A DNA stretch of 64,000 bases from Povalibacter uvarum (GTDB lineage Bacteria; Pseudomonadota; Gammaproteobacteria; Steroidobacterales; Steroidobacteraceae), in the NCBI RefSeq assembly GCF_014202975.1, contig NZ_JACHHZ010000003.1:682001-746000 (forward strand). Reading direction: 5' to 3'. Shown here in pieces: positions 1 to 64,000 of this stretch. A program made the position numbers and the translations under genes. Within the stretch, counting starts at the first letter, position 1. Every line of letters starts with the position of its first letter. Under the pieces are notes generated by a model, which saw only the letters and a list, made by a program, of their open reading frames with translations, did no database searches and was not told the origin of the DNA.

Positions 1-903
1 GTCGATCAGGTACGCGGGATTCGAATCGCCCTTCGCGAAGAGGCCGCCGCGCAGCCAGCCTTCCGGATTGTCGAAACTGTCCCTTACGCCGCGGAAACCG
101 GCTTCCACGAAAAGAGCGGCCTGCAATCCATTGCGTGCCCCCATGCCCGCGAACACGAACGCCTTCTCGATGTGCTCGACATCCAGAAGCCACTGCCATG
201 ATCCGGACGCCTGTTGGGCGCTGAAGGTGAGCAGGTCGCTGATGCGGTTCTCCGGAATCCCCATCATTACGGCCGCCGCCGCCGCAGTGCCGAACACTGG
301 GCCGATGCCGTGATTCGCGAGGCCGGAGTCATAGAGATTGCGCACGCCGACGGCCTTGGGCACGCGTGATGCCATTTCATAACCAGTCACGATGGCGCGC
401 ACGAGTGCGTCGCCGCTGCCGCCACGAACTTCCGCAAGCGCAATCGCCGCGCTCACGATGGACGGGCCCGGTTGCACGAAGGCTGAAGGGATGAAGTCGT
501 TGATCTCGGCAGCGTGCCCGCACATCGCACTCGCGAAAACAGCATCGCTCAATGCGGCTTTCTCCTTCGTGCCGAGAATCGTTGCGCCGTTGCTCACTGA
601 TCCGGTTTGCGCAACTGCGTAGCGGCGGGCGAGCACGGATGGCTCGAGATCGCGACACGCCACGATCGACGCGAGCGTATCGAGGATGTGCTGGCGCGCG
701 AGCTCGCGATGCTCTTCGGGAATCGACGTCGTGCGATTGCCTGCTATGTAGCGCGACACGACTGGAGTGACGACGACGCTGGAAGTGTCTTTGGTCGTGG
801 CTGCTGCGGACTGACTGGCCTGCGTCGACGCGGCAGTCAGTGCCGCGGGTGTGGCGGCGAGTAATGCCATCGCCTGCCGGCGATCGACCGTGGGTGTGCT
901 CAT
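1..903 (-). CDS. MmgE/PrpD family protein with Tat-like signal, C-terminus cut by window edge
   Basis: The reverse strand is open from ATG at 903 to the left edge (301 codons). The product begins MSTPTVDRRQAMALLAATPAA, a twin-arginine-like n-region followed by an Ala-rich h-region. From about residue 40 it reads as an MmgE/PrpD all-helical domain: helices around HILDTLASIVACRDLEPSV, then CGHAAEINDF and an Ala-rich helix ending AIALAEVRGGSGDALVRAI. The family includes 2-methylcitrate dehydratase and cis-aconitate decarboxylase relatives, which are normally cytoplasmic and have a conserved His-Pro before the second helix. Here that place reads QPGPS, so the substrate cannot be guessed. It is divergent from the esterase gene at 1027. 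Family confidence is good and function is unknown. Confidence 0.8.
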   Translation of the reverse strand, partial: MSTPTVDRRQAMALLAATPAALTAASTQASQSAAATTKDTSSVVVTPVVSRYIAGNRTTSIPEEHRELARQHILDTLASIVACRDLEPSVLARRYAVAQTGSVSNGATILGTKEKAALSDAVFASAMCGHAAEINDFIPSAFVQPGPSIVSAAIALAEVRGGSGDALVRAIVTGYEMASRVPKAVGVRNLYDSGLANHGIGPVFGTAAAAAVMMGIPENRISDLLTFSAQQASGSWQWLLDVEHIEKAFVFAGMGARNGLQAALFVEAGFRGVRDSFDNPEGWLRGGLFAKGDSNPAYLID

Positions 904-1026
904 CAGGCTCCGTCGTCAGGTGTGTAGTTAGGTGAAGGCGCGTCGGCGCGAAATTGTGCGTGGCTATACTGCCCGGCGATTGCTGGGTCGATCGTCAGTA
1001 ATTGTGAGCGTTGGCGGGGAAAGAGA

Positions 1027-2646
1027 ATGAAACTGAGTCGCCGGGAGCTGATTGCGAAGAGTCTCGTGCTTGCGGCGGGAACGCTGCCCGGAGGCTCGCT
1101 GCTGGCGCAGCCTGCATCGCAGTCCGTCGTGGAGACCGCGCAAGGAAGGGTCCGCGGATCGATTGCTCCAAACGGTGTGCATGTCTTCAAAGGGATGCGC
1201 TATGCGGGTTCGTCCGCGGGTGTGCTCCGATTCATGCCGCCGACGGCGCCGCCGCGCTGGGCCGGCATCCAGGATGCGCTCGAGTATGGCGATCAGTCGC
1301 CGCAGGCACGCAGCTCGCTCGCTGCCGCGCAGGCAATGTCGGACGACTGTCTGCGAATCAACGTGTGGACGCCGGGTGCCGATGGGGCGAAGCGCCCCGT
1401 AATGCTGTGGTTTCACGGCGGCGGCTTCGAGGCGGGCGCGGGTTCGATTCCTCTGTATGACGGCACGCGCATGGCGCGCCGCGGCGATGTCGTGGTTGCG
1501 ACCATCAATCATCGGCTGAATGTATTCGGGAATTGTTATCTGGGCGGCGTACTTGGCGACGACTTTGCGCAGTCAGGCAACGTCGGCTATCTCGACCTCA
1601 TCGCGTCGATGCGATGGGTGAAGGAAAACATCGCGCGGTTCGGCGGTGATCCGGACAACGTGATGATCTACGGCCAATCGGGCGGCGGACGGAAGGTGAG
1701 TCTCTGCTACGCAGGCCGGGATGCGCAGGGGCTGTTCCACAAAGGCGTCGTACAGAGCGGATCGCATCTGAAGGTACAAACCACCGAGCGCGCCAACGAG
1801 TTGACGGAGCAGTTGCTCAAGGAACTCGGGATTGCGGCCAACGATGCACGCAAGCTGCAAACCATCGACGTCGAAACCTTGTCCGCCGCGCAGCGCAAGG
1901 TGATTGCCGCCGCAGGCGCTAGATTCTCGCCAGTTCTCGACGGCAGAACATTCACCGCGCATCCCTTCCTGCCGGACGCGCCGGCCATCTCCAATCACTT
2001 GCCGATGATGCTCGGGACGACACGAACGGAGTTGACGAACCAGATGGGCCGCGTGCCAGGCATCTTCGAGATGAACGAGGCGCAGGCGAAAGAGCGTCTC
2101 AAGGGTTTTCTGGGGGAAGCCGACATCGACGAGGCGTATCGCATCTTCCAGGCATCGCGGCCGCAGGCGAATCCGTCGGAAGTCTTCTTCACGATTGCGT
2201 CGGCGCGAGGCTACGTGCGTGACCAGACGATCATGGCGGAACAGCGCGTAAAGGCCGGCGGAGCAGGGAAGACTTACGTGTATCGCCTGATGTGGCGTCA
2301 GCCGGTCGAGGGCGGCCGTCGTGTAAGCCAGCATTCGCTCGACCTGCCGTTCATGTTCGATAACGTCGCCGCTGTGCCGCACATGACCGGGCCGGAAACA
2401 GAAGCAACGCGGGCGATGGTGGACACCATGGCGAACAGCTGGATTGCTTTCGCCCGCACCGGAAATCCGAACAACCCGAGCGTGCCGGCGTGGGCGCCGT
2501 ACGACCTCGAACGTCGCAACACGATGCTTTTCGATGTGCCGAGCACCGCTGTCGACGATCCGCACCAGTCCGAACGACTGTTCATGGCCCGCTATCCGAG
2601 TCAGCAGGATGGCGGCAACGCATTGCACCGGCAGTCGATGGACTGA
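1027..2646 (+). CDS. Type B carboxylesterase (COesterase family), exported
   Basis: The 539-residue protein starts MKLSRRELIAKSLVLAAG, a good twin-arginine signal (SRREL) followed by a hydrophobic stretch and a likely cleavage near LLAQ. The mature part is an alpha/beta hydrolase of carboxylesterase type B: oxyanion motif WFHGGGFEAG, nucleophile elbow GQSGGG with Ser218, an acidic residue in the TTRTELTN region and a His in QHSLDLPFMFDN. The usual elbow is GESAGG, so Gln-Ser-Gly-Gly is a mild variant. It probably hydrolyses carboxylic esters in the periplasm; the natural substrate is not visible. It is followed after 19 bp by another alpha/beta hydrolase on the same strand, probably in one transcript. 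Confidence 0.88.
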   Translation: MKLSRRELIAKSLVLAAGTLPGGSLLAQPASQSVVETAQGRVRGSIAPNGVHVFKGMRYAGSSAGVLRFMPPTAPPRWAGIQDALEYGDQSPQARSSLAAAQAMSDDCLRINVWTPGADGAKRPVMLWFHGGGFEAGAGSIPLYDGTRMARRGDVVVATINHRLNVFGNCYLGGVLGDDFAQSGNVGYLDLIASMRWVKENIARFGGDPDNVMIYGQSGGGRKVSLCYAGRDAQGLFHKGVVQSGSHLKVQTTERANELTEQLLKELGIAANDARKLQTIDVETLSAAQRKVIAAAGARFSPVLDGRTFTAHPFLPDAPAISNHLPMMLGTTRTELTNQMGRVPGIFEMNEAQAKERLKGFLGEADIDEAYRIFQASRPQANPSEVFFTIASARGYVRDQTIMAEQRVKAGGAGKTYVYRLMWRQPVEGGRRVSQHSLDLPFMFDNVAAVPHMTGPETEATRAMVDTMANSWIAFARTGNPNNPSVPAWAPYDLERRNTMLFDVPSTAVDDPHQSERLFMARYPSQQDGGNALHRQSMD

Positions 2647-2665
2647 CGCCAGCCCAGGAGGCTCA

Positions 2666-3739
2666 ATGAATCATCGATACGTTCTGAGGACGTTGGCTGC
2701 GCTCGTGTCATTTGTCATGCTTGCGTCATCGCCAGTGTTCGCATCGGATGCACCTGCCATGCCTGCTTCTTCCAATCAGCCCACGCTGCGATTCATCGAA
2801 TCCAACGGGATCCGCATGCGGATCGCCGAGATGGGGCAGGGACCGCTGGTCATTTTCGTGCACGGCTGGCCCGAGTCCTGGTATTCGTGGCGTCATCAAT
2901 TGCCCGCCATCGCGGCGGCTGGCTATCGCGTCGTGGCGCCTGACATGCGCGGTTACGGCAAGACCGACAAGCCTGCTGCTGTCGAGGACTACAGCATTCA
3001 GCAAGTGACCGCCGATCTGGTCGGCATCATTGATGCGCTGGGTGAGAAGGACGCGATCCTGGTCGGCCATGACTGGGGTGCAATCGTCACGTGGCACGCG
3101 ATGCTGCTGCATCCTGATCGCTTCAGTGCGTTGGTCTCGATGAGTGTTCCGTACAACGGGCGAGGCCCGGTGTCGATCGTCGAAGGATTGCGCCGCACTC
3201 TCGGGGACAATTTCTTCTACATCCTGTACTTCCAGGAGCCCGGTGCAGCGGAGAAGGAGTTCGACGCGGACCCGCGCGGAATTCTCAGCCGTCTCTATCT
3301 CTCACCCGATTCGCCGCGCGATCCGCCCCAGATCACCGATCCGAAACGTGCAGCCGGTGGCTGGATTCCGCGCCTTGGTGCTCCGAAAGGATTGCCGTCG
3401 TGGCTCACCCAGGCCGAGCTCGATTACTACGTGAGCGAGTTCAAGGAAGCGGGTTTCCGTGGCGGCATCAACTACTACCGCAATTTCCATCGCAACTGGG
3501 AAACGACGCCGCAGCTCGCTGGGGCAAAGATCGAGAAGCCAGTGTTGTTCATCGCGGGAGACAAGGACTCGGTCATTCGCGGCGCGAACGCCGAAGCGCT
3601 GACGAACGGCATGAAGAACGCAGTGCCGGGTCTCGTCGGCGTGAAGCTCATCCCCAATACCGGTCATTGGGTTCAGCAGGAGCGGCCGGCGGAAACGAAC
3701 GCGGCGATTCTCGAATTCCTGCGCGGCTTGCCCAGGTAG
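2666..3739 (+). CDS. Secreted alpha/beta hydrolase, epoxide-hydrolase-like
   Basis: The start at ATG 2666 is set by AGGAGG about 6 nt upstream; the longer open frame from 2444 overlaps the esterase and is rejected. The 357-residue product has an N-terminal hydrophobic signal (MNHRYVLRTLAALVSFVML, cleavage near VFA). It then shows the epoxide hydrolase set: HGWPESW near residue 66, MRGYGKTDKP, nucleophile elbow GHDWGA with Asp136 as the presumed nucleophile, a lid segment with NYYRNF, acid residue in GDKDSV and catalytic His in NTGHWVQQERP. Asp rather than Ser at the elbow favours epoxide hydrolase or haloalkane dehalogenase chemistry. The export signal is less usual for this family. Confidence 0.85.
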   Translation: MNHRYVLRTLAALVSFVMLASSPVFASDAPAMPASSNQPTLRFIESNGIRMRIAEMGQGPLVIFVHGWPESWYSWRHQLPAIAAAGYRVVAPDMRGYGKTDKPAAVEDYSIQQVTADLVGIIDALGEKDAILVGHDWGAIVTWHAMLLHPDRFSALVSMSVPYNGRGPVSIVEGLRRTLGDNFFYILYFQEPGAAEKEFDADPRGILSRLYLSPDSPRDPPQITDPKRAAGGWIPRLGAPKGLPSWLTQAELDYYVSEFKEAGFRGGINYYRNFHRNWETTPQLAGAKIEKPVLFIAGDKDSVIRGANAEALTNGMKNAVPGLVGVKLIPNTGHWVQQERPAETNAAILEFLRGLPR

Positions 3740-3764
3740 CCGCGCGGGGCTGCGGATTCCGGCG

Positions 3765-4640
3765 TCAGAGCTTCCGGAACTGCCGGTCCGTCCACCACGG
3801 AAAGAATGTCGGCATGTTGCTGCTCACGCGATCCGTGAACTGAGCCGGCCGTTTCTGCAGGAAGGCCGTGATGCCTTCTCTCGCATCCGCTGACTTGCCG
3901 AGCTCGCTCAATGCCGCAGTGTCGATTTCATGAGCATCGATCGGGTGAGGCGCGTTCAGCATGCGCCACATCATCTGCCGGATCAGTGCGATGGAAACCG
4001 CCGAGGAGTTGTCGATGAACTCCTTCGCCAGGCCGCGCGCGGTCGGCAGCAATTCGTCGGGTCCGTGGAGGCTGCGCACCAGCCCGGCGTCCAGCGCTTC
4101 TTCGGATCTGAAGACACGCGCTGAGTAACACCACTCGAGTGCCTTGCTGATACCCACGATGCGAGGCAGGAACCACGCGGAACAGGCTTCCGGGACGATG
4201 CCGCGGCCGGCGAATACAAAGCCCAGCTTCGTCTGTGCCGCGGCCAGCCGAATGTCCATCGCAAGCGTCATCGTGAGTCCGATACCGACCGCCGGCCCGT
4301 TGATCGCTGCAATCACAGGCTTGTTGAAATCGTAGATGCGCCGTGTCACGCGCCCGCCGCCGTCGCCGACGTAACGCAGGTCGGCCGACTGCGCTGCGAG
4401 CGCGTCCGAATGCTTTCCCCAGGTGTCGCCGCCGCTTTCCAGGTCGGCGCCGGCGCAGAATGCGCGTCCCGCGCCTGTGACGATCACGACTTTGATCGCG
4501 TCATCCGCATCGGCACGGTCGAATGCGTCGATCAGTTCGTCCGCCATGCGGCCCGTGAACGCATTCAGGCGATCGGGGCGATTGAGCGTGATCGTGAGAA
4601 TGCGATCGTCGACCGTATAGAGCAGTGTTTCGTAGGTCAT
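3765..4640 (-). CDS. Enoyl-CoA hydratase/isomerase (crotonase) family protein
   Basis: The 291-residue protein starts MTYETLLYTVDDRILTITLNRP at 4640; the open frame extends 30 codons upstream, but the crotonase fold begins directly after this Met. Visible landmarks are NRPDRLNAF, the CoA/oxyanion motif GAGRAFCAGADL, a second oxyanion Gly in INGPAVGIGLTM and the conserved Glu region GIVPEACSAW. The enzyme should hydrate or isomerise an acyl-CoA thioester in the cytoplasm (fatty acid, aromatic or sterol side-chain catabolism). It lies convergent to the hydrolase gene and divergent from the beta-lactamase, apparently monocistronic. The exact substrate is not predictable. Confidence 0.87.
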   Translation of the reverse strand: MTYETLLYTVDDRILTITLNRPDRLNAFTGRMADELIDAFDRADADDAIKVVIVTGAGRAFCAGADLESGGDTWGKHSDALAAQSADLRYVGDGGGRVTRRIYDFNKPVIAAINGPAVGIGLTMTLAMDIRLAAAQTKLGFVFAGRGIVPEACSAWFLPRIVGISKALEWCYSARVFRSEEALDAGLVRSLHGPDELLPTARGLAKEFIDNSSAVSIALIRQMMWRMLNAPHPIDAHEIDTAALSELGKSADAREGITAFLQKRPAQFTDRVSSNMPTFFPWWTDRQFRKL

Positions 4641-4783
4641 GGGCGCGTCCGGTTGCTCATGGATCGCGCCACTATACGTGAAGCCGCGGATGTCGCGGCT
4701 GGTTACCGCCACCGGACGGCCACAATTCATCTCTGAATTGCCAGTCTCTTGTGGCAGGCTGACGCTTCTTCAGGAGGTCGGTC

Positions 4784-5668
4784 ATGTCCAGCACAGAATT
4801 CAAGTTGTCCCGCCGCGCGCTGGTCGCGGCAATCACGGCTGCGCTCGCAAGCCGAACTGCATTCGCAGCGAGCGAGAGCATCGCGGAGCAACTGACATCG
4901 ATACAGGGCGCTTCCGGAGGGCGCATCGGCGTGCATGCGTTCGACATGACGTCAGGACGATCGATCGGGCTCAACGATCACGACCGCTTTGCCATGTGCT
5001 CGACGTTCAAGCTCCTGCTCGCGGCGGCGATCCTCGATCGCGTCGACGCAGGGAAGATCGATCCGCGGCAGCGAGTGAAGTTCAGCTCGGCCGACATGCT
5101 TTCGCACGCGCCGCGAACTTCGGCGAAACTGGATCAGGGATTCATGACCGTCGTGGAGCTTTGCGCGGCGGCCGTCGAGATGAGCGACAACCCTGCCGCA
5201 AATCTGCTGCTGTCGCTGATCGATGGGCCAGCGGGACTCAGTCGCTACCTGCGTCGCATCGGGGACGAAGTGACAAGACTCGATCGCTTCGAGCTCGAGC
5301 TGAATTCCAATCTGCCGGGCGATCCGCGTGACACTACGACCCCGCACGCCATGAGCCACACCGCGGCGAAGATCGTGCTGGGAGATGTCCTCAGCCCTCC
5401 GTCCAGGCGGCTGTTGCGCGATTGGATGATCGCATCGCCCACGGGCGAGCGACGAATTCGCGCGGGACTGCCAAAGGGATGGAAGGCCGGTGACAAGACC
5501 GGCACCGGGACGAACGGTGCGGTCAACGACGTTGCCATTCTTTGGCCTCCGGACGGATCGCCCGTGGCCGTGGCCATATATATGAGTGACTCGAAGCGAC
5601 CGGCGCGCGACCTGGAGCCGTTCCACGCTCAGGTTGCTGCCCGGATTGCAGAGTCGATGACTGGCTGA
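4784..5668 (+). CDS. bla: Class A beta-lactamase, Tat-type signal
   Basis: The ATG at 4784 sits 5 nt after a near-perfect AGGAGGT (4772-4778). The 294-residue product has a signal with twin Arg (LSRRALVAAI) and likely cleavage after AFA (residue 28). All class A motifs are present: STFK with the nucleophile Ser73 (Ambler 70), SDN at 134-136 (Ambler 130-132), ELELN with Glu170 (Ambler 166) and KTG at 238-240 (Ambler 234-236). It should therefore be a catalytically competent serine hydrolase of penicillin/cephalosporin type in the periplasm. Cys72 occupies Ambler 69, but the Ambler 238 position is Gly, so the disulfide of known carbapenemases is not expected. No LysR-type regulator or mobile element is adjacent, which suggests a resident chromosomal gene. 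Confidence 0.93.
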   Translation: MSSTEFKLSRRALVAAITAALASRTAFAASESIAEQLTSIQGASGGRIGVHAFDMTSGRSIGLNDHDRFAMCSTFKLLLAAAILDRVDAGKIDPRQRVKFSSADMLSHAPRTSAKLDQGFMTVVELCAAAVEMSDNPAANLLLSLIDGPAGLSRYLRRIGDEVTRLDRFELELNSNLPGDPRDTTTPHAMSHTAAKIVLGDVLSPPSRRLLRDWMIASPTGERRIRAGLPKGWKAGDKTGTGTNGAVNDVAILWPPDGSPVAVAIYMSDSKRPARDLEPFHAQVAARIAESMTG

Positions 5669-5673
5669 GGAAG

Positions 5674-5970
5674 CTATTGCAGGGATGGTGCGGGAGGCAG
5701 CTCTTCCAGCAACGCCCGCGAGTCGCAGGCCAGACAATCGTCCGCGTGCGTGCCGTCGGCAGCGAAATCGCACGGCGCACTCGAGGCGCGCTCGATCAGT
5801 GCGAGCATGATCGGTGATTTGCTCAGCATCTCGGCGAATCGCTCTTCGAACACCAATGCTACGACTTCCTCGCCCTGCATCAGTGCGTGCGACCGCGCTG
5901 GAACCGTGTACTCGCCGAATGCCGGTTCGTTGGCAAAACGTGCTGAAGCGGTGTTGGTTCTGTCTGACAC
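5674..5970 (-). CDS. Hypothetical protein, 98 residues, Cys-containing C-terminus
   Basis: This is an open frame from GTG 5970, the only upstream start before an in-frame stop at 5989-5991, to TAG at 5674. GC-rich third positions and an ordinary amino acid mix support coding. The C-terminal third has CDFAADGTHADDCLACDS, a three-Cys pattern that could bind metal. I do not recognise a family. No clear Shine-Dalgarno is seen before the GTG; an internal ATG (residue 31, ALMQGEEV) is an alternative. It ends 5 bp from the convergent beta-lactamase stop. Confidence 0.5.
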   Translation of the reverse strand: MSDRTNTASARFANEPAFGEYTVPARSHALMQGEEVVALVFEERFAEMLSKSPIMLALIERASSAPCDFAADGTHADDCLACDSRALLEELPPAPSLQ

Positions 5971-6162
5971 GATGTGATGAGTGGCAGCCTATGTATCTCC
6001 GGAATGCGGGCAGCCATGAATAGTTCCGGACGGGTCACGCGCTGCAATGCGACCGCTCGTTCACGAGTGCGGACGAATGTCGCAAGGGCGATGCGGTCAG
6101 GAACTTTGTCGCTCGTCGAGGACTTGCTCGGTGTCGTGCTCGGCAGATCCGGAGAATTCGTC

Positions 6163-6471
6163 ATGGCTACCCGTCCCCGTCGTCCCGCAGGTTCTTCATC
6201 CACGAAATCAGCGTCGTCAGGATTGCAGGAACGCTCGACAGAAGCGGACCGCAGCGAAGTGCATCGTGAGGGCCTCGTATCGGAGAAGCACAGTGAGCCG
6301 GTACCAGAAGTTCGCCTACTCGGGTCGTTGCATCCGTTGCCCAGTCGCGAAGAACGGATCGCAATCAGTGCTTACTGGCGGGCGGCGAAGCGACAGTTTG
6401 AACCGGGTCACGAGCTCGATGACTGGCTCGAGGCAGAACGTGAAGTCGACAGCAACCATCACGCGAAGTAA
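6163..6471 (+). CDS. DUF2934 domain protein
   Basis: The start at ATG 6163 is supported by GGAG at 6151-6154; the open frame reaches upstream to 5974 but that part is low quality. The 102-residue product has a disordered, Ser/Arg-rich N-terminus. Its C-terminal segment REERIAISAYWRAAKR continues to HELDDWLEAEREVD, the DUF2934 signature (a short helical module with GxELDDWLxAExE). The module's role is unknown. It commonly occurs in small proteins of soil and plant-associated proteobacteria. Flanked by the hypothetical gene and the guanylyltransferase gene; no operon is evident. Confidence 0.72.
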   Translation: MATRPRRPAGSSSTKSASSGLQERSTEADRSEVHREGLVSEKHSEPVPEVRLLGSLHPLPSREERIAISAYWRAAKRQFEPGHELDDWLEAEREVDSNHHAK

Positions 6472-6819
6472 CAAGAGCGGAGCGCCAACAGCGGTTCGCC
6501 CTTTGATTGCGGTAACACCGCACCTTCATCGCGCGTGCGCAGCAGCACGCGCACACTTTCGAGTCGGCACTTCGCGATGGCGCAGTGCGCAAGAGGAGGT
6601 TTTTCCGGCACCTCATTTCCGCACGGGAATTGCAAGTCGCGCTACTACGATCCTATTTTCTTCCCCTTCGCGGCGTACTATTTAACGGCAATTGCCGTAG
6701 TCATCTGCTGACACCCACGTCCGAAGATTTTCGTGTCGCAAATCGGGAACCGCATTGTCATGGTGCGGGTTGTACGCTCGCTTCATCGAGCACAGATCAC
6801 GGCGGCGGGCGAGGGCGTC
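6472..6819. other. Intergenic stretch, no feature recognised
   Basis: These 348 bp hold no convincing ORF, RNA gene or strong repeat. An AT-richer patch near 6650-6690 could contain the promoter for the downstream nucleotidyltransferase, but I cannot assign -35/-10 boxes. Confidence 0.4.
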
Positions 6820-7887
6820 ATGAATCGGAATGCGAAGCACACCCGGAGCACTCGTATGCGAATCAAGCAGGGATCGCCGATCGCACATCCTCTTCGCGAC
6901 TCTTTCGGCCAGATATGGGCACTCGTTCTCGCAGGCGGTGAAGGCAGTCGCCTGAGGCAGCTCACGACGATTGCAGGCGGCGCGTCAGTCCCAAAACAGT
7001 TCTGTTCGCTTACGGGTGGACGGACGCTTCTCGAAGACGCGATCGAGCGCGCGCACGGGGTTGCATCACCCGAACGGACCTGCACCATCGTTTCGCATCA
7101 TCATCGTCAATGGTGGTCCGCGCTGCTCGCGAACGAGTTGCCTGAGAACGTCATCGTGCAGCCACGCGGTCGCGGCACCGGGATCGGCATCCTGTTCTCC
7201 GCGCTGCATATCGCTGCGCGAGACCCAGAGGCGCGGATTGTGATCCTGCCGGCGGATCATCATGTATGTGCGGAAAGCATCCTGCGAGCACGTTTGCAGG
7301 ACGCGCTTGAGCGTCTCGACAGCGACGATGCACCGCCGACGCTTCTCGGCCTGTCACCGGACCGGATCGATACTGAGCTGGGTTACATCGTGCCGGCGGG
7401 CGAGAGCAGGAACTCATTGCAGAGCGTCGCACGGTTCATCGAGAAGCCGGATCGCGACAAGGCTCGCGACAGCATCGCCGACGGCGCGCTGTGGAACACG
7501 TTCATCATGGCGACCCCGGTGCGTTCGCTCGTTCGCCTCTTCATGAAGTGCTATTCGGTGCTGATGCTGGAGATGCAGGCGATCGTGACCACGGCGCTGC
7601 AGGCAACGCCTGCGGGCACGGGCTGGCAGCTGCTGGTCGACATGTACGATCGATTGCCGAACATCGACTTCTCCAAGGACCTGCTGCAGAAGCATCCCGA
7701 TGCGCTGCGTGTCCTCTCGGTTCCCGAATGCGGCTGGAGTGATCTCGGGACGCCGAATCGTCTCGGTGAGACGCTTCGCAGGTTGCCGCCGCGGATGGAG
7801 GTTTCACCCGCGGCGCCGTTCATCAACCTGGCTGCGCAGCACGCGCTCTACGAACATCATATGGCGTCGGCCATCCGGCCGAGCTGA
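6820..7887 (+). CDS. Mannose-1-phosphate guanylyltransferase-like nucleotidyltransferase
   Basis: A start at ATG 6820 (weak purine-rich GAGGG upstream) gives 355 residues; ATG 6856 is an alternative and the 6733 start is too far upstream. The N-terminal Rossmann-like domain has LVLAGGEGSRLRQLT with the nucleotide-binding GGxGxRL, then PKQF, the family's sugar-phosphate/nucleotide motif, and LPADHH carrying the metal-binding Asp. Family enzymes condense mannose-1-phosphate with GTP to GDP-mannose for polysaccharide synthesis. There is no C-terminal cupin isomerase domain, so this is the single-domain form. No glycan cluster surrounds it, so the sugar specificity is inferred only from family resemblance. 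Confidence 0.82.
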   Translation: MNRNAKHTRSTRMRIKQGSPIAHPLRDSFGQIWALVLAGGEGSRLRQLTTIAGGASVPKQFCSLTGGRTLLEDAIERAHGVASPERTCTIVSHHHRQWWSALLANELPENVIVQPRGRGTGIGILFSALHIAARDPEARIVILPADHHVCAESILRARLQDALERLDSDDAPPTLLGLSPDRIDTELGYIVPAGESRNSLQSVARFIEKPDRDKARDSIADGALWNTFIMATPVRSLVRLFMKCYSVLMLEMQAIVTTALQATPAGTGWQLLVDMYDRLPNIDFSKDLLQKHPDALRVLSVPECGWSDLGTPNRLGETLRRLPPRMEVSPAAPFINLAAQHALYEHHMASAIRPS

Positions 7888-7899
7888 GCACCGGGACTC

Positions 7900-8868
7900 T
7901 CAGGGGCTGCTCACGATGGGTACCAACAGTTCCGCGAGGTCGCCCTGACCTTCGATGCGCACACGCGCTGGATCCGGATGAACCCGCCGGATCCAGATCG
8001 CGGTCACGCGTGTGGGATACCGCCTCTGCATCGCGGCATAGATTTCCGGGTCCTGCTCGCCATCGTCGCCTGCGAGGACGAATGAGACGTGCGGCAACCG
8101 TTCGAATACTTCCACCAGCCGCCCCAGTTTGTAAGCGAACTGATTCGTCAGCGGCTCGCTGGACGCATCGTTGGTGACCCTCTTCGTTATCAGCACACCG
8201 CGCGGGAAGTTGTTGTGGTCGAGGAACGCCTGGATCGACGACTGAAGCTGGCGTGGAGACGCGGAAAGATAGAACAGCGGCGCCGACGTTGTGTCCGGAT
8301 TCGTTGCGGCGAGTTTCCCGTACGCAGCCGCGACATCGGGGACAGGTTTGCGCTGCCTGTAGTTGAGCAGCAGCGAGTTGGCGAGAAGCTGCGACTTGTC
8401 GTTCACCTCCGAGATCACGACCGTGTCGTCGAAGTCGGAGATGAGCCCGTGAACGTTATGTGCGGGCACGAGCAGCAACGATCCCTTGCCGCTGCCGTCG
8501 GTCGTCGCTGCGCTCATTTCATGCCAGCCTGGCATCGGCAGCGTCAGGTCCTCGATGAGGATGCGGAAATATCCTTCCTGATTGGTGGTCGTCCGCCACG
8601 CCTTCTCGCCGATCGTGACGGTGACAGGGACATCTTCCTGTTCATCATTCATGAGCGAACGCAGGTTTCGCGAGAGATTTCGGGCGCGACCGTCCTCGGC
8701 TGTGATTTCGCCCTGTTTCTCGCGATCGATGACGCGGCCCTCCACGACCGCGGCCGTGCCAGTACCGTAGGCGGGATAGAGAATGACGTCGAGCTCGGCG
8801 CGACAAGGTACGCCGATCGCCAGCAGGACAGGCGCGCAGACGAGGGCCATCGAGACAGTGGTTCGCAT
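7900..8868 (-). CDS. App1-type phosphatase (DUF2183), exported
   Basis: The 322-residue protein has a cleavable signal (MRTTVSMALVCAPVLLAIG, cleavage near CRA). After an N-terminal beta-rich region the DUF2183/App1 catalytic domain starts with ISDFDDTVV, the DxDxT motif of HAD-like phosphatases (nucleophile in DFDDT), and continues with LFYLSASPRQLQ (motif II Ser), a conserved Lys in GVLITKRV, and VLAGDDGEQDPEIY (motif III/IV Asp). The yeast relative App1 is a phosphatidate phosphatase; the bacterial substrate is unproven. Convergent with the nucleotidyltransferase and divergent from the lipase at 8957, with a REP-like palindrome between. Confidence 0.85.
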   Translation of the reverse strand: MRTTVSMALVCAPVLLAIGVPCRAELDVILYPAYGTGTAAVVEGRVIDREKQGEITAEDGRARNLSRNLRSLMNDEQEDVPVTVTIGEKAWRTTTNQEGYFRILIEDLTLPMPGWHEMSAATTDGSGKGSLLLVPAHNVHGLISDFDDTVVISEVNDKSQLLANSLLLNYRQRKPVPDVAAAYGKLAATNPDTTSAPLFYLSASPRQLQSSIQAFLDHNNFPRGVLITKRVTNDASSEPLTNQFAYKLGRLVEVFERLPHVSFVLAGDDGEQDPEIYAAMQRRYPTRVTAIWIRRVHPDPARVRIEGQGDLAELLVPIVSSP

Positions 8869-8907
8869 GGTTCCGCCGTTTTTATCGTGTGCGAAGGCGA
8901 TGCGCTA

Positions 8908-8930
8908 TCATCCCCGCGCGGGCGGGGATC
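8908..8930. repeat. REP-like half element (TCATCCCCGC...GCGGGGATC)
   Basis: A short GC-rich palindrome with stem CCCCGC/GCGGGG (8912-8927), preceded by TCAT and followed by TC. It resembles the TCATCCCCGCG...CGCGGGGATCCA units at 27709-27775 and 45192-45256. It lies between the divergent App1 and lipase genes, close to both starts. Confidence 0.55.
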
Positions 8931-8956
8931 TAACGATGGCATAACAGGGCCGCACT

Positions 8957-9742
8957 TTGCCAACTGTGACGTGGGACGATCTTCTGCGGCCGGGCAATGC
9001 CACGCGTTACTTTGCGCGCGACCCGCTGCCACAGTTCGATGTGAACAGCGCCGGTTACGCCTCGGCCAATGCCTGGTGGCTCGCAGAATTCAGCCGCATC
9101 GCATACCGCCATGATCGGCGAGAGTCTCTCGCCGCAAGCGGGTTCGAGGAGCTCGCGACGTTCGCATCGGACCTGACCGGCACGGGAGCGATGCTCGTGC
9201 AGTCCCGTTCAGTGTCACCCTTTGCGGTGCTGGCATTTCGCGGGACCGAGCAGAAGATCCAGGATTTCCTGCATGACGCGGATACGTGGCCGGTGCCGGC
9301 ATTCGGCGGGTCCGTACTCGTGCATCGCGGATTCAAGCGCGCGTTGAACAGTGTCTGGACTGCAATCGATGCAGAATTGAATCGCCTCTCGTGCCCTGTG
9401 TTCTACACGGGACACAGTCTCGGCGCGGCGCTCGCCACGCTGGCCGCCGCACGTCGGGCTCCGCGTGCCGTTTACGCGTTCGGCTCACCGCGGGTGGGTG
9501 ACGTTCGCTTCGTCGATCGGCTCCGCAATGTCCCGGTGTACCGCATCGTCCATGGTGCGGACATCGTCACCGCTGTCCCGCCCGAGGTCCTCGGCTTTCG
9601 TCATGCGGGAGAAGAGAAGCGGATCGGGAACGCGTCATCGCGCCCTGGTGTCTTCGACATGGCTGCTGTCTGGAATCAGCTTTCGGCACCGCCGCCGCCG
9701 CTGGCGGATCATGCGCCGATCAACTATGTCGATGGAGTGTGA
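8957..9742 (+). CDS. Lipase class 3 family protein
   Basis: The frame opens at TTG 8957 (or GTG 8966; an in-frame TAA at 8942 excludes earlier starts) and gives up to 261 residues. It has the class 3 lipase landmarks: FRGTEQKIQDFLHDAD near residue 95, the nucleophile elbow GHSLGAALATL, the catalytic-Asp region HGADIVTAVPP and a C-terminal His in DHAPINYVDG. The family hydrolyses acylglycerols or phospholipids. No signal peptide is seen, so it is cytoplasmic or released by another route. Its 3' end overlaps the convergent DUF418 gene by 19 bp. Confidence 0.87.
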   Translation: MPTVTWDDLLRPGNATRYFARDPLPQFDVNSAGYASANAWWLAEFSRIAYRHDRRESLAASGFEELATFASDLTGTGAMLVQSRSVSPFAVLAFRGTEQKIQDFLHDADTWPVPAFGGSVLVHRGFKRALNSVWTAIDAELNRLSCPVFYTGHSLGAALATLAAARRAPRAVYAFGSPRVGDVRFVDRLRNVPVYRIVHGADIVTAVPPEVLGFRHAGEEKRIGNASSRPGVFDMAAVWNQLSAPPPPLADHAPINYVDGV

Positions 9743-11070
9743 GCCTGCGTCGGGACGCTATGCGTTGCGATGCGCATCGGCTGGCGCTTCCCGTACGTCA
9801 GCGTGCGCCATAGCCATTCAGCGGGTCCGAACTGGAAGCGCTGCAGCCACCAGGGGCTCCATGCGAGCTGCATGATCCAGATGGCTGCGACGATGTAGTA
9901 GAGCTCGTGGCGTTCGAACCGCCCGAAGAGTCCCAGACCGGCGCCCGTGAACAGGAAGGAACAGATGATGCTCTGGCTGAGATAGTTCGTCAGGGCCATC
10001 TGTCCTACGTGGCCGAGCGTTCGCTTCGCCTTCATCGCGACCGGCGAAAGCCACAGCAATCCGATCAGGCCGACATGACCGAACGTCATCGGCACGCGTC
10101 CGAGATCGTACGTCACGTACGTGTCCATGATTGCTTCGACGGAGAAATCCGTCCCGAGCAGGCGGTTCATCTCCCACAGATTCACAGACAGCCCGATCGC
10201 ATAGCCGGCCAGCATCAGCGACAGATAGGTCCGCGAGGACGCCGCACCGGTGAGAATGCCGGTTCGCAGCAAGGCCATGCCGAGCAGCATCATTCCAAGG
10301 CATTCCGCGAAGCCGTATTGGATGAAGAACGTCGTTTCCCAGTAGAACGTGCGCTGCTTCAGGTAGCGAAACGCGCTGTGATAACTGCGGGCGATCTGCT
10401 CGACTGCGTATTCGAGCTTTTCCACCGCCGGCTTGTGGTCTTCGCGAACCTCGCGCAGCTCTGACAGCGCGCTTTCCTGCTGGCCCGTTAGAGGTTCGCC
10501 GGCCCTTTGCGCCATCTCCGCGGACTCCGCCCTCGTGACCACGCGCGTGTAGTCGGCGTGATCGAGCAGGTTCATGCCCGTCGGCACCATCAGCACGAGG
10601 AAGCCGAGGATCAGTAGTCGCGGCGTGGCGAGCTTGCGGAAGAGGTACAGAAAGAGTCCGACGACGCCGTAATAGAAGAGAATGTCGCCTTCCCAGAGCA
10701 GCAGGTAGGCGTTGAACAAGCCGAAGCCGATGAGGAGGATGGTGCGGCGGTAGTACAGTTTCGTGCGGCTCGGCGCGCCTTCGTCTGAAGGCGTCGTCTG
10801 CTGCAGGAACAACAGCGCGCCCGCGCCGAAGAGCAGCGTGAAGAGTCCACGCATCGTGCCTTCGAAGAACAGCGAGTTGATCTGCCACGTCAGGAGATTG
10901 ACTCCGTGGTGGCCTCCCCAGTTGGTCGGATCCTCGTAGGCCTCCGGCAGGCCGAAGCCGACGATGTTCATCAGAAGGATGCCGAGCACGGCAATGCCAC
11001 GGGTCGTATCCAGCATCCCGATGCGGTCGGCGCGGCGGACAGGCGTCGGATCGTCGCTCAAGTGAACCAC
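9724..11070 (-). CDS. DUF418 family integral membrane protein
   Basis: The 448-residue polytopic protein carries the DUF418 opening signature DTTRGIAVLGILLMNIV near residue 22 and about ten hydrophobic segments. A hydrophilic loop (about residues 175-235) is rich in Glu and Arg. The C-terminal DUF418 half includes TFGHVGLIGLLWL and GQMALTNYLSQSI. Members resemble acyltransferase-3-type membrane proteins, but no reaction is established. The start is GTG 11070 without a clear Shine-Dalgarno; ATG 11016, just before the signature, is a reasonable alternative. It is divergent from the RHS gene. Confidence 0.85.
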   Translation of the reverse strand: MVHLSDDPTPVRRADRIGMLDTTRGIAVLGILLMNIVGFGLPEAYEDPTNWGGHHGVNLLTWQINSLFFEGTMRGLFTLLFGAGALLFLQQTTPSDEGAPSRTKLYYRRTILLIGFGLFNAYLLLWEGDILFYYGVVGLFLYLFRKLATPRLLILGFLVLMVPTGMNLLDHADYTRVVTRAESAEMAQRAGEPLTGQQESALSELREVREDHKPAVEKLEYAVEQIARSYHSAFRYLKQRTFYWETTFFIQYGFAECLGMMLLGMALLRTGILTGAASSRTYLSLMLAGYAIGLSVNLWEMNRLLGTDFSVEAIMDTYVTYDLGRVPMTFGHVGLIGLLWLSPVAMKAKRTLGHVGQMALTNYLSQSIICSFLFTGAGLGLFGRFERHELYYIVAAIWIMQLAWSPWWLQRFQFGPAEWLWRTLTYGKRQPMRIATHSVPTQAHTPST

Positions 11071-11132
11071 CCGGTGGCCAGGTCAACTGCAGTGTGCATC
11101 GGTGCGGCGGGGCTGTCACTGGCCACATCGCC

Positions 11133-11156
11133 ATTTCTGTATGGACACACAGAAAT
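11133..11156. other. Inverted repeat in the divergent DUF418/RHS intergenic region
   Basis: ATTTCTGT (11133-11140) and ACAGAAAT (11149-11156) form a perfect 8-bp inverted repeat with an 8-nt spacer. It stands 62 bp before each annotated start (DUF418 GTG 11070, RHS ATG 11219) and is AT-rich compared with its surroundings. It could be a regulator operator or a small hairpin; no direct evidence decides. Confidence 0.4.
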
Positions 11157-11218
11157 TGGCGGCCCGGGGCTGCCGCGCGATCCGCACACTCAGCCGCATC
11201 CGGTAGAGGTGGGGCCGC

Positions 11219-14200
11219 ATGGAACGCGCGACCTGTTCATCACGATGTGTGTCGAAACTCGAGGCGGTGACGTCAGTGCGTCAGCGAGGTGCGGCGATCG
11301 TTGAGGCGGTCATCGCCCTGCCGATCCTGCTCGCGATCATTCTCGGCGCCATCCAGTTCGGACTGATCTACCAGGCAAAGGCGACGCTGAACTTCGCAGG
11401 GCTTCAGGCAGCCCGGGCCGGGGCGGTCAACAACGCCCGGCCAGAGGCGATTCGTGGAGGTCTCGCGCGGGGTCTTGCGCCATTGTATTCGCCGGACTCC
11501 TCGGTCGAGGGCGTCGCGCGAACGATCGCTCGAATCAACGCCGCGCTCGTCACCGATGCCCGTATCAGGATTCTCAATCCGACACGCGAAGCATTCGCCG
11601 ACTTCGGTGAGGACGTCGAAGGCGTTCGCGAAATCCCGAACGACCGACTGCATTCACGAAGTACCACCCTCGGTGCGCTGAGCGGCGTGAACATCCAGGA
11701 CGCAAACCTGCTGCGTGTCGAAGTCATGTACGGCTATGAACTGCAGGTGCCGCTGGTGAATGCGTTCATTGCCAGGTTCCTGCTGTCGACTGGTGAGCGC
11801 AGGGCGGCCTTCGATGCGTTCCAGCAGCAGTTGCTTCGTCGCGGGCGGCTTCCGATTGTGACTACGGCCACAGTGCGTATGCAGAGTCCGGCAAGGATGA
11901 GCGACGCGGTCGTATCGCGGGGCGAGCTTCCCGATCCACCACGCATTCGCGCGGACGCCCGGCCTCCGGATGATGGAGGAGGCGAGCGTAACGCTGGTGA
12001 ACAGCAACAAGGCGAAGAGAGCGCGCGTGAAGACGGCAGCAGTCTGTCCGACGGCTTCCTTGGCTTTGGCATCGGATCCGGCGACGGCAGCGGTGGTGGT
12101 GCATCACCAGGAGGTGGTGGCGATGGAAGTGGCGGTGGAGGAGGCGGCTCCAGCGGCGGAGGAGGTAACAGCGGAAATCCCGCGCAGTGTCCGGCCGATG
12201 GCGGGTCGCCTTCTCCACCTGGGCCAACGTCGTCGGGCGCCAGCCTGCCGGGCGTCGGGCTGCCATCGCTCAGCGTTGGCGACTCGATCCACGTGGTGAC
12301 AGGCAACAAGTATCACGAGGAGACCGATCTGCCGGCGGCGGACGGAGCCCTCGGGCTGATGTTCGCCCGGCACTACAACAGCGATGCCAGCAGACGAGTT
12401 GGGGTCATGGGTGCAGGTTGGCGCCACACATACGAGGCTTCAATCGTGCCGGGCGCGGACGGGAGCTCGCTGGATCTCTGGCAGGCGGATGGGCGGCGAC
12501 TCCGCTTCGTGCGCGCGACCGATTCAAGCCAATATCTGCCTCAGCGCGGCGGCGAAGGTGAGGTGCATATCGATGCGAGCGGCTACCGCTGGCTGTGGCC
12601 CAGCGGACGCCAGGTCGTGTTCGACACGCGCGGCAGGTTGACGGCGCTGCGGCAGGGGGCCGACCACGTCGTGATGAAGTACGACGACGCAGGGCAGTTG
12701 GACCGAATGCGGGATTCGACGGGCCGTGACCTTCGTATCGACTATTACCCGAACGGACGCGTCGCGCGAGTCGTGCTCGGTGGCGAGATCGCGTGGCACT
12801 ACGCATATGACCGCGTTGGCAATCTCGCGCAGGTCGTTTCTCCCGACGGACGTAGCAGGCGCTACGAATACACGGACGTGCGCCATCCAAATCACCTGAC
12901 GGCGATCACTGCAGGTGCGTCGAGACCCGCGGAGTACGGCGGGCGAGGCCGATTCCTCGAGATTGCCCGCTGGGAGTACGACGAGCGCGGTCGGGCCATC
13001 ATGTCGACACACCCCGGCGGCGCGGAGGAGGTGACGCTTGTCTACGATAAAAGCTTCACCGATGTGGCGGACGCCTTCGGGAAAGTGACGCGCCACAGCG
13101 TGACGAGTCGTGACGGCATAGCCTGGGTAACGGAGGTGCGTGGGCCGAGTTGCACGCCCTGCGACACGAGCGATGTGCGCTACGAGTTCAATCGCCGATA
13201 CCAGGTCACGTCGATGCTGCCGAAGGCGGGGCCGTCGTTTCGGCTTCACTACGATGATCGGCATCGCCTCGTCGGCGTCGAGCAGAACCCTGGCGATGCG
13301 GATCAGAAGCAGACGAGGTACGAGTACGAGGGAGACGCGCTGACGCCATCGAGGATCCGATTCCCAAGTGTGAACGCGGAAGGGTCGCATGAGATCACCT
13401 ATGCATACCGGAGCGATGGGCAGATCGATTCCATTCGCGAGACCGGGTACTCACCGACGTCGGCATCCGCGTTCAGCTCTATCGAACGCACAGTTCGATT
13501 CGCATACGACGCCGCTGGACGGTTGGTGGCGATCGACGGCCCACGGACGGATGTGGCGGACGTCATCCGCATCGGTTACGACGGACTCGGTCGCAGGACG
13601 CTGATCCGAACCCCCGAGGGAAATGAGCAGCGCATCGACGGGTTCTCTGCGATGGGACAGGCCCGGAGCATCCACAACACCGGGCTGCCGACCGTCAGTA
13701 TCGAGCACGACTCCGGCGGCCGAGCGATTGCAGTGACCGAACTGCGTGCGTCAGGGAAGCGGACGATTCGATATGCGTACGACGTGCTCGGACGACTGAC
13801 GGGCGTCACCGATGAGCACGGACGAACGCGAACCTTTGGCTATGACGCGGCCGGTCGGCCCGATCGCATCGGCGCCGATGACATGGATGCATCGATCAGG
13901 TTGCGATACGCGGCGGATGGAAAGGTCGCTGGCGCTGCGCTTCTGTCGAGAGGGGCGCCGATCCGCAACCATCGCTATGTCTACGATGACCGTCGGCGCC
14001 TCACGGAGATTCGCGATGGCCAGGGACCGCCGCTGCGGCAGCTGGAGTACGACGGCGAGGATACGTCTCCGGCACGGTTGATTGATCCGCTCGGGGAGGT
14101 CACCGAGCTCACCTACGATGCTTCGCATAGTCCTGATTCACTGACTGCTCCGGACGGGGGTGTAACGCGCTTCCAGCGCGACACACAGAGACGGCTCGTC

Positions 14201-16834
14201 GGCGTCACTGACCCGAACGACGCGAGAAGCCGCTATCGCTATGACGACTTCGGCAGGCGTGTGCTGGAAGAGACAGCGGATGGAGGTGCAGTGTGGAGTG
14301 CCTACGACGAAGCGCACAACATCGTGGAGCGCCGTCGAGCGAATGGTGAACGAACGCGATACGAGTACGACGCGGACAATCGACTGATCGCAGTCAAGAG
14401 CAGGGAAGGTGTCACACGCCTGACGTATCGAGGGCCACATCTCATCGCGATCGATGGGTATCGCGGCTCCGAGCGATTCAAGCGCGATCGCGATGGCCAG
14501 TTGACCGGGCACGCGCGAATCATCGGAGGCCGGGTGTTCCATGATGGCCGGCGCTTTGACGGGTCCGGGCGTCTGATCGAAAGAGCGATGCCGTCTGGCC
14601 TGCGCTTGAAGTACTCCTACAACGAGAAGGGAGGGCTGAGTGCAATCACGCTCGATCGATTGCTCGGCGACACACCGATAGTTTCGCAGTCGGGCCAGGG
14701 TGCCGGTGCGCAGAGCCGTGCCGTCGCCGCCATGCATCCCATGGGCCGGTTCGTGTATGGCAATGGCATCGAGCTGCACAATCTGCATGACCTGCGCACA
14801 GGAAAGCTGGCGAGCCGGGAGACTCGCGGCGTATCAAGCGCACAATATCGATACGACCAGGCAGGTCAGACCGTAGCGATCGCAACGAATGATGGTGAAC
14901 GACGGTATGAGTACGACACAGTCGGTCGCCTCAAGTCGGCGAAGCTGCCCGCGGGTGATTTCAGCTATCGCTACGACGCCAACGGGAATCGTCTGTCCAC
15001 CGCCGCTCTGCTTCGCGTGGATCGAACAGAGTCGAATGCATGGAAGCTGCGGTCTCAACCGGCGGATGGACGCGCGCCGACTGCAGGCAAACCGCTGGAG
15101 CGCGAGCTGCGCTACTCCGCCGGGTCCAATCGACTCAGGGAAGTAAAGCAAGAGCACACCAGCTCCGCGTACAGCTATGACGCGATGGGCAATCCCATCC
15201 GGGCGGGAAGCCGGAACTACGAGTACAACAGCGAAGGGCGACCCTACCAATTGTTCGTCGGCAATCGCCTCGTCGCGACCTACGCGTACAACCTTGCCGG
15301 CGAGCGGATCAGCAAGACCTTGCATGGAGGGTCAGGGCCGGGGACCACCTTCTATATATATGAGAGGCACCAGCTCATTGCCGAGGCGGATTCACAGGGG
15401 AGAATCGCCCGCGAGTACGTCTATCTCGGGCGCCACCCTGTCGCGCTGATCGAGCGCGGCCGGATTTTCTGGATTCACACAGATCACCTCGGCACTCCGA
15501 TTGCCATGACCGACGCCGATCGCCGTGTGGTATGGAAAGCCGACTACGAGCCGTTCGGAAAAGCGCACGTACTCGAAGATCCTGACGGCGACGGCGCCCT
15601 CGTGTCTCTCAATCTGCGATTCCCGGGCCAATACGCCGACGCGGAATCCGGCACGCACTACAACCTCACGCGTGACTACGATCCTTCAACCGGCCGCTAT
15701 CTCACAGTGGACCCGCTGGGGCTGTACGACGGGACCAATCCCTATGCGTACGTGCACGGCAGTCCCATCAGCAACACGGATCCCCTGGGGCTCTATCTCT
15801 TCGCATTCGACGGAACGTGGGTGAATCGCACGAACGGGACGCTGACGAACGTGGAGTTGTTCAGGAGGTACTACGACCCGACGATGGATGAGAGGAATTC
15901 GTTCTATAGGCGAGGGATTGGCACGCCGGCAGAGGGCGACACCGACTGGCGAGACTCAGTCGACAGGATACTGGGAGGGGCTACGGGACTAGGCGGACGG
16001 GAGATCATCGACGATGCACTGAACCTCCTCGATCGCCTGATTCGGGGTGGAGTACAGAACGTTCAGTTCGACGGTGTCATAGACATAGTGGGTTTCAGTC
16101 GCGGAGCAGCCATTGGTCGTGCGTTCGCCAACGAAATCTATTCCCGGATGGACGGCGGCCACTACCGCCACGCCTTGTCTCGCGACGGGTCCTGCAGATC
16201 ACTACGGATTCGATTCATGGGGCTGTTCGACACAGTGGCAGCCTTTGGCATCCCCACGAACGACACGAACATCGGCTACGACCTGACGATAGATGATCGA
16301 GTGGGCACGGTGGCTCATGCAATCGCCCTGAACGAGCATCGAGCGGCGTTCGATCTGATCTCGATTCAATACTCCGAGCACGCGGCGAACACGAGTCAGT
16401 ATCGTCAGGAGCGAGCGTTCATCGGTGCTCACTCAGACATAGGTGGAGGCTACGCAAACGGAGATCTCTCTGACCTTGCATTGCGTTGGATGCACACGCA
16501 AGCAATTGTTGCTGGTGTACGCATGACGCCGCTTCTCGATGAACACCTGGCAGTCAGTGCGCCACTGCTGCACGACGAAAGGAGATACCCGGCCCAGGAT
16601 CGGGAGATTTTCTATCCCAACGATCCGCTATGGGAGCGTGAAACCTGCCCACTCCCGGTGATCGCGTGTGCAGTCTGGGAGCCATCACCGACACAGCGCC
16701 AGGCAACCGCACCTCAGTTTCAGTTCCCTGAGCTCCGGGACATGATCAGAGAGAGTCGGCAGAGCGATGCCGTGCGCGGGGTCGTGGACATGGAGCGCTA
16801 CCGTGCTTGGTTGCGAAGTCGAGGTCAGCTGTGA
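11219..16834 (+). CDS. Chimeric TadE-RHS-DUF2235 (Tle1-like phospholipase) polymorphic toxin
   Basis: This 1871-residue protein has four parts. (1) Residues 24-60 are a TadE/pseudopilin-like segment: G24 followed by AAIVE with Glu at +5, then a hydrophobic helix (VIALPILLAIILGAIQFG) and QAARAGA; the TadE-like region runs to about 220. (2) A Gly/Ser/Asp-rich linker covers about 280-325. (3) An RHS cage (about 350-1525) opens with DSIHVVTGNKYHEETDLP, carries dozens of YDxxGR repeats and closes with VDPLGLYDGTNPYAYV...DPLGL; Asp1498 and Asp1521 match the self-cleavage core, predicting a cut after Leu1525. (4) The C-terminal 346 residues are a DUF2235/Tle1-like hydrolase: FDGTW, nucleophile elbow GFSRGA (Ser1627), LFDTVAAFG (Asp1671) and GAHSDIGGGY (His1738). 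The start could instead be GTG 11249 or 11267. It is probably a surface-exposed or secreted antibacterial lipase toxin; the delivery route is unknown. The next gene overlaps its stop codon. Confidence 0.9.
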   Translation: MERATCSSRCVSKLEAVTSVRQRGAAIVEAVIALPILLAIILGAIQFGLIYQAKATLNFAGLQAARAGAVNNARPEAIRGGLARGLAPLYSPDSSVEGVARTIARINAALVTDARIRILNPTREAFADFGEDVEGVREIPNDRLHSRSTTLGALSGVNIQDANLLRVEVMYGYELQVPLVNAFIARFLLSTGERRAAFDAFQQQLLRRGRLPIVTTATVRMQSPARMSDAVVSRGELPDPPRIRADARPPDDGGGERNAGEQQQGEESAREDGSSLSDGFLGFGIGSGDGSGGGASPGGGGDGSGGGGGGSSGGGGNSGNPAQCPADGGSPSPPGPTSSGASLPGVGLPSLSVGDSIHVVTGNKYHEETDLPAADGALGLMFARHYNSDASRRVGVMGAGWRHTYEASIVPGADGSSLDLWQADGRRLRFVRATDSSQYLPQRGGEGEVHIDASGYRWLWPSGRQVVFDTRGRLTALRQGADHVVMKYDDAGQLDRMRDSTGRDLRIDYYPNGRVARVVLGGEIAWHYAYDRVGNLAQVVSPDGRSRRYEYTDVRHPNHLTAITAGASRPAEYGGRGRFLEIARWEYDERGRAIMSTHPGGAEEVTLVYDKSFTDVADAFGKVTRHSVTSRDGIAWVTEVRGPSCTPCDTSDVRYEFNRRYQVTSMLPKAGPSFRLHYDDRHRLVGVEQNPGDADQKQTRYEYEGDALTPSRIRFPSVNAEGSHEITYAYRSDGQIDSIRETGYSPTSASAFSSIERTVRFAYDAAGRLVAIDGPRTDVADVIRIGYDGLGRRTLIRTPEGNEQRIDGFSAMGQARSIHNTGLPTVSIEHDSGGRAIAVTELRASGKRTIRYAYDVLGRLTGVTDEHGRTRTFGYDAAGRPDRIGADDMDASIRLRYAADGKVAGAALLSRGAPIRNHRYVYDDRRRLTEIRDGQGPPLRQLEYDGEDTSPARLIDPLGEVTELTYDASHSPDSLTAPDGGVTRFQRDTQRRLVGVTDPNDARSRYRYDDFGRRVLEETADGGAVWSAYDEAHNIVERRRANGERTRYEYDADNRLIAVKSREGVTRLTYRGPHLIAIDGYRGSERFKRDRDGQLTGHARIIGGRVFHDGRRFDGSGRLIERAMPSGLRLKYSYNEKGGLSAITLDRLLGDTPIVSQSGQGAGAQSRAVAAMHPMGRFVYGNGIELHNLHDLRTGKLASRETRGVSSAQYRYDQAGQTVAIATNDGERRYEYDTVGRLKSAKLPAGDFSYRYDANGNRLSTAALLRVDRTESNAWKLRSQPADGRAPTAGKPLERELRYSAGSNRLREVKQEHTSSAYSYDAMGNPIRAGSRNYEYNSEGRPYQLFVGNRLVATYAYNLAGERISKTLHGGSGPGTTFYIYERHQLIAEADSQGRIAREYVYLGRHPVALIERGRIFWIHTDHLGTPIAMTDADRRVVWKADYEPFGKAHVLEDPDGDGALVSLNLRFPGQYADAESGTHYNLTRDYDPSTGRYLTVDPLGLYDGTNPYAYVHGSPISNTDPLGLYLFAFDGTWVNRTNGTLTNVELFRRYYDPTMDERNSFYRRGIGTPAEGDTDWRDSVDRILGGATGLGGREIIDDALNLLDRLIRGGVQNVQFDGVIDIVGFSRGAAIGRAFANEIYSRMDGGHYRHALSRDGSCRSLRIRFMGLFDTVAAFGIPTNDTNIGYDLTIDDRVGTVAHAIALNEHRAAFDLISIQYSEHAANTSQYRQERAFIGAHSDIGGGYANGDLSDLALRWMHTQAIVAGVRMTPLLDEHLAVSAPLLHDERRYPAQDREIFYPNDPLWERETCPLPVIACAVWEPSPTQRQATAPQFQFPELRDMIRESRQSDAVRGVVDMERYRAWLRSRGQL

Positions 16835-17490
16835 AGGGCGTTGTTCGTCTTCTACCGCTGGCACTCTGTTCGTGCCTTCAAGCAGCGCCGAACCCAGGGG
16901 AGATACGAATAGTCAATCTGGGTTCCCGCTCTGTTTCGGCTTTCACGCTGGTCGGCTATCCGTTTCGGGACGTCGGCCTCGATCGACGCCCCGGCGAGGT
17001 ACTGACTCCCGCCTTCGGTACCGATTCCACGACCCTGGAGCTGTATTGGAAACTTGATGACGGTACGGTCCACGGCCAGGAGCTGGAACTCTCAGACCAC
17101 ATTCCTCCGGATTCCGACAATGACCCGATTGTCGTCGGCATTCATGACGACGGCCTGTCTGTCACATGGGCGAAGGTCGATCCGTTGTGGATCAAATACA
17201 GCCGAACCGGTAACCCAGGAATCTACCCACCTCCAACGGTGCCTTACTACCTGGGCTGCCATGGGCGATTGCTCGAACATCCTCTTGCCAAGGAAGCGTG
17301 GAGCGGCAATGCGCAGGAGTTGCTTGATCGCGATTCGTCCGCGTTGGTGGATGAACATCGCTGCTCGCTGGGCTGGTACATTCCGCGCTCCAACCGTACT
17401 CGGTCGGAGCCCGACGAACAAACAGCCCGCCGTCTGCGCGCCGAATGGCAGGCACAGATCGAGGCGTACAAGAAGCAGCAGCGGGAGTAG
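16831..17490 (+). CDS. Putative lipoprotein, candidate immunity partner of the RHS phospholipase
   Basis: GTG 16831 overlaps the RHS stop (GTGA) with GAGG at 16821-16824 as ribosome site, so the two genes are translationally coupled. The 219-residue product begins MKGVVRLLPLALCSCLQAA, a signal with a possible lipobox at LCSC. A beta-rich domain follows (EIRIVNLGSRSVSAFTLVGY, then YWKLDDGTVHGQELEL and GIHDDGLSVTW), recalling DUF3304-like lipoproteins that accompany Tle1-type effectors. The C-terminus is charged (RRLRAEWQAQIEAYKKQ). Immunity is inferred from position and export; no family assignment was confirmed. Confidence 0.65.
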   Translation: MKGVVRLLPLALCSCLQAAPNPGEIRIVNLGSRSVSAFTLVGYPFRDVGLDRRPGEVLTPAFGTDSTTLELYWKLDDGTVHGQELELSDHIPPDSDNDPIVVGIHDDGLSVTWAKVDPLWIKYSRTGNPGIYPPPTVPYYLGCHGRLLEHPLAKEAWSGNAQELLDRDSSALVDEHRCSLGWYIPRSNRTRSEPDEQTARRLRAEWQAQIEAYKKQQRE

Positions 17491-17502
17491 GCCGCGCGAG
17501 TC

Positions 17503-19122
17503 TTACGCAGCCTGCCAATACTCCTCAGGCTGATGAGCCGGCTGTTCGCTGGCGTCGTGGTGGTGATCGGTCGCTCCGTGGCGCATCGTCTCGCCGCGCG
17601 TGCGGAGCCTGAAGAAGCTCACCTCTGATACCAGCGACTGAGTCTGTTGCTCCATCGTCTTGCTGGCGGCGGCGCTTTCTTCCACCAGTGCGGCGTTCTC
17701 CTGCGTGGCGACGTCCATTTGCGAGACGGCGCGATTGACCTGCTCGATGCCGGTCGCCTGTTCTTCGCTGGCAGCGGAGATCTCGGCGACGATGTCGGTG
17801 ACCTTGCGGACGCTCTCCATGATCTCGGCGATCGTCTTGCCGGAGAGATCGACGAGGTCGCTGCCGGCTTTCACCTTGTCGACGGATTCGCCAATCAGGG
17901 TCTTGATCTCGCGGGCAGCGGTTGCGCTGCGCTGTGCAAGGTTGCGGACTTCGGATGCGACGACGGCGAAGCCGCGGCCCTGTTCGCCCGCGCGAGCTGC
18001 TTCGACGGCTGCGTTGAGCGCGAGAAGGTTGGTCTGGAACGCGATCGAATCGATCACGCCGATGATCTCGCCGATCTTGCGGCTCGAGTTGCTGATCTCC
18101 GCCATCGCGGCGACCGCTTGCTGAACCACCGTGCCGCCCCTGTCCGCCTGGTTGCGTGCGCTTGCAGCGAGTTGATTCGCTGCGCGTGCATTGTCGGCAT
18201 TCTGTTTCACAGTGGCCGACATCTCTTCCATGCTCGCTGCCGTCTGCTGGAGGGCAGCAGCTTGTTCCTGGGTGCGCTGACTGAGGTCGTCGTTGCCGCC
18301 GGAGAGCTGACGTGCCGCGGCGCCGACGGTGTCCGCGTTGTAGCGGACCGTGCCCACGACCTGGACGAACTTCTGGTCGACCTTGTGCAGCGTGGTCAGG
18401 AGCTGGCCCAGCTCATCGCCGTTGTGGCGGGGCATGTCGAATCCGAGTTCGCCGTCGGCCATGCGATCGAGTGACTTCATGACAGTGTCGATGCCGGTCG
18501 TGACCCGGCGCATCACGAGCAGCGATGTGATGAGAGCCACCACTGCGGCAACCGCGAGCAGAATGCCGCCTGCGACATGGGCGCTGGAAATCGTCGCGTT
18601 CGCATCCTGTTCCGCGTCCGCCGCGTTCTTCTCGATGCCATCGCTCACCGTGGAGAGCTGGTCTTCGAGCTCGGAGAAGGTCGAGAGGAACGAGGGCAGC
18701 ATGGCGCTGGCGGCCTGTTTGTCCGTGGCCGCAGTCTCGACGATCTTTTCGGCACTCGAAATATATGTGTTCAGCGCGGGGCCGACAGCGCTGAGCGCAT
18801 CGTGCGCCTCGCCCGTTGCCAGCTCGTTGTTCGCCGCGATCATTTCGCGGAAGTGCTGGCTGTGCTCCTGAAGCTGTGTCTTCGCTTCGCGCTTTTCGTC
18901 ATCGGATTGAGCCAGCAGGGACGCGAGCACGTCCGCGCGAAGCGCATCGTGCATCATGTCGCCTTCCATGTGATTACGCAGAACGGTGCCCGTGACGACG
19001 ACGTTCTGAAGGCCGCTGCCGGCCGCGGACATGCCGCGCCATCCGGTGCCGCCCAGCACCAGCATCAACGCGAGCATGATGGCGACCAGCGCCACGAGCC
19101 GGGTTCGAATGGTCAAACGCAT
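17503..19122 (-). CDS. Methyl-accepting chemotaxis protein
   Basis: Starting at ATG 19122 (GGAG 9 nt upstream) it has 539 residues. TM1 lies at about residues 8-28 ([17 protein letters not shown]), followed by a roughly 150-residue four-helix-bundle periplasmic domain, TM2 ([19 protein letters not shown]), a HAMP segment ([20 protein letters not shown]) and the cytoplasmic signalling coiled coil. The conserved hairpin tip is intact: [20 protein letters not shown] then [19 protein letters not shown]. It should transmit a periplasmic ligand signal to CheA/CheW; no che genes are nearby and the ligand is unknown. The C-terminal EEYWQAA does not clearly match the CheR-tether pentapeptide. Confidence 0.94.
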
Positions 19123-19311
19123 GAAGCGAAACTCCGAGAAACCCCCTGTATGAATGCTCCTATCGGCCACGCTGGGCCAAAGTGGCGGCAGGAGCCTCGA
19201 AATCAGGGAAAGGATTAGCCTGGGAGATGGGCTGACCGTTGATCAAGCAATCGTCGGCACGGTTCATCGCATCGCACCAGCGCCGAACTTTGAACTGGTT
19301 CCGGGCCGGCC

Positions 19312-21201
19312 TCAGCCGGATATGGCGTCGCCCCGGACCGCGGCGATGAAAAGCTCGCCGTACTTCTCGAGTTTCCGCTGGCCAACCCCGGCGATCGTCG
19401 CGAATTCGTCGAGTGTCGTCGGCTTGCGCGCCGCAATCTCCCGCAGCGTGGCGTCGTGAAAGATGACGTACGGCGGCAAGCCGTTCTCGTCGGCGAGCCG
19501 CTTGCGCAGCGAACGCAGCGTCTCGAACAGCGCGACGTCCGCAGTCAGCTCCTCGCCCGGAGAGGGTTCGCGCTTTCCTTTCTTCTTTCTGGGTCTCTGG
19601 AGGGCCTCCGCGATCATGATTTTGCGCTCGCCCCGAAGCACCTGCCAGCTCTGTGCGTTGAGGATCGCGACGGGATAGCCGTCCTGCGTTTCATCGACGA
19701 GTCCTTGCTGCACGAGGGCCCGCGCGAGGTGCCGCCATTCGTCGACGCTGTGTTCCTTGCCGATGCCGAAGACGCTCAGCGATTCGTGGCCGCGGTCGAT
19801 CAGCTTCTGCGACTGCCCGCCGCGAAGGATCTCGATGAGGTAGGCCGCGCCGAATCGTTCGCGACGCTGGGCGAGCCGCGCGACGCACGACAGGTATTGC
19901 TGGGCCGGCACCGTCCAGTCCTTCAGTTCGCGTGGCTGCAGACAGTTGTCGCAAGCGTTGCACGGCGGATCGAAACTCTCGCCGAAGTAACGCAACTGGA
20001 TCGCCCGGCGACATTCCGTCGACTCGGCGTAGTTGAGCACCTGGCGCAATTGATGGCGCGCGATGCGCTGTTCGGCCTCCAGCGGTTCGCCGCTGACAGG
20101 ATCGATCTTCTGCTCGATCAGGAACTCCGCCGTGCGAATGTCGCCGGCTCCAAAGAACAGAATGCACTGCGCTGGATCGCCGTCGCGGCCGGCGCGACCG
20201 GATTCCTGGTAGTAGCTCTCGAGTGTGCGCGGCAGGTCGTAATGCACGACCCAGCGGACGTCGGGCTTGTTGATGCCCATGCCGAACGCGATCGTCGCGA
20301 CCACGACCTGCGCATCGTCGCGAATGAAGGCCTCCTGGTTGCGGCGACGCTCATCCGCTTCGAGCCCGGCGTGATAGGGCAGCGCCCGAACGCCATCCTC
20401 CTGCAACTTGGCGGAGAGCTCGTCCACTCGCTTGCGCGAGAGGCAATAGACGATGCCGGCCGCGTCCGACGTCCTCGAGAGCGCCAGCAACTCATCGTAC
20501 GTGTGGCGTTGCTTCTCGCGTACGGCGTACTGCAGATTGGGTCGATTGAAACTTGCCAGGTGAGTCGCGGGTTTCCGCAGCGCCAATTGCACGAGGATGT
20601 CTTCCCGCACACGGGGCGTCGCCGTCGCGGTGAAGGCATGCCACGGGGTATCGGGGCAGCGCGAGCGTACTTGTGCCAGCTGTCGGTATTCGGGACGGAA
20701 GTCGTGACCCCATTCCGACACGCAGTGTGCCTCGTCGATGACGATTGCGGATATGCCTGGCGACGCCGCGATCCTCGGCAGCGTCACGTTGAGGAACTCG
20801 GATTGCAGCAGACGTTCGGGCGCCAGATAGAGCAACTTGAAGTCACCGCGCAGGAGTCCGGCGAATCGTGCGGCGGCTTCACCCGAAGCCAGGCTCGAAT
20901 TGATGAAAGTCGCGGCGATGCCATTGTCGATGAGCTGGCGTACCTGGTCCTGCATCAACGCGATCAGCGGCGAGACGACCAGCGTCACTCCCGGCTTGAG
21001 AATCGCGGGCAGCTGGAAGCACAGCGACTTGCCGCCGCCGGTTGGCATGATGGCGAGAAGATCGCGTCCCGCGAGCGCGTCGCGAACGATCGCTTCCTGG
21101 CCTGGGCGGAACGACTCGAACCCGAAAGCGCGCTTCAGGCTCTCGGCGAGCGTGTCCGCCGGCTGGGGCGAGAAAAGGGAGGGCGTCATCGTGGAGGGCA
21201 T
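19312..21201 (-). CDS. recQ: ATP-dependent DNA helicase RecQ
   Basis: The product has about 629 residues from ATG 21201 (ATG 21189 is also possible). The SF2 helicase motifs are in order: SFRPGQEAIVRDAL (motif 0), PTGGGKSLCFQLP (Walker A), VIDEAHCVSEWGHDFRPEY (DEAH and the RecQ aromatic loop), FTATATPRV, and the second RecA domain with FGMGINKPDVRWVVHYDLP and YYQESGRAGRDG. A zinc-binding region follows (CRRAIQL...CNACDNC), then a winged-helix RQC and a C-terminal HRDC domain (YVIFHDATLREIA, TIAGVGQRKLEKYG). It unwinds recombination and fork intermediates. It is divergent from the MFS gene. Confidence 0.97.
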   Translation of the reverse strand: MPSTMTPSLFSPQPADTLAESLKRAFGFESFRPGQEAIVRDALAGRDLLAIMPTGGGKSLCFQLPAILKPGVTLVVSPLIALMQDQVRQLIDNGIAATFINSSLASGEAAARFAGLLRGDFKLLYLAPERLLQSEFLNVTLPRIAASPGISAIVIDEAHCVSEWGHDFRPEYRQLAQVRSRCPDTPWHAFTATATPRVREDILVQLALRKPATHLASFNRPNLQYAVREKQRHTYDELLALSRTSDAAGIVYCLSRKRVDELSAKLQEDGVRALPYHAGLEADERRRNQEAFIRDDAQVVVATIAFGMGINKPDVRWVVHYDLPRTLESYYQESGRAGRDGDPAQCILFFGAGDIRTAEFLIEQKIDPVSGEPLEAEQRIARHQLRQVLNYAESTECRRAIQLRYFGESFDPPCNACDNCLQPRELKDWTVPAQQYLSCVARLAQRRERFGAAYLIEILRGGQSQKLIDRGHESLSVFGIGKEHSVDEWRHLARALVQQGLVDETQDGYPVAILNAQSWQVLRGERKIMIAEALQRPRKKKGKREPSPGEELTADVALFETLRSLRKRLADENGLPPYVIFHDATLREIAARKPTTLDEFATIAGVGQRKLEKYGELFIAAVRGDAISG

Positions 21202-21346
21202 GTCGAGCGCGCATGATCGCATTTCAGATCCGCGAATCGGCAATTCTTTTCCGATTGATTCGTCCGGAAATGCCGCTCACGTGTCCATCGTGCTAGGTTC
21301 GCGGGCGCTCGAACCGGCGCAGCTGAATCGCAGCGGGTGACCAGGA

Positions 21347-22687
21347 ATGACTGATTCGCAAAAGAACGCGCGCTTCGCGCTCGCCGTGCTCTTCGGCGTG
21401 AACATGATGAATTTCTTCGATCGGCAGGTCGCGGGCGCGCTGGCCGAGCCGATCCGGCTGGAGTTCGGTCTCAGCGATACGCAACTCGGTGTGGTGAACA
21501 CGGTCTTCGTGCTCGTCTATGCGTTCGCCGGCGTGCCGCTCGGACGGCTCACCGACAGCTGGCTGCGCACGCGGCTGATCGCCATCGGCGTGACGGTATG
21601 GAGCGTTTTCACGGCTGCATCCGGTTTGGCGAAGACCTACACAGCGTTCCTCATCACCCGTATTGGTGTCGGCGTCGGCGAAGCGAGTTGCGCGCCGGCG
21701 AGCCAATCGCTCATCGGCGATCTTTATCCACCGCATCGTCGCGCCCGGGCGATGGGGTTGTTCATGCTTGGATTGCCGCTCGGGCTGTTCGGCGCGTACA
21801 TGCTCAGCGGAATCATCGGTGAGCGTTGGGGCTGGCGTGCGGCCTTTCTGGTTGCTTGCGTGCCCGGACTGATCCTGGCTGGACTCGTATTGCTGATTCG
21901 CGAGCCGGCGCGTGGCGCATCGGAGTCGCGTACGGCGGTTCAGCCGCAATCGGGCCAGTCGCAATCGGACCAGTCGCCGTATCTTTCGCTGATGAAGATC
22001 CCGACCCTCTGGTGGATCGTGTTGTCGGGGATGCTGTTCAACTTCAACTCGTATGCGGTGAACATTTTCCAGTCACCGTTCCTGCAGCGCTTTCACGAAG
22101 TCGGCCTGCGCGAGGCGAGCAACATTTCCGCGGTCTCCCTGGGACTCGCCGGTGTGTTTGGTCTGATGTTCGGCGGCTGGATGGGCGATCGCATGCACGC
22201 GAAGCGCGAGAATGGCCGGCTGACGCTGGCTGCAATCTGCCTGCTGCTCGCGGCACCGTGCGTGTTCATGGCCCTGCAGCAGCCGAAGGGCAGCGTCGGT
22301 GCCTTTGCGTTGCTGATGGGCATGTCGACCGCACTGACGTTCGCTTACTACTCGACTGTCTACAGCGCCATTCAGGATGTCGTCGGACCGCACCTGAGAG
22401 GTACCGCGGTGTCGCTGTACTTCTTCGCGATGTACGTGCTGGGCGGAGCGTTCGGCTCGATGGCGATGGGCGCATTGAGTGACTTCTTCGCGCACGAGCA
22501 GATGATTGCGGCGGGCGCGACGGAGATGGCGCCGGCGTTCAAGGCAGCCGGCCTTCACTCCGCGATGCACGTGATGCCTGTGCTCATGCTGCTGTGTTCG
22601 GGGTCGCTGTTCGGAGCAGCCCGCACGGTCGAAAGCGATATTCGCAAGCAGAGAGAGCAGGGCGCGGTAGCGACAGCGTCAGTCTGA
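21347..22687 (+). CDS. MFS transporter (spinster-like)
   Basis: The 446-residue protein has twelve predicted hydrophobic segments and the MFS motif A between helices 2 and 3 (PLGRLTDSWLRTR). The N-terminus contains NMMNFFDRQVAGALAEPIR, typical of spinster-like sub-family members with a charged helix 1, and helix 5 has LPLGLFGAYMLSG. A central loop (PARGASESRTAVQPQSGQSQ) separates the two six-helix halves. It likely exchanges a small organic anion or lipid-like substrate across the inner membrane; the substrate is not predictable. It starts 145 bp from divergent recQ. Confidence 0.9.
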   Translation: MTDSQKNARFALAVLFGVNMMNFFDRQVAGALAEPIRLEFGLSDTQLGVVNTVFVLVYAFAGVPLGRLTDSWLRTRLIAIGVTVWSVFTAASGLAKTYTAFLITRIGVGVGEASCAPASQSLIGDLYPPHRRARAMGLFMLGLPLGLFGAYMLSGIIGERWGWRAAFLVACVPGLILAGLVLLIREPARGASESRTAVQPQSGQSQSDQSPYLSLMKIPTLWWIVLSGMLFNFNSYAVNIFQSPFLQRFHEVGLREASNISAVSLGLAGVFGLMFGGWMGDRMHAKRENGRLTLAAICLLLAAPCVFMALQQPKGSVGAFALLMGMSTALTFAYYSTVYSAIQDVVGPHLRGTAVSLYFFAMYVLGGAFGSMAMGALSDFFAHEQMIAAGATEMAPAFKAAGLHSAMHVMPVLMLLCSGSLFGAARTVESDIRKQREQGAVATASV

Positions 22688-22743
22688 ATTTCGCTCGCGT
22701 GAGTCTGGGGCGCGACGCTGATCGTCGCGCTGATCGCGTCGGG

Positions 22744-23022
22744 TCAGCGAGTCCCGGTGAGGCTTTCCATCATGAGCCCGGTACCGCCCTTGGAGACGTG
22801 CGCCACGATGGCGGTCCGGCGATGGATCTTGGTCACGACGCCGAGGTTGATGGCGAAGGCGAGGTGCACGGTCGCGCCTTTCTTCAGACCGAGATTCTCG
22901 GTCTCGATGAAGACGCCGTTGGCGCTGAGGTTGCGTGCGCGGCAGAGTTTGCCGGGACGGCCGGGAATCGAAACATAGACCGCGGTGCGGGCCCGGTGAC
23001 GAGTGTGGAGGCGTCGCTCCAT
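22744..23022 (-). CDS. PilZ domain protein
   Basis: The 92-residue single-domain protein has the two c-di-GMP-binding PilZ elements: an N-terminal Arg cluster (RRLHTRHRARTAVYV, RxxxR) and NLSANGVFIET, matching (D/N)xSxxG. The C-terminal strands (VHLAFAINLGVV, GTGLMMESL) complete the barrel. It is a plausible cytoplasmic c-di-GMP receptor, consistent with the HDOD-GGDEF protein encoded about 1.2 kb away. Confidence 0.88.
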   Translation of the reverse strand: MERRLHTRHRARTAVYVSIPGRPGKLCRARNLSANGVFIETENLGLKKGATVHLAFAINLGVVTKIHRRTAIVAHVSKGGTGLMMESLTGTR

Positions 23023-23368
23023 GGTCAGTTCCCCGTCTCGATCTTGTTGTTGTCCACGCGGAAATTGGCGCTGCGCATAGTCGACGTATTTCTGGAGAAC
23101 ACCAGCCTCACGTCCTCATTATGCCGTGACGTATTGCACATGCGAAGCAGGATGTGAGGGTGTTATGTCTTGACCATCCACGCTGAGCATCATAGCCGCG
23201 GGGAAAGTGTCGGAATACCGAACAAGGGTACTAGTCTTCGGTCGCGAACTGTCCCGCAGATTCACGCTGCAGTGCACGCAGCAACAGCAGAATTCATTCA
23301 CACTGCGGTTCGTTCCGGATACCGGGCAGTTTTTCGAAGCACTGCGAATCGAGCGAGAGCGAGGGGCG
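23023..23368. other. Divergent PilZ/murI intergenic region
   Basis: In these 346 bp an open frame continues upstream of murI to 23207, but its codons are poor and the product lies outside the racemase fold. Single promoter half-sites (TTGACC at 23170-23175, TACTAG near 23230) are present without a well-spaced partner. I see no RNA gene. Confidence 0.4.
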
Positions 23369-24268
23369 ATGAGTGAACGGCCGGATGGCTTCAGGGATTC
23401 CCCGGGTTCGTCGAGTTTGGGCGCGTCGAGTTTCTCCTCGCCGATCACGCGTCAGGACCTTCCCATCGGCGTCTTCGATTCCGGCGTGGGTGGGCTGACT
23501 GTTCTGCGGGCGCTTCGCGGCCACTTGCCCGATGAACGCTTCATCTATCTGGGCGATACCGCGCGGTTGCCGTACGGGACGAAGAGCCGCGATTCGGTTC
23601 TGCGCTATTCGACGCAAGCGGCCGAGTTCCTCATTCGACGTGGGATCAAGTACCTGGTGATTGCCTGCAATACCGCTTCGTCGGTTTCGGTGGAAGCACT
23701 TCGCGAGCGATTCGCACCGGTACCAGTCATCGGCGTCATCGAGCCCGGCGCCACCGCGGGGTGTGCTGCGTCGAAGTCCGGGGAGATCGGCGTGATCGCC
23801 ACGGAAGGCACGGTGCTGGGGGGTGCCTATCAACGTGCGATAGCGGCGATCCGCCCCGATGCAGTGGTCGTCGCGCAACCGTGCTCGCTATTCGTTTCGC
23901 TCGCCGAGGAAGGGTGGACCGAAGGGCCGATCGCGGAAGCCATTGCGCATCGATACCTCGATGAGGTCTTTGCGTCGCATCCCGCGATCGACACGCTGTT
24001 GCTGGGGTGTACGCACTTTCCGTTGCTGATCGACGCGCTGAAGGCTGTCGTTCGGCCTTCGGTGGCCATCGTGGATTCCGCCGAGACCACCGCCGTTGCC
24101 CTGGCGAAGGATCTGGTTGCGAGAGATCTCGCGGCACAACGACGCCGTGCACCAGCAATCTCGTTGATGGCGACGGATGGCCCGCAGCGATTCGCGCGGG
24201 TAGGCAGTCGATTCCTGGGGGAGGAGTTCGAATCGCAACAGGTCGAGCTCGTCGACCTGATGGGTTAG
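23369..24268 (+). CDS. murI: Glutamate racemase
   Basis: The start at ATG 23369 is preceded by GAGGGG; earlier in-frame starts add only non-homologous sequence. The 299-residue product has about 28 extra N-terminal residues before the racemase fold begins at LPIGVFDSGVGGLTVL. Catalytic pair: Cys100 in IACNTAS and Cys214 in GCTHFPLL, with the substrate loop LGDTARLPYGTKS. It interconverts L- and D-glutamate to supply D-Glu for peptidoglycan. It ends 8 bp from the convergent GGDEF gene. Confidence 0.95.
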   Translation: MSERPDGFRDSPGSSSLGASSFSSPITRQDLPIGVFDSGVGGLTVLRALRGHLPDERFIYLGDTARLPYGTKSRDSVLRYSTQAAEFLIRRGIKYLVIACNTASSVSVEALRERFAPVPVIGVIEPGATAGCAASKSGEIGVIATEGTVLGGAYQRAIAAIRPDAVVVAQPCSLFVSLAEEGWTEGPIAEAIAHRYLDEVFASHPAIDTLLLGCTHFPLLIDALKAVVRPSVAIVDSAETTAVALAKDLVARDLAAQRRRAPAISLMATDGPQRFARVGSRFLGEEFESQQVELVDLMG

Positions 24269-24276
24269 CGAAGGAA

Positions 24277-25803
24277 TCAGCGGACGGCGGACCGGCCGCT
24301 CGCCGACAAGTCCTCGAATGCCTCGAAGCGATTACGGCCGCAAAGCTTCGCGGCGTAGAGCGCGTGGTCGGCGGCTTCGAGCAATGCCAGCGTGCTCGGG
24401 AATCGCTGGCGGGTCGAGTAAGTCGCCAGTCCGATGGAGATCGTGAACTTCACGGGCCCCGAGGCCTCGACGTGCTGGATCTCCGCGATCGCGTTCAGCA
24501 TTCGCTGCGCGACCTGCCGGACGATGTCGCGATCCGCACCGGGTAACACCACCATGAATTCTTCGCCGCTGTAGCGGGCGATCAGGTCACTGCCGCGGAC
24601 GCAGGACTGCAGCTTGAGGACGCAGTTCTTGAGTGCGGTATCGCCGACCGGGGTTCCGAACTTGTCGTTCAGCGCCTTGAAGCGGTCGATATCGACATGC
24701 GCGATGCTCAGATCGCGGCCGAACACGACTGCCTGGGTGAACTCGCGATCGAGGAGGCGATCCAGCCACGCCCGGTTCAGCGCGCCCGTCAGGGGGTCGC
24801 GGCGGCTCGAGTCTTCGGCTTCCTCGGTTCGCGTCAGCAAGACGCTGGTGGTTGCCTGGAGATTGCTGACTTCCTGGAGCGCGTGAAGATTGCGCACCGC
24901 CAGGAGCTCGCGTGCTTCGGCAAGAAGGTTCTCCGTGTCCTCCGCATCCATGATGCTGGTTTCGTAGAGGGCTTCGGTCTCCGGGATCAGGCTGGTGATC
25001 CGGCTGACGACCTCTGTGAATTCCTCGTTGCCCAGGCCGACCAGGCTCGTAACCCGTTGCGCGAGTGCATGGAGCGGGGCAGATCGTTCCTTGATCAGGA
25101 TGGCTTCGGCCAGGTCGCTGCCCAGCGCCAGGCACCGCGCGATTCGTCCGTCGTCGGTATTGGCGGGGATAGTCTGCGGGGTGTGGCTGGCCCCGGCTGC
25201 CTGCCAGATCCGGTCCGGCAGGTTCCAGGATTTGAGCAACATCGATGTGTATGCGGCGTGATCCTTGCCGAGTTTGGCGACTTCGTACGTGATCCAGTCG
25301 GCGTGGTGCCCCGGCGCCGGGAGCTGGGCGTAGAAGTCCCGCGAGGCCCGGTCGATCGCCAGGACGCCGATGTCCTGCAGCAATGCTGCAAGGAAAATGT
25401 CTTCCGGATGCGGGGTCTTCGTTGCCTCGGCAAACGCCCGGGCACCGGTTGCGGCCAGCAGGGCGCGGCGCCAGAAGCGGGGGTAGTCGATTCCCGAGGG
25501 GCGAAGTGCCCGGACCGACGACACCAGCGAGAAGCTGAGCGCCAGCGTCAGGGCCGCATTCAGGCCAATGATCACGAGGGCTTGCCGAAGGTTCTGGCTC
25601 GGTCGGCGCTGTGAGTAGAAGGCCGAGTTGGCGATGCGCAGGATTTTTGCTGTCATCGCGGGATCGCGGCCGATCGCCTGCGCGACTTTCGCCATCTCGA
25701 TGTCTGGATCGCGCGCAAGGGCGATGATTTCCGTTGCCACCCGCGAAGGGCTTGGGAAATCCACCTGGGCCTTGAGCCGATTCTCGAAATCCTGAGGCGT
25801 CAT
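24277..25803 (-). CDS. HDOD-GGDEF two-domain protein, probable diguanylate cyclase
   Basis: The start at ATG 25803 (MTPQDFENRLKAQVDFPS) gives 508 residues; the open frame runs further upstream but through the tRNA promoter, so it is rejected. Residues 10-270 are an HDOD domain (FPSPSRVATEIIALARDP, IGRDPAMTAKILRIANSAFY), a degenerate HD-like signalling module. A helical linker follows, then a GGDEF domain with FKALNDKFG, the allosteric I-site RGSD and the active-site signature SGEEF, where Ser replaces the first Gly. Other SGEEF-type cyclases are active, so c-di-GMP synthesis is likely but unproven. No clear Shine-Dalgarno is seen. Confidence 0.9.
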   Translation of the reverse strand: MTPQDFENRLKAQVDFPSPSRVATEIIALARDPDIEMAKVAQAIGRDPAMTAKILRIANSAFYSQRRPSQNLRQALVIIGLNAALTLALSFSLVSSVRALRPSGIDYPRFWRRALLAATGARAFAEATKTPHPEDIFLAALLQDIGVLAIDRASRDFYAQLPAPGHHADWITYEVAKLGKDHAAYTSMLLKSWNLPDRIWQAAGASHTPQTIPANTDDGRIARCLALGSDLAEAILIKERSAPLHALAQRVTSLVGLGNEEFTEVVSRITSLIPETEALYETSIMDAEDTENLLAEARELLAVRNLHALQEVSNLQATTSVLLTRTEEAEDSSRRDPLTGALNRAWLDRLLDREFTQAVVFGRDLSIAHVDIDRFKALNDKFGTPVGDTALKNCVLKLQSCVRGSDLIARYSGEEFMVVLPGADRDIVRQVAQRMLNAIAEIQHVEASGPVKFTISIGLATYSTRQRFPSTLALLEAADHALYAAKLCGRNRFEAFEDLSASGRSAVR

Positions 25804-25964
25804 GTCTGCGGGGGATTGAGTGGCGTGAATAATTGCGCGGCTTTGCCGCTGTATCGGCGCGAAGCCGGGTCTCTTGAGCGGAAAGAGGAAGGCCCCAACC
25901 GGGAAGGGATGCGGGAAAGCCGTAGGAGGGCGCTGCAATCCCGTGAGTGCGGTGCAACTTGGAG

Positions 25965-25993
25965 TTGACACTCCTGACCCCGCCAAAGAGAAT
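25965..25993 (+). promoter_or_regulatory. Sigma70 promoter of the tRNA-tuf transcript
   Basis: TTGACA (25965-25970), a 17-nt spacer and GAGAAT (25988-25993) as -10, followed by a GC-rich discriminator (ACCGGGC). The first tRNA begins 25 nt after the -10. The GC-rich discriminator is typical of stringently controlled stable-RNA promoters. The TTGACACTCC core is repeated at the rpsL promoter (40315). Confidence 0.75.
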
Positions 25994-26017
25994 ACCGGGC
26001 TCTTTATGTCCGTCTGC

Positions 26018-26103
26018 GGAGGGGTACCCAAGCGGCCAACGGGGGCAGACTGTAAATCTGCTGGCTTATGCCTTCGTAGGTTCGAATCCTACCCCCTCCA
26101 CCA
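26018..26103 (+). tRNA. tRNA-Tyr (GTA)
   Basis: This is an 86-nt class II tRNA. Acceptor GGAGGGG pairs with CCCCTCC, discriminator A and encoded CCA (26101-26103). Anticodon loop CTGTAAA has GTA at 26052-26054; a long variable arm (CTGGCTTATGCCTTCG region) and TTCGAAT T-loop are present. First gene of the tRNA-tuf operon. Confidence 0.95.
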
Positions 26104-26107
26104 ATGT

Positions 26108-26181
<74 letters not shown>

Positions 26182-26294
26182 TTGAACTTACTGCCCGCGG
26201 GACTGCGCCGACTGTGATCGGCGCCCCCTTTCCGAAGAGTCGGCAAGGGGTGGACATCTGAGAGTTTGAGACAGGTATCGGTTTTGAAGGGTGT

Positions 26295-26370
<76 letters not shown>

Positions 26371-26388
26371 GTACTGGAGCGGTGGTCA

Positions 26389-26454
26389 GATGATCGAGTG
26401 ATGAAGTGATCGAGCAAGCGGCTGCTTGCTTCATCACCTGATCACTTGATCATC
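26389..26454 (+). repeat. Iterated-unit hairpin between tRNA-Thr and tuf (GTGATCGA-like units)
   Basis: A 31-nt arm (26389-26419) made of degenerate GTGATCGA/GTGATGAA units pairs, with a few mismatches, to a 31-nt arm at 26424-26454 across the loop GGCT. It lies between the mature end of tRNA-Thr and the tuf ribosome site, so it may protect or mark the tRNA processing boundary. It resembles the hairpin at 35881-35935 in unit sequence. Confidence 0.75.
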
Positions 26455-26500
26455 GGATCACAGTAAGTAGTGAACTAACGTTTTTTAGAGGATTGCCGCT

Positions 26501-27691
26501 GTGGCCAAAGAGAAGTTTGAACGCACGAAGCCGCATGTGAACGTAGGCACGATTGGTCACGTGGACCATGGCAAGACGACGTTGACGGCCGCGCTGACGA
26601 AGGTGATGGCGGAGAAGCACGGCGGTGAGTTCAAGGCGTACGACCAGATTGACAAGGCGCCTGAAGAGCGCGCTCGCGGTATCACGATCGCGACGGCGCA
26701 CGTGGAGTACACCTCGGATGCGCGTCACTACGCGCACGTGGACTGCCCGGGGCACGCTGACTACGTGAAGAACATGATCACGGGCGCAGCGCAGATGGAC
26801 GGTGCGATTCTGGTGGTTTCCGCGGCTGACGGCCCGATGCCGCAGACGCGTGAGCACATTCTGCTGGCTCGCCAGGTGGGCGTTCCGTACATCGTGGTGT
26901 TCCTGAACAAGGCGGACATGGTGGACGATGCGGAGCTTTTGGAGCTGGTGGAGATGGAAGTTCGCGAACTTCTGTCGAAGTACGAGTTCCCTGGCGACGA
27001 CACGCCGATCGTGAAGGGTTCGGCGCTGAAGGCGCTGGAAGGCGATCAGAGCGAGATCGGGGTGCCTGCGGTGGTGAAGCTGGTGGCGGAGATGGACCGC
27101 TACATTCCGGTGCCGGAGCGTGCGATTGACGGTGCGTTCCTGATGCCTGTGGAAGACGTGTTCTCGATCTCTGGCCGCGGCACGGTGGTGACGGGTCGAA
27201 TCGAGCGCGGGATCATCAAGGTGAACGACGAAATTGAGATCGTGGGCATCCGCGCGACGACGAAGACGACGTGCACGGGCGTTGAGATGTTCCGCAAGCT
27301 TTTGGACCAGGGTCAGGCGGGCGACAACGTGGGCGTGCTGTTGCGCGGCACGAAGCGCGAAGACGTGGAGCGCGGTCAGGTTCTGGCGAAGCCGGGCTCG
27401 ATCACCCCGCACACGAAGTTCGAAGCTGAGATTTACGTTCTGACGAAGGAAGAGGGCGGCCGTCATACGCCGTTCTTCAAGGGCTACCGTCCGCAGTTTT
27501 ACTTCCGCACGACGGACGTGACGGGTGCGGTGGAGCTGCCTGCGGGCGTCGAGATGGTGATGCCTGGCGACAACATCAAGATGACGGTTGAGCTGATCAG
27601 CCCGATCGCGATGGAAGACGGTCTGCGCTTCGCGATCCGCGAAGGCGGCAAGACGGTCGGTGCCGGCGTGGTGGCGAAGATCCTGAAGTGA
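26501..27691 (+). CDS. tuf: Elongation factor Tu, copy 1
   Basis: The 396-residue GTPase delivers aminoacyl-tRNA to the ribosome. GTG start at 26501 with AGAGGA at 26487-26492. G-domain motifs: GHVDHGKTT (P-loop), [12 protein letters not shown] (switch I), DCPGHADYV (G3), NKADM (G4) and SALKAL (G5), followed by domains II and III ending [10 protein letters not shown]. By my reading it is nucleotide-identical to the copy at 43547 except for the stop (TGA here, TAA there). It is co-transcribed with the upstream tRNAs as in the tufB arrangement. Confidence 0.98.
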
Positions 27692-27775
27692 CATCGCGTT
27701 AGCGATGTCATCCCCGTGAAAACGGGGGATTCATCGGGACTTTGGAACCGGATGGATTCCCGCCTGCGCGGGAAT
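27691..27775. repeat. Stop-overlapping hairpin plus REP-like doublet
   Basis: ACATCGC-GTTA-GCGATGT (27691-27708) starts in the tuf stop codon. It is followed by an inverted pair of REP-like units: CCCCGT-GAAA-ACGGGG (27712-27727) and TTCCCGC-CTGC-GCGGGAA (27757-27774). The outer ends, GTCATCCCCG and CGGGAATGAC, are near inverted copies, so the whole is a BIME-like doublet. It may end or stabilise the tuf transcript before tRNA-Trp. Confidence 0.75.
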
Positions 27776-27793
27776 GACGAGACAGACAGATTT

Positions 27794-27869
27794 AGGCCAG
27801 TAGCTCAATTGGCAGAGCGGCGGTCTCCAAAACCGCAGGTTGGGGGTTCGATTCCCTCCTGGCCTGCCA
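27794..27869 (+). tRNA. tRNA-Trp (CCA)
   Basis: A 76-nt tRNA: AGGCCAG pairs with CTGGCCT, discriminator G and encoded CCA at 27867-27869. Anticodon stem GCGGT/ACCGC has loop CTCCAAA and CCA at 27827-27829. It sits between tuf and secE, as in many gammaproteobacteria outside the enterics. Confidence 0.95.
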
Positions 27870-27884
27870 CTGATGCAGGAGAAA

Positions 27885-27962
27885 AGTGGTTGGCGGTTGG
27901 CGGTTGGCGGTTGGTTCGGATTCATTTCTGAACCAACCGCCAACCGCCAACCGCCAACCGCT
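27885..27962 (+). repeat. Heptamer-iterated perfect hairpin upstream of secE
   Basis: The 5' arm 27885-27917 contains four GGTTGGC-type heptamers in tandem. The 3' arm 27930-27962 is its reverse complement with a single difference; the loop has 12 nt. The 33-bp stem ends 8 nt before the secE ATG, and no Shine-Dalgarno is visible between them, so the structure should affect secE translation or follow tRNA-Trp processing. Confidence 0.85.
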
Positions 27963-27970
27963 GCAATTCA

Positions 27971-28348
27971 ATGACCGAACAGGTTCAGGAAAGCGCAACC
28001 GCGCTCGATGCGGCAAAGCTAGCCGCTGGCGTCGCCATCGTGGCGGCCGGTCTGGCGGGCTTTTACCTGCTGTCCTCGCAGCCGATCTGGCTGCGCTGGA
28101 TCATGGTGCTCGCGGGTATCGCACTGGGTGGGCTCGTCAGCCTGCAGTCGTATCAGGGCAAGACTTTCTGGGCGTTCGTCCAGGGTTCCCGGATCGAGTT
28201 GCGCAAGGTGGTATGGCCGACTGGCAAGGAGACACGACAGGTCACTCTCGTCGTCTTCATCATGGTCATCGTGATGTCGCTGTTCTTCTGGGGCCTGGAC
28301 ACGTTGCTGGCCTTGTTGACGCGGTATCTGACCGGACGCGGGGGTTGA
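27971..28348 (+). CDS. secE: Preprotein translocase subunit SecE
   Basis: The 125-residue protein has three hydrophobic segments ([52 protein letters not shown]), the three-TM form of gammaproteobacteria. The conserved cytoplasmic amphipathic stretch is [20 protein letters not shown], where SecE clamps SecY. It ends 1 nt before nusG, the usual secE-nusG pair. Confidence 0.95.
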
Positions 28349-28349
28349 G

Positions 28350-28883
28350 ATGGCTTTGCGTTGGTACGTCGTGCATGCCTATTCGAATTTCGAGCACCGC
28401 GTTGCGGAGGCTCTGAAGGACCGCATCAAGCGCGAAGGATTGCAGGACAAATTCGGCGAGATCCTGGTGCCGACGGAAGAAGTGGTCGAGATGCGCGAGG
28501 GTCAGAAGCGCAAGAGCGATCGCAAGTTCTTCCCGGGCTATGTGCTGGTGCAGATGGAAATGGACGAGAGCACCTGGCACCTCGTGAAGGAAGTGCCGAA
28601 GGTTCTCGGCTTCATCGGCGGCACGCCGGAAAAGCCGGCGCCGATCACCGAAAAGGAAGCGATGAGCATCCTGCGTCGCGTCGAGGAAGGCGTCGACAAG
28701 CCGAAGCCCAAGGTTCTGTTCGAGCCGGGCGAGGTGGTTCGCGTTACGGATGGTCCGTTCAACGACTTCAACGGTGTCGTCGAGTCGGTGAACTACGAGA
28801 AGAATCGCCTGCAGGTGGCAGTGCAGATTCTGGGTCGCTCCACCCCGGTGGAGCTCGATTTCAGTCAGGTCGACAAGGCCTGA
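28350..28883 (+). CDS. nusG: Transcription elongation/antitermination factor NusG
   Basis: 177 residues. The NGN domain opens [21 protein letters not shown] and contains FPGYVLVQM and TPEKPAPI. The C-terminal KOW domain has [19 protein letters not shown]. It binds RNA polymerase, Rho and S10, coupling transcription to translation. Immediately downstream of secE; the next gene rplK is separated by a heptamer hairpin. Confidence 0.97.
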
Positions 28884-28889
28884 GTCGGA

Positions 28890-28979
28890 AGCGGTTAGCG
28901 GTTGGCGGTTAGCGGTTGGTTTCGGAAAAGAGGGCGAGCCCGTTCTGAACTAACCGCTAACCGCTAACCGCCAACCGCT
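28890..28979 (+). repeat. Heptamer-iterated hairpin between nusG and rplK
   Basis: The 5' arm (28890-28923) has four GGTTRGC heptamers. The 3' arm (28947-28979) is the degenerate reverse complement, with A/G exchanges that leave G-U pairs or A-C mismatches. Loop of 23 nt. Same unit as 27885-27962 and 58985-59012. Confidence 0.8.
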
Positions 28980-28997
28980 GGTTTCAACCAATGGGGA

Positions 28998-29015
28998 GCC
29001 ACTTGATTTAGTGGC
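28998..29015 (+). promoter_or_regulatory. Small leader hairpin before rplK, possible L1 operator
   Basis: GCCAC-TTGATTTA-GTGGC directly follows GGGGA and ends 20 nt before the rplK start. In E. coli, ribosomal protein L1 represses rplKA by binding an mRNA stem in this place. The position fits; the L1-specific asymmetric loop is not demonstrated. Confidence 0.4.
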
Positions 29016-29035
29016 GTTTGCACCCGGAGAGCATC

Positions 29036-29467
29036 ATGGCCAAGAAAGTTACTGGCTATATCAAGCTGCAGATTCCTGCAGGCCAGGCGAATCCGAGCCC
29101 GCCCGTGGGTCCGGCGCTCGGTCAGCAGGGCGTCAACATCATGGAGTTCTGCAAAGCGTTCAATGCGCAGACGCAGAGCTTGGAAAAGGGTCTTCCGACC
29201 CCAGTTGTGATCACTGTCTACAGCGATCGCAGCTTCACCTTCATTCTCAAGACGCCGCCGGCGTCCGTGCTGATCCGCAAGGCCATCGGCATTGAAAAAG
29301 GCAGCGGCACGCCCAACACCAACAAGGTTGGCCGTATCTCCCGCAAGCAGCTCGAAGACGTCGCCAAGATCAAGCAGCCCGACCTGACGGCCGCGGATCT
29401 GGAAGCAGCAGTGCGCACCATCGCTGGTAGCGCGCGCAGCATGGGCGTTGACGTGGAGGGCGTGTGA
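29036..29467 (+). CDS. rplK: 50S ribosomal protein L11
   Basis: 143 residues from ATG 29036 (GGAG at 29026-29029), equal to the usual 142. It begins [20 protein letters not shown], with the Pro-rich thiostrepton-contact region [20 protein letters not shown] and the C-terminal rRNA-binding domain ending [10 protein letters not shown]. It forms the GTPase-associated centre with L10/L12. Only 1 nt separates it from rplA. Confidence 0.98.
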
Positions 29468-29468
29468 C

Positions 29469-30164
29469 ATGCCATTCGTAGCTAAGCGTGTGAAAGCCTG
29501 GACCGCCAAGATCAAGCCGGGCAAGCAGTATCCGATCGACGAAGCACTCGGCCTGATCCAGGAATTCGCCAAGGCGAAGTTCCGCGAATCGGTCGACGTG
29601 GCCGTCAATCTCGGTATCGATGCGTCGAAGTCCGACCAGCAGGTTCGTGGCTCGACCGTCATGCCGCACGGTATCGGCAAGACGGTCCGTGTCGCCGTGT
29701 TCACGTCGGGCAAGAACCAGGACGCCGCGCGCGCCGCTGGTGCCGACATCGTCGGTATGGAAGACCTCGCCGAGAAGGTGAAGGCCGGCCAGATGGATTT
29801 CGATGTGGTCGTGGCGAGCCCGGACGCGATGCGCGTCGTCGGTCAGCTCGGCCAGATCCTCGGTCCCCGCGGTTTGATGCCGAACCCGAAGGTCGGCACC
29901 GTGACGCCGAACGTTGCGGATGCAGTGAAGAACGCCAAGGCCGGTCAGGTGCGTTACCGCTCCGACAAGGCGGGTGTCGTTCACTGCACGATCGGCAAGG
30001 CGGATTTCGAACTGCCCAAGCTGAAGGAAAACCTGCATGCATTGCTGCAGGACCTGCAGAAGGCCAAGCCGGCGGCTTCGAAGGGCATCTATCTGAAGAA
30101 GATCTCCGTGTCTTCGACGATGGGGCCGGGAGTGCCGGTGGAACAGTCGAGTCTCTCGCTGTAA
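29469..30164 (+). CDS. rplA: 50S ribosomal protein L1
   Basis: 231 residues from ATG 29469; the ribosome site GGAGGG lies inside the end of rplK. The two-domain L1 fold shows [37 protein letters not shown] (23S contact) and [15 protein letters not shown]. It forms the mobile L1 stalk at the E site and, in relatives, represses its own rplKA message. Confidence 0.98.
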
Positions 30165-30576
30165 ACGAGAGGCAGCCAGGAAGCGACGAGCGACGAGCCA
30201 GAACGGAGTAGTCCGGTTTTTCTGGCTCACAGTTCGAAGCTCATCGCTCGTGGCTTTCGTTGATTGATGCAGGGCCGGCCCAGGCAAGTCGATTCCGATC
30301 GACGAGTCGAAGCCGACCATCATCGAAGACCGCAGGCGAGCGTAACGACGCTCTTAATGATCGCCCGCGCAGATGGTGTTACCTGATTCGGAACTGAGAG
30401 CGATTCATCGTCGCGCGCGGATCCGGCTGAAGGGCGCCGTCGGAAAGAAGGCTGGTAGCGGCGAGCGATGAGCGCGGGATCTTCGGGTCTGGCTCACGGC
30501 TCACAGCTGGCAGCTCAGGGTGGACGCACAGGATGAGCGTCCGACGTTATTAATGCTCTTCACGCCAGGAGGAAAC
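30165..30576 (+). promoter_or_regulatory. rplA-rplJ intergenic region with several hairpins
   Basis: These 412 bp hold no gene. Structures seen: GAGCCAGAA/TTCTGGCTC (30195-30228), enclosed by GCGACGA-type iterated units and an imperfect inverted copy up to about 30252; a nested structure at 30316-30377 listed separately; and GGACGC/GCGTCC (30522-30542) just before the rplJ ribosome site. A second patch of GCGAGCGATGAGC and GGCTCACGGCTCAC units lies at 30458-30515. A promoter for rplJL is expected here but I cannot name its boxes. Confidence 0.55.
30316..30377 (+). promoter_or_regulatory. Candidate L10 autoregulatory leader
   Basis: CCATC (outer) pairs with GATGG and GGCG (30335-30338) with CGCC (30362-30365). 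They enclose GAGCGT-AACG-ACGCTC (about 30338-30353) and leave an 8-nt asymmetric bulge TTAATGAT on the 3' side, a kink-turn-like shape. The place, upstream of rplJ, is where L10(L12) complexes repress translation in E. coli. Confidence 0.5.
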
Positions 30577-31107
30577 ATGGCGCTCAGACTCGATGACAAG
30601 AAGGCGTTGGTCGCCGAAGTGGCCGAGGTTGCTGCGAAAGCGCAATCCGTGGTCGCTGCGGAGTATCGCGGCCTGACCGTGACGCAGATGACAAAGCTGC
30701 GTTCCACGGCACGCAGCTCCGGTGTCTATCTGCGAGTCGTGAAGAACACGCTGGCCCGCAAGGCAATCGCCGGCACTCAGTTCGAGTGCGTCGGCAAGAG
30801 CCTCAAGGGTCCGCTGATTCTCGCGTTCTCGAAGGATGATCCCGGTGCAGCGGCGCGCCTGGTCAAGACCTTTGCCAAGGACAACGACAAGCTCGTCCCG
30901 ACCGTAGTGTCGCTGGGCGGGGTGGCGCTGTCAGGTAAAGATCTCGACAAGGTGGCCAGCCTGCCGACTCTGGAAATTGCCCGCGCAACGCTCCTCGGAG
31001 CTTTGCAGGCACCGGTCGGAAAGCTGGTCCGCACGCTGGCAGAACCGCCCGCCAAGTTGGCGCGCGTTCTGGCTGCTCAGAAAGACAAGCTCGGCGCGTC
31101 GGCTTGA
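30577..31107 (+). CDS. rplJ: 50S ribosomal protein L10
   Basis: 176 residues from ATG 30577 with AGGAGG 5 nt upstream. The globular RNA-binding part contains AEYRGLTVTQMTKLRS and LRVVKNTLARKAI. The C-terminal helix (LAEPPAKLARVLAAQKDKLG) is the L12-dimer binding spine. L10 anchors the L7/L12 stalk. About ten residues longer than E. coli L10. Confidence 0.98.
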   Translation: MALRLDDKKALVAEVAEVAAKAQSVVAAEYRGLTVTQMTKLRSTARSSGVYLRVVKNTLARKAIAGTQFECVGKSLKGPLILAFSKDDPGAAARLVKTFAKDNDKLVPTVVSLGGVALSGKDLDKVASLPTLEIARATLLGALQAPVGKLVRTLAEPPAKLARVLAAQKDKLGASA

Positions 31108-31155
31108 AGCCGCAGCGTTCGAATCAGTTAGCACATACTGTTTGGAGTTATGACA

Positions 31156-31542
<387 letters not shown>

Positions 31543-31594
31543 GGAGAGGGGGTGTACCCCATTCTCGCTCGCTTGCGGAGCTTGTTCGATAAGC

Positions 31595-31633
31595 GGAAGG
31601 CGGCAGCGGGAGCAATCCCGCCTGCCGCGTTCC
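31595..31633 (+). terminator. Strong hairpin with GCAA tetraloop between rplL and rpoB
   Basis: GGAA, GCGGCAG and CGGGA on the 5' side pair with TCCCG, CTGCCGC and TTCC on the 3' side, closed by a GCAA (GNRA) loop at 31612-31615, with one bulged C and one G-G mismatch. A CTATTTGTATTT tract follows. In E. coli the same gap holds an attenuator and an RNase III site that set the L12/RpoB ratio. The T-run here is weak, so partial attenuation or processing is more likely than full stop. Confidence 0.65.
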
Positions 31634-31718
31634 CTATTTGTATTTCCGGTCGGCGCTCAGTGCAGAGCGATGACCGCAGTTTGAAGTTTCTGCCCCCGTA
31701 TTTCTGAGGGTGATCCAG

Positions 31719-35876
<4,158 letters not shown>

Positions 35877-35880
35877 CGAC

Positions 35881-35935
35881 GTGATCGAGTGTCCGGGTGA
35901 TCAGGCCGCTGGCCTGGTCACCTGAGCACGATCAC
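35881..35935 (+). repeat. Hairpin in the rpoB-rpoC gap
   Basis: Inner stem GGTGATCAGGCC/GGCCTGGTCACC (35896-35907 and 35911-35922, one G-T pair, loop GCT) sits inside an outer GTGATCG/CGATCAC pair (35881-35887 and 35929-35935). The GTGATCGAGTG unit resembles the tRNA-tuf hairpin at 26389. No T-run follows, so it is not a classic terminator. Confidence 0.75.
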
Positions 35936-35992
35936 CGGATCGCTGGCCTCTACGAATTGAATTTGTCGGTTTCACCCAATAGGTGACCTGAG

Positions 35993-40207
<4,215 letters not shown>

Positions 40208-40218
40208 GGCCGAAGATG

Positions 40219-40282
40219 CCGTCAGGGGGCTGGGTCAGGTCCGGGATGCCGGACCTTTAGGTAACCGCCTGACCCCTGACGG
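40219..40282 (+). terminator. Large hairpin after rpoC, probable terminator of the rpoBC transcript
   Basis: The inner perfect stem AGGTCCGG/CCGGACCT (loop GATG, to 40256) is enclosed by GTCAGGGG/CCCCTGAC and GGGTCAGG/CCTGACCC segments that can pair alternatively. TTAATTT follows at 40283. The two arms again look like iterated GGTCAGG/GTCAGGGG units. Termination is plausible because a strong promoter starts 33 nt downstream. Confidence 0.6.
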
Positions 40283-40314
40283 TTAATTTGGAGTCTGGTC
40301 GGGCTGTGATGCGG

Positions 40315-40343
40315 TTGACACTCCGGGGGCGCGTTCCTACAAT
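40315..40343 (+). promoter_or_regulatory. Sigma70 promoter of the str (rpsL) operon
   Basis: TTGACA (40315-40320), 17-nt spacer and TACAAT (40338-40343), a near-consensus promoter, with a GC-rich discriminator (CCCGCGCCC). The rpsL start is 110 nt downstream. The TTGACACTCC core matches the tRNA-tuf promoter at 25965. Confidence 0.85.
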
Positions 40344-40453
40344 CCCGCGCCCTTGATCAGCCGGCGTCCAGCGTAACCTCGCCGCTTATCGTGCAAATTT
40401 CACCCAGGCCGCCGAATGGCGGCCTCGTGTTTCTCTAAGGATCATCAAGTTAT

Positions 40454-40828
40454 ATGGCCACTGTCAGTCAGCTCGTTCGCAAGCCGCGGACCTCGGCAAC
40501 GTATAAGACCAAGGTTCCCGCGCTGGCGGCCTGCCCGCAGAAGCGGGGTGTCTGCACTCGCGTGTACACCACTACGCCGAAGAAGCCGAACTCGGCGCTG
40601 CGTAAGGTCGCGAAGGTGCGTCTGACCAATGGCTTCGAAGTCATCAGCTACATCGGTGGCGAAGGTCACAACCTGCAGGAGCACTCGGTCGTGCTGATCC
40701 GCGGCGGCCGTGTCAAAGACCTGCCGGGTGTGCGCTACCACACCGTGCGCGGCACCCTGGACTGCGCCGGCGTGAACGAGCGTCGCCAGGGACGTTCGAA
40801 GTACGGCGCGAAGCGCCCCAAGAAGTGA
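40454..40828 (+). CDS. rpsL: 30S ribosomal protein S12
   Basis: 124 residues, identical in length to E. coli. Decoding-centre loops [18 protein letters not shown] and [18 protein letters not shown] carry the wild-type Lys residues at the streptomycin-resistance positions and the Asp that is commonly methylthiolated. First gene of the str operon. Confidence 0.99.
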
Positions 40829-40872
40829 TCCTGCCGATCACTCTCATCCGTCACTAATTATTCGGTACCGTC

Positions 40873-41352
40873 ATGTCCCGTAGAGCATCGGCCCCCACTC
40901 GCACCATCCTTCCGGATCCGCGCTTCAACAGCCTCCTGTTGGCGAAGTTCGTCAACATGGTGATGGATTCGGGCAAGAAGTCCGTCGCTGAGAGCATCGT
41001 TTACAGCGCGGTCGATCGCATCGCCGAGAAGACCGGTCGCGGCTCGGAGCAGTCGATCGAACTGCTGGCGCAGGCGCTCGACAACGTCAAGCCGACGGTC
41101 GAAGTGAAGAGCCGTCGCGTCGGCGGCGCGACCTATCAGGTTCCCGTGGAAGTGCGCGCGGCTCGTCGTCAGACGCTCGCAATGCGCTGGGTGATCGAAG
41201 CTGCGCTTGCTCGCAGCGAGAAATCGATGGCGCAGCGTCTCGCTGCCGAGCTGCTGGATGCCGCCGAGAATCGCGGCTCCGCCGTGCGCAAGCGCGAAGA
41301 CGTGCACCGCATGGCTGACGCCAACAAGGCGTTCGCGCACTACCGCTGGTAA
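40873..41352 (+). CDS. rpsG: 30S ribosomal protein S7
   Basis: 159 residues. Begins [19 protein letters not shown]; has [19 protein letters not shown], the beta-hairpin region [19 protein letters not shown] and C-terminal [20 protein letters not shown]. It nucleates the 30S head and contacts E-site tRNA. Second gene of str, 44 nt after rpsL. Confidence 0.98.
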
Positions 41353-41405
41353 GCGCGCGCGGCCCGGCTTGAAAACAGGCGGGCTCGCCTTGAGGAACTG
41401 TCATC

Positions 41406-43496
41406 GTGGCACGTACAACTCCCATCGAGCGGTATCGAAATATCGGTATTTCCGCGCACATTGATGCGGGGAAGACGACCACGACTGAGCGCATCCTTTT
41501 CTACACGGGCGTTTCGCACAAGATCGGCGAAGTGCATGACGGTGCGGCCGTCATGGACTACATGGAACAGGAACAGGAGCGCGGCATCACCATCACTGCC
41601 GCTGCGACGACCTGCTTCTGGAAGGGGATGAACAACAACTTCCCCGAACACCGCATCAACATCATCGATACACCGGGCCACGTCGATTTCACGATCGAAG
41701 TGGAACGCAGCCTGCGCGTGCTGGACAGCGCGGTCGCTGTCTTCTGCGCGGTTGCCGGCGTGCAGCCGCAGTCGGAGACGGTGTGGCGGCAGATGAACAA
41801 GTACAAGGTGCCGCGCATCGCGTTCGTCAACAAGATGGACCGCGCTGGCGCCAACTTCCTGCGCTGTGTCGAGCAGATCAAGTCGCGCCTGCGTGGCGAG
41901 GCCGTTCCGATCCAGCTACCGATCGGAGCGGAAGACAAGTTCGTCGGCGTCGTCGATCTCATCCTCATGAAGGAGATCTGGTGGGACGACTCGACCCAGG
42001 GAATGAAGTTCGAGTACCGCGATATCCCGGCGGAAATGATGGACGAGTGCAAGGAATGGCGCGCCAAGATGATCGAGGCTGCTGCCGAAGCCAATGAAAC
42101 GCTGCTGAACAAGTATCTCGAGTCGGGCGATCTGTCCCAGGCCGAGATCAAGCAGGGCCTGCGCGAGCGTTCGATCCGCAACGAGATCGTCGTGTGCATG
42201 TGCGGCTCCGCCTTCAAGAACAAAGGCGTGCAGGCGATGCTCGACGCGGTCGTGGAATTCATGCCGTCGCCGGTCGAGATGCCCCCCGTCAGAGGCACGT
42301 TGGCCGACGGTACCGAGGGCACGCGCAAAGCCGCTGACGAAGAGAAGTTCTCGGCGCTCGCATTCAAGATCCTGAACGACCCGTTCGTCGGTAACCTGAC
42401 GTTCTTCCGCGTGTACTCCGGTGTGCTCAACTCGGGCGACACTGTGAGCAATCCCGGCAAGGGCAAGAAGGAGCGCATCGGTCGTTTGCTGCAGATGCAT
42501 GCGAATGAGCGGAGCGAGATCAAGGAAGTTCGCGCGGGAGATATCGCCGCCGCGGTCGGTCTGAAAGACGTCATCACCGGCGATACGCTGTGTGACCCTG
42601 AAAGTGTCATTCAGCTCGAGAAGATGGACTTCCCGGAGCCGGTCATTTCCGTGGCCGTCGAGCCGAAGACCACTGTCGACCAGGAAAAGATGGGCATGGC
42701 GTTGCAGCGGCTGGCGAAGGAAGACCCTTCGTTCCGTCTGTCCACCGATGCCGAGTCCGGGCAGACGATCATTGCCGGCATGGGCGAGCTGCACCTGGAA
42801 ATCATCGTCGATCGCATGAAGCGTGAGTTCAAGGTCGAAGCCAACGTCGGCAAGCCGATGGTGGCGTACCGCGAAACGATCCGCGCGAAGGTCGAGCAGG
42901 AAGGCAAGTTCGTGCGCCAGTCGGGCGGCCGCGGTCAGTACGGCCACGTATGGATCACGCTCGAACCCAGCGAGCCCGGTAAGGGCTACGAGTTCGTCAA
43001 CGCGATCGTCGGCGGCACGGTGCCGAGGGAGTACATCCCGGCCGTCGACAAGGGCATCAAGGAAGCCACCGAGAACGGCGTTCTCGCGGGCTATCCGGTC
43101 GTGGACGTGAAGGCGACGTTGTTCGACGGCTCGTACCACGACGTCGACTCCAACGAAATGGCGTTCAAGATCGCGGGCAGCATGGCGTTCAAGGAAGCCA
43201 TGTCGAAGGCCAAGCCGGTCATCCTCGAACCGATCATGCGGGTCGAGGTGGTGACGCCTGATGATTACTACGGGGACATCGTGGGCGACCTGAATCGTCG
43301 CCGCGGTCAGATCGTAGGCATGGAAGATTCGATTTCCGGCAAGGTGGTAACTGCTGAAGTGCCGCTTGCCGAGATGTTCCAGTATTCGACGTCCATGCGC
43401 TCCATGAGCCAGGGGCGTGCGACGTACACGATGGAATTCGCGAAGTACCAGGAAGTGCCGTCGAACGTGATGGCCGGCCTGACGCAGAAGTTTTGA
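41406..43496 (+). CDS. fusA: Elongation factor G
   Basis: 696 residues from GTG 41406. G domain: [39 protein letters not shown] and NKMDRAGAN. Domain IV/V landmarks: [25 protein letters not shown] and [11 protein letters not shown]. It catalyses ribosomal translocation and recycling. Followed after 50 nt by tuf copy 2. Confidence 0.99.
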
Positions 43497-43546
43497 TTGA
43501 ACCCCACCCTTGTTGCTGAGCTTTGATTTACTAGAGGATTGCCGCT

Positions 43547-44737
43547 GTGGCCAAAGAGAAGTTTGAACGCACGAAGCCGCATGTGAACGTAGGCACGATT
43601 GGTCACGTGGACCATGGCAAGACGACGTTGACGGCCGCGCTGACGAAGGTGATGGCGGAGAAGCACGGCGGTGAGTTCAAGGCGTACGACCAGATTGACA
43701 AGGCGCCTGAAGAGCGCGCTCGCGGTATCACGATCGCGACGGCGCACGTGGAGTACACCTCGGATGCGCGTCACTACGCGCACGTGGACTGCCCGGGGCA
43801 CGCTGACTACGTGAAGAACATGATCACGGGCGCAGCGCAGATGGACGGTGCGATTCTGGTGGTTTCCGCGGCTGACGGCCCGATGCCGCAGACGCGTGAG
43901 CACATTCTGCTGGCTCGCCAGGTGGGCGTTCCGTACATCGTGGTGTTCCTGAACAAGGCGGACATGGTGGACGATGCGGAGCTTTTGGAGCTGGTGGAGA
44001 TGGAAGTTCGCGAACTTCTGTCGAAGTACGAGTTCCCTGGCGACGACACGCCGATCGTGAAGGGTTCGGCGCTGAAGGCGCTGGAAGGCGATCAGAGCGA
44101 GATCGGGGTGCCTGCGGTGGTGAAGCTGGTGGCGGAGATGGACCGCTACATTCCGGTGCCGGAGCGTGCGATTGACGGTGCGTTCCTGATGCCTGTGGAA
44201 GACGTGTTCTCGATCTCTGGCCGCGGCACGGTGGTGACGGGTCGAATCGAGCGCGGGATCATCAAGGTGAACGACGAAATTGAGATCGTGGGCATCCGCG
44301 CGACGACGAAGACGACGTGCACGGGCGTTGAGATGTTCCGCAAGCTTTTGGACCAGGGTCAGGCGGGCGACAACGTGGGCGTGCTGTTGCGCGGCACGAA
44401 GCGCGAAGACGTGGAGCGCGGTCAGGTTCTGGCGAAGCCGGGCTCGATCACCCCGCACACGAAGTTCGAAGCTGAGATTTACGTTCTGACGAAGGAAGAG
44501 GGCGGCCGTCATACGCCGTTCTTCAAGGGCTACCGTCCGCAGTTTTACTTCCGCACGACGGACGTGACGGGTGCGGTGGAGCTGCCTGCGGGCGTCGAGA
44601 TGGTGATGCCTGGCGACAACATCAAGATGACGGTTGAGCTGATCAGCCCGATCGCGATGGAAGACGGTCTGCGCTTCGCGATCCGCGAAGGCGGCAAGAC
44701 GGTCGGTGCCGGCGTGGTGGCGAAGATCCTGAAGTAA
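43547..44737 (+). CDS. tuf: Elongation factor Tu, copy 2
   Basis: The 396-residue product is identical to the copy at 26501, and the coding DNA is identical as far as I can read. The identity extends upstream through TAGAGGATTGCCGCT and stops at the last codon (TAA here, TGA there). This is the tufA position (str operon, after fusA). Such identity between copies with unrelated flanks is the mark of ongoing gene conversion. Confidence 0.98.
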
Positions 44738-44768
44738 TGCATTAGCGGCTAGCCACTAGTCGGCAGCA

Positions 44769-44799
44769 GCTAGCCAGAAGGAGCGTTCCTCTGGCTAGC
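44769..44799 (+). repeat. GGCTAGC-type hairpin between tuf and rpsJ
   Basis: GCTAGCCAGA (44769-44778) pairs with TCTGGCTAGC (44790-44799). Flanking iterated units (GCGGCTAGC, GCAGCTAGC, GCGGCTAGAAGCTAG) extend the pattern from about 44744 to 44822. Same architecture as other iterated-unit hairpins here but with a different unit. Confidence 0.7.
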
Positions 44800-44846
44800 G
44801 GCTAGAAGCTAGGGGCTGGCGGCTCACTGAGTATCAAGAGACACAT

Positions 44847-45158
44847 ATGGCGAACCAGAACATCCGCATCAACCTGAAGGCTTTCGACCACAGGCTGATC
44901 GACAACTCCGCACGCGAAATCGTGGAGACGGCCAAGCGCACGGGTGCCACGGTTCGTGGTCCGGTGCCGCTGCCGACCAAGATGGAGCGTTTCACCGTCC
45001 TGGCCGCCCCCCATGGCGACAAGGACGCGCGGGACCAGTTCGAACTGCGCACCCATAAGCGCCTGATGGACATCTTGAACCCCACGGACAAGACCGTGGA
45101 CGCGCTCATGAAGCTCGAACTGCCGGCCGGCGTGGACGTGCAGATCAAGCTGAACTGA
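44847..45158 (+). CDS. rpsJ: 30S ribosomal protein S10
   Basis: 103 residues, the standard length: [53 protein letters not shown]. Also the NusE antitermination factor that contacts NusG. Unusually, 386 bp separate it from rplC, so it seems to travel with fusA-tuf rather than with the rest of S10. Confidence 0.98.
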
Positions 45159-45191
45159 CGGCAGGGGAGGGCCGAATTTCGGCCCGATTGC

Positions 45192-45256
45192 CGTCATCCC
45201 CGCGAACGCGGGGATCCATCCGGCAATCCTTCTGGGTCCCCGCCTTCGCGGGGACA
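45192..45256. repeat. REP-like doublet between rpsJ and rplC
   Basis: Unit 1 is GTCATCCCCGCGAACGCGGGG (stem 45198-45204/45207-45213) followed by ATCCATCC. Unit 2, in inverse orientation, is GGGTCCCCGCCTTCGCGGGGA. Same family as 27709-27775 and the half element at 8908. It may terminate the str transcript before the downstream promoter. Confidence 0.75.
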
Positions 45257-45264
45257 CGTCGAGC

Positions 45265-45292
45265 TTGCAAAGCCGCTCGACGTGACTATAAT
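45265..45292 (+). promoter_or_regulatory. Promoter for rplC and downstream S10 genes
   Basis: TTGCAA (45265-45270), 16-nt spacer and a perfect TATAAT (45287-45292). It starts a leader of about 245 nt ahead of rplC at 45545. In E. coli the S10 promoter lies before rpsJ; here it appears shifted to after rpsJ. Confidence 0.75.
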
Positions 45293-45308
45293 TCGCGCCT
45301 CTTTTGCG

Positions 45309-45429
45309 CCGAGGCCTGGCCCTGACGGGGTACCGCTCGAGCGGCATGACCGGGAAAACCTTACCGGTCGGCCTCTCCGTGGAATCCCTCCTTCGCCAGT
45401 CCCCACTGCCCTGAGCCGTTTGTTCAGGG
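45309..45429 (+). promoter_or_regulatory. Structured leader RNA upstream of rplC
   Basis: GAGGCC (45311-45316) pairs with GGCCTC (45370-45375) and encloses two hairpins: CCGCTCGAGCGG (45333-45344) and GACCGG/CCGGTC (45348-45353/45364-45369), a three-way junction whose third helix abuts the first. A further hairpin CCCTGA/TCAGGG follows (45409-45414/45424-45429). In E. coli L4 represses its own operon through an S10 leader; this element is in the right transcript for that role, but homology is not shown. Confidence 0.55.
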
Positions 45430-45544
45430 GCGCAGACCGGGTTTTGAGCAGCGTCGGCAACGTTCGGCGCTAACGGTCGGCAGATAGTTTTTGAATTGCA
45501 GCCTCTGGCCAATCGCAGCCGGGGCGAACAACGAGGACATTACG

Positions 45545-46255
45545 ATGAGCGCTACCAGGACCGTGGGTCTGGTCGGTCGTAAAGCCGGTATGACTCGCGT
45601 TTTCAACGACGCGGGTGAAGCAGTACCGGTGACCGTGATCGAGGCTCTGCCGAACCGCGTTACGCAGGTTCGCACGCCCGAAGCTGACGGCTATCGCGCC
45701 GTTCAGGTTGCTTTCGGCAACCGCAAGGCTTCCCATGTGAGCAAGCCGCAGGCCGGGCACTATGCCAAGGTCAAGGTCGCTCCTGGCACTTCGCTGGTCG
45801 AGTTCCGCCTCACCGGCGATCAGGGCAAGGACCTGGTTGCGGGCAGCGAGCTCAAGGTCGACCTCTTCCAGGTCGGTCAGATCGTCGACGTCACCGGTAC
45901 GACGATCGGTAAAGGCTTCGCGGGCACCATGAAGCGCCACAACTTCGGCGGTCTGCCTGCGACCCACGGCGTGTCCGTGTCGCACCGTTCGCCGGGCTCC
46001 ATCGGTCAGCGCCAGACTCCGGGTCGCGTCTTCCGCGGCAAGCGCATGTCCGGTCACATGGGTGTGCAGCGCCGGACGATCGAAAACCTCCAGGTTGTTC
46101 GCGTCGACGCAGAACGCAATCTCCTCCTGATCCGCGGTGCCATTCCGGGTGCTCCGGGCGGTGAAGTCATCGTCCGTCCGTCCGTGAAGGCAGCTCGTCA
46201 GGCCGCCAGAAAGCGCAAGGCTCCTGTGGCGAAGGCCGCACCGGCCAAGAAGTAA
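45545..46255 (+). CDS. rplC: 50S ribosomal protein L3
   Basis: 236 residues from ATG 45545 versus 209 in E. coli. Start [20 protein letters not shown]; the central loop with [20 protein letters not shown] and [20 protein letters not shown] reaches toward the peptidyl-transferase centre. The extra length is a C-terminal Ala/Lys tail ([20 protein letters not shown]). Confidence 0.98.
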
Positions 46256-46269
46256 GGCAGTAGACCGCC

Positions 46270-46887
46270 ATGAAGCTCAAGCTTGTAGCGAAGGGTGCGC
46301 AGTCGCAGGAAGTCCAGGTATCGGACGCGACGTTCGCGCGTGAATACAACGAGTCGCTGGTGCACCAGGTCGTCGTGGCCTACCGGAATGCCGGTCGTGC
46401 GGGCACCAAGGCTCAGAAGTCGCGCGCTGAAGTCAGCGGCGGCGGCAAGAAGCCGTGGGGCCAGAAGGGTACCGGCCAGGCGCGTGCCGGCTCGATCCGC
46501 AGCCCGATCTGGGTAGGTGGCGGCAAGGCGTTCGCAGCGAAGCCGCGCGACTACGACCAGAAGGTCAACCGCAAGATGTATCGCGCGGCGCTGCAGGTCG
46601 TGCTGTCCGAGCTGGCTCGGCAGAACCGCCTGTCCGTCGTCAACGGCATCGAGCTCGAAGCGCCGAAGACCAAGCTGCTCGTGTCGCAACTCAAGGATCT
46701 CGGCGTCGGCGACGACGTGCTGGTCCTGGTCGAAGCGCATGACGAGAAGCTCGATCTCGCGTCGCGCAATCTCCCGTACGTCAACGTGCTGCCGGTGAGC
46801 GCTGTCGATCCGGTCAGCCTGGTGCGTCACAAGAACGTGCTCGCCACCGTCGGTGCGGTACGTCTGCTCGAAGAGAGGCTCGCATGA
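46270..46887 (+). CDS. rplD: 50S ribosomal protein L4
   Basis: 205 residues. The exit-tunnel loop reads [20 protein letters not shown] then [20 protein letters not shown], intact. The C-terminal globular part has [19 protein letters not shown]4 shapes the nascent-peptide tunnel and is the autogenous regulator in enterics. Overlaps rplW by 4 nt (ATGA). Confidence 0.98.
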
Positions 46888-47180
46888 GTCAGGAAAGATT
46901 GATGTCCGTGCTGCTCGGGCCGCACGTGTCTGAAAAGAGCGCCCGCGTCGCCGAGGCGAATCAGTTCGTGTTTCGCGTGCGTCGCGATGCGAGCCGGCCT
47001 GAAGTGAAGGCGGCTGTCGAGCTGATGTTCGAAGTGAAGGTTGCCAACGTCAACATCGTGAATGTCGGCGGCAAGCAGAAGCGCTTCGGCCAGCGGCTGG
47101 GTCAGCGTCAGGACTTCAAGAAGGCCTATGTGCGTCTTGCCCCTGGCCAGAGCATCGATTTCTCCGGCGCTGACGCCTGA
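46884..47180 (+). CDS. rplW: 50S ribosomal protein L23
   Basis: 98 residues: [20 protein letters not shown], then [20 protein letters not shown] and [20 protein letters not shown]. It lines the tunnel exit and is the docking point for trigger factor and SRP. Translationally coupled to rplD. Confidence 0.98.
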
Positions 47181-47198
47181 GTTTAAGGATCAGTCATC

Positions 47199-48023
47199 AT
47201 GGCGTTGATCAAAGCAAAACCGACGTCGCCCGGCCGGCGTTTCCAGGTCTCGATCTCCCGCTCGCACCTGCACAAGGGCGCGCCGGAAGCATCGCTGGTC
47301 GTTCACAAGAACCGCACGGGCGCGCGTAACAACTACGGCCGCCAGACCGTCCGTCATCAGGGCGGCGGCCACAAGCAAAAGTACCGTCTGGTCGACTTCC
47401 TTCGCAACAAGGATGGCGTGCCGGGCAAGGTCGAGCGGATCGAATACGATCCCAATCGCACCGCGCACCTCGCTCTCGTGCTCTATGCCGACGGCGAGCG
47501 TCGCTACATCATCGCGCCGAAGGGCGTGGTGGCGGGCGACACCGTTCTGTCGGGTGCTGAAGCCCCGATCAAGGCGGGCAACACGCTGCAGCTGCGCAAC
47601 ATTCCAATCGGCACGACGATTCACTGCGTCGAGTTGAAGCCTGGCCGTGGCGCGCAGATCGCTCGCAGCGCCGGCGGCTCCGCTCAGCTCGCGGCGCGCG
47701 AAGGTTCGTACGCGACGATCCGTCTGCGTTCGACCGAAATGCGCAAGGTCCACATCGATTGCCGCGCCACCATCGGTGAAGTGGCGAACGACGAACACAA
47801 CCTGCGCAGCTACGGCAAAGCAGGTGCCATCCGCTGGCGTGGTATCCGCCCGACGGTCCGCGGTGTCGTCATGAACCCGGTCGATCACCCGCACGGTGGT
47901 GGTGAAGGTAAGTCCGGCCAGGGTAATCCGCATCCGGTGAGCCCGTGGGGTTGGAACACCAAGGGCAAGAAGACGCGTCGCAACAAGCGCACGGCAGGCA
48001 TGATCCTGCGTCGACGTAACTAA
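47199..48023 (+). CDS. rplB: 50S ribosomal protein L2
   Basis: 274 residues, standard length. Landmarks: [39 protein letters not shown], the conserved His loop [20 protein letters not shown] near the peptidyl-transferase centre and C-terminal [16 protein letters not shown]. Required for subunit joining. Confidence 0.99.
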
Positions 48024-48037
48024 TTGAGGAGCTGACA

Positions 48038-48313
48038 GTGCCTCGTTCGATCAAGAAGGGTCCGTTCGTCGACCTGCACCTCGCCAAGAAGGTGCGCGTT
48101 GCCGCCGAGAAGAACGATCGTCGTCCGATCAAGACCTGGTCGCGCCGCTCGATGATTCTGCCGGACATGGTTGGCCTGACGATTGCCGTTCACAACGGCC
48201 GTCAGCACATCCCCGTGCTCGTCTCGGAAAACATGGTCGGCCACAAGCTGGGTGAATTCGCGCCGACGCGGACGTTCAAGTCCCACTCGGGCGACAAGAA
48301 GGCGGGAGCCTGA
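48038..48313 (+). CDS. rpsS: 30S ribosomal protein S19
   Basis: 91 residues from GTG 48038, preceded by [27 protein letters not shown], then [20 protein letters not shown] and [20 protein letters not shown]. Binds the 30S head with S13. 2 nt from rplV. Confidence 0.98.
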
Positions 48314-48315
48314 TC

Positions 48316-48657
48316 ATGCAAGTCGCTGCCAAACTGAAGTACGCGCGGATTTCCCCGCAGAAGGTCCGCCTCATCGCCGACATGGTCCGCGGTGCGCCGG
48401 TCGGAAAGGCGTTGAATACGCTGCGCTTCACTCCCAAGAAGGGTGCGGAGCTGGTGCTCAAGGTTCTCGAGTCCGCGATCGCGAACGCCGAGAACAACCT
48501 GAGCGCCGATGTGGACGAGTTGAAAGTGCAGACGATTACGGTCGATGCCGCACCGGTGCTGAAGCGCTTTGCCGCTCGCGCCAAGGGCCGCGGCACGCGG
48601 ATCTGGAAGCGCAACAGTCACATCATCGTGACGGTCGGCGACGGCAAGACGGAATAA
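48316..48657 (+). CDS. rplV: 50S ribosomal protein L22
   Basis: 113 residues: [40 protein letters not shown], and the tunnel-reaching hairpin [20 protein letters not shown]. No macrolide-resistance-type deletion is seen in the hairpin. Confidence 0.98.
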
Positions 48658-48669
48658 GGCGAGCTCACT

Positions 48670-49374
48670 ATGGGTCAGAAAGTCAATCCGATCGGTTTTC
48701 GCCTCGGCATCACGCGCGACTGGACTTCGAAGTGGTACGCATCCACCAAGAATTTCCCGGCGCACGTCTATACCGACCACCTCGTTCGTGAGTTTCTGAA
48801 GAAGAAGCTCGTCGAAGCGTCCGTGAGCCGCGTTCAGATCGAACGCGCCGCTCGCAAGGTCAACATCACGATCCACACGGCACGTCCGGGCATCGTGATC
48901 GGCAAGAAGGGCGAGGACATCGAGAAGCTGCGCGGACAGGTCGCGAAGATCATGAAGATGCCGGCCGGTGACGTCCGCATCAATATCTCCGAGATCCGCA
49001 AGCCGGAGCTCGATGCGCAGCTCGTTGCCGACGGTATCGCTCAGCAGCTCGAGCGCCGCGTGATGTTCCGTCGTGCCATGAAGCGCGCTGTGACGAACAC
49101 GATGCGTATCGGTGCCCTGGGCATCAAGGTGCGCGCTTCGGGTCGTCTGAACGGATCGGAAATCGCACGTACCGAGGTGTACCGCGAAGGTCGCGTTCCG
49201 CTTCACACACTGCGCGCTGAGATCGATTACGGCCTCGCGGAAGCGAAGACCACGTACGGCATCATCGGCGTGAAGGTCTGGATCTTCAAGGGCGAAGTCT
49301 TCAACCAGCCGGATGTGGCTGTGAGCGAGACGACTGACGCCCAGGCCGCGGCACCGACGGAGGCGACGGCCTAA
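48670..49374 (+). CDS. rpsC: 30S ribosomal protein S3
   Basis: 234 residues. [22 protein letters not shown] domain with [20 protein letters not shown], and [20 protein letters not shown]; the C-terminal [17 protein letters not shown] tail is acidic/Ala-rich. It forms the mRNA entry channel and helicase with S4 and S5. Confidence 0.98.
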
Positions 49375-49378
49375 GACC

Positions 49379-49438
49379 GGCGACTGGCGATCGGCGACTG
49401 GCATCTGGCCAGAAGCCAACAGCCAGCAGCCAGTAGCC
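49379..49438 (+). repeat. GGCGACTGGC-type imperfect hairpin between rpsC and rplP
   Basis: Two GGCGACTGGC units on the 5' side face CAGCCAGCAGCCAGTAGCC units on the 3' side, with CTGGCC/AGAAGCCA near the loop. It has the same build as the other iterated-unit hairpins, with a third type of unit. It fills most of the 78-nt gap. Confidence 0.6.
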
Positions 49439-49452
49439 CGAGTGAAACGACA

Positions 49453-49866
49453 ATGATGCAACCAAAACGAACCAAGTACCGCAAGGCGTTCAAGGGCCGC
49501 AATGCCGGCCTCGCGCAGGGCGGCAACTACGTGGCGTTCGGCGACTTCGGTCTGAAGGCGACCAGCCGTGCGCGCATGACTTCGCGCGAGCTCGAAGCAG
49601 CTCGTCGGGCGATGACGCGCTACGTGAAGCGCGGCGGCCAGATCTGGGTGCGCGTGTTCCCGGACCTGCCGATTTCGAAGAAGCCTCTCGAAGTCCGAAT
49701 GGGCAGCGGCAAGGGCAACGTCGAGTACTACGTGGCCAAAGTGAAGCCCGGCAAGGTGCTGTTCGAGATGGAAGGTGTGACCGAAGCGATCGCGCGCGAA
49801 GCGTTCCGTCTCGCGGCGTCGAAGCTCTCCGTCGACACGCAGTTCGTCACGCGCCAGGTGCGCTGA
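49453..49866 (+). CDS. rplP: 50S ribosomal protein L16
   Basis: 137 residues (two consecutive Met codons at the start). [35 protein letters not shown]-like helix here [20 protein letters not shown], and [20 protein letters not shown]. It stabilises A-site tRNA and organises 23S helices 38 and 89. Confidence 0.98.
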
Positions 49867-49885
49867 TTTTTGCAGGTTACGAACA

Positions 49886-50089
49886 ATGAGCGCCAAAGAT
49901 CTCCGTACGAAGTCCGCCGCAGAGCTGCAGAAAGAGCTGCTCGATCTGCGCCGCGAACAATTCAATCTGCGCATGGCACGGGCGACCGGCCAGGCGGCCA
50001 AGCCGGATCAGTTCAGCAAGGTCCGCCGCAACATCGCGCGCCTGAAGACAGTGCAGGGCGAGCAGCGTCGCGCTGCCAAGGGTAAGTGA
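49886..50089 (+). CDS. rpmC: 50S ribosomal protein L29
   Basis: 67 residues, a two-helix protein: [20 protein letters not shown] then [20 protein letters not shown] and [14 protein letters not shown]. It sits next to L23 at the tunnel exit. Typical size 63-67. Confidence 0.97.
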
Positions 50090-50091
50090 GC

Positions 50092-50403
50092 ATGAGCAAG
50101 CAAGCGAAGCCGGCGGCTCCGGCGCCCGAAGAGAAGGTCGCCAAGACCATCACGGGCAAGGTCGTCAGCAACAAGATGGAAAAGACCATCACCGTCGTCG
50201 TCGAGCGTTACGAGCCGCATCCCCGATACGGCAAGTACATGCGCCGCACGACGCGCCTGCTGGCTCACGATGAGAACAACGAGAGCCGCGAAGGCGATGT
50301 CGTTGCGATCCAGGAGTGCCGGCCGCTGTCGCGCCGCAAGAACTTCCGCCTGGTGCGCGTCATCAGCCGTGCAGACCAGACCGCAGGAGAAGCAACGCCA
50401 TGA
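50092..50403 (+). CDS. rpsQ: 30S ribosomal protein S17
   Basis: 103 residues from ATG 50092 against 84 in E. coli. An extra Ala/Pro/Lys N-terminus ([18 protein letters not shown]) precedes the OB-fold core [20 protein letters not shown] and [20 protein letters not shown]; the C-terminus is also slightly longer. Overlaps rplN by 4 nt. Confidence 0.97.
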
Positions 50404-50768
50404 TCCAGATGCAAACGTTGCTGAATGCCGCTGACAACAGCGGCGCCCGCAGCCTGATGTGCATCAAGGTGCTGGGCGGCTCGAAGCGTCGCTACGCCAC
50501 CGTCGGCGACGTGATCAAAGTCAGCGTCCGCGATGCGATTCCGCGCGGCAAGGTGAAGAAGGGCGAGGTGTATGACGCCGTCGTCGTTCGCACCAAGTTC
50601 GGCGTGCGTCGTCCGGACGGTTCGATGATCCGTTTCGACGGCAACGCCGCCGTGCTGCTGAACCCGAAGCTCGAGCCGATCGGCACTCGTATCTTCGGAC
50701 CGGTGACGCGCGAACTGCGTACGTCGCAGTTCATGAAGATCATCTCGCTGGCACCTGAAGTGCTGTAA
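50400..50768 (+). CDS. rplN: 50S ribosomal protein L14
   Basis: 122 residues from ATG 50400, overlapping the rpsQ stop (ATGA). [32 protein letters not shown]-type strand, [20 protein letters not shown], and [20 protein letters not shown]. It forms intersubunit bridges with 16S rRNA. First gene of the spc group. Confidence 0.98.
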
Positions 50769-50792
50769 GCCGGCCAGGTAAAGGGTTTACGT

Positions 50793-51107
50793 ATGAACAA
50801 GATTCGCAAGGGCGACGAAGTCGTGATCACGACCGGCCGTGACAAGGGCCGGCGCGGCACCGTCATCAAGACTCTCGAAGGCAAGGTTGTCGTCGAGAAC
50901 GTCAACATGGTGAAGCGGCACACGAAGCCGAACCCGCAGCGCAACGTGCAGGGCGGCATCGTCGAGAAGGAAGCCGCGATCGACCTGTCGAACGTGGCGC
51001 TGTGGAATCCCGCAACGAAGAAGGGCGACCGCGTCGGCATCCGTACGCTCGCCGACGGCCGCAAGGTGCGCTTCTTCAAGTCCAACAACGAAGTTGTGGA
51101 CGCCTGA
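50793..51107 (+). CDS. rplX: 50S ribosomal protein L24
   Basis: 104 residues, standard. KOW motif near the start ([20 protein letters not shown]), then [20 protein letters not shown] and [20 protein letters not shown]. Assembly initiator of the 50S. In E. coli the S8 operator lies just after this gene; the 12-nt gap here is short. Confidence 0.98.
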
Positions 51108-51119
51108 AGGTAAACGAAC

Positions 51120-51665
51120 ATGGCAAGTGCAAGACTGCAAGAGCATTACCGCGACAAGATCGTCCCCGAGCTCCAGAAGAGCCTCGGCGTGGCGAACATC
51201 ATGCAGGTACCGAAGATCACCAAGATCACGGTCAACATGGGCGTGGGCGAAGCCGTTGCCGACAAGAAGATCATGGATAACGCCGTGGCGGATCTGACCA
51301 AGATCACCGGGCAGAAGCCGCTGGTCACTCGGTCGCGCAAGTCGGTTGCGACGTTCAAGCTGCGTGACGGCCTCGCGATCGGTTGCAAGGTGACTCTGCG
51401 CGGCGCGCGCATGTATGAGTTCCTCGACCGGCTGGTCAACATCGCGATGCCGCGTATCCGCGACTTCCGCGGCGTGAGCGCGCGTTCCTTCGACGGCCAG
51501 GGCAACTACAACTTCGGCGTGAAGGAACAGATCATTTTCCCGGAGATCGCGTACGACCAGATCGATGCGATCCGGGGCATGGACATCACCATCACGACGA
51601 CGGCACCGGACGACAAGAGTGGTCGTGCGTTGCTCGAAGCGTTCAATTTTCCGTTCCGCAAGTAA
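51120..51665 (+). CDS. rplE: 50S ribosomal protein L5
   Basis: 181 residues: [60 protein letters not shown] and [20 protein letters not shown]. Binds 5S rRNA with L18 in the central protuberance. Confidence 0.98.
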
Positions 51666-51682
51666 GGCGACAGGGCGAATTT

Positions 51683-51988
51683 ATGGCCAAGACATCGATG
51701 GTCAATCGCGAAGAAAAGCGTGCGAAGCTCGTGAAGCGCTACGCCGCCAAGCGGGCGCGACTGAAAGAAATCATCCGCAAGCCGACCTCGTCGGCTGCCG
51801 AGCGGGAAGCTGCGGTTGTGCAGCTTGCGGCGCTGCCGCGCGACTCCAGCAAGTCGCGCCTGCGTAACCGCTGTCAGATCACCGGCCGTCCGCGCGGTTT
51901 CTACCGCAAGTTCGGTCTCGGTCGTACCAAGCTGCGCGAAGCAACCATGCGCGGCGAAATTCCGGGCCTCGGGCTGGCCAGCTGGTAA
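51683..51988 (+). CDS. rpsN: 30S ribosomal protein S14 (zinc-free type)
   Basis: 101 residues, the long C-minus form: only one Cys in [20 protein letters not shown], no CxxC pairs. C-terminus [18 protein letters not shown]. It places tRNA in the 30S head with S3 and S10. Confidence 0.98.
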
Positions 51989-52012
51989 CAGCTGGTACCA
52001 CTGGAGCACCAC

Positions 52013-52408
52013 ATGAGCATGACGGATCCTATTGCCGATTTCCTGACGCGCATTCGCAACGGCCAGTCCTCGGGTAAGTCCGAGATCGCCGCACCGACCT
52101 CGAAGATCAAGGTCGCGATTGCGAAGGTTCTGAAGGACGAAGGCTACATCGAAGACTTCTCTGCCGACGTGCAGGACGGCAAGCCGACGCTGGCCGTACA
52201 GCTGAAGTATTACCAGGGCCGACCGGTCATCGACCGCCTCGAGCGTGTCAGCCGTCCTGGCCTGCGTGTCTACAAGGGCAAGGACGAACTGCCGACGATT
52301 CTCGGCGGCCTCGGTATTGCCATCGTTTCCACGTCGCAGGGCGTGATGACCGATCGTCAGGCACGCGCAGCCGGTCACGGCGGCGAAGTGCTTTGCATCG
52401 TTTCCTAA
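52013..52408 (+). CDS. rpsH: 30S ribosomal protein S8
   Basis: 131 residues: [36 protein letters not shown] and the C-terminal rRNA-binding [20 protein letters not shown] with GGEVLCIVS. In enterics it is the spc-operon translational repressor. Confidence 0.98.
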
Positions 52409-52417
52409 GGTGCACAC

Positions 52418-52954
52418 ATGTCTCGAGTAGCAAAACAGCCGGTTGCTCTGCCGAAGGGCGTGACTGCAACCATCAGTGCGGACTCCGTCGCCGTTAAGGG
52501 CGCGAAGGGCACCCTGTCGCTCGCCCTCGCCAGCAAGCTGGTGAAGGTCGTGCAGGACGCGGAAGCGTTGAAGGTCGAGAAGGCGAACGACAGCCGCGAA
52601 GCGGACATGGTCGCCGGTTCGACGCGCGCGCATCTCGCCAACATCGTGCTCGGCGTCAGCAAGGGTTACGAGCGCAAGCTGGAACTCGTCGGCGTCGGTT
52701 ACCGCGCACAGGCACAGGGCAAGGCCCTGAACCTGACGCTCGGCTTCTCGCACCCGGTGGTCTACGACGCGCCGGAAGGCATCACGATCGAAACCCCGAG
52801 CCAGACCGAAATCCTGGTGAAGGGCATGGACGTGCAGAAGGTCGGTCAGGTTGCCGCCGACATCCGCAGCTTCCGTCCGCCAGAGCCGTACAAGGGCAAG
52901 GGCGTTCGCTACAGCGGCGAGAAGATCGAGCTGAAGGAAGCGAAGAAGAAGTGA
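52418..52954 (+). CDS. rplF: 50S ribosomal protein L6
   Basis: 178 residues, tandem-repeat fold. [40 protein letters not shown] and the C-terminal [20 protein letters not shown] tail at the factor-binding site. Confidence 0.98.
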
Positions 52955-52960
52955 TGACTG

Positions 52961-52989
52961 AGCTGCCAGCCACCAGTTTGCTGGCAGCT
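52961..52989 (+). repeat. Perfect 10-bp hairpin between rplF and rplR
   Basis: AGCTGCCAGC (52961-52970) and GCTGGCAGCT (52980-52989), loop of 9 nt. Further CCAGC/GCTGG units (GCCACCAG, GGCCAG, TTGCTGG, CCAGCAGCC) continue to about 53050, in line with the iterated-unit hairpin pattern. No T-run. Confidence 0.7.
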
Positions 52990-53061
52990 GGCCAGAGCCG
53001 GAACAGAGTTTTCTTGCTGGATGTCGCGAACCGGTAACCAGCAGCCAAGAGTGAAACGACC

Positions 53062-53415
53062 ATGCAAGGTAAGAACGTTCAACGTCTGCGTCGCGCCGCA
53101 CGGGCCCGCGCCAAGATTCGCGAGCTGAAGGCGCTGCGCCTCTCGGTGCATCGCACGTCGCAGCACATCTACGCGCAGATCCTCGACACCGAGTCGAAGG
53201 TTCTGGCCGTGGCGTCGACGGTGCAGAAGGATGTGCGCGGCAGCCTGAAGGGCACCGGCAACATCACCGCTGCTGCCGCGGTCGGCAAGGCGATCGCCGA
53301 GAAGGCGAAGGCTGCCGGCATCAAGCAGGTCGCGTTCGACCGTTCGGGGTTCAAGTATCACGGTCGCATCAAGGCGTTGGCCGATGCGGCGCGCGAAAAC
53401 GGGCTCGAGTTCTAA
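53062..53415 (+). CDS. rplR: 50S ribosomal protein L18
   Basis: 117 residues, standard length. Basic N-terminus ([20 protein letters not shown]), [16 protein letters not shown], and [20 protein letters not shown]. Binds 5S rRNA with L5. Confidence 0.98.
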
Positions 53416-53475
53416 ACAGAGAAGCGAACAGCGGCGAGGCGATGAGATCGCCACCGCGCTTGTCTAACAGGAAAC

Positions 53476-53988
53476 ATGTCAATGGCCAGAGTTGAAAAAG
53501 CAGCTGCAACCGACGAGTACATCGAGAAGCTCGTGGCGGTGAATCGCGTTGCCAAGGTCGTGAAGGGTGGCCGTCAGTTCGGCTTCACCGCGCTGACCGT
53601 CGTCGGCGACGGACGCGGCAAGGTCGGCTTCGGATACGGCAAGGCGCGCGAAGTGCCGGTCGCGATCCAGAAGGCGATGCAGGCGGCCCGCAAGAATCTT
53701 GCGAACGTTGCACTCAAGAACGCGACGCTGCACTACGCGCTGAAGGGCGCGCACGGCACGACCCGTGTCTACATGCAGCCCGCTGCAGACGGTACGGGCC
53801 TCATCGCCGGTGGCGGCATGCGCGCGGTGTTCGAGTGCGCCGGTGTGCGCAACGTGCTCGCGAAGAGCTACGGCTCGCGCAACCCGATCAACGTCGTGCG
53901 CGCGACGTTCAAGGCACTGACGAGCATTCAGTCGCCTGAAGACATCGCAGCCAAGCGCGGCAAGCGCGTCGAAGAAATTCTGGGCTGA
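53476..53988 (+). CDS. rpsE: 30S ribosomal protein S5
   Basis: 170 residues. [40 protein letters not shown] and [20 protein letters not shown] with [20 protein letters not shown]. The spectinomycin loop (VAKVVKGGR) looks wild type. ATG 53482 is an alternative start. Confidence 0.98.
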
Positions 53989-54017
53989 TCGCCTGGTTAC
54001 TGGACTGGATTGAAGTC

Positions 54018-54215
54018 ATGGCCAACGCCAAACCGAAGTCGCTCAAGGTCACGCTCGTCAAGAGCGTGTTCGGTCAGCTCAAGTCTCATCGCGCCACGGT
54101 GCGCGGCCTGGGACTGCGCAAGATCCGGGATTCCGCCGTCGTCGCGGACACGCCTGAGATTCGCGGAATGCTCCGCGCATCGGGCCACATGCTGAAGGTA
54201 GAGGAAGCGGGCTGA
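54018..54215 (+). CDS. rpmD: 50S ribosomal protein L30
   Basis: 65 residues: [40 protein letters not shown] and [16 protein letters not shown]. Small ferredoxin-like fold, present in most but not all bacteria. Confidence 0.97.
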
Positions 54216-54247
54216 AGCCCGTCGCCGCTCAACCAGGAATTGAAGTT

Positions 54248-54685
54248 ATGAAGTTGAACACCATTTCCCCGGCTCCAGGCAGCAAGAAGACACGCCTTCG
54301 CGTGGGCCGTGGCGCGTCCGCCGGCCAGGGCAAGACCTGCGGCCGTGGCGTCAAGGGTCAGCGCGCTCGCAAGGGCGGCTACCACAAGGTGGGTTTCGAA
54401 GGCGGCCAGATGCCGTTGCAGCGCCGTCTGCCGAAGACGGGCTTCCGTTCGAAGGTGAAGCCGACGGTCGCCGAAGTGCGCCTGTCCGAGCTCGCGAAGC
54501 TCGAAGGGAACGTGGTGGATCTGGAAGCGCTCAAGGCTGCGAACGTTGTGCCGGCGCAGGCTCTGCGCGCGCGTATCGTCGCGTCGGGCGAGTTTGCCAA
54601 GGCCGTGACGGTCAAGGGCATCCACCTGACGAAGGGTGCGAAGGCAGCGATCGAAGCCGCCGGCGGCAAGGTCGAAGCGAACTGA
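54248..54685 (+). CDS. rplO: 50S ribosomal protein L15
   Basis: 145 residues: [60 protein letters not shown] and a C-terminal globular domain with [20 protein letters not shown]. Late 50S assembly protein; precedes secY. Confidence 0.98.
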
Positions 54686-54729
54686 TTCGACTCGAGTCGA
54701 CACTCTAACTTTTAGTCGCCAGAGAACTC

Positions 54730-56070
54730 GTGGCCACCAAATCCGCTGCAACACCGCTCTCCGCCTTCGGCGAGATGACCCGCTTTGCCGAGCTCCGGCA
54801 GCGGCTGTTCTTCTTGCTGGGTGCGCTGATCGTGTACCGCATCGGAACGTTCATTCCGGTGCCGGGTATCGATCCGATTGCGCTCGCCCGATTCTTCGAG
54901 GCGCAGCAGGGGACGATCCTGAGCATGGTGAACATGTTCTCGGGCGGTGCGATCGAGCGTCTGTCGATCTTCGCGCTGGGTGTGATGCCGTACATCTCGG
55001 CGTCGATCATCATCCAGATGGCTGCGGTCGTGATGCCGTCGCTGGCCTCGATCAAGAAGGAAGGCGAGTCGGGTCGGCGCAAGCTCACCCAGTACACGCG
55101 CTATGGCACGGTGCTGCTGGCACTGGTGCAGGGTTCCTCGGCGGCCATTGCGCTTCAGAACCAGGGCGTGGTCATTTCCGCCGGCCCGCAGTTCGTTTTC
55201 GTTGCGACGGTCACGCTGATCGCCGGAACGATGTTCCTGATGTGGCTCGGCGAGCAGATCACCGAGCGCGGTCTGGGTAACGGTATTTCGATGATCATTC
55301 TCGCGGGCATCGTCGCGGGTCTGCCGGCCGCGGTGGCTGGAACCCTCGAACTGGTTCGCACCGGGGAGCTGAATGCGGCGTTCGCGCTGATCCTCTTCAG
55401 CATGATTATCCTGGTGACGGCCTTCGTCGTGTTCGTCGAGCGTGGCCAGCGCCGGATTCAGGTGAACTACGCGAAGCGCCAGCAGGGCCGCAAGCTCTTT
55501 GCCGGCCAGACGACGCACCTGCCGTTCAAGCTGAACATGTCGGGCGTGATTCCGCCGATCTTCGCGTCGAGCCTGCTGCTCTTCCCGGCGACGATCGCGA
55601 GCTGGTCGGGTACCTCGCAGGGCCTGAGCTGGCTGCAGAACGTGGCCGCTGCGCTGGGACCCGGTCAGCCGGCCCACATGATCCTGTACGGGGCATTGAT
55701 CATTTTCTTCTCGTTCTTCTACACGGCGCTGGTGTTCAACTCGCGCGAAACGGCTGAGAACCTGAAGAAGTCGGGGGCGTTCATCCCGGGCATCCGGCCG
55801 GGCCAGCAGACGGGCGAGTACATCGACAAGGTACTGACCCGGTTGACGGTCTGGGGTGCCCTTTACGTCGCCGTGGTCTGCTTGCTGCCGGAATTCCTGA
55901 TTTCGCGCTTCAGCGTGCCGTTCTACTTCGGCGGAACGTCGCTGCTGATCATGGTGGTCGTGATCATGGATTTTCAGGCCCAGGTGGCTGCCCACCTGAT
56001 GTCGCATCAGTACGAAGGCCTGATGAAGAAGGCCAATCTGCGTGGTTACGGGCGCCCGGGCCAGACCTGA
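54730..56070 (+). CDS. secY: Preprotein translocase subunit SecY
   Basis: 446 residues from GTG 54730, with ten TM segments. TM1 follows [20 protein letters not shown] with a plug region [20 protein letters not shown]; cytoplasmic loops [12 protein letters not shown] and [21 protein letters not shown]-terminal loop with [10 protein letters not shown] for SecA contact. It is the inner-membrane protein channel, partner of the SecE encoded at 27971. Confidence 0.99.
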
Positions 56071-56105
56071 ACGGTCAGACCCGAGCGCTGATTTGGAGAG
56101 ATGTC

Positions 56106-56219
56106 ATGAAGGTTCGTGCTTCCGTTAAGAAGATCTGCAAGAACTGCAAGATCGTGCGCCGCCGCAGGGTGGTGTACGTAATTTGCTCAGATGCCCGCCA
56201 CAAGCAGCGCCAAGGCTGA
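56106..56219 (+). CDS. rpmJ: 50S ribosomal protein L36
   Basis: 37 residues from ATG 56106: [20 protein letters not shown], then [16 protein letters not shown]. The zinc ligands Cys11, Cys14, Cys27 and His32 are present (C-plus form). Located between secY and rpsM, the conserved position in the spc/alpha junction. Confidence 0.97.
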
Positions 56220-56312
56220 TTGGCAGCGCTGATCGGCGTTCTTAAAGCATTGAGTCACAGGCGTTTTTAGTTTACAGTTCCGCGCTTTTCGCCGCGGAAG
56301 AGAGAGTAGGCA

Positions 56313-56693
56313 ATGGCCCGTATCGCCGGTATCAACATACCGATGAACAAGCATGTGTGGGTTGGACTGACTCACATCTATGGCGTTGGCAGAACGCAGG
56401 CGAAGAAGGCCTGTGCGGCCGCCGGTGTGAAGCTCGAGACCCTGGTCAAGGACCTGACTGACGCGGAGGTCACCGCCCTGCGTTCGCAGGTCGGCAAGCT
56501 GACCGTCGAAGGCGACCTGCGCCGCGAAGTCTCCATGAACATCAAGCGCCTGATGGACCTCGGTTGCTACCGCGGTATCCGTCATCGCCGTGGCCTGCCG
56601 TTGCGCGGCCAGCGTACACGCACCAACGCCCGCACCCGCAAGGGTCCGCGTAAGGCGGCGGTGAAGATGAACGCACCTCCGGGCAAGGCCTGA
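56313..56693 (+). CDS. rpsM: 30S ribosomal protein S13
   Basis: 126 residues: [38 protein letters not shown] and the basic C-terminus [20 protein letters not shown]. It contacts P-site tRNA and S19. A CCGCG-containing small hairpin (TTCCGCG/CCGCGGAA) lies just upstream. Confidence 0.98.
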
Positions 56694-56795
56694 TTGAAGT
56701 CGCGCTAACGGCCTCCATCTAAGCCGTTAGCCATGGTGCAGTGAAGTTACCTGGAAGCGTTCGGAAGGTCCGGCCGCTTCCCTTAGAGAGATCAC

Positions 56796-57212
56796 ATGGC
56801 TGAGCAGAAGCAACAGACAGCAGCAGCAGCGGGCGCGACGAAGGGCCGCAAGAAGGTCAAGAAGCATGTGACCGACGGCATCGCGCACGTGCACGCGTCG
56901 TTCAACAACACGATCGTGACGATCACCGACCGGCAGGGCAATGCACTGTCGTGGGCGACGTCCGGCGGCTGCGGTTTCCGTGGTTCGCGCAAGAGCACGC
57001 CGTTCGCTGCCCAGGTGGCGGCCGAGAAGGCGGGCACTGCTGCGCAGGAACACGGTGTGAAGACGGTGGAAGTCCGCGTGACGGGCCCTGGCCCGGGTCG
57101 CGAATCCGCTGTCCGCGCGCTGAACGCATGCGGCCTCAAGGTCACCAACATTTCCGACGTGACGCCGATCCCGCACAACGGGTGCCGGCCTCCCAAGAAG
57201 CGTCGCGTCTGA
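56796..57212 (+). CDS. rpsK: 30S ribosomal protein S11
   Basis: 138 residues against 129 in E. coli; the extra residues are an N-terminal Gln/Ala stretch ([20 protein letters not shown]). Core: [40 protein letters not shown], and [14 protein letters not shown]. Forms the 30S platform with S6/S18/S21. Confidence 0.98.
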
Positions 57213-57244
57213 TTTTCCGCGAATAGCCGCGGCGAGGAAGTTTC

Positions 57245-57868
57245 ATGGCTCGTTATCTCGGTCCGAAGTGCAAGTTGTCGCGCCGCGAAGGCACGGACTT
57301 GTTTTTGAAGAGCGGCGTTAAGTCGCTCGAATCGAAATGCAAGCTCGAAGTGCCGCCGGGCGGCGTGAAGGGCGAGCGCAAGACCCGCCTGTCGGACTAC
57401 GGCGTCCAGTTGCGCGAGAAGCAGAAGCTGCGCCGCATGTACGGCGTGCTCGAGCGTCAGTTCCGCAACTACTACATCAAGGCTTCGGGTCGTCCCGGTG
57501 CCACAGGTGCGACCCTGCTGCAGATGCTCGAAGCGCGTCTGGACAACGTCGTCTACCGCATGGGCTTCGCGGCGACGCGCGCTGAAGCGCGCCAGCTCGT
57601 CAGCCACAAGGCAGTGAACGTGAACGGCGAACCCGTGAGCATTGCGTCGTATCAGTGCAAGGCGGGCGACGTGATCTCGATCCGCGACAAGGCGCAGAAG
57701 CAGTTGCGCATTCAGGCAGCCCTGCAGATTAAGGCGCAGGTCGGGTTCCCGGAGTGGGTGGAAGTCGACGAGAAGAAGTTCACGGGAACGTTCAAGCAGC
57801 TCCCGGACCGCGGAGACATCCTGCCGGAGATCAACGAGAACCTCGTGGTCGAACTGTACTCGAAGTAA
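57245..57868 (+). CDS. rpsD: 30S ribosomal protein S4
   Basis: 207 residues. [21 protein letters not shown]4 RNA-binding domain [20 protein letters not shown] with [20 protein letters not shown], and [15 protein letters not shown]. 16S assembly initiator, in enterics the alpha-operon repressor. Confidence 0.99.
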
Positions 57869-57970
57869 CAGTGAATTCCGTTCCGGGGCGCTGAGCCCCG
57901 GAAAACGTTTTGGTTGCGTCCAACTTCGGACGTGTATGCCGTTAGCGGCAAACAAGCAGGTAAATTTTCC

Positions 57971-58975
57971 ATGCAGGCATCCGTTGGCGAATTCCTGAAG
58001 CCTCGTGTCGTCAAGGTCACGCCCACCACCGCCCGTCAGGCGAAGGTCGTGATCGAGCCGTTCGAGCGCGGTTTCGGCCACACATTGGGTAACGCGCTGC
58101 GCCGCGTGCTGCTGTCTTCCATGCCGGGCTGTGCAATCACCGAAGTCGAAATCGACGGCGTGCTGCACGAGTACACCAGCATCGAAGGCGTGCAGGAAGA
58201 CGTGGTCGACATCCTCCTCAATCTGAAGCAGGTCGCGATCCGTCTGAACGCTCGCGACGTCACCGAACTGCGTCTGCACAAGAAGGGCCCCGGCCCGGTG
58301 ACTGCCGCCGACATCCAGCTCGACCACGACGTGGAAGTGCTGAACGGCGATCTCGTCATCGCCAACCTGACGAAGGCCGGCGAACTGAACATGATGCTCA
58401 AGGTCGAGCGCGGTCGCGGCTATCGTCCGGCGATTCAGCGTGCGACGTTCGAAGAGTCGTCGGGTCCGATCGGCCGTCTGCAGCTCGATGCTTCGTTCAG
58501 CCCGATCCGCCGCGTCACGTACAACGTCGAAAGCGCGCGCGTCGAGCAGCGCACGAACCTGGACAAGCTGATCCTCGACATCGAAACCAACGGCACGATC
58601 GACGCTGAAGAAGCGATCCGTCGCGCGGGTTCGATCCTGAAGGACCAGCTGTCGGTGTTCGTTGATCTGCAGGGCCAGGACGAGGGCGCATCGAAGACTG
58701 CCGAACAGCAGTTCGATCCAATCCTGTTGCGTCCGGTCGATGAGCTCGAGCTCACCGTCCGCAGCGCGAACTGCCTCAAGGCGGAAAACATTCACTACAT
58801 CGGCGATCTCGTTCAGCGCACCGAAGTGGAGCTGCTGCGTACGCCGAACCTCGGCAAGAAGTCGCTCACGGAGATCAAGGAAGTTCTCGAGAGCCACGGT
58901 CTGTCGCTGGGCATGCGGCTCGACAACTGGCCGCCGATCAGCCTGAAGCGCGACGACGAGCGCGACGTGATCTGA
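57971..58975 (+). CDS. rpoA: DNA-directed RNA polymerase alpha subunit
   Basis: 334 residues from ATG 57971; an in-frame earlier start at 57914 adds non-homologous sequence. N-terminal dimer domain [51 protein letters not shown]; flexible linker; C-terminal domain [20 protein letters not shown] with [20 protein letters not shown] for UP-element and activator contact. Confidence 0.99.
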
Positions 58976-58984
58976 AAGAGAAGC

Positions 58985-59012
58985 GGTTAGCGGTTAGCGG
59001 TTGGCGGTTAGC
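58985..59012 (+). repeat. Four tandem GGTTRGC heptamers, no inverted arm
   Basis: Consecutive heptamers GGTTAGC, GGTTAGC, GGTTGGC, GGTTAGC at 58985-59012. The reverse-complement arm found at 27930 and 28947 is missing; instead GAACCACGAGTCACGATCAAGAGTCAC follows in pieces up to rplQ. It looks like a half element or a decayed copy. Confidence 0.75.
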
Positions 59013-59060
59013 AGCAAGGCGAGCCGAGAACCACGAGTCACGATCAAGAGTCACTGAAAA

Positions 59061-59684
59061 ATGCGTCACCAACTTTCCGGCCGGCAACTGAGCCGCAATG
59101 CATCGCACCGCGCGGCGATGCTCCGCAACATGGCGGCATCGCTGCTGCGCCATGAAACCATTCGCACCACGCTGCCGAAGGCGAAGGAACTGCGCCGCGT
59201 CGTCGAGCCGCTGATCACTCTCGGCAAGGACGACAGCGATGCGAACCGCCGCCGTGCGTTTGCTCAGCTGCGCGACGCCGAAGTGGTCGTGAAGCTGTTC
59301 GAAACCCTCGGCCCGCGCTTCAAGACGCGTCCGGGCGGCTATACGCGCATCCTGCGGATGGACGTGCGTGCTGGGGACGCCGCTCCGATGGCGCTGATGC
59401 AGCTGCTCGATCAGCCTGAAGTGGCCGTCGAAGAGACTGCGGCACCGGCAGCCGACGAAGGCGCCGAGACCGAAAAGAAGGCCGCGCCGAAGAAGAAGGC
59501 GGCGCCTGCCAAGAAGACTTCGCTGAAGAAGAAGTCGACGGCAACGGCGGAAGAGAAGGCCGAGAAGAAGGCCAAGGCCGCCAAGAAGGCCGAGGTGAAG
59601 GCGAAGAAGGCCGAAACCACGAAGGCTCACAAGAAGGCGGCGCCGAAGAAAAAGGCCGCTGCCAAGAAGAAGAGCGCGAAGTAA
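59061..59684 (+). CDS. rplQ: 50S ribosomal protein L17 with long Lys/Ala C-terminal tail
   Basis: The first about 122 residues are normal L17 ([60 protein letters not shown]). After [11 protein letters not shown] comes a roughly 80-residue tail: first acidic/Ala-rich ([15 protein letters not shown]), then repeated [25 protein letters not shown] and [16 protein letters not shown], like histone H1 or AlgP-type tails. E. coli L17 has 127 residues. The tail is in frame and GC-typical, so not a frameshift. Last gene of the alpha group, before a strong terminator. Confidence 0.95.
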
Positions 59685-59714
59685 TCGCACGCTTCTCGAG
59701 AGGGCAAAGAAAAA

Positions 59715-59736
59715 GCCGGGCACTGCCCGGCTTTTT
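59715..59736 (+). terminator. Rho-independent terminator of the ribosomal super-cluster
   Basis: GCCGGGC (59715-59721), loop ACT, GCCCGGC (59725-59731) and TTTTT (59732-59736), preceded by AAAA that extends the stem with the T-run. It lies 30 nt after the rplQ stop; the A-run also lets it act for the convergent apbE gene. Confidence 0.93.
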
Positions 59737-59781
59737 CGTTTGTGCGGTCAGCTGAAGCGCTGTACCGCTTCAATCAATGGG

Positions 59782-60762
59782 CTACGGCTGCGGCGCCATC
59801 AACCCCTTCGTATAGAGCACCTGACCATCGGGTTTCACGACGATCGCATCAATGCCCTCCAGCCGGTTGTAGATCTCGATCGCCTTCTCGGCGCCGAGCA
59901 CGAAGGCCGTCTTCGACAGCCCGTCCGTGCGCGTCGCTGTGGGGCCGATGACGGTGGCGCTGCGTACCTTGCTCGCCGATTGGCCCGTCTTCGGATCGAT
60001 GATGTGGTGGTAGCGAACGCCTTTCTCGTCGAAGTACCGTTCGTAGTCGCCTGAGGTGGAAATCGCAGCGTCCTCGAGGGGAATGCGCGCGATGACTTCC
60101 TCCTTGCGATCGGGATGCCGGATGCCGACGACCCAGGGTTGTCCGAACCGGTCTCCGATGATCCTGCTGTCGCCTCCGGCCGTGACGACGCCGTGTGAGA
60201 ACCCGCGCTGCTGGAGGATCCGGATCCCGCTGTCGACCGCATGGCCTTTGCCGATCCCGCCAAGATCGATTCGCACGCCCTCGCGGGCGAACTTCACCGT
60301 CTGAGCGTTGGCGTCGAGGATCACGTGACGGTAGTTGATGCCGGGTAAGGCCTTCTCGATCTGCGTCTCGTCGGGCCGCACATGCTTGCGGAAGTCGTAC
60401 ATGTAGCCGACGCTGGCATAAGTGACGTCGAACGCACCTTCGGTGAGGCGGGAGTATTCGAGCGCCTGTGTCAGCAGGTCGAACAGTTCGCGGCTGATCT
60501 TGACCGGATGCTTCGCCGCTTCGGCGTTGACCTTCGAAACCTCGCTGTCCGGCTTATAGGTGCTCATCTCGCGGTCGATGCGGCGCATGTCCGCGAGCAC
60601 CGCTTCGATGGCGGCGTTGCCTTGCTCCTTCGTATCGGCCCAGACCTCGACCGCGATCCGGGTTCCCATGATCCCGTCTTCCACGCGTTCGACCCACTCG
60701 GCGCGAGCAGCTGGCGTGAGCAGGAGGAGGGCGACGCCTGCTGCGAGTGCGGTTCTCATCAT
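59782..60762 (-). CDS. apbE: FAD:protein FMN transferase (ApbE), exported
   Basis: 326 residues from ATG 60762 (TGAGG just upstream; the track of sense codons extends 10 codons further). Signal MRTALAAGVALLLLTPAARA. Motifs: GIMGTRIAVEVW, TYKPDSEVSKVN, the FAD-binding VRIDLGGIGKGHAVD, ISTSGDYERYF, HHIIDPKTGQSASKV, and the metal-binding Asp/Thr region ATRTDGLSKTAFVLG. It covalently attaches FMN to Thr of target proteins such as NqrB/C or RnfG in the periplasm. No nqr/rnf gene is in the window. Confidence 0.94.
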   Translation of the reverse strand: MMRTALAAGVALLLLTPAARAEWVERVEDGIMGTRIAVEVWADTKEQGNAAIEAVLADMRRIDREMSTYKPDSEVSKVNAEAAKHPVKISRELFDLLTQALEYSRLTEGAFDVTYASVGYMYDFRKHVRPDETQIEKALPGINYRHVILDANAQTVKFAREGVRIDLGGIGKGHAVDSGIRILQQRGFSHGVVTAGGDSRIIGDRFGQPWVVGIRHPDRKEEVIARIPLEDAAISTSGDYERYFDEKGVRYHHIIDPKTGQSASKVRSATVIGPTATRTDGLSKTAFVLGAEKAIEIYNRLEGIDAIVVKPDGQVLYTKGLMAPQP

Positions 60763-60799
60763 GGCCTCATGGTAGGCGAAAACATCGGCCAAAAGAAAA

Positions 60800-60826
60800 G
60801 GGCGGCCCGGTTGCCCGGACCGCCCT
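60800..60826 (-). terminator. Terminator of the TonB receptor gene
   Basis: Reading on the minus strand: GGGCGG, one mismatch, CCGG, a 4-nt loop, CCGG, mismatch, CCGCCC, then TTTTCTTTT. It lies 21 nt after the receptor stop and before apbE, separating the two transcripts. Confidence 0.85.
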
Positions 60827-60847
60827 CATGCACCGACGTCCTGTCGT

Positions 60848-63334
60848 CTATCTGAACTTGAATCGTGCGGTCAGGCCGTACGTACGGGGCGCGCCCAGGA
60901 ACGCGTCGTAGCTTCCCGTCTGAAGCGGAGCGTCGTACACCACCTGGTAGTACTCCTCTTCGGTCAGGTTCTGCGCCCAGGCTTCGATCATCCAGCGCTC
61001 GTCCTCAGCACCGAAACCCGTTCTCGCGTTCACGGTCGTGATCGAGTCCTGCATCTTCTGCGGCGCCAGGTTCGAACCGGTGTTGTACTCCGAGGTGTAC
61101 TTCGCACCGACGTTCGTGCGCCAGATGAAGCTGCTGCCGATCGGCTGCTCGAACGTTGCCGACAGGCTTGCCGACCATTCCGGTGCGAACGACAGACGAT
61201 CGTTCTCGCGGTTCTGGTCGAACAGGCCCGGGTTGGCCAGCGCCGCCGGATCGTCGATCTCCGTCTCCGCATAGGTGACACCGCCCTGGAAGCTCAGCTG
61301 CTCGAGCGGGGTGAACCACACCAGGTCGAGGTCGACGCCTTCCGACGTGACCGTATCCAGCGACGTCACGAGGAACTGCACACCGTCGAACGTGTTCAGC
61401 TGGAAGTCCGTGTAGTCCTGGTAGAACACAGTGGCATTCAACAGCAACGTGTTGTCGAGCCACTGCGTCTTCAGACCGACCTCATACGAATCCACGAGCT
61501 CCTTGTCGAACGAAGTGTCGAGGCTTGCGCCGACCCCGCCGGGGGCTCCGGGTGGGAGCGCCGCACTGCCAGTGCGCACGCGGTCCAGGTTGAAACCGCC
61601 CGCCTTGTAGCCGCGTGCGAACGAGGCGTACGCCATCACCTCGTCGGTGAACCGGAACGAGAGCTTCGCGGTGCCGCTCCATTCGCTCTCGTCGATCGAC
61701 TGCGAGTTCGCGAGGTTGTTGTAGATCGGATCGGTGATCGCGGCGCAGCCGATGCCGACTGCGACCCTGTTGAGTTGTGCGATCTGCGCGGCAGTCAGGC
61801 CCGCACCTGCCATCGTTGCCTGCAGCGCTGCGAAGTTTGCCCGCAAGGTTCCACAGCCCTGGCCCGTATGGGTGTTCCTGTAGAGCGTATCGAGATCCTT
61901 GGATTCGTTGGTGTAACGAAGGCCGAGCGTGAACTCGATCGCATCCGTGAACTTGATGTTGTTGTTCGTGAACAGGGCCCATGACTGGGAATCCTGCTCA
62001 TGCAGGTCGCGCTGACCCAGCGTGGTGGGATAACCATTCAAAGGGATGAACGCGTTGAAGATCGGCGCTGCGGCTCCGGCCAGCGCGGAAATGTAAGTGC
62101 GATACTGCGTACCGTACTGCAGCTGCTGCTTGGACGTGAGCTGCTCATCCGCGTAGAACGCGCCGACCAGCCAGTTCAGCCGATCCGTCTCGCCGGCGAG
62201 GCGGAATTCCTGGCTCAGCTGATCGAACTCGGCAGAGTGGTTGCCATCCGATTCGCGATACCAGATGTCCGCTGCCGTGTAGTCGACGTCCTGGCCGTTG
62301 ACGAATTCCCAGTTGCGCCAGCCCGTGACGGACGTCAGCGTTGCGCCGCCGAGCGCATTGAGGTCCCAGTTGATCTCCATCGACGCGCCAACGTCGGTCG
62401 TGTCCTGATCGGTGCCGCGATTCAGGAACGCCGTGCGGTTGAAGGGATCGGGTGGATTCTGTGTTCCGGCGCCCCCGGCCAACGCGTTGATCGCGGCCAC
62501 TGTCGGGCCGTTGAAGGTCGGTACGCCGCTGCAGCAATGCTCCTCGCGCTTCGTGTAGTCGCCCGTGAAACGGACTTCGAGCGCTTCGGAGGCCTGGAAC
62601 AGCAGCTGGCCACGAGCCGTCTGCACCTTGCGATCGTTCTCCTCGTCCTCAGTCCGCGGGCCGGCGCCCGTATTCACATCGAGATAGCCATCGCGTTCGC
62701 GTGCTGCGACGTAGAGACGGCCGGCGAGCTTGTCATTGAAGCCACCGTTGATCGATGCAGAGCCTTCCAGTGCGCCGTAGTTGCCGCCCGTGAGTTCGAC
62801 ATCCGTGCCGAAGTCGAACGTCGGCTTCTTGGTGACGATATTGATGACGCCGGCAGAGGTGTTCTTGCCGAACAGCGTGCCCTGCGGGCCCTTCAGCACT
62901 TCGATGCGCTCGAGCTCGCCGAGGTCGCCGAACGCGACGCCATTGCGTGGACGGTAGATGCCGTCGATGACGACACCGACGGAGGATTCGAGGCCGGGGT
63001 TGTCACCGACCGTACCGATACCGCGGATGCGGGCGGTCGTGCTGGCTTCACTCGACGTCGACGTCACCGTCAGGCCCGGAGCCACGATGGTGAGGTCCTT
63101 GATGTCCTTTACGCCGGTGTCCTGGAGCAGTTGTCCCGACACGGCGGTCACCACGATCGGCACGTCCTGCAGGTTCTGTTCGCGCTTCTGGGCAGTGACG
63201 ATGATGGTTTCGATGGAACGGCCGCCTTCGCCCTGTTGCTGCGCTTCCTGTGCAGAAACCGGCAATGCGACGGCGGTAGAGACAGCCAGCGCGGCGAAAA
63301 CCGCACGGCGCAGCGTAACGCTTCGATCGGTCAT
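60848..63334 (-). CDS. TonB-dependent outer-membrane receptor
   Basis: 828 residues from ATG 63334 with AAGGGGG as ribosome site. Signal peptide VTLRRAVFAALAVSTAVALP (cleavage near VSA), a Gln-rich N-terminal stretch, TonB box-like ETIIVTAQKREQNLQDVPI, and the plug domain (VKDIKDLTIVAPGLTVTSTS, RIRGIGTVGDNPGL, RIEVLKGPQGTLFGKNTSAG). A 22-strand barrel follows with FTDEVMAYASFARGYKAGGF, NATVFYQDYTDFQLN and EDERWMIEAWAQNLTEEEYY. It ends ARFKFR; the terminal residue is Arg, one past the usual aromatic. This sub-type is abundant in steroid- and polymer-degrading bacteria; the ligand is unknown. Confidence 0.95.
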   Translation of the reverse strand: MTDRSVTLRRAVFAALAVSTAVALPVSAQEAQQQGEGGRSIETIIVTAQKREQNLQDVPIVVTAVSGQLLQDTGVKDIKDLTIVAPGLTVTSTSSEASTTARIRGIGTVGDNPGLESSVGVVIDGIYRPRNGVAFGDLGELERIEVLKGPQGTLFGKNTSAGVINIVTKKPTFDFGTDVELTGGNYGALEGSASINGGFNDKLAGRLYVAARERDGYLDVNTGAGPRTEDEENDRKVQTARGQLLFQASEALEVRFTGDYTKREEHCCSGVPTFNGPTVAAINALAGGAGTQNPPDPFNRTAFLNRGTDQDTTDVGASMEINWDLNALGGATLTSVTGWRNWEFVNGQDVDYTAADIWYRESDGNHSAEFDQLSQEFRLAGETDRLNWLVGAFYADEQLTSKQQLQYGTQYRTYISALAGAAAPIFNAFIPLNGYPTTLGQRDLHEQDSQSWALFTNNNIKFTDAIEFTLGLRYTNESKDLDTLYRNTHTGQGCGTLRANFAALQATMAGAGLTAAQIAQLNRVAVGIGCAAITDPIYNNLANSQSIDESEWSGTAKLSFRFTDEVMAYASFARGYKAGGFNLDRVRTGSAALPPGAPGGVGASLDTSFDKELVDSYEVGLKTQWLDNTLLLNATVFYQDYTDFQLNTFDGVQFLVTSLDTVTSEGVDLDLVWFTPLEQLSFQGGVTYAETEIDDPAALANPGLFDQNRENDRLSFAPEWSASLSATFEQPIGSSFIWRTNVGAKYTSEYNTGSNLAPQKMQDSITTVNARTGFGAEDERWMIEAWAQNLTEEEYYQVVYDAPLQTGSYDAFLGAPRTYGLTARFKFR

Positions 63335-63658
63335 GAATCCCCCTTGGTAGTCCTCGACATGAACTTCGACCCACGCGCCCGTGCGATTTACAACTCGGTG
63401 CCTTTACGTGGTGGCGCGAAGGTTACTGATTTCGGTGAGCGAACGAAAGCGTTTTTGTATAAAAGCAACGCAAGCTGAGAACAAGCGTAATGACCGCAAA
63501 CGGTGCACTGGATCTTTTTGCAGATGCAGAAAAAATCGAGCTTGTTTCCTTGGTATCTTTGCGTCGCGCGTATCGGATTTTGCGACGCGATAAGAACACG
63601 CGCATCATTCACTTAACGGCTCTTTCTCACCGCCTGTAGACAATTCAAAAGACGCCCC
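63335..63658. other. Divergent intergenic region between the TonB receptor and sthA
   Basis: 324 bp, AT-richer than the rest of the window from 63420 on. It should hold both divergent promoters; TATAAA near 63457 and TATC-type boxes near 63553 are possible -10s, but none has a convincing -35. No ORF or RNA gene is supported. Confidence 0.4.
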
Positions 63659-64000
63659 ATGGAACAGTTCGATGTCCTCGTCATAGGCAGCGGTCCCGCG
63701 GGTGAGGGAGCCGCCATGATGGCGGCCAAAAATCACAAGAGCGTTGCGCTGATCGAACGACATTTCGAAGTCGGCGGTGGTTGCACTCACTGGGGCACGA
63801 TTCCGAGCAAGGCCCTTCGCCACGCGGTGAAGATTCTTCACGACCTGCGCCGCAATCCGTTGCTGCGCGAGTTCCGCGGGGCGAACCAGCTGACCTATCC
63901 GCAGCTGCTGGCGAGCGCGACGAAGGTTGTCGAATCCCAGGTCGCAAGCCGCCGGCGCTTCTACGAGCGCAATCGCGTCCCGATCTTTGCAGGCGAGGCT
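63659..64000 (+). CDS. sthA: Soluble pyridine nucleotide transhydrogenase SthA, 5' part (cut by window edge)
   Basis: 114 codons from ATG 63659 to the right edge. The N-terminal FAD Rossmann motif is VLVIGSGPAGEGAAMMAAK. The redox-site region reads GGGCTHWGTIPSKALRHAV: only one Cys, with Thr and Pro-Ser where dihydrolipoamide dehydrogenases have the second Cys. This is the SthA signature and distinguishes it from disulfide reductases. The enzyme moves hydride between NADPH and NAD+ in the cytosol. Confidence 0.93.
   Translation, partial: MEQFDVLVIGSGPAGEGAAMMAAKNHKSVALIERHFEVGGGCTHWGTIPSKALRHAVKILHDLRRNPLLREFRGANQLTYPQLLASATKVVESQVASRRRFYERNRVPIFAGEA

What the first reader, a model, noticed from the sequence alone, without database searches (positions are those of the whole stretch)
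11219..16834. TadE-pseudopilin / RHS / Tle1-like phospholipase chimera
One 1871-residue frame joins a TadE-like N-terminus with a prepilin-type site (G24 then AAIVE, Glu at +5), a Gly-rich linker, an RHS cage with the DPxGL self-cleavage core and a DUF2235 lipase with Ser1627, Asp1671 and His1738. Known RHS toxins are usually delivered by type VI (PAAR or VgrG), Tc-type or Sec routes. A pseudopilin-like anchor suggests membrane anchoring or export through Tad/type II pilus machinery. I do not recall such a combination being described; the domain calls are from motifs, and the delivery idea is inference.
Basis: partly seen in the sequence, partly recalled or inferred. Interest (0 to 1): 0.82.

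Follow-up and report, generated by a model that had tools for sequence, protein, structure and literature searches.

The report
Tad pilus minor pilin carrying toxin
A bacterium related to Steroidobacter carries a protein that joins a pilus-tip building block to a caged, lipid-cutting toxin, and relatives swap in other toxins, which suggests that some bacteria use thin Tad pili as toxin-tipped weapons.

Summary
The 1871-residue frame is real and intact. Pfam confirms all three parts: TadE (residues 24-66), RHS (354-1525) and a Tle1-like phospholipase. It is not a lone chimera.

The own genome has a tad pilus locus (secretin, ATPase, TadB, TadC, CpaB, pilins) without a tadE, and its only TadE match is this protein's N-terminus. 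That domain is 65-83% identical to five relatives. In Peristeroidobacter soli and three kin it sits inside the tad locus, fused to a HINT/Tox-REase-5 toxin.

Of 54 loci tabulated, 18 TadEs are toxin-linked: 6 fused to RHS, 6 fused to HINT, and 6 followed by a separate RHS gene (one of these by eye only). Cargoes include Tle1 (three), Tox-REase-5, a WHH nuclease and a DUF6765-like domain. The next gene down is a candidate secreted immunity protein.

Most likely this is a polymorphic toxin whose trafficking domain is a Tad tip minor pilin. Pilus assembly, delivery, toxicity and immunity are inferred. Nine searches of the held papers listed no description of such a fusion.

The parts
11219..16834 (+). 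Whole gene: TadE - Gly-rich linker - RHS cage - Tle1-like phospholipase, 1871 aa
11219..11290 (+). Prepilin-like leader, residues 1-24, ending in Gly24 before AAIVE
   Evidence: Read from the sequence; cleavage not tested
11285..11947 (+). TadE minor-pilin domain (Pfam match residues 24-66; conserved subfamily region about 23-243)
   Evidence: Pfam; 27 of 100 family genomes match, own included; alignments; model mean pLDDT 71.6 with helix 12-70 plus strands, no PDB match
11948..12277 (+). Gly/Ser-rich linker, residues 244-353, with a segment SLSDGFLGFGIGSG similar to the tails of three split or unresolved relatives (L055, L086, L085)
12278..15793 (+). RHS cage, residues 354-1525: DUF6531, YD repeats, RHS core with DPxGL at 1498 and 1521
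15794..16831 (+). Tle1-like phospholipase domain, residues 1526-1871, triad motifs with Ser1627, Asp1671, His1738
   Evidence: Pfam PF09994; alignments to 6sjl, 4o5p, 9j3f; positions
16807..17490 (+). Candidate immunity protein: overlaps the toxin stop, hydrophobic N-terminus like a Sec signal (by eye), no Pfam family, no convincing homologue in 150 family genomes
   Evidence: model uninformative, pLDDT 38

Best explanation
A polymorphic antibacterial toxin whose trafficking domain is a Tad (type IVc) pilus minor pilin. The TadE part inserts in the inner membrane with its C-terminus in the periplasm (inferred from the single strongly hydrophobic segment). A prepilin peptidase, here probably PilD, cuts after Gly24 (inferred), and the pilin joins the tip complex of the Tad pilus encoded elsewhere in the genome (inferred from gene content). 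The RHS shell keeps the phospholipase enclosed until the tip meets a neighbouring cell, and self-cleavage at the DPxGL core frees it (known for RHS proteins, recalled; not tested here). The phospholipase then attacks the target's membranes, while the downstream secreted-looking protein protects kin. Shown: architecture, intact triad motifs, TadE conservation, Tad gene content, exchange of cargo on the same TadE. Inferred: pilus incorporation, delivery, toxicity and immunity.
For: 1) All domains score above Pfam cut-offs and the triad motifs align with solved Tle1-type chains. 2) The own genome has one TadE match, this protein, and a tad locus with a Flp-like pilin, TadG-like protein, CpaB, secretin, FHA-TadA, TadB, TadC, DUF192 and a TPR lipoprotein, but no TadE match. 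3) In P. soli, P. agariperforans, S. agaridevorans and S. gossypii the related TadE lies between cpaC and tadA, fused to a toxin part (Pfam run on P. soli only: Tox-REase-5 over, PT-HINT 26.4 bits just under its 27.7 cut-off; the other three match its tail at 79-85%). 4) The tad loci fetched from G074, G153, G182, G044 and G003 also show no TadE; their TadE lies elsewhere and is toxin-linked in four of the five (in G044 no toxin is seen in the 1.8 kb left of the contig). 5) Fused TadE-RHS (G134) and TadE-HINT (G048, G141) genes lie inside tad loci. 6) Split TadE|RHS pairs lie in tad loci of G002, G027 and G790, and by eye G694; the split RHS proteins read have Sec-like N-termini (by eye), so the RHS part acts outside the cytoplasm, as the pilin topology predicts. 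7) Of 16 genomes, the 14 with TadE all have a TadA at 56% identity or more; G085 has neither, G028 only a 35% TadA and no TadE. 8) Tree: 17 of 18 toxin-linked TadEs fall on one side of a 98/93 branch, and HINT needs at least 3 changes. 9) Immunity-like neighbours: SUKH-1 near the G141 gene; two related lipoprotein-like genes (59% identical) behind the BWSM_72 gene.
Against: No experiment. The gene is not in the tad locus of its own genome. The TadE model (mean pLDDT 71.6) matched no pilin in the PDB. The canonical Flp family PF04964 does not match in G000; the Flp-like pilin was found by motif. In G003 the tadA match is in two pieces in different frames, so its Tad machine may be broken. An RHS cage of about 1170 residues may be too large for the Tad secretin (inference). 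The downstream protein has no detectable family, and in P. soli the gene after the toxin matches Tox-REase-5 itself (25.1 bits, cut-off 25) besides a sub-threshold Imm52 match, so it is not a clear immunity gene. The labels RHS-fused and RHS-split are each no more clustered on the tree than in many shuffles (108 and 89 of 500 as low). The genome also has a T6SS gene. 27 of the 54 TadE loci show no cargo.
Confidence: 0.7

Rival explanations
1. The TadE part is only a signal-anchor: it holds the RHS toxin in the inner membrane facing the periplasm, and release or export happens by another route (autocleavage and lysis, outer-membrane vesicles, type II secretion), without a pilus.
For: The topology alone would be served by any anchor; the gene is away from the tad locus here and in G074, G153 and G182; no PDB pilin match.
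Against: Conservation spans about 220 residues, far beyond an anchor (25 invariant columns in 15 rows); the tad loci of these genomes show no other TadE; fused and split forms lie inside tad loci in other genomes.
Confidence: 0.14
2. The RHS-Tle1 part is a type VI effector, as many known Rhs effectors of Gram-negative bacteria are, and the TadE part is incidental.
For: G000 has a T6SS sheath gene, VipB, as have G074 and G060; Tle1 domains are mostly known as T6SS effectors (recalled).
Against: No PAAR, VgrG or other T6SS loading domain in the Pfam scan; the gene is on contig C3 and VipB on C1; G096, G003, G002 and G027 have toxin-linked TadEs but no VipB match.
Confidence: 0.06
3. The RHS barrel is a tip adhesin or recognition head, with the C-terminal enzyme acting at the surface or on host lipids rather than being delivered into rival bacteria.
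For: Minor-pilin tips expose variable domains thought to recognise targets (PMC12075869, sections 16-17 read); a phospholipase could act outside.
Against: Cargoes on related TadEs include nuclease-type toxins (Tox-REase-5, WHH) with pretoxin HINT domains, and a SUKH-1 gene follows a HINT-fused one; these make most sense if delivered into cells.
Confidence: 0.07

Closest known systems
Myxococcus xanthus Kil (Tad-like) system with interchangeable minor-pilin Tips (PMC12075869: abstract, sections 16-17 and passages read; PMC8460266: passages read)
   Same: Tad pilus, minor-pilin tip with exchangeable exposed domains, contact-dependent killing
   Different: There the large TadG/KilN-type pilin carries the variable domain, and in the parts read no toxin sequence is named (Tip4 is said to associate with a toxin or to carry a toxic activity itself); here TadE itself is joined to recognisable polymorphic toxins. 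Sequence homology to Kil pilins was not tested
RHS polymorphic toxins, including T6SS Rhs effectors (solved relatives 7q97, 8h8a, 8cp6 by sequence)
   Same: DUF6531, YD-repeat cage, DPxGL core, variable C-terminal toxin, immunity candidate next door
   Different: A TadE minor pilin takes the place of PAAR, VgrG or Tc delivery parts
Tle1 (DUF2235) phospholipase effectors of T6SS (6sjl, 4o5p, 9j3f)
   Same: GFSRGA/GLFDTV/HSDxGGG motifs
   Different: Sits behind an RHS cage and a pilin
TadE minor pilins of tad loci (Pfam PF07811)
   Same: Prepilin-like site, N-terminal helix, same genome-wide Tad set
   Different: Stand-alone TadEs here are short (frames mostly 220-430 aa); this one is 1871 aa and encoded outside the tad locus

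Membership tests
TadE-like minor pilins (PF07811) | Profile match over cut-off | tested here: met
   38.9 bits against 22.9; 45.3 bits in the genome search
TadE-like minor pilins (PF07811) | Gly before, and Glu at +5 of, a hydrophobic N-terminal helix | tested here: met
   G24|AAIVE and hydrophobic segment; G24 and E29 invariant in 14 rows
TadE-like minor pilins (PF07811) | Encoded in, or co-occurring with, a tad locus | tested here: met
   Tad locus on another contig of the genome and no other TadE match; in-locus in relatives
TadE-like minor pilins (PF07811) | Pilin fold | tested here: inconclusive
   Model pLDDT 71.6, long helix plus strands; no PDB match with E<=0.001
TadE-like minor pilins (PF07811) | Cleavage by prepilin peptidase and incorporation in pili | not testable with these tools
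   One peptidase gene match, PF01478, in the genome
RHS polymorphic toxin | DUF6531/YD repeats and RHS-associated core with DPxGL | tested here: met
RHS polymorphic toxin | Variable C-terminal toxin on a conserved N-terminal part | tested here: met
   G074 copy at the same DUF418/RecQ site has another toxin tail, DUF6765-like
RHS polymorphic toxin | Cognate immunity gene next door | tested here: inconclusive
   Overlapping, secreted-looking gene without a family
Tle1 phospholipase | Catalytic domain and Ser-Asp-His motifs | tested here: met
T6SS Rhs effector | PAAR, VgrG or other T6SS loading domain, or T6SS neighbourhood | tested here: not met
   None in the Pfam scan; VipB on contig C1, this gene on C3
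Kil-type Tip complex | Homology to the Kil/Tip pilins of Myxococcus | not tested
   Only the paper text was read

The most novel reading that the evidence does not exclude
A new class of contact-dependent weapon in Gammaproteobacteria: a Tad pilus whose tip minor pilin is itself a swappable polymorphic toxin (RHS- or HINT-packaged phospholipase or nuclease), either fused to the pilin or, in split relatives, docked to a Gly/Cys-rich TadE tail. In this genome the pilus would have no other TadE, so its tip would be armed by default.
Probability: 0.6. Interest if true: 0.92.

Novelty: new variant of a known kind. Interest (0 to 1): 0.85.

Why it matters
RHS and HINT toxins are known with several delivery parts; a Tad minor pilin was not described as one in anything that nine searches of the held papers listed. 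The 2012 survey of polymorphic toxins (PMC3482391) holds none of the whole words Tad, TadE, Flp, pilus or pilin in the text held (word search only). [quoted passage not shown] A toxin covalently joined to a Tad minor pilin makes that question directly testable, for example in named strains such as Peristeroidobacter soli JW-3 and Steroidobacter agaridevorans SA29-B.

Tried and rejected
Foldseek of the TadE model against the PDB gave no useful match: 69 matches with E<=10, none with E<=0.001. The model of the downstream protein was worthless (pLDDT 38). The downstream protein is not similar to the genes behind two other Tle1 copies, L094 and L127, and in 150 family genomes it matched only itself and one weak place, E 0.0086. 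Megablast of the gene against plasmids gave nothing. Canonical Flp PF04964 had no match in 10 of 12 genomes, G000 among them; a diverged Flp-like pilin was then found by motif in the own tad locus and in three more stretches. A frame artefact was considered and rejected (codon pattern), and so was a one-off fusion. The L059 row of alignment A1 was taken in a wrong frame; A1 was not used further and A2, A3 and A4 do not hold that row. My simple ORF caller favours the longest frame, so some neighbours that it printed are antisense artefacts; counts rest on homology matches except where I say by eye.

Limits of the counts. Of 26 other genomes matched, flanks were fetched for 20; of 32, for 24 (20, 4 already held); of 13, for 7 including the own genome. 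Of 54 rows one (L143, under 140 residues) was dropped before the tree. The labels are mine. RHS was sought by tblastn in the flanks, a HINT query was used only (and P. soli's toxin gene), so a separate HINT gene behind an 'alone' TadE or 75 could have been missed. The RHS label of L199 (G694) is by eye from the first 103 residues before the contig ends; tblastn gave no RHS match there. The seven 'contig end' rows are on short contigs; two of them, L085 and L057, show 1.8-2 kb of other genes downstream. TadZ and TadV genes were not sought in the own genome beyond PF01478. The second structure job went to the downstream protein; the RHS-Tle1 part was not modelled.

Full report
WHAT IS THERE. The frame 11219-16834 (+) is intact, 1871 residues. 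Pfam finds TadE (24-66), DUF6531 (354-430), RHS repeats, the RHS core and the Tle1-like catalytic domain, each above its curated cut-off; NCBIfam adds the RHS-associated core at 1443-1525. The Tle1 motifs with Ser1627, Asp1671 and His1738 align with three solved Tle1-type chains. The start is plausible: an AGAGG stretch nine bases before the ATG (by eye), a conserved MER start in G074, and third-position-biased change through residues 25-243. The 24 leader codons are less conserved (11/7/13 changes).

WHERE IT SITS. The gene lies between a DUF418 gene (opposite strand) and a possible immunity gene that overlaps its stop (16807-17490), followed by an MCP gene and a frame that I read as RecQ (recalled, no call names it). 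In G074 the same site holds an RHS-fused TadE, 78% identical in the TadE part, about 50% in the cage, with an unrelated toxin tail (DUF6765-like over 36 residues): the classical polymorphic-toxin pattern. The downstream protein has a hydrophobic N-terminus like a signal peptide (by eye; no signal predictor was available) and no family.

THE MISSING tadE. In the own genome the TadE profile matches once, here. A tad locus on another contig, C2 about 719-729 kb, holds a Flp-like pilin with site G|QGMSE, a TadG-like protein (PF13400), CpaB/RcpC, the secretin, an FHA-TadA ATPase, TadB, TadC, DUF192 and a TPR lipoprotein, but no TadE match. The syntenic locus of Peristeroidobacter soli, P. agariperforans, Steroidobacter agaridevorans and S. 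gossypii has the related TadE between cpaC and tadA, fused to a toxin part. P. soli's was scanned (Tox-REase-5 above, PT-HINT just under its cut-off); the other three match its tail at 79-85%. The tad loci fetched from G074, G153, G182, G044 and G003 also show no TadE (G182's contig ends about 0.5 kb after the last tad gene), while their TadE lies elsewhere. Over 16 genomes, 14 have TadE and all 14 have a TadA at 56% identity or more to the query, which came from P. soli itself; G085 has neither, and G028 has only a 35% TadA match and no TadE. G003's tadA match is in two pieces in different frames. The own genome has one prepilin peptidase match, about 2 kb from a T2SSE-family ATPase gene that I take for PilB.

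A FAMILY OF TOXIN-LINKED TadEs. Relatives of the N-terminus were found in 27 of 100 family genomes (own included), on 13 named contigs, in 32 of 369 class genomes (own included) and in 13 of 398 phylum genomes, 12 of them of the same class, own included. I tabulated 54 loci. HINT-fused, 6: the four species above, G048, G141 (Pfam run on P. soli, G048 and G141). Split TadE|RHS, 6: G003, a Lysobacteraceae MAG, G002, G027, G790 and, by eye only, G694. Two Thiodiazotropha MAGs have a TadE with only a piece of DUF6531. Seven loci lie on contigs too short to tell. In 27 I saw no linked RHS or HINT, but a HINT query was used only. Cargoes: Tle1 in the window and BWSM_72 by Pfam and in G182 by tblastn (43% identity); Tox-REase-5; WHH nuclease; DUF6765 N-part. 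Several C-termini have no family.

NEIGHBOURING IMMUNITY-LIKE GENES. SUKH-1 follows the G141 gene. Behind the BWSM_72 gene stand two related lipoprotein-like genes, 59% identical. In P. soli the next gene matches Tox-REase-5 just over its cut-off and Imm52 below it, so it is ambiguous. Proteins behind the window, G182, G002 and G048 genes have no Pfam family.

SPLIT PAIRS. In split loci the RHS gene follows TadE and starts with what looks like a Sec signal (L086, L058, L059, L194, L199 at the printed start, L055 at an internal Met, by eye). The TadE there ends in a Gly-rich tail with Cys: 6 of 6 split TadEs have 56-99 residues after the domain, at least 15 Gly and 3-5 Cys, whereas 19 of 27 'alone' TadEs have 10 residues or fewer (eight are longer, and some of those have 3-5 Cys). 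The RHS partners begin with Cys-containing stretches, so a disulfide dock is possible (inference). The window's linker holds SLSDGFLGFGIGSG, close to SLADGFFGFGSGS of L086, so fused and split forms look like two states of one arrangement.

TREE. In a maximum-likelihood tree of 53 TadE domains, 17 of 18 toxin-linked rows lie on the 27-row side of a branch with 98/93 support; the other side has 26 rows: 22 alone, 3 contig-end, 1 split (L194). 'Alone' is clustered (10 changes against a shuffled mean of 18.1, 0 of 500 as low). HINT needs at least 3 changes on starred branches (0 of 500 shuffles as low as its 3). RHS-fused and RHS-split, taken singly, are not clustered beyond shuffles (108 and 89 of 500 as low). 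I read this as exchange of cargo on a conserved TadE.

RIVALS. A T6SS gene exists in the genome (VipB), but the protein has no T6SS loading domain, and G096, G003, G002 and G027, with toxin-linked TadEs, have no VipB match. A plain anchor is possible but does not explain the long conserved domain or the missing tadE. A recognition tip rather than a weapon is possible for RHS alone, but less so for HINT-nuclease cargoes and a SUKH-1 neighbour.

AGAINST. No experiment; a moderate model with no PDB match; canonical Flp absent from the own genome by profile; a cage of this size may not pass a Tad secretin (inference); the gene is unlinked to the tad locus in its own genome; no confirmed immunity gene.

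LITERATURE. Nine full-text searches of the held library (openly licensed PMC papers) listed no title or abstract start that describes a TadE-toxin fusion. I saw listings only, except PMC12075869 (outline and abstract, sections 16-17, passages) and PMC8460266 (passages). PMC12075869 proposes that TadEFG form tips with variable domains and says that Tip4 associates with a toxin or carries a toxic activity. PMC3482391 was only searched for words. Subscription papers and preprints were not covered.

Noticed in passing
window 4784-5668 (+): 294-aa frame that reads like a class A beta-lactamase (STFK and KTG motifs, recalled; no call names it).
   Followed up: no
window 7900-9742: Two further lipid-enzyme genes upstream: APP1-type phosphatidate phosphatase (-) and a class 3 lipase (+), near the phospholipase toxin; perhaps coincidence.
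   Followed up: no
L077:5769-18335 (own genome C1): A 4188-aa RHS-repeat protein with a DUF6531 match just under cut-off and no toxin or delivery domain in the Pfam scan.
   Followed up: partly
L078:9057-15148 (own genome C1, about 18 kb from the T6SS gene VipB): Neighbouring frames, one with fibronectin III and RGI-lyase-like matches and a weak RHS repeat, one with RHS repeats, possibly one broken or frameshifted gene.
   Followed up: no
L076:9470-11161 (-), own tad locus: The Tad ATPase carries an N-terminal FHA domain, which hints at phospho-regulated pilus assembly.
   Followed up: no
L092, L093 about 9959-11190 (Thiodiazotropha MAGs): TadE in a tad locus joined to, or followed by, only the first part of DUF6531: a decayed or minimal RHS stub.
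   Followed up: partly
L094:15544-16963: Behind TadE-RHS-Tle1: a lipoprotein-like gene, a short frame resembling the toxin tail (by eye), and a second lipoprotein-like gene (59% identical), as in toxin-immunity arrays.
   Followed up: partly
G447 contigs C19, C24, C49: TadE starts lie at the ends of two contigs and a TadE-RHS piece on a third, as if the N-terminal part occurs more than once in that genome.
   Followed up: no
L058:9797-10810 (-) and the matching part of L059 (C-termini of split RHS proteins): Shared unnamed C-terminal domain that by eye recalls NAD-glycohydrolase (TNT-like) toxins; Pfam gives no match over cut-off for the L058 piece.
   Followed up: partly
L177 (G003 tad locus): The tadA match is in two pieces in different frames; a real break or an assembly error in that MAG.
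   Followed up: no
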